In this document: positions 1 through 16,834 of the stretch, one piece after another | How positions within the stretch are numbered: position 1 is the first letter of the stretch | How the letters are laid out: each line of letters starts with the position of its first letter | Source of the DNA: an uncultured Pirellula sp. | Lineage (GTDB): Bacteria; Planctomycetota; Planctomycetia; Pirellulales; Pirellulaceae | Length of the DNA stretch: 16,834 nt | NCBI GenBank assembly: GCA_903892365.1 | Contig: CAITIF010000067.1 | Span: 1 to 16,834 of the forward strand | Direction: 5' to 3' | Made by a program: the position numbers and the translations under genes | Notes under the pieces: generated by a model | What the model was told of the DNA's origin: nothing | What the model saw: only the letters and a program-made list of their open reading frames with translations | Databases searched by the model: none

Positions 1-1433
1 ACGAGGACGCTCAGACGGACTCTGTTTTCAGGGAATTCTGCATCTCCGGGACGTACCATCCCGCCTGGAGCAAAGTGCTTGGCGATCCTAAACAACCTGC
101 CACCGCCGTTGTTTTTGGCCCCAAGGGGTCGGGAAAAACAGCCATGCGGTTGCAGTTGGTCCGCAATATCACGACTCATAACGAGCAGAATTCGGAATCC
201 CGCGTTTTCTTGGTCGAGTTCGACGACTTCAATAGCTACCTCGGGCCATTGCAAGAACACCTGCCACGCCGCCAGCAAGCTTCACCGGATAAGGTGCTTG
301 GGGCATTGAAGCTGTGGGACCACATGGACGCTATTCTTTCGCAAAGTGTTACTCATTTGGTCGATCGAATTCTGCAAACGAACGCCACGTTGAACACGCC
401 GGCGATCAGCGTTCGCCAAGATGCGATTGATCGATTGGATCGCGGACAACGCCGCGATTTGTTGCTGCTAACGGCCGCCTACGATCGTTCCAAGTCTGGA
501 AGCCTCGGCGATCGATTCCAAGCCCTGCAGCGACGCTTGCGATTTCATTCGCCAGTGACTTGGATTCCTCTTGGCGTCGGAATCCTTTTAAGCATCGTCG
601 CCATCTGGATTTGCTTCTTTCTATATCGTTCGGATCCAACTTGGCTGAAACATCTTGTGTGGGCTTTGCCAACCATGTTGGTGATGGCCTGGGGACTGTA
701 TTGTTACCGATGGATGCGTCATCAATTGCTTGCGATGGGAGTTTGCAAAAACTTGCGTATTCTGCAACGTGACCGAGGTCAGTTTCGCAAGCTGATGATG
801 CGATTCTCCGATAAGGAATTGGATGAACAGCCATTGCCTCGTTCACAGCGTTCTGATGACCGTTACGCTTTGCTGGAAAAGTTTCAGCTCTTGCTGCGTT
901 CGCTGGGCTTTCCAGGAATGATCGTGATCGTCGACCGCGTGGACGAGCCGGATTTGGTGAACGGCCAACCGGAGCGAATGCGACAACTTGTTTGGCCACT
1001 TCTGGACAACAAGTTGCTCAAGCACGAAGGCTTTGGTATCAAGCTTTTGCTGCCAAGCGAACTGCAGCATTTCGTGGATCGAGAGACTCGCGAATTTCAC
1101 GAGCGCGCACGTTTGGACAAGCAAAACGTAGTTGCTTCTTTCGATTGGACGGGGGAAGCTCTTTATGATCTTTTGGCTGCACGAATGCGTGCATGTGCGA
1201 ACCCCGGGGGGCGTCCTAGCCCTCAGGACTTGTTTGATTCCGAACTCACGGAATCGCGTCTGATTTCTGCACTGCAATCCTTGCAGACCCCTCGCAATTT
1301 ATTCCGCTTCTTGTATCGCTTGATTACCGAACATTGCAAGCGATTTCGATCCGAAGCACCTAAATTCAAGATCTCGTGCGAGCTTTTCGAATCCACTTTG
1401 GCAGTCGTATTAGCCGAGGAACGACGGCAATGA
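1..1433 (+). CDS. KAP-type P-loop NTPase with two membrane helices, 5'-truncated by window edge
   Basis: The reading frame is open from base 3 with no stop, so the true start lies left of the window; GTG at 75 is only the first internal start codon. The visible part is about 476 residues. Walker A GPKGSGKT is at bases 117-140. Two hydrophobic helices follow at about 555-626 and 648-713, joined by a short loop. A Walker B-like strand, GMIVIVDRVDEP, is at 915-950. Near the C-terminus, around 1285-1330, is a TPRNLFRFLYRL segment resembling the helical part after the NTPase core in KAP/STAND-like ATPases. Helices inserted between Walker A and Walker B are a known hallmark of membrane KAP NTPases, so I infer a membrane-anchored KAP-like ATPase that may organise complexes at the membrane. 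Substrate and partner are unknown. The stop overlaps the next start (ATGA), implying coupled translation. Another STAND-like ATPase is possible. Confidence 0.72.
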   Translation, partial: EDAQTDSVFREFCISGTYHPAWSKVLGDPKQPATAVVFGPKGSGKTAMRLQLVRNITTHNEQNSESRVFLVEFDDFNSYLGPLQEHLPRRQQASPDKVLGALKLWDHMDAILSQSVTHLVDRILQTNATLNTPAISVRQDAIDRLDRGQRRDLLLLTAAYDRSKSGSLGDRFQALQRRLRFHSPVTWIPLGVGILLSIVAIWICFFLYRSDPTWLKHLVWALPTMLVMAWGLYCYRWMRHQLLAMGVCKNLRILQRDRGQFRKLMMRFSDKELDEQPLPRSQRSDDRYALLEKFQLLLRSLGFPGMIVIVDRVDEPDLVNGQPERMRQLVWPLLDNKLLKHEGFGIKLLLPSELQHFVDRETREFHERARLDKQNVVASFDWTGEALYDLLAARMRACANPGGRPSPQDLFDSELTESRLISALQSLQTPRNLFRFLYRLITEHCKRFRSEAPKFKISCELFESTLAVVLAEERRQ

Positions 1434-2590
1434 ATCGCAAGCTCAACATGATTGTGGCAAAAGCCCTCAAGAGCTTGCACGGGCTTATGTTATCAAGCCC
1501 CAACTTTGTTCTGTGCGTTTCATTTTCATTTTGGATGCACGGAAGCGTAAATGCGAGATCGCCGTGGGACGATTCCAAAGCCACGAAGGATATCCAAGCA
1601 AGTGACTCGCAGCCTAGACCTGCGAACGATCTGAAAGTCACCATCGAACAGACGTTGGAATCGAATTTGAACCAACGAATCTTGTCAGACGATCGCAACG
1701 GTGCCTGGCAAGTCATTCATGGTGCGGTCGCTTATGGAGATGATTTGCCGCTGGAGGTGAATGGTAACGCCGTGCCTGCAATTGCTTACCTGCTCGATGG
1801 CGGAAAGCTGCAAGGATGGGAGCTATCAGTTGGCCCCGTTCTTCCTTCGACGGGCAGACCAGGAGTTATTGCAAGGGTGGAATCCGGGAGTTTCATTGGC
1901 CAGGGCCATTCCGATCAATGGCTTGGTTATTTCTCGCAGATTCCTTTGCCATTAGATCGAGCGGTTACGGTGGAAGGGCAGAAGCTAACACTGCTGGATT
2001 GGGCTCGCCAAGCTCAATACGATGTCCCGAACAATCCTTACTTAGAGTATTCATGGACCCTGATCGCTCTTACCAACTTTTTTCCGAACGAGAAGGACTG
2101 GGTGGCGAGCGACGGCAAGAGTTGGACACTCGAACCGCTTGTTCGCTTTGAAGCTCAACAGGATTTGTCGGACAGTGCTTGTGGGGGCATGCATCGTTTG
2201 ATGGGGCTCGCTCATGCTGTTCGCTATCGAAATCGGCTTCAAGAACCGATGGACCAAGGATGGGGACTTGCTAAAAGCGTTGTTGAAAACGCGATCGACT
2301 CGGCCAGAAAATTCCAAAGTTCGGATGGCTCTTTTTCTACCAACTACACCAGTCGGCCTGGCACGTCTGCGGACCTGAGCAGCACAATCAGCGCCACTGG
2401 CCATACGCTCGAATTCCTGTCGTATGCACTGAGCAGCACGGAACTGGAGAAGCAATGGATGGAGCGCGCGGTTTTGCGTCTTTGTGCTATGCTGAAGGCG
2501 AGTGAAAAGCTAGACATGGAGTGTGGTGGGACGTACCACGCCTTGGCCGGCTTGAATCTGTACCACAAACGAAGATTTTCAAAACCGTAG
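1430..2590 (+). CDS. Secreted protein of unknown function, alpha/alpha-toroid-like C-terminal half
   Basis: I do not recognise a named family. ATG 1430 is chosen because it overlaps the upstream stop as ATGA and has GAGGA (1416-1420) nine bases before it; the frame is also open further upstream, to 1376. The product is 386 residues. A hydrophobic stretch at residues 18-40 with VNA before RSP looks like a Sec signal peptide, so the protein is probably exported. The C-terminal half is helical, with two similar motifs, CGGMHRLMGL (251-260) and CGGTYHALAGL (375-385). Between them are a SSDGSFS turn (297-303) and ATGHTLEFLSYAL (332-344). This spacing recalls alpha/alpha-toroid proteins such as prenyltransferase/squalene-cyclase-like repeats. 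That is inference from pattern only, and no catalytic residues are identified. Coupling to the KAP-like NTPase suggests a shared process across the membrane. Confidence 0.8.
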   Translation: MNRKLNMIVAKALKSLHGLMLSSPNFVLCVSFSFWMHGSVNARSPWDDSKATKDIQASDSQPRPANDLKVTIEQTLESNLNQRILSDDRNGAWQVIHGAVAYGDDLPLEVNGNAVPAIAYLLDGGKLQGWELSVGPVLPSTGRPGVIARVESGSFIGQGHSDQWLGYFSQIPLPLDRAVTVEGQKLTLLDWARQAQYDVPNNPYLEYSWTLIALTNFFPNEKDWVASDGKSWTLEPLVRFEAQQDLSDSACGGMHRLMGLAHAVRYRNRLQEPMDQGWGLAKSVVENAIDSARKFQSSDGSFSTNYTSRPGTSADLSSTISATGHTLEFLSYALSSTELEKQWMERAVLRLCAMLKASEKLDMECGGTYHALAGLNLYHKRRFSKP

Positions 2591-2626
2591 GCTAGCCCTT
2601 GCGCCTTCGTTCCATGGATTTGAACC

Positions 2627-2631
2627 AAGGA
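2627..2631 (+). promoter_or_regulatory. Ribosome binding site deciding the PSCyt1 protein start
   Basis: AAGGA lies seven bases before ATG 2639 but only one base before the in-frame TTG at 2633. This favours ATG 2639 as the start. Confidence 0.6.
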
Positions 2632-2638
2632 CTTGATA

Positions 2639-5600
2639 ATGTATCGCACGAATGCGTTCTTTAGGTTTTTTATAACCCTTCTCATCGGAGCAGCAGTCCC
2701 GTTTATTTTGGCAATCGACATTCTTGTTGCCGATGAGGATGTCGCTGTCGATGGCTCGATCACATCGGATGCTTTCTTCGAACGCGAAATTAGACCTTTC
2801 TTGAAAAAGCATTGCGTCCAGTGCCATGGTAAGGAAAAACAAGCCAGCGGATTGCGGCTCGATGCTCGCTCCTTTGCCTTTCGAGGCGGGGATAGTGGGC
2901 CTGTCCTGGTTCCCAACCAGAGCCATGCCAGTGAACTGTGGCTTCGCATTCAAAGCGAAGATGATTCGCTGCGCATGCCACCGGAGGGCGAGCCTTTATC
3001 AAGCCAAGAAAAGGAGCTCATTCGTGACTGGATCGATCGCGGTGCACCATGGATCGAATCGGACGAAGACCGACAAGCAATGACCGACCCAAGAAGGGAG
3101 CATTGGGCTTGGAAGCGGATTGCTTCTGTCGCTCCACCTGCCCCAACGGTCCCCGAAGTTTCAGAGTTCCCGCTTCGCAATACCATCGATCGATTTGTTT
3201 TGTCGAAATTGGCTGAACAAGGGTTACAGCCATCGCCGGAAGCGGATCGTCGGACGCTCATTCGACGCTTGTCCTTTGACTTGCTTGGCCTTCCACCAAC
3301 GCCCGATCAAGTGGCTGCGTTCGAGCTCGACACAGATCCCCTGGCTTATGAAAAGTTGGTCGATCGGATGTTAGAATCGCCGCAGTATGGTGAACGGGCC
3401 GCCCAACATTGGCTCGATATCTCCCATTTTGCGGACACTCATGGCTTTGAACGTGACCAAATCCGCGAACATGCTTGGCGATATCGGGACTGGGTCATCC
3501 GGGCATTGAACGAGGACATGCCCTATGATCGCTTCGTTCGTCTTCAGATTGCAGGGGATGCTATGGAACCGGACAATCCCCAAGCGGTCATCGCAACCGG
3601 CTTTCTTGCAGCTGGGCCCTGGGACTTTGTGGGGCAAGTTGAAACACCCAGCCCCGTATTGCGACGACTGGCTCGAGCTGATGATCTTGACGATATGTTG
3701 ACTCAAGTGCTCACGGCAACATGCGCGGTCACGATCAATTGTGCCCGTTGCCATGACCATAAGCTCGATCCGATATCGCAGAAAGAGTATTACTCGCTGG
3801 CCTCTGTTTTCGCAGGCACCAAGCGGGGCAACCGAAGTGTTTCTCAGGCGGAGTCGACGAAACTTGCGGAAGCTCGCAATCAGCTGTCCAGCGACATTCA
3901 GGAATTGAAACGCAAGCTTCAAGAATCCAAGCTCCCGAATTGGGACCTTGCGGATATTGTCGGCGGCGGCAACGGATTGAAGACGGGGCAAGCGAATCAA
4001 TCAATCGATCCAGCGACCGGACAAGTCCTGATTGAGTATCGAGGGTTCCTAGAGAATGCGATGCCCAATCGTTTTATGGAATCACCGCTGAAGATCATCG
4101 ATGGCGTTGCGATTCCGGACGGGGGTGAATTGGGGAACGTGACTGTTTCATCGACTGGTTTGGTGGCTCAGAACATTGCTCGCACGTCGGGAAAGTCTTG
4201 GGATGCCATTCGAAACGGCCCAGTGCACTCGCAGTTCTCGAACAAGCTTGCAGGATTGGATGTGGGTGATGGCTCGCATTCGGTCCTTGGAATGCATTCG
4301 AATTCGCTCGTGACCTTCGATTTGACCGAACTTCCAAATCTTTCGCCAGAGATTAGCCCGATCAACGAAGGGCTACGGCTTCGCGGTTCGTTAGGTTATT
4401 TCGGCCAAACACCGAAAAATGGTGCCAGCGTGTTAGTTCTTGTCGATGGATCAACGGCCTTTCGCCGGGAACGACTTGGACGGGACGACGGCATATCGGA
4501 TTTGGATATCGTCCTTCCCAAGGGAAGTCGATTCCTGACACTGATGGTGACCGATCTGGATCAAGATATCAGCCATGACCAAGTCTGCTTCATCAACTGC
4601 CGATTAGAGGCGACTCAAGCAATCGATCCCGAGGTGGAAAATGCAGAGCGCGAGCGAGTTGCAAGTATCCAAGCTCGAATTGCCGATTTGGAGAAACAGA
4701 TCGCTTCCCTTGTAGAAGTAGATCAAGTGTATGCGGTTCAAAGCGAGACACCGCCAGCCGTCCAGATTCTCGCCCGAGGTGATACCGAACAGGGGCGTGA
4801 TGAAGTGACGCCAAGTTCGTTGGAATGTCTTGAAGGGTTAGGCAATTTTTCTTTGGAGGCTTCGGCTTCCGACTTGTCGCGACGTCTTGCATTGTCGGAT
4901 TGGATCACCGATACGGCCAATCCTCTTTTTAAGCGAGTCATCGTGAATCGACTTTGGCAGCAGCACTTTGGGCAAGGTATTGTTGCGACCCCAAGCGACT
5001 TTGGTTTAGGAGGGGCACTGCCAACACACCCCGAGCTCTTGGATTGGTTAGCCAACGACTTTCATGAGAAGCGGTATTCCTTAAAGGCCATGCATCGTTT
5101 GATATGCTGCAGTTCAACGTATCGACAGCAATCGATCCTCGACTCGCAGCTTCCAAGCCATGCAAAGTCCACTGCGGTGGATGCAAACAATCGATGGTTA
5201 TGGCGACAGAACGCATTCAAGTTGGATGCGGAGTCCACGCGAGACGCAGTTCTTGCGGTAAGTGGCCAATTGGAGCCGTCCATGTTTGGACCTGGCTTTC
5301 GAGAATTCGACTACAAGGAAGAATATGCACCCGTCTATTCTTATGTGACTCGCAACGACCGGGAGGCAAATCGACGAAGCATTTATCGCTTTCGAGTTAG
5401 GACGACTCCGAATCCGTGGTTAACATCGCTCGATTGCCCGAATTCGGCGAACTTTACGCCAACTCGGTTTGTGACAACAACCGCCTTGCAATCGCTTGCC
5501 TTGCTAAATCATGATTTTGTTTTGCAGCAGTCTGAAAACTTGGCGAATCGAATTTCCAGTCTGCATGATGTTCCCAAAGACCAGATCGCAGTGGCATGGT

Positions 5601-5728
5601 CTTTGGTGTTCAGCCGCAAGCCTTCGGAACTCGAAATGCGAGCATCCGAAGAATTGATTGGCAAGCATGGTCTGTCCACTTTTTGCAGATACCTTCTCAA
5701 CTCGAACGAGTTTGTTTCCATAGACTAG
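2639..5728 (+). CDS. Exported PSCyt1-PSCyt2 (DUF1549)-PSD1 (DUF1553) cytochrome-like protein
   Basis: The product is 1029 residues from ATG 2639. A hydrophobic N-terminus (about residues 5-28) serves as signal peptide or anchor. PSCyt1 follows: CVQCH at 59-63 is a haem-c binding site and the Met of MPP at 113 is the likely axial ligand. PSCyt2/DUF1549 spans about 178-395 and contains FDLLGLPPTP and a second CxxCH, CARCHDHKLDP, at 368-378. A charged coiled-coil-like stretch covers about 402-430. A beta-rich region at about 540-658, ending in FLTLMVTDLDQDISHDQ, resembles an NPCBM carbohydrate-binding module. A second coiled-coil-like stretch (about 665-692) precedes the ARGD..EVTP linker typical of these proteins. 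PSD1/DUF1553 runs from about 748 to the C-terminus. These families are characteristic of planctomycetes and usually pair with DUF1501, as here. Role is unproven; periplasmic redox-linked polysaccharide processing is often suggested. Confidence 0.92.
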   Translation: MYRTNAFFRFFITLLIGAAVPFILAIDILVADEDVAVDGSITSDAFFEREIRPFLKKHCVQCHGKEKQASGLRLDARSFAFRGGDSGPVLVPNQSHASELWLRIQSEDDSLRMPPEGEPLSSQEKELIRDWIDRGAPWIESDEDRQAMTDPRREHWAWKRIASVAPPAPTVPEVSEFPLRNTIDRFVLSKLAEQGLQPSPEADRRTLIRRLSFDLLGLPPTPDQVAAFELDTDPLAYEKLVDRMLESPQYGERAAQHWLDISHFADTHGFERDQIREHAWRYRDWVIRALNEDMPYDRFVRLQIAGDAMEPDNPQAVIATGFLAAGPWDFVGQVETPSPVLRRLARADDLDDMLTQVLTATCAVTINCARCHDHKLDPISQKEYYSLASVFAGTKRGNRSVSQAESTKLAEARNQLSSDIQELKRKLQESKLPNWDLADIVGGGNGLKTGQANQSIDPATGQVLIEYRGFLENAMPNRFMESPLKIIDGVAIPDGGELGNVTVSSTGLVAQNIARTSGKSWDAIRNGPVHSQFSNKLAGLDVGDGSHSVLGMHSNSLVTFDLTELPNLSPEISPINEGLRLRGSLGYFGQTPKNGASVLVLVDGSTAFRRERLGRDDGISDLDIVLPKGSRFLTLMVTDLDQDISHDQVCFINCRLEATQAIDPEVENAERERVASIQARIADLEKQIASLVEVDQVYAVQSETPPAVQILARGDTEQGRDEVTPSSLECLEGLGNFSLEASASDLSRRLALSDWITDTANPLFKRVIVNRLWQQHFGQGIVATPSDFGLGGALPTHPELLDWLANDFHEKRYSLKAMHRLICCSSTYRQQSILDSQLPSHAKSTAVDANNRWLWRQNAFKLDAESTRDAVLAVSGQLEPSMFGPGFREFDYKEEYAPVYSYVTRNDREANRRSIYRFRVRTTPNPWLTSLDCPNSANFTPTRFVTTTALQSLALLNHDFVLQQSENLANRISSLHDVPKDQIAVAWSLVFSRKPSELEMRASEELIGKHGLSTFCRYLLNSNEFVSID

Positions 5729-5737
5729 AGCGGATAG

Positions 5738-7231
5738 ATGATCATGGAAAAGAATCGAGTCCTTTCAGCCGGGCCTGTAGCGGCTGGTCGACGTTCATTT
5801 CTGAAGCAGCTGGGCGATGGCTTTGGAGCGTGCGCTTTGACGGCATTGTTGCATTCTGAGGCGGTGCGAGCGTCTGATTCCACGATGGATACCACGACCA
5901 AGGATGAACGGGGGCAATCCCGTTTTCCACACCATGCGGCCAAGGCCAAGTCGGTCATTCAGATATTTTGCCCGGGAGGGCTAAGTCACGTCGATACTTG
6001 GGACTATCGGCCCGAGCTGACACGGCTGCATGGCAAGCCCTTTGACTCGGAGCTTGGCAAGCAAACTTTCGCTGGGATCGCGGGCGAGTACGCGAAGAGC
6101 TTTTGGGATTTCAGCCAGCACGGTCAATGTGGACGCTGGATGAGCAGTCTGTTTCCACAGTTGGCCAAGCATGTCGATGACATGGCATTTATCTATTCCA
6201 TGCAAAACAAGTCGGCTTTGCATGGCCCCGCTATGTTCATGATGAATAGTGGTTTTGTTCGGCCGGGATTTCCATCCATGGGATCGTGGGTCACCTATGG
6301 ATTAGGAAGCGAGAATGAGAACTTGCCAGCCTTTGTCGTTTTGCCAGATACGCGTGGGCTCCCCCCTGGGGGCGTTCTCAACTGGAACTCGGGCTTTCTG
6401 CCCGCGGTTCACCAAGGAACGGTACTGAGCACCACTGCCAACATGCCACCGATCGCCAACTTATTTCCGCGGAAAGGTCGGGAAGTCGAGCTTGAACACG
6501 ACGGACTTGCTTTCTTAAAAACGATCAACCAACAACATGCGTCGACGCGACAAGGGGACTCGATGCTGGAAGCTCGCATCGCAAGTTACGAATTGGCGGC
6601 ACGACTGCAATTGAGCGCCCCCGAAGCTGTCGATCTCAGTAGCGAATCAGGCTCAACCCACCAACGTTATTGTCTTGACGACGAGGACATTGGGCCTTTT
6701 GGACGGCAATGTCTGCTGGCTCGAAGGATGGTCGAACGGGGCGTTCGTTTCGTTCAGATCTTTTGTGGTGCAGAAAACACAAGCAGCAAAAAAATACGGC
6801 CCAATTGGGATTCGCATGAAGACATCGTTCGCGATCACGGATACTGGGGACGAATCTTGGATACGGGCGCAAGCGCTTTGCTCGAAGATCTCAAGCAACG
6901 TGGACTTCTGGATTCGACCTTAGTGATATGCACCAGCGAATTTGGAAGACAACCGTTCATGCAAGGCAAACAAAAAGGACGCGATCATAACCCAGGTGTG
7001 TTTACCGCATGGATGTCTGGTGGAGGAACACAAGGTGGTACTTCCTATGGAAGCAGTGACGACGTTGGCTTTAAGGCGCTCGATAAACCAACGTATTCGT
7101 ACGACCTCCATGCGACCGCGCTCCACCTGCTTGGGATCGACCATGAGCGGTTAAGCGTTTATCACGATGGAATTCAGCGCCGGTTAACCGATGTCCATGG
7201 GAATGTACTGAAAGAGATTATTCATAGCTAG
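5738..7231 (+). CDS. Tat-exported DUF1501 protein (alkaline-phosphatase/sulfatase-like fold)
   Basis: The product is 497 residues and follows the cytochrome-like gene after 9 bp. ATG 5738 is used; ATG 5744 is equally plausible, with GGA at 5732-5734 nine bases before it. The N-terminus has a twin-arginine signal, GRRSFLK at residues 17-23, followed by a short hydrophobic segment and a Ser/Asp/Thr-rich stretch, so folded export is expected. DUF1501 motifs are clear: CPGGLSHVDTWDYRPEL (78-94), PNWDSHEDIV (355-364), TSEFGRQP (399-406) and GRDHNPG (414-420). His and Asp residues in the latter motifs probably bind metal, as in the alkaline phosphatase superfamily. The substrate is unknown. The tandem PSCyt/DUF1501 arrangement is common in planctomycetes and implies the two products act together outside the cytoplasm. 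Confidence 0.93.
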   Translation: MIMEKNRVLSAGPVAAGRRSFLKQLGDGFGACALTALLHSEAVRASDSTMDTTTKDERGQSRFPHHAAKAKSVIQIFCPGGLSHVDTWDYRPELTRLHGKPFDSELGKQTFAGIAGEYAKSFWDFSQHGQCGRWMSSLFPQLAKHVDDMAFIYSMQNKSALHGPAMFMMNSGFVRPGFPSMGSWVTYGLGSENENLPAFVVLPDTRGLPPGGVLNWNSGFLPAVHQGTVLSTTANMPPIANLFPRKGREVELEHDGLAFLKTINQQHASTRQGDSMLEARIASYELAARLQLSAPEAVDLSSESGSTHQRYCLDDEDIGPFGRQCLLARRMVERGVRFVQIFCGAENTSSKKIRPNWDSHEDIVRDHGYWGRILDTGASALLEDLKQRGLLDSTLVICTSEFGRQPFMQGKQKGRDHNPGVFTAWMSGGGTQGGTSYGSSDDVGFKALDKPTYSYDLHATALHLLGIDHERLSVYHDGIQRRLTDVHGNVLKEIIHS

Positions 7232-7303
7232 CATGAGAATCGCATAGCCCTACATAGGATCGTGCCTGCAGCGGTTCAAGATTGGACCTAAGAGCGCGCA
7301 AAC

Positions 7304-7320
7304 GTCCTCGAAGCGAGGAC
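7304..7320 (+). other. Perfect 7-bp hairpin in the intergenic region after the DUF1501 gene
   Basis: GTCCTCG (7304-7310), loop AAG, CGAGGAC (7314-7320). It lies 73 bp after the DUF1501 stop, where the upstream transcript would be expected to end. No T-run follows directly (CCAAAGATCGGG), so it does not meet the usual intrinsic-terminator pattern. It could be a weak or factor-assisted terminator, or simply a structured 3' end. Confidence 0.45.
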
Positions 7321-7332
7321 CCAAAGATCGGG

Positions 7333-7351
7333 TTCAAAAAAATCTTTTGAA
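7333..7351. repeat. AT-rich inverted repeat upstream of the nuo promoter
   Basis: TTCAAAA (7333-7339) and TTTTGAA (7345-7351) form a 7-bp inverted repeat around AAATC. It sits just upstream of the proposed -35 hexamer, where an UP element or activator site could be. No known binding consensus was recognised, and chance is possible in AT-rich DNA. Confidence 0.35.
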
Positions 7352-7358
7352 AGTGCCG

Positions 7359-7386
7359 ATGACAAAAAGTCACTCCTTCCTACAAT
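7359..7386 (+). promoter_or_regulatory. Predicted sigma-70-like promoter of the nuo operon
   Basis: ATGACA (7359-7364) matches the -35 consensus TTGACA at five of six positions. After a 16-bp spacer, TACAAT (7381-7386) matches TATAAT at five of six. Transcription would start near 7392-7394, giving a leader of about 50 nt before nuoA. A small inverted repeat, TGAC-AAAAA-GTCA (7360-7372), overlaps the -35 box and spacer. The prediction is by eye, but its position just before the palindromic operator supports it. Confidence 0.55.
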
Positions 7387-7397
7387 ACAGGGAGAAG

Positions 7398-7417
7398 TTT
7401 GTGAAACTTTTCACAAA
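7398..7417. promoter_or_regulatory. Rex-type operator (redox-sensing repressor site) before nuoA
   Basis: The palindrome is TTTGTGAAA (7398-7406), centre CT, TTTCACAAA (7409-7417), with perfect 9-bp arms. The inner 18 bp (7399-7416) match the Rex consensus TTGTGAA-N4-TTCACAA exactly. Rex represses respiratory and fermentative genes until NADH rises relative to NAD+, and in some actinobacteria nuo is a target. Here the site lies about 5-24 bp after the predicted transcription start, a typical repressor position, and 24 bp before the nuoA start. The core also matches the CRP-like pattern TGTGA-N6-TCACA, so a CRP/FNR-family regulator is the alternative. Gene content and the downstream position favour Rex; no rex gene is in the window. 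Confidence 0.65.
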
Positions 7418-7441
7418 GTCGCTCCTCCGCAGGAATCGGTC

Positions 7442-7822
7442 GTGGCTAACTATCTTCCCATATTGATTTATCTTATTGCCGTGATTGGGTTTGCGGCTGT
7501 CTCGCTCATCCTTCCTCACCTTGTTGCGCCCAGGCGGCACACGCGGGTGAAGGACATGCCGTACGAATCGGGGATGGACCCGGTAGGTGACGCCAGGAAG
7601 CCTTTCGATGTCAAATTCTATTTGATAGCGATCTTGTTTTTGGTTTTTGACGTTGAGCTCTTGTTCATTTATCCGTGGGCGGTTTCGCTGCTTGCTCCGG
7701 ATGGGGTTCCAGTGGACTTTCGACCGGCTGTTTTTGTTGTCTTGATCATATTGATTGCGACCTTGGCTTTGGCCTACTTGGTTGCCTATCGTAAAGGGGT
7801 GTTTGATTGGCGACGCAAATAA
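7442..7822 (+). CDS. nuoA: NADH-quinone oxidoreductase subunit A
   Basis: A 126-residue membrane subunit of respiratory complex I. Three hydrophobic helices are visible at about residues 4-28, 58-84 and 93-116. The family signature [12 protein letters not shown] (40-51) is followed by [20 protein letters not shown], placing conserved acidic residues near the quinone-site loop. Its role is structural, beside NuoH and the hydrophilic arm; it carries no cofactor. The start is GTG 7442 with AGGAA (7431-7435) six bases before it. It is the first gene of the nuo operon, behind the predicted promoter and Rex-type operator. Its end overlaps nuoB by 16 bp. Confidence 0.96.
7794..7799 (+). promoter_or_regulatory. 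Ribosome binding site supporting the TTG start of nuoB
   Basis: AAGGGG lies inside the end of nuoA, seven bases before TTG 7807. An in-frame TGA at 7804-7806 excludes any earlier start, and no ATG or GTG occurs in frame before the first conserved motif, so the TTG is the likely initiator. Confidence 0.6.
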
Positions 7823-8409
7823 ACAAGCAACTTGGTGACAATGTCTTTTTGACGACATTGGACGCAGCTGCCTCTTGGGGGCGTGCCAACAGTCTATGGC
7901 CAATGCCTTTTGCTACGGCTTGCTGTGGTATTGAGTTAATGAGTACAGCGGCTAGCAAGCATGACTTGTCTCGGTTCGGCAGTGAGGTGATGCGGTTTTC
8001 TCCGCGTCAGTGCGACTTGATGATTGTCGCAGGGCGTGTTGTGATGAAAATGCTACCGGTTTTGCAGCGAATTTGGTTGCAGATGCCTGAGCCGAAGTGG
8101 TGCATTTCGATGGGTGCCTGTGCATGCTCGGGCGGGGTTTTCGATACCTACTCGGTGGTTCAAGGGATCGACCGGTTTATGCCGGTGGATGTTTATGTTC
8201 CTGGTTGTCCACCGCGTCCGGAGCAGTTGATCAAGTCGATTCTTGATTTGCAGGCCAAGATTCAAAGTGGTGGTACGGTGAATGCTCGTGAGTTTAAGTT
8301 GCGAGTGCTCCCAGAGGGGCCATCGCGGTTTGATGAGGAAGAATTGATTCGGATCCGGGAGCGGAATGGTTTCAAGCTCGAAGACCCTAAGTACGATCCG
8401 GTGCACTAA
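7807..8409 (+). CDS. nuoB: NADH-quinone oxidoreductase subunit B (N2 iron-sulfur subunit)
   Basis: A 200-residue hydrophilic subunit of complex I that binds cluster N2, the last iron-sulfur centre before ubiquinone or menaquinone. The expected ligands are all present: tandem C39-C40 in [12 protein letters not shown]105 in [11 protein letters not shown] and C134 in [11 protein letters not shown]. The position two after C105, usually Asn in the family, is Cys107 here, an extra cysteine near the cluster. The start is TTG 7807, overlapping the end of nuoA by 16 bp. The C-terminal tail after about residue 160 is charged and less conserved. It packs against NuoD and NuoH at the quinone site. Confidence 0.96.
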
Positions 8410-8413
8410 CATC

Positions 8414-8959
8414 ATGTCCAATCAACCCAGTACCAATAAAGCTGTTCCTGGTTCCACTACTCAGATGGAATCCACTAAGGCTAGTCTTGTTGCGGCGTTG
8501 CCGGGCATTGAGCTGACTTGGTCGGTTTTTTGCTCGCAAGACCGAGTCGTGTTTCCTGCCGGTTCGCTCATGAAGGTTTTGCAGGCCTTCAAAGCAGCTG
8601 GTTTTGATCAGCTGACCGATTTGACGGCGGTCGATCTCTTGGAGTACGGGAGCGCGTCCGATCGATTCGAAATTGTTTATTGTCTGCTCAATGTCGATTC
8701 CGGGCTTCGTCTGATTGCGAAGACTCATCTCAGCGAGCCTGATTTGACGATTCCCTCAGCCACTCAGGTTTGGTTTGGTGCGGACTGGCTGGAGCGTGAA
8801 GTTTATGACATGTACGGCATCATTTTTGATGGCCATCCAAACTTCAAGCGACTTCTTTTGCCTCAAGAATTTCAGTCGTTTCCGCTGCGAAAAGATTATC
8901 CAGTGAAGGGGCGCGGCGAACGCCATAACTTCCCAGTCGTGACGCGAGCTGAAAGCTAA
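8414..8959 (+). CDS. nuoC: NADH-quinone oxidoreductase subunit C
   Basis: A 181-residue peripheral-arm subunit (30-kDa subunit family) without cofactors, bracing NuoD. The signature runs from WFGADWLEREVYDMYGI through FDGHPNFKRLLLP to FPLRKDYPVKGRGER near the C-terminus. ATG 8414, four bases after the nuoB stop, is preferred. The in-frame ATG at 8366 would overlap nuoB by 44 bp and add a low-complexity stretch. No strong Shine-Dalgarno is seen before 8414, so translation may depend on coupling to nuoB. The first 20 or so residues are Ser/Thr-rich and poorly conserved. It is not fused to nuoD, unlike in Escherichia coli. Confidence 0.94.
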   Translation: MSNQPSTNKAVPGSTTQMESTKASLVAALPGIELTWSVFCSQDRVVFPAGSLMKVLQAFKAAGFDQLTDLTAVDLLEYGSASDRFEIVYCLLNVDSGLRLIAKTHLSEPDLTIPSATQVWFGADWLEREVYDMYGIIFDGHPNFKRLLLPQEFQSFPLRKDYPVKGRGERHNFPVVTRAES

Positions 8960-8975
8960 ACAGGAACGAACCGAT

Positions 8976-10196
8976 ATGCCTTTAGAATTGATCGACGATC
9001 CGAGCCTTGGCAGCGACAAACGCGAAGGTCTTTGGACTTTGAACTTTGGTCCTCAGCATCCTGCCACACACACTACGCTTCGGTTGGTGTTGCAACTGGA
9101 TGGTGAAATGGTGATCGATGCGGAGCCTGACATCGGGTTTTTGCATAGCGGTTTCGAAAAGCTAGGTGAAGTGCTGGATTTTAATCAGTATGTCACCATC
9201 GTTGACCGCATGAATTACATCTCGCCGTTGGCCAATGAGATCGCATGGCATCATTCGGTAGAGAAGTTGCTTGGGATCGAGTTGACGCCTAGGTGCAAAT
9301 ACATCCGAACCATCTTTGCGGAACTGATGCGGATCCATGACCACCTGCTTTGCACGGGAACTTGCGTGCTGGACCTTGGCGGTGCGACTGCGTTTATGTA
9401 CGCATTCAATGAGCGGGAAGCTATCTATGAAATTTGCGAACGCGCTTCTGGACAGCGATTTCACACTTCGTATACCCGTGTTGGTGGTCTGCTGTACGAC
9501 GTGACCGATGACTGGGTGGATATGGTCAAGAAGTATTGCAAGAACTTTCCGAAAGCGTTCCGGGATTTCGAAGGTCTCGTGATGAAGAACCGGATCTTCG
9601 TAGAGCGAACTCGGGATGTGGGAGTTCTTTCTAAGGAGGATGCGATAGCAGGCGGAGCGACGGGGCCAGTGGCTCGTGCCAGCGGAGTGGTTCGGGACTT
9701 ACGGCGAGACGAGCCTTATCTTGCGTACGATGAATTGGATTTCGATGTTTGTGCGAGCCAAGGTGGCGATTGTTACGCTCGGTTTCAAGTGCGGATGATG
9801 GAGATGCTAGAGAGCATCAAAATCATTGAACAGGCTATCGATAAGCTACCGTCGGGACCGATTTATGCTTCTGGTACTGGAAAAGAAACCATACCGGACA
9901 AGCGAGAAGTTTATCGCAGCATCGAAGGGTTGATTCACCATTTCGAAGGCATCATGCCAAATCGCCAAATGGCAAGCCCGAAAGATTCTGTATACGCAGC
10001 AACCGAGTCGCCGAATGGTGAATTGGGGTATTACATTGTTGGGGATGGATCGTTCCGTGCTTATCGTGCTCGGACTCGTCCACCTTCCCTTTTGCACTTT
10101 TCTCTGTTCGCACGGATGATGAGGGGCTGCATGCTAAGCGATGTCGTAGCCGTTTTGGGAAGTATCAATATCATCGCAGCGGAGTTAGACCGATGA
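8976..10196 (+). CDS. nuoD: NADH-quinone oxidoreductase subunit D (quinone-site subunit)
   Basis: A 406-residue 49-kDa-type subunit of the peripheral arm, forming the quinone pocket with NuoB. FGPQHPATH (24-32) and DRMNYIS (77-83) are present; H32 and Y81 have the 49-residue spacing of the quinone-head-binding His and Tyr in Thermus Nqo4. Also visible are DIGFLHSGFEKL (52-63), the region GGATGPVARASG and the C-terminal SINIIAAELDR ending in Arg, as usual for the family. The start is ATG 8976 with AGGA (8962-8965) ten bases upstream. The stop overlaps the nuoE start as ATGA. Confidence 0.97.
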   Translation: MPLELIDDPSLGSDKREGLWTLNFGPQHPATHTTLRLVLQLDGEMVIDAEPDIGFLHSGFEKLGEVLDFNQYVTIVDRMNYISPLANEIAWHHSVEKLLGIELTPRCKYIRTIFAELMRIHDHLLCTGTCVLDLGGATAFMYAFNEREAIYEICERASGQRFHTSYTRVGGLLYDVTDDWVDMVKKYCKNFPKAFRDFEGLVMKNRIFVERTRDVGVLSKEDAIAGGATGPVARASGVVRDLRRDEPYLAYDELDFDVCASQGGDCYARFQVRMMEMLESIKIIEQAIDKLPSGPIYASGTGKETIPDKREVYRSIEGLIHHFEGIMPNRQMASPKDSVYAATESPNGELGYYIVGDGSFRAYRARTRPPSLLHFSLFARMMRGCMLSDVVAVLGSINIIAAELDR

Positions 10197-10669
10197 GTGA
10201 ACTGAGTACGAACGCCAAGAAGGTTATCGAAGAACATTTAGGTCGATACCCCAGCAAGCAAGCGGTGACCTTGCCAGCTTTGCATGTGGTTCAGCAAGAG
10301 ACAGGATGCGTGAGCCGTAAGGCTATTTCCGAAATTGCAGACATTTTGGAGCTGTCGCCAGCCCAGATCAACGACACGCTTTCTTTCTACGGCTTTTTCC
10401 GAACCGAAGAAGATCCACTTGGCAAAAAGCGAGTTTGGATTTGTCGTTCGTTGCCTTGCATGTTGCGTGGTGGAGAGGAACTGCTGGCTGAACTTTGCCA
10501 ACGTTGGGGGATTCAGCCCGGTCAGACTACTGCAGATGGGGAAGTGACGCTGGAGTTGGCTGAATGCCTAGGAGCATGTGATGGAGCTCCTTGCATGCTG
10601 GTTGATGACGAATTGACACTGCGGGTGACTGCGGACGATGTTGAGAAGCAAGTTCGAGGTAACAAGTAG
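10193..10669 (+). CDS. nuoE: NADH-quinone oxidoreductase subunit E (2Fe-2S, 24-kDa type)
   Basis: A 158-residue thioredoxin-fold subunit of the NADH-input module that binds cluster N1a. The ligands are C84 and C89 (CRSLPC) and C125 and C129 (CLGAC), the standard Cx4C...Cx3C pattern. The N-terminal helical domain (about 1-70) contains LPALHVVQQETG and SPAQINDTLSFYGFF, as in other NuoE proteins. Translation is probably coupled to nuoD through a four-base overlap. Its presence together with nuoF and nuoG shows that the enzyme takes electrons from NADH. Confidence 0.96.
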   Translation: MSELSTNAKKVIEEHLGRYPSKQAVTLPALHVVQQETGCVSRKAISEIADILELSPAQINDTLSFYGFFRTEEDPLGKKRVWICRSLPCMLRGGEELLAELCQRWGIQPGQTTADGEVTLELAECLGACDGAPCMLVDDELTLRVTADDVEKQVRGNK

Positions 10670-10672
10670 GAG
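10668..10672 (+). promoter_or_regulatory. Ribosome binding site deciding the nuoF start
   Basis: AGGAG overlaps the nuoE stop. It is only two bases before ATG 10675 but five before ATG 10678, so the second ATG is the better start. Confidence 0.5.
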
Positions 10673-10677
10673 AAATG

Positions 10678-12012
10678 ATGAGCAACGACAATTTTCAACC
10701 CGTGTTATTAGCTCGGCAAAACAAGCCAAACAGCCATACTCTGGCGTCCTATCAAGCGGATGGCGGCTACCAAGCGTTAGCCAAAGCCCTCAAAATGGCG
10801 AATACCGAAGTCATCGATGTCGTGAAGGCTTCCGGGCTTCGCGGTCGAGGTGGCGCGGGCTTCCCAACCGGATTGAAGTGGACCTTTTTGCCCAAGGATG
10901 TCAAAGGTCCGATCTATCTGTGCATCAACGGTGACGAGAGCGAACCGGGCACGTTCAACAATCGAGTTCTGATCGAACAAGACCCGCACCAAGTGTTAGA
11001 GGGGATTGTCATCAGCAGTTTTGCGACTCGAACGACCACCGCCTATTTTTATCTGCGTTACGAGTACGGGCGTTGCTACCGAGTGCTCAAAGATGCGATC
11101 GACGAGATGTATGACAATAATCTTCTCGGCAAGAACATTTTGGGGTCCGGCTACGACCTGGACATCCACTTGCATCGCGGAGCATGTGCTTACATTTGCG
11201 GTGAAGAGACCGGACTCATCGAAAGCTTGGAAGGTAAGCGAGCCTGGCCTCGGATCAAGCCACCCTTCCCTGCCATCGAGGGAGCGTTCCGCAAACCTAC
11301 AGTCGTCAACAACGTGGAGACGATGGCCTGCATACCTCACATCATCAACCACGGTCCTGAATGGTTCATGTCGATGGGGATTCCCAAAGATCCCAACAAT
11401 CCGCGAGATGCGGGCTCTTATGGGCCGAAGTTGTATTGCATCAGCGGCCACGTGAATAAGCCTGGGTTGGTTGAGTTGCCGATGGGTATTTCAGCTCGGG
11501 ACTTGATTGAAAAGCATGCTGGCGGCGTCTGGAAGGGACGCAAGGCCAAGGCTGTCGTCCCAGGCGGTATCAGCATGGGTTTTATGAGCGAGAGTGAATT
11601 GGATACACCCTTGGATTTTGCGGGCCCGGGACGCGTCGGTTGTCTTGGGCTTGGCACGGCGGCAGTGATTGTGATCGATGATCACACCAGCATGGTGGAT
11701 GTGCTTTACAACGCATGTCGATTTTTTGCTCACGAATCTTGTGGTCAATGCACTCCTTGTCGCGAGGGGACTGCGTGGTCCACCAAGATCTTGGAACGTA
11801 TTCGTGACGGAAGAGGCAAGTTGAGCGACATTGATTTGCTGCTGGAAATATCGTCGTCGATTGGAACCATTCCCGGTACCACGATCTGTGGACTTGCTGA
11901 CGGTGCGGCTTGGCCCATGAAGACTGCGATCAACAAATTCCGTGGCGAGTTTGAAGAGTACATCAAAAGCGGACGCAAAAGCGAAAGCCGTTCGTTAGCC
12001 GGTGCTCACTAG
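10678..12012 (+). CDS. nuoF: NADH-quinone oxidoreductase subunit F (FMN and NADH binding)
   Basis: A 444-residue catalytic subunit where NADH is oxidised and passes a hydride to FMN. The glycine-rich FMN/NADH site GLRGRGGAGFPTG is at residues 53-65, followed by CINGDESEPGTFNNR (82-96) and ICGEETGLIESLEG (173-186). Cluster N3 is bound by C355, C358 and C361 in SCGQCTPC plus C404 in TTICGLADG. The C-terminal tail is Lys/Ser-rich. Two adjacent ATGs exist; 10678 has the better ribosome-site spacing. The gene starts 8 bp after the nuoE stop and is followed by the operon's largest gap (152 bp) before nuoG. Confidence 0.97.
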   Translation: MSNDNFQPVLLARQNKPNSHTLASYQADGGYQALAKALKMANTEVIDVVKASGLRGRGGAGFPTGLKWTFLPKDVKGPIYLCINGDESEPGTFNNRVLIEQDPHQVLEGIVISSFATRTTTAYFYLRYEYGRCYRVLKDAIDEMYDNNLLGKNILGSGYDLDIHLHRGACAYICGEETGLIESLEGKRAWPRIKPPFPAIEGAFRKPTVVNNVETMACIPHIINHGPEWFMSMGIPKDPNNPRDAGSYGPKLYCISGHVNKPGLVELPMGISARDLIEKHAGGVWKGRKAKAVVPGGISMGFMSESELDTPLDFAGPGRVGCLGLGTAAVIVIDDHTSMVDVLYNACRFFAHESCGQCTPCREGTAWSTKILERIRDGRGKLSDIDLLLEISSSIGTIPGTTICGLADGAAWPMKTAINKFRGEFEEYIKSGRKSESRSLAGAH

Positions 12013-12164
12013 GCTCCGGCGAGGCAATCCAGAAAAGTAAAGAATCGAACTCGGTCTAGCGGCCGTAGTCCACCAAGATGACCAGTGCGGCTTATGCTCG
12101 GTGAGTTCATCGAGAAGACAAACGAAAACATTCCAACACTAAACCCAATCCGGAAACGACAAAA
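12013..12164 (+). other. 152-bp non-coding gap between nuoF and nuoG
   Basis: No credible gene, terminator or promoter was seen here. The only ATG-initiated frame noted on the + strand, 12078-12104, would encode eight residues. A long-range pairing is possible between TCGAACTC (12045-12052) and GAGTT-CAT-CGA (12103-12113) with a three-base bulge, so part of it could fold as a structured nuoG leader. GGAA at 12152-12155 is a weak ribosome site for nuoG. Confidence 0.4.
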
Positions 12165-13877
12165 GTGGCAAAGGTAATCGTTAACGACGTCGAAGTCGAA
12201 GCTGACCCCAAGGACAACTGCATCCTTGCCGCTCGCAAGGCTGGCGTTGAGATTCCGCATTACTGCTGGCACGAATCGCTATCGGTAGTAGCGTCTTGCC
12301 GTATGTGTTTGGTGGAAGTCGGCGAAAAGAAGCCTGACGGCACCATTGCTTGGGGCCCTAAGCTGGTCCCTGGATGCCAAACACCGATCAAAGAGGGAAC
12401 GGTTATTAGGACGGATTCTGCGAAGGTGAAAACGACCCAGCAGATGACGCTTGAGCTTTTGCTTTTGAATCACCCGCTCGATTGTTCCATTTGCGATCAA
12501 GCGGGTGAATGCTACTTGCAGGACTACACCTACAAGTATGGCAAGGCACAAAGCCGCCTGGATGAGCCCAAGCTGCAGCGTATGGACAAGTATCATATCG
12601 GTGAGCAGATTGCACTGTTTACCGACCGCTGTGTGATGTGCACTCGTTGCGTTCGATTCACGCGAGAGATCAGTGGTACCGCCGAACTGCAAGTCGTAGC
12701 GCGTGGAAGCCATGAAGAGATCGACGTGTTTCCAGATGTTCCATGCGATAACAAATTAGCTGGTAACGTTGTCGATCTTTGCCCAGTTGGAGCTCTATGC
12801 AGTAAAGACTTTTTGTACAAGAAGCGAGTCTGGTGGTTAAAGCATGCCGAAAGCGTTTGCACGGGCTGTTCGACGGGTTGCAGTATCCACATCGATCAGA
12901 ATGAAGACAAAGTTTACCGATTGAGACCTCGTGAGAATCCGTTGGCACAAGGGCACTTTATGTGCGACGAAGGCCGATTTGGGTTCAAGTACATCCACGA
13001 CGAACGACGCTTGACTCGGCCGAAATTGAGCGATGCGGTATCAGGTGCTGCGAATCGCAAATCGCATGCCACAACGACCGCTGGTTCAGGGGACCTCAGT
13101 TTCGCGGATCCTTGGACAGACGTTCTGGAAGTTGCTCGGCGTAAAATCAAAGATGCCGTGAAGTCAGATGCTCGTGGTTTTGTTGCGGTTCTTTCTCCTT
13201 TTATGACCGTGGAAGAAGCGTACTTGCTTGCTTCGTTCCTGAAGGGATTGGACAAACGAGTTCGGTTGGTACTGGGCCCCGTGCCGATGGTTGGATCCGA
13301 TGACAAGTATCCGAAAGGGCCTAAGGGCGAATCGCCTGCTGAAGACAAAGTCCGTTTTACGATCCGAGCCGAAAAGTGCCCGAATCGCCTTGGGGTGGAA
13401 GCGGTGCTTCGCCACTTTGAAGGTCAAATCACCGGACTAGAACAAATGATGGCTGGTGCAAATGCAACTTCTTGGTTCTTGGTAGGTGGCAACAGCGAAG
13501 GTTGGGTAACGGAATCGATAGACCGAGCTGTGGGTCAGCCTGGGTTATTGATTGTGCAGGATATTTTCCCGTCGCCGCTGAGCGAGCGAGCGGACATTTT
13601 GCTTCCATCAGGTTCGTTTGCGGAACGTGAAGGAACTTACGTGAACCATTCAGGCTTGGCACAGGCAGTTCAGGCCGCAGTTCGATGCCCCGGGGATGCT
13701 CGGGCGGACGGAAGAATTTTGTTGGAATTGGCGGAGCGCAAGGGTCTTTTCAATGCGATGGCCATTCGGAAAGAAGTCGGCAATGCCATTCCTTCGCTTG
13801 TTGCTCTTACCGAGGGAGACTTAGGCGAGCATGGGGTCAAAATCGGCGGCGTCGCTCGTGAACCCATTCATTCCTGA
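12165..13877 (+). CDS. nuoG: NADH-quinone oxidoreductase subunit G (iron-sulfur wire subunit), short form
   Basis: A 570-residue subunit that carries electrons from NuoF/NuoE towards NuoI. Clusters readable from N to C are: 2Fe-2S N1b (C34, C45, C48, C71, with an inserted loop before C71), His-ligated N5 (H103, C107, C110, C116), N4 (C156, C159, C162, C206) and N7 (C232, C235, C239, C267). After about residue 270 comes a molybdopterin-oxidoreductase-like domain without recognisable cofactor residues. It includes DIFPSPLSERADILLPSGSFAEREGTYVN, split here only by reading position (about 465-493). The protein is shorter than Thermus or Escherichia NuoG, so this domain is reduced. The start GTG 12165 is chosen for the family N-terminus; its ribosome site is weak. 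Confidence 0.93.
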   Translation: MAKVIVNDVEVEADPKDNCILAARKAGVEIPHYCWHESLSVVASCRMCLVEVGEKKPDGTIAWGPKLVPGCQTPIKEGTVIRTDSAKVKTTQQMTLELLLLNHPLDCSICDQAGECYLQDYTYKYGKAQSRLDEPKLQRMDKYHIGEQIALFTDRCVMCTRCVRFTREISGTAELQVVARGSHEEIDVFPDVPCDNKLAGNVVDLCPVGALCSKDFLYKKRVWWLKHAESVCTGCSTGCSIHIDQNEDKVYRLRPRENPLAQGHFMCDEGRFGFKYIHDERRLTRPKLSDAVSGAANRKSHATTTAGSGDLSFADPWTDVLEVARRKIKDAVKSDARGFVAVLSPFMTVEEAYLLASFLKGLDKRVRLVLGPVPMVGSDDKYPKGPKGESPAEDKVRFTIRAEKCPNRLGVEAVLRHFEGQITGLEQMMAGANATSWFLVGGNSEGWVTESIDRAVGQPGLLIVQDIFPSPLSERADILLPSGSFAEREGTYVNHSGLAQAVQAAVRCPGDARADGRILLELAERKGLFNAMAIRKEVGNAIPSLVALTEGDLGEHGVKIGGVAREPIHS

Positions 13878-13946
13878 TTTTTGAGATTTCTAGTATTTGA
13901 ACGCCTGAACGAACAGTCCCATTCAACACTAACACGCAGCTGACTT

Positions 13947-15140
13947 ATGTACGATTTCCTCCAGCAAATATGGCCGACGTTATGGCCGACCCTTGCTGCC
14001 ATTGGTGTGATTCTCGCCTTTGTGCCAGTGTTGGGCCTGTACATGACCTTCATTGAGCGCAAGTTAGCTGCTTATGTCCAAGATCGTTTGGGGCCAAATA
14101 GGGTTGGGCCTTTTGGATTGTTCCAGGCGATTGCGGATGCTATCAAGCTCTTTTTGAAAGAGCAGGTGATTCCGGATCACGTATTCAAACTGTTGTATTT
14201 CATTGCCCCGACGCTTAGCCTGATGACCGCCATGTTTGCATTGGTGGTAATGCCTTTTGGACCAGTTCCAACCGACTACACCAGCGGGTTCCGGTACATA
14301 GTTGCACCTGGGATCGACATTGGAATCATGATGATGATCGCCATCAGTTCTCTGTCTGCGTACGGTATCATTTTGGGTGGTTGGGCGTCTAATAATAAGT
14401 ACTCGTTGTATGGAGCGATTCGCTCTTGTGCGCAGTTCATCAGTTATGAAATACCCCTTGGGCTTTCGATCATTGGAATCGTCGTTGCGGCAGGCTCCTT
14501 GAACATCGAACAGATCGTTGCAGCCCAGAGCGGAGACTTTTGGAATTGGAATATTTTCTGGCAACCTCTGGCATTGATTGTTTTCTTCACGAGTGCTTTG
14601 GCGGAAACCAACCGCCTGCCGTTTGACTTGCCAGAATGCGAACAGGAACTGGTAGGTGGGTTTCATACGGAGTACGGTGGAATCAAGTTTGTTTTGTTCT
14701 TCTTGGCCGAATATACACACGTAGTAACGGTCAGTTTCTTAACTGCGTTGCTGTTTTTTGGTGGGTGGCATTTCCCAGGCTTGTCAGGACCGGTGGACGC
14801 AGGGCTTGGCGGCATGCTTCTCAGGACGTTTGTTTTGGTAGCAAAGGTTTCGATGGTGGTTGCGTTCATCATGTTGTTACGGTGGGCGTTGCCTCGATTC
14901 CGTTTCGATCAATTGATGGGACTGGCCTGGAAAGGGTTGATTCCGCTTGGATTGGTCAATCTTGTTTGCGTCGCTGTGGTGTTTACCTTTGATCTGCCTA
15001 AGCATTTGTTGTCGTTCACGGCGGTGTTCCTGTTTGTAGCTTCCCTAATAAGTGCAAGAAATCTGCAATCGACGATCAACATGCCACGTTCGGCCGGACG
15101 TCCGAAAGCGGGATCGATTTTGAGTGAGGTCACAGTATGA
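13947..15140 (+). CDS. nuoH: NADH-quinone oxidoreductase subunit H
   Basis: A 397-residue membrane subunit joining the peripheral arm to the proton-pumping arm and lining the quinone tunnel. About eight or nine hydrophobic helices are visible. Conserved loops include FIERKLAAYVQDRLGPNRVG (residues 35-54) and GLFQAIADAIKLFLKE, the latter known to face the quinone channel. LAETNRLPFDLPECEQELVG (about 218-237) forms the acidic cytoplasmic loop. The gene starts 69 bp after nuoG with no strong ribosome site. Its stop overlaps nuoI as ATGA. The C-terminus has a short polar extension after the last helix. Confidence 0.97.
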   Translation: MYDFLQQIWPTLWPTLAAIGVILAFVPVLGLYMTFIERKLAAYVQDRLGPNRVGPFGLFQAIADAIKLFLKEQVIPDHVFKLLYFIAPTLSLMTAMFALVVMPFGPVPTDYTSGFRYIVAPGIDIGIMMMIAISSLSAYGIILGGWASNNKYSLYGAIRSCAQFISYEIPLGLSIIGIVVAAGSLNIEQIVAAQSGDFWNWNIFWQPLALIVFFTSALAETNRLPFDLPECEQELVGGFHTEYGGIKFVLFFLAEYTHVVTVSFLTALLFFGGWHFPGLSGPVDAGLGGMLLRTFVLVAKVSMVVAFIMLLRWALPRFRFDQLMGLAWKGLIPLGLVNLVCVAVVFTFDLPKHLLSFTAVFLFVASLISARNLQSTINMPRSAGRPKAGSILSEVTV

Positions 15141-15760
15141 GTACCGAAACGAAGAAAGTGAAAACCGTCAAGTGGGGCGAAGAGCCCAAGCTTGGCTGGA
15201 AAGAGGCCATGTATTTGCCGGCGATAGCCTCCGGTTTGATGACCGCATTGAAGCATGCTTTTTCTGGCAAGACCACAACCAGGCAGTACCCTGATGTGGA
15301 ACCAGTGATCCCGGCAAACTACCGAGGGGTTCATCGATTGAACCGGGATGAAGCAGGTCGAGTCAAGTGCGTGGCATGTTACATGTGTCAAACAGCTTGC
15401 CCAGCCAATTGCATTGAGATCATTGCAGCCCCTGCACCGAAAGACGATCCGCATTGGAAGGATCGCGATAAGTTTCCCGAAACATTCACGATCGACGAAT
15501 TGCGATGCATCTACTGCGGTATGTGCGAAGAGGCATGTCCGGTGGATGCGATCGAATTAACGAGCGTCTACGATCTAACCGGAATGTCTCGCCAGGAGAT
15601 GATTTTCGATAAAGAGAAGTTGCTATCTGTATTCGACGAAACAGTCAATTCAGGGCGGGATCCGATTCGTACCAACCGAGGTGCCTTGGGGCCAGCTTCT
15701 GAAGAGGCCTCGACGGCAAAACAAGGTCCACCTCCGCCAGGAAGGGGACGCCACGGCTAA
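15137..15760 (+). CDS. nuoI: NADH-quinone oxidoreductase subunit I (two 4Fe-4S clusters)
   Basis: A 207-residue ferredoxin-like subunit holding clusters N6a and N6b, which pass electrons from NuoG to N2 in NuoB. Two ferredoxin motifs are intact: C78, C81, C84 with C88 (CVACYMCQTACP) and C124, C127, C130 with C134 (CIYCGMCEEACP). The Pro after each last Cys is typical. The N-terminal amphipathic part (about 18-40) would lie on the membrane against NuoH. The last 30 or so residues form a Ser/Pro/Gly-rich tail (GPPPPGRGRHG) not needed for the fold. Translation is coupled to nuoH by a four-base overlap. Confidence 0.96.
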   Translation: MSTETKKVKTVKWGEEPKLGWKEAMYLPAIASGLMTALKHAFSGKTTTRQYPDVEPVIPANYRGVHRLNRDEAGRVKCVACYMCQTACPANCIEIIAAPAPKDDPHWKDRDKFPETFTIDELRCIYCGMCEEACPVDAIELTSVYDLTGMSRQEMIFDKEKLLSVFDETVNSGRDPIRTNRGALGPASEEASTAKQGPPPPGRGRHG

Positions 15761-15779
15761 GCCGAAAGCGACACATATT

Positions 15780-16559
15780 ATGGATTATCAATTTACGGAT
15801 CCGACTTGGCAGTTGGGCATGATCACACCGATTGTGCTTGGGGCTTTGTCCTATCTTTTCTTGCAACACGGCGTGCTTGCAAAGTCAAAACAACTCATTG
15901 CAGCTGGGGTTATTTCTCTTTGCGGGGCGATTGTCTTCGCGATTGGATTTGCTCCTTCTACGATAGAGGCCGTAATGCTGATGTGCTTCTGTTCCATCGC
16001 GACGGTAGGTGGAATTAGCTTTTTGGTGGCACGCGAGCCAGTGTATGCGGCCTTGGGGTTTGCGACTGCGGTTCTTTCAACATGCGGAATCATGTTCATG
16101 CAGTCGGCCTTGTTTTTGGCAGCTGCTACCATGATCGTCTATGCAGGTGCCACGATCATTATCTTCTTGTTTGTTCTGATGTTTGCTCAGCAGACGCAGC
16201 TAAGAACTTATGACGTTCAGTTGACGCACCCAGTCGTGGCGGCTGCCATCGGTGCTGTATTGCTAATTACGATTGCCATGTGCGTCACCGGAGAGAAGGG
16301 CATCAAGTTGGCTTCTCCAGACGCTTCGCGTCCGTATAGCGGTGCAGTTTTGCCTGAAGACCTGCGGTCGAAGGCTGCCACCGATTTCTTGAAAACGCGA
16401 CCGATCGAGTCCATGTCGGTGCCGGGCACAACGGCTGGATTGGGCCGTTCGTTGTACACAGATTATTTGATTGCAGTTGAACTTGCGGGCGCTGTCTTGC
16501 TAGTCGCAACCATTGGAGCGATTGCTTTGGCCCAACGACCAGCGGAGAATTTATCATGA
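15780..16559 (+). CDS. nuoJ: NADH-quinone oxidoreductase subunit J with N-terminal membrane extension
   Basis: A 259-residue membrane subunit of the proton-pumping arm. The NuoJ core begins around residue 60 and includes VAREPVYAALGF and the helix AAATMIVYAGATIIIFLFVLMF, whose pi-bulge glycine region (YAGA) is conserved. Compared with the Escherichia coli protein (184 residues), about 55-60 residues with two extra hydrophobic segments (about 14-30 and 38-57) precede the core. A polar loop of about 60 residues lies before the last helix. ATG 15780, 19 bp after nuoI, is preferred; the in-frame ATG 15681 would overlap nuoI by 80 bp and add a basic non-membrane stretch. The ribosome site is weak. 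The stop overlaps nuoK as ATGA. Confidence 0.92.
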   Translation: MDYQFTDPTWQLGMITPIVLGALSYLFLQHGVLAKSKQLIAAGVISLCGAIVFAIGFAPSTIEAVMLMCFCSIATVGGISFLVAREPVYAALGFATAVLSTCGIMFMQSALFLAAATMIVYAGATIIIFLFVLMFAQQTQLRTYDVQLTHPVVAAAIGAVLLITIAMCVTGEKGIKLASPDASRPYSGAVLPEDLRSKAATDFLKTRPIESMSVPGTTAGLGRSLYTDYLIAVELAGAVLLVATIGAIALAQRPAENLS

Positions 16560-16834
16560 ATGATACGATCACTCAAAATTTGCTTGTCTTTGGTGGGGTG
16601 TTGTTTTGCGCAGGACTTGTTGGCTTCTTGAGCCGACGGTCGCTGATTCTGATGTTTCTGTCGCTCGAGATGATGCTGTCGGGTGTCAGTGTGAATCTGA
16701 TTACCTTTGCCAGACATCACCAAAATTATCAGGGGCAGATTCTCGCGATCATGGTGTTAACGATTGCTGCATGTGAAGCGGCGATTGCTCTGGCATTAGT
16801 TGTTTCGTTGTATCGCCGCAAAGCAACCTTGGAT
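16556..16834 (+). CDS. nuoK: NADH-quinone oxidoreductase subunit K, cut by the window's right edge
   Basis: The frame is open to the last base, giving 93 residues, close to the usual length of about 100 for the family, so only a few codons and the stop are missing. Three hydrophobic helices (about 8-24, 29-52, 62-84) match NuoK, an MrpC-like antiporter-related subunit. The two conserved membrane glutamates needed for proton translocation are E38 in LSLEMMLSG and E74 in TIAACEAAIALAL. The start ATG 16556 overlaps the nuoJ stop by four bases, indicating coupled translation. nuoL, nuoM and nuoN are expected beyond the edge. Confidence 0.95.
   Translation, partial: MNDTITQNLLVFGGVLFCAGLVGFLSRRSLILMFLSLEMMLSGVSVNLITFARHHQNYQGQILAIMVLTIAACEAAIALALVVSLYRRKATLD

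Follow-up and report, generated by a model that had tools for sequence, protein, structure and literature searches.

A probable Rex operator at the complex I promoter of an uncultured Pirellula and its conservation across the order Pirellulales

Our analysis of the window, by which we mean the whole 16,834-nucleotide stretch of uncultured Pirellula DNA considered here, makes it very probable that the palindrome at 7398-7417 is an operator of the redox-sensing repressor Rex, through which the complex I (nuo) operon beginning just downstream would be repressed in an NAD+-dependent manner and released by NADH. The site, which is assigned to neither strand, reads TTTGTGAAACTTTTCACAAA, or TTTGTGAAA-CT-TTTCACAAA, and the perfect palindrome described in an earlier sequence-only reading is borne out by its two 9-bp arms, which are exact reverse complements of each other; the 2-bp CT centre is not itself symmetric. 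A consensus scan of the window places TTGTGAA-N4-TTCACAA, the Rex consensus named in that reading, at 7399-7416 with zero mismatches, and this 18-bp core is kept in 27/27 genomes of the genus. Several features by which a Rex operator is recognized are present: the site matches the consensus, it lies in or beside the predicted promoter of energy-metabolism genes, a Rex protein is encoded, and the upstreams of orthologous genes conserve the site. A Rex operator at nuo is of an already known kind. No report of Rex in planctomycetes was among the papers that our literature search listed; the study of Ravcheev (2012), reportedly a comparative study of Rex, lay outside that search.

The strict motif is largely confined to one place. 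In the 4.37 Mb source assembly (971 contigs, estimated 78% complete, the window being its contig C67) the exact TTGTGAA-N4-TTCACAA occurs as a single copy, the one at nuoA, and the search for further palindromes before cyd, adh or ldh, proposed in the sequence-only reading, gave no exact copy in this 78%-complete assembly. At equal base frequencies an arithmetic estimate gives ~6e-5 exact matches for the window. Matches with up to three mismatches are common by chance (mean 1.02 in shuffles), and weight is therefore placed only on the exact match and its conservation. The assembly holds 15 places within two mismatches of the consensus against 7 for the reversed control, and only the nuoA place is exact; 13 of the 14 others fall inside open reading frames of at least 70 aa and one (L007) stands at a contig end. 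TTGTGA-N6-TCACAA has 35 occurrences in the genus (27 genomes), 27 of them at nuoA and 8 elsewhere, with 6 occurrences of the reversed control, and the full consensus is found away from nuoA in three copies, of which G002 has two and G025 one (none in the genus for the reversed control); each of these copies (L235-L237) lies within an open reading frame of ~1000 aa. Because copies elsewhere are few and either at chance level or internal to reading frames, the strict motif in the genus points to nuoA, with no other intergenic place seen. Rex in the window's genus may control little besides complex I.

The operator stands beside a predicted promoter that is conserved together with it. The good -35/-10 pair that had been noted just upstream is recovered as a sigma-70-like ATGACA-16-TACAAT with 10/12 matches (7359-7386, forward strand), with its -35 element ATGACA at 7359-7364 and its -10 element TACAAT at 7381-7386. 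In 27/27 genus genomes TGACAA stands equally far from the operator, to within 1 nt, and 12 or 13 nt separate the end of TA[CG]AAT from the core of the operator. Transcription would be expected to start near 7393, so that the operator would span about +6 to +25, and the GTG start of nuoA at 7442 lies 24 nt past the operator. The genes that follow, all on the forward strand, are nuoA (7442-7822, the first of the operon), nuoB (7807-8409), nuoC (8423-8959, start chosen at the 8423 ATG), nuoD (8976-10196), nuoE (10193-10669), nuoF (10675-12012), nuoG (12165-13877), nuoH (13947-15140), nuoI (15137-15760) and nuoJ (15681-16559, putative start), and the operon is seen from nuoA to nuoJ, the contig ending at 16834. 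Each was assigned by its NCBIfam match; nuoA (E 1.6e-24), nuoE, nuoG and nuoJ (E 7e-23) score below the curated cut-offs, yet in each case the top match is to the subunit named here. For the best 25 of 66 relatives' loci NuoA identity is 76-99%, all of them from Pirellula, Planctomycetaceae or Planctomycetota. Upstream of the promoter, 2633-5728 and 5738-7231 hold two long genes that we take to resemble the planctomycete pair of a cytochrome-c-domain and a DUF1501 protein.

The palindrome is widely conserved across the order Pirellulales. We compared 82 nuoA upstreams, one per genome (27 from the genus, 18 from other genera of the family and 37 from other families), and counted a site where at most one mismatch to TTGTGA-N6-TCACAA was found within 400 bp of the gene. 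By this measure the site precedes nuoA in 27/27 genus genomes, 14/18 of the other family genera and 33/37 of the other families, 74/82 in total, while letter-shuffled upstreams carry it in 9 of 11,200; the eight upstreams that lack it are those of G033, G041, G066, G069, G087, G095, G103 and G112, the last with only 164 nt upstream. A chance palindrome, for which nothing speaks beyond the short length of the site, is refuted by these counts and its probability is practically nil: the palindrome is confirmed as real and beyond chance. The comparison of relatives' nuoA upstreams that had been called for thus found the palindrome kept throughout the genus, and the earlier proposal of a Rex-type operator before nuoA is supported by this conservation, by the conserved promoter and by the rex gene described below. 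The 82 upstreams belong to one NuoA type, and each genus genome shows a single NuoA match; a second, longer NuoA-like type, found in many genera outside the genus in frames mostly of 200-330 aa scoring about 39-57 bits, lies outside the counts.

The pattern of variation within the site is informative as to what reads it. In the genus all 14 fixed positions of the core are invariant before nuoA (27/27), including A at position 7 and T at position 12, and only the centre varies. An RNA hairpin in the 5' leader of the nuo mRNA would be an alternative use of the same symmetry, since the palindrome would be transcribed at about +6 to +25 and could pair over 9 bp. Invariant arms that show no covariation, with changes only in the centre, are the pattern of a protein-DNA site, and Rfam gave no match for the window and seven relatives' loci; this reading of the operator is rejected on the lack of covariation in the genus and retains only the slimmest likelihood. 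Order-wide the palindrome is kept unevenly: of the 47 non-genus sites, 17 have A and 16 have C at position 7, the rest having T or G there, whereas all 47 have T at position 12. Conservation also reaches beyond the published 18-bp consensus. An AGT 3' of the core (7417-7419, forward strand) accompanies 26/27 genus nuoA sites, 27/33 sites in other families, 7/14 in other family genera and 11/25 nqrA sites; ACT precedes the core in 6/14 sites of other family genera, 13/33 of other families and 11/25 at nqrA, and in 4/27 genus sites, where AGT before the core is commoner (17 vs 4, n=27). The flanked form CTTTGTGA-N6-TCACAAAG gave 51 hits over 396 order genomes (partly overlapping the 117 relatives), against 1 for the reversed control; it appears in no genome of family f17, and the window's own site does not fit it either.

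The regulator itself is encoded. A search for a rex homologue, proposed as a check in the sequence-only reading, recovered a Rex fragment from the source assembly, cut by a contig end and scoring 156 bits against a cut-off of 126 for NF003995, and an intact Rex (225 aa as delimited, over the NCBIfam Rex cut-offs) from the near-twin G002, whose NuoA is 99% identical. The Rex domain PF06971 is present in 100/117 relatives, 26/27 in the genus, and in 96/392 genomes of the phylum, 94 of them above the cut-off, with up to 17 Rex candidates scored per genome in the phylum run. The closest solved structure to the G002 protein is Thermotoga maritima Rex (E 2.4e-47), for which PMC8836258 gives Arg48, Lys49, Arg60 and Gly61 as key to DNA recognition and Arg12, Ser33, Glu34, Lys43, Gln46, Ser52, Gly58 and Tyr64 as further DNA contacts. 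By alignment the four key residues correspond in G002 to R62, R63, R74 and G75, hence a Lys49 to Arg change, and the source-assembly fragment has the same four. Arg12, Ser33, Gln46, Ser52, Gly58 and Tyr64 are retained in G002, and the NADH-switch residues Tyr100 and Asp191 are Y114 and D207, invariant in 14 aligned Rex proteins. Weighing against the Rex reading are the truncation of the assembly's own rex, the replacement in G002 of Glu34 by G and Lys43 by N, and a Pro in place of Arg60 in 18/19 loci outside the genus. In the 30 of 100 Rex genomes in which positions 49 and 60 were read, they are R/R in 11/11 genus loci and K/P in 18/19 others, G046 having K/R. Residues of the recognition helix and wing thus change between the genus and the rest (L001, L077-L105), paralleling the change in operator and leader. 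Autoregulation of rex was considered and rejected, as the upstreams of the 30 rex loci (of the 100 Rex genomes) hold just four hits within two mismatches, 468-1011 nt upstream.

The palindrome can also be read as TGTGA-N6-TCACA, a target for an activator or repressor of the CRP/FNR type, and that part of the earlier suggestion stands, the motif matching exactly. Outside the genus, moreover, C or T frequently replaces A at position 7 while TTGTGA-N6-TCACAA is retained, and 16/27 genus genomes show weak PF13545 matches (E up to 0.001). What fails is the regulator: all 27 genus genomes carry the site, yet PF13545 exceeds its cut-off in only three, two of them barely so (about 27 bits, counting neighbours, against a cut-off of 27), leaving G015 alone as clear (63 bits). 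The single-contig genome G005 is among those with no PF13545 match over the cut-off, whereas all 14 control genomes were positive. The invariant A and T at positions 7 and 12 in the genus likewise speak against this reading, and C or T at position 7 is known from footprinted Rex sites: in PMC5355995, Streptomyces avermitilis sites with TTGTGAC and TTGTGAT are footprinted, the former at nuoA1, where the site is TTGTGACCTGCTTCACAT. For want of a clear regulator (PF13545 clear in 1/27) the CRP/FNR reading is rejected for the genus, and we regard it as very improbable. Neither of the two findings that had been named as fatal to a Rex operator, loss of the palindrome in close relatives or a CRP/FNR-family protein in place of Rex, was encountered; close relatives keep the site, and few genus genomes have a Crp/Fnr-type HTH that exceeds the cut-off.

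The distribution of the Rex protein across genomes speaks partly for its link to the site. In a set of 109 genomes, from which four late nqrA upstreams were left out, the site precedes nuoA or nqrA in 88/94 genomes with Rex and in 10/15 without (p = 0.007; p = 0.018 when the genus is removed), and in the phylum sample an exact site anywhere accompanies 10/96 Rex-positive and 5/296 Rex-negative genomes (p = 5e-4), both Fisher tests ignoring shared ancestry. Six of the 94 Rex-positive genomes lack a site at the threshold, and 5/15 Rex-negative genomes (G035, G066, G069, G112 and the single-contig G087) have no site either. The main objection to the Rex reading is that 10/15 genomes with no detectable Rex retain the site. 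Among them are G021 (of the genus) and G063, each with a listed completeness of 99%, G085 and G101, which share one genus, and G104 and G113. A full-length Rex profile matched nothing in the 17 PF06971-negative relatives, whereas it matched three positive genomes included for comparison. Missing sequence in draft genomes may account for these cases. A Crp-type factor is no better a candidate. Another dimeric regulator could be what recognizes the site, either everywhere or only where Rex is lacking, and the pair of Rex-less genomes from one genus, together with a downstream half that, with its AGT, exceeds the published Rex half-site length, would suit such a protein. Set against it, site and Rex co-occur above expectation in both the order and the phylum sample, and the sequence and targets of the site fit the Rex model, so that we consider an alternative regulator unlikely.

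Under the Rex reading, a Rex dimer carrying NAD+ would occupy the operator, with its predicted span of about +6 to +25, and stop RNA polymerase on nuo at or just after initiation, blocking initiation or promoter escape; as NADH builds up, NADH-bound Rex would leave the operator and nuo would be made, and complex I, by oxidizing NADH, would close the loop. Binding by Rex, repression and release by NADH are here expected by analogy with studied Rex proteins. In Bacillus subtilis, Rex is said to sense NADH/NAD+ and to be linked with the NADH dehydrogenase by which it is reset (Gyan 2006); the logic would be the same, but with Ndh in place of complex I or Na+-NQR. A close parallel is the Rex operator of S. 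avermitilis nuoA1-N1, which shares the motif class and the target operon; PMC5355995 describes repression of nuoA1-N1 by Rex and a lowering of its DNA binding by NADH, and on this analogy Rex-NAD+ should block the nuo promoter here and NADH should lift the block. The same source places the Rex-protected region at -42 to -16, between and over the -35, in another phylum, in contrast to about +6 to +25 from the start predicted here. Staphylococcus aureus Rex sites, as described in PMC2883068, have the identical consensus (TTGTGAA-W4-TTCACAA) and lie in or adjoining promoters, as here; the targets reported there are many and include fermentation and nitrate genes, whereas within our genus the strict consensus is prominent only at nuo. 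T. maritima Rex, solved with NAD+ and operator (PDB 7WB3; PMC8836258), belongs to the same family, most DNA and NAD residues being kept, but the operator half in that complex is TTGAGA, differing from TTGTGA here, its Lys49 is Arg in the window's genus, and its Arg60 is Pro in most rex loci outside the genus. If the Rex reading holds, the feedback loop of Rex and NADH/NAD+ would extend to Planctomycetota.

Consistent with an NADH sensor, the site appears to track the NADH-oxidizing enzyme, whether nuo or nqr. NqrA was found in 34/117 relatives, none of them in the genus, and the site (at most one mismatch, within 400 bp) precedes nqrA in 28/34 (25/30 and 3/4 added later); several exact sites away from nuoA stand before nqrA, NqrA being Pfam-confirmed for one. 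The nuoA type counted here and nqrA are both present in three genomes. Na+-NQR has been proposed as a stand-in for complex I in Stieleria-type marine planctomycetes, and the portion of PMC11588811 that proposes it does not mention Rex. These observations suggest that the enzyme under the switch, complex I or Na+-NQR, was exchanged within the order while the switch itself was retained.

Outside the genus the operator is often part of a more elaborate leader. Among the 47 site-bearing nuoA upstreams, 34 have TTGAC-N15-19-TAnn[AG]T upstream, 28 have a GC-containing stem followed by a T-run, 13-18 nt lying between stem and operator in 26 of them, and in 23 the promoter is followed first by the hairpin and then by the operator. 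Among the 26 hairpins there are 23 different stem sequences, and in the 23 cassettes the hairpin starts 6-18 nt downstream of the -10, which places it near the RNA 5' end. Letter shuffles yield ~2 terminator-like sites and dinucleotide shuffles 0 promoters, against 33 observed at a slightly different reach. The hairpin is present in 3/25 nqrA upstreams and in 0/27 genus upstreams, where the promoter stands directly at the operator, and G073 and G108 carry the full promoter-hairpin-operator cassette before nqrA instead of nuoA. Folding energies lie weakly below those of shuffles (mean z -1.5, 32% below -2; hairpin-free genus leaders -1.4, 26%) and so hardly separate leaders from shuffles, leaving the case for the hairpin to the stem and T-run scan and its spacing. 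Hairpins were counted singly, a MAFFT alignment of the leaders (46, with G050 left out) being too gappy for a covariation count. Possible roles for the hairpin are those of an attenuator, of a 5' stabilizer or of the terminator component in a Rex roadblock. We put forward tentatively, as a possibility short of an even chance, an order-wide Rex switch on nuo and nqr in which non-genus nuo leaders, often with TTGACC-N17-TAnnAT, a 5' hairpin and T-run and an operator 13-18 nt later at ~+40, would couple a roadblock to early leader termination as a repressor-attenuator hybrid. The leaders of these relatives raise the new question of whether a repressor bound just past a leader terminator can tune that terminator.

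A few exact sites stand beside other genes or elements of the order. In G046 four exact palindromes with the ACT flank (L064, L231, L232 and L233; site 1501 in each) lie in near-identical leaders, 70 nt upstream of the point where a row of 37-nt repeats separated by unique spacers begins. These repeats form CRISPR-like arrays, of which three were scanned and a fourth was seen; the palindrome there would be a regulator site within a CRISPR-like leader. In G083 (L230, site 1501) an exact site lies just before or at the putative start codon of a menaquinone-biosynthesis gene (PF02621). In four genomes, small CBS-domain genes likewise have an exact site 128-268 nt upstream (L062, L067, L228 and L229), which makes these genes a candidate recurrent second target in the order.
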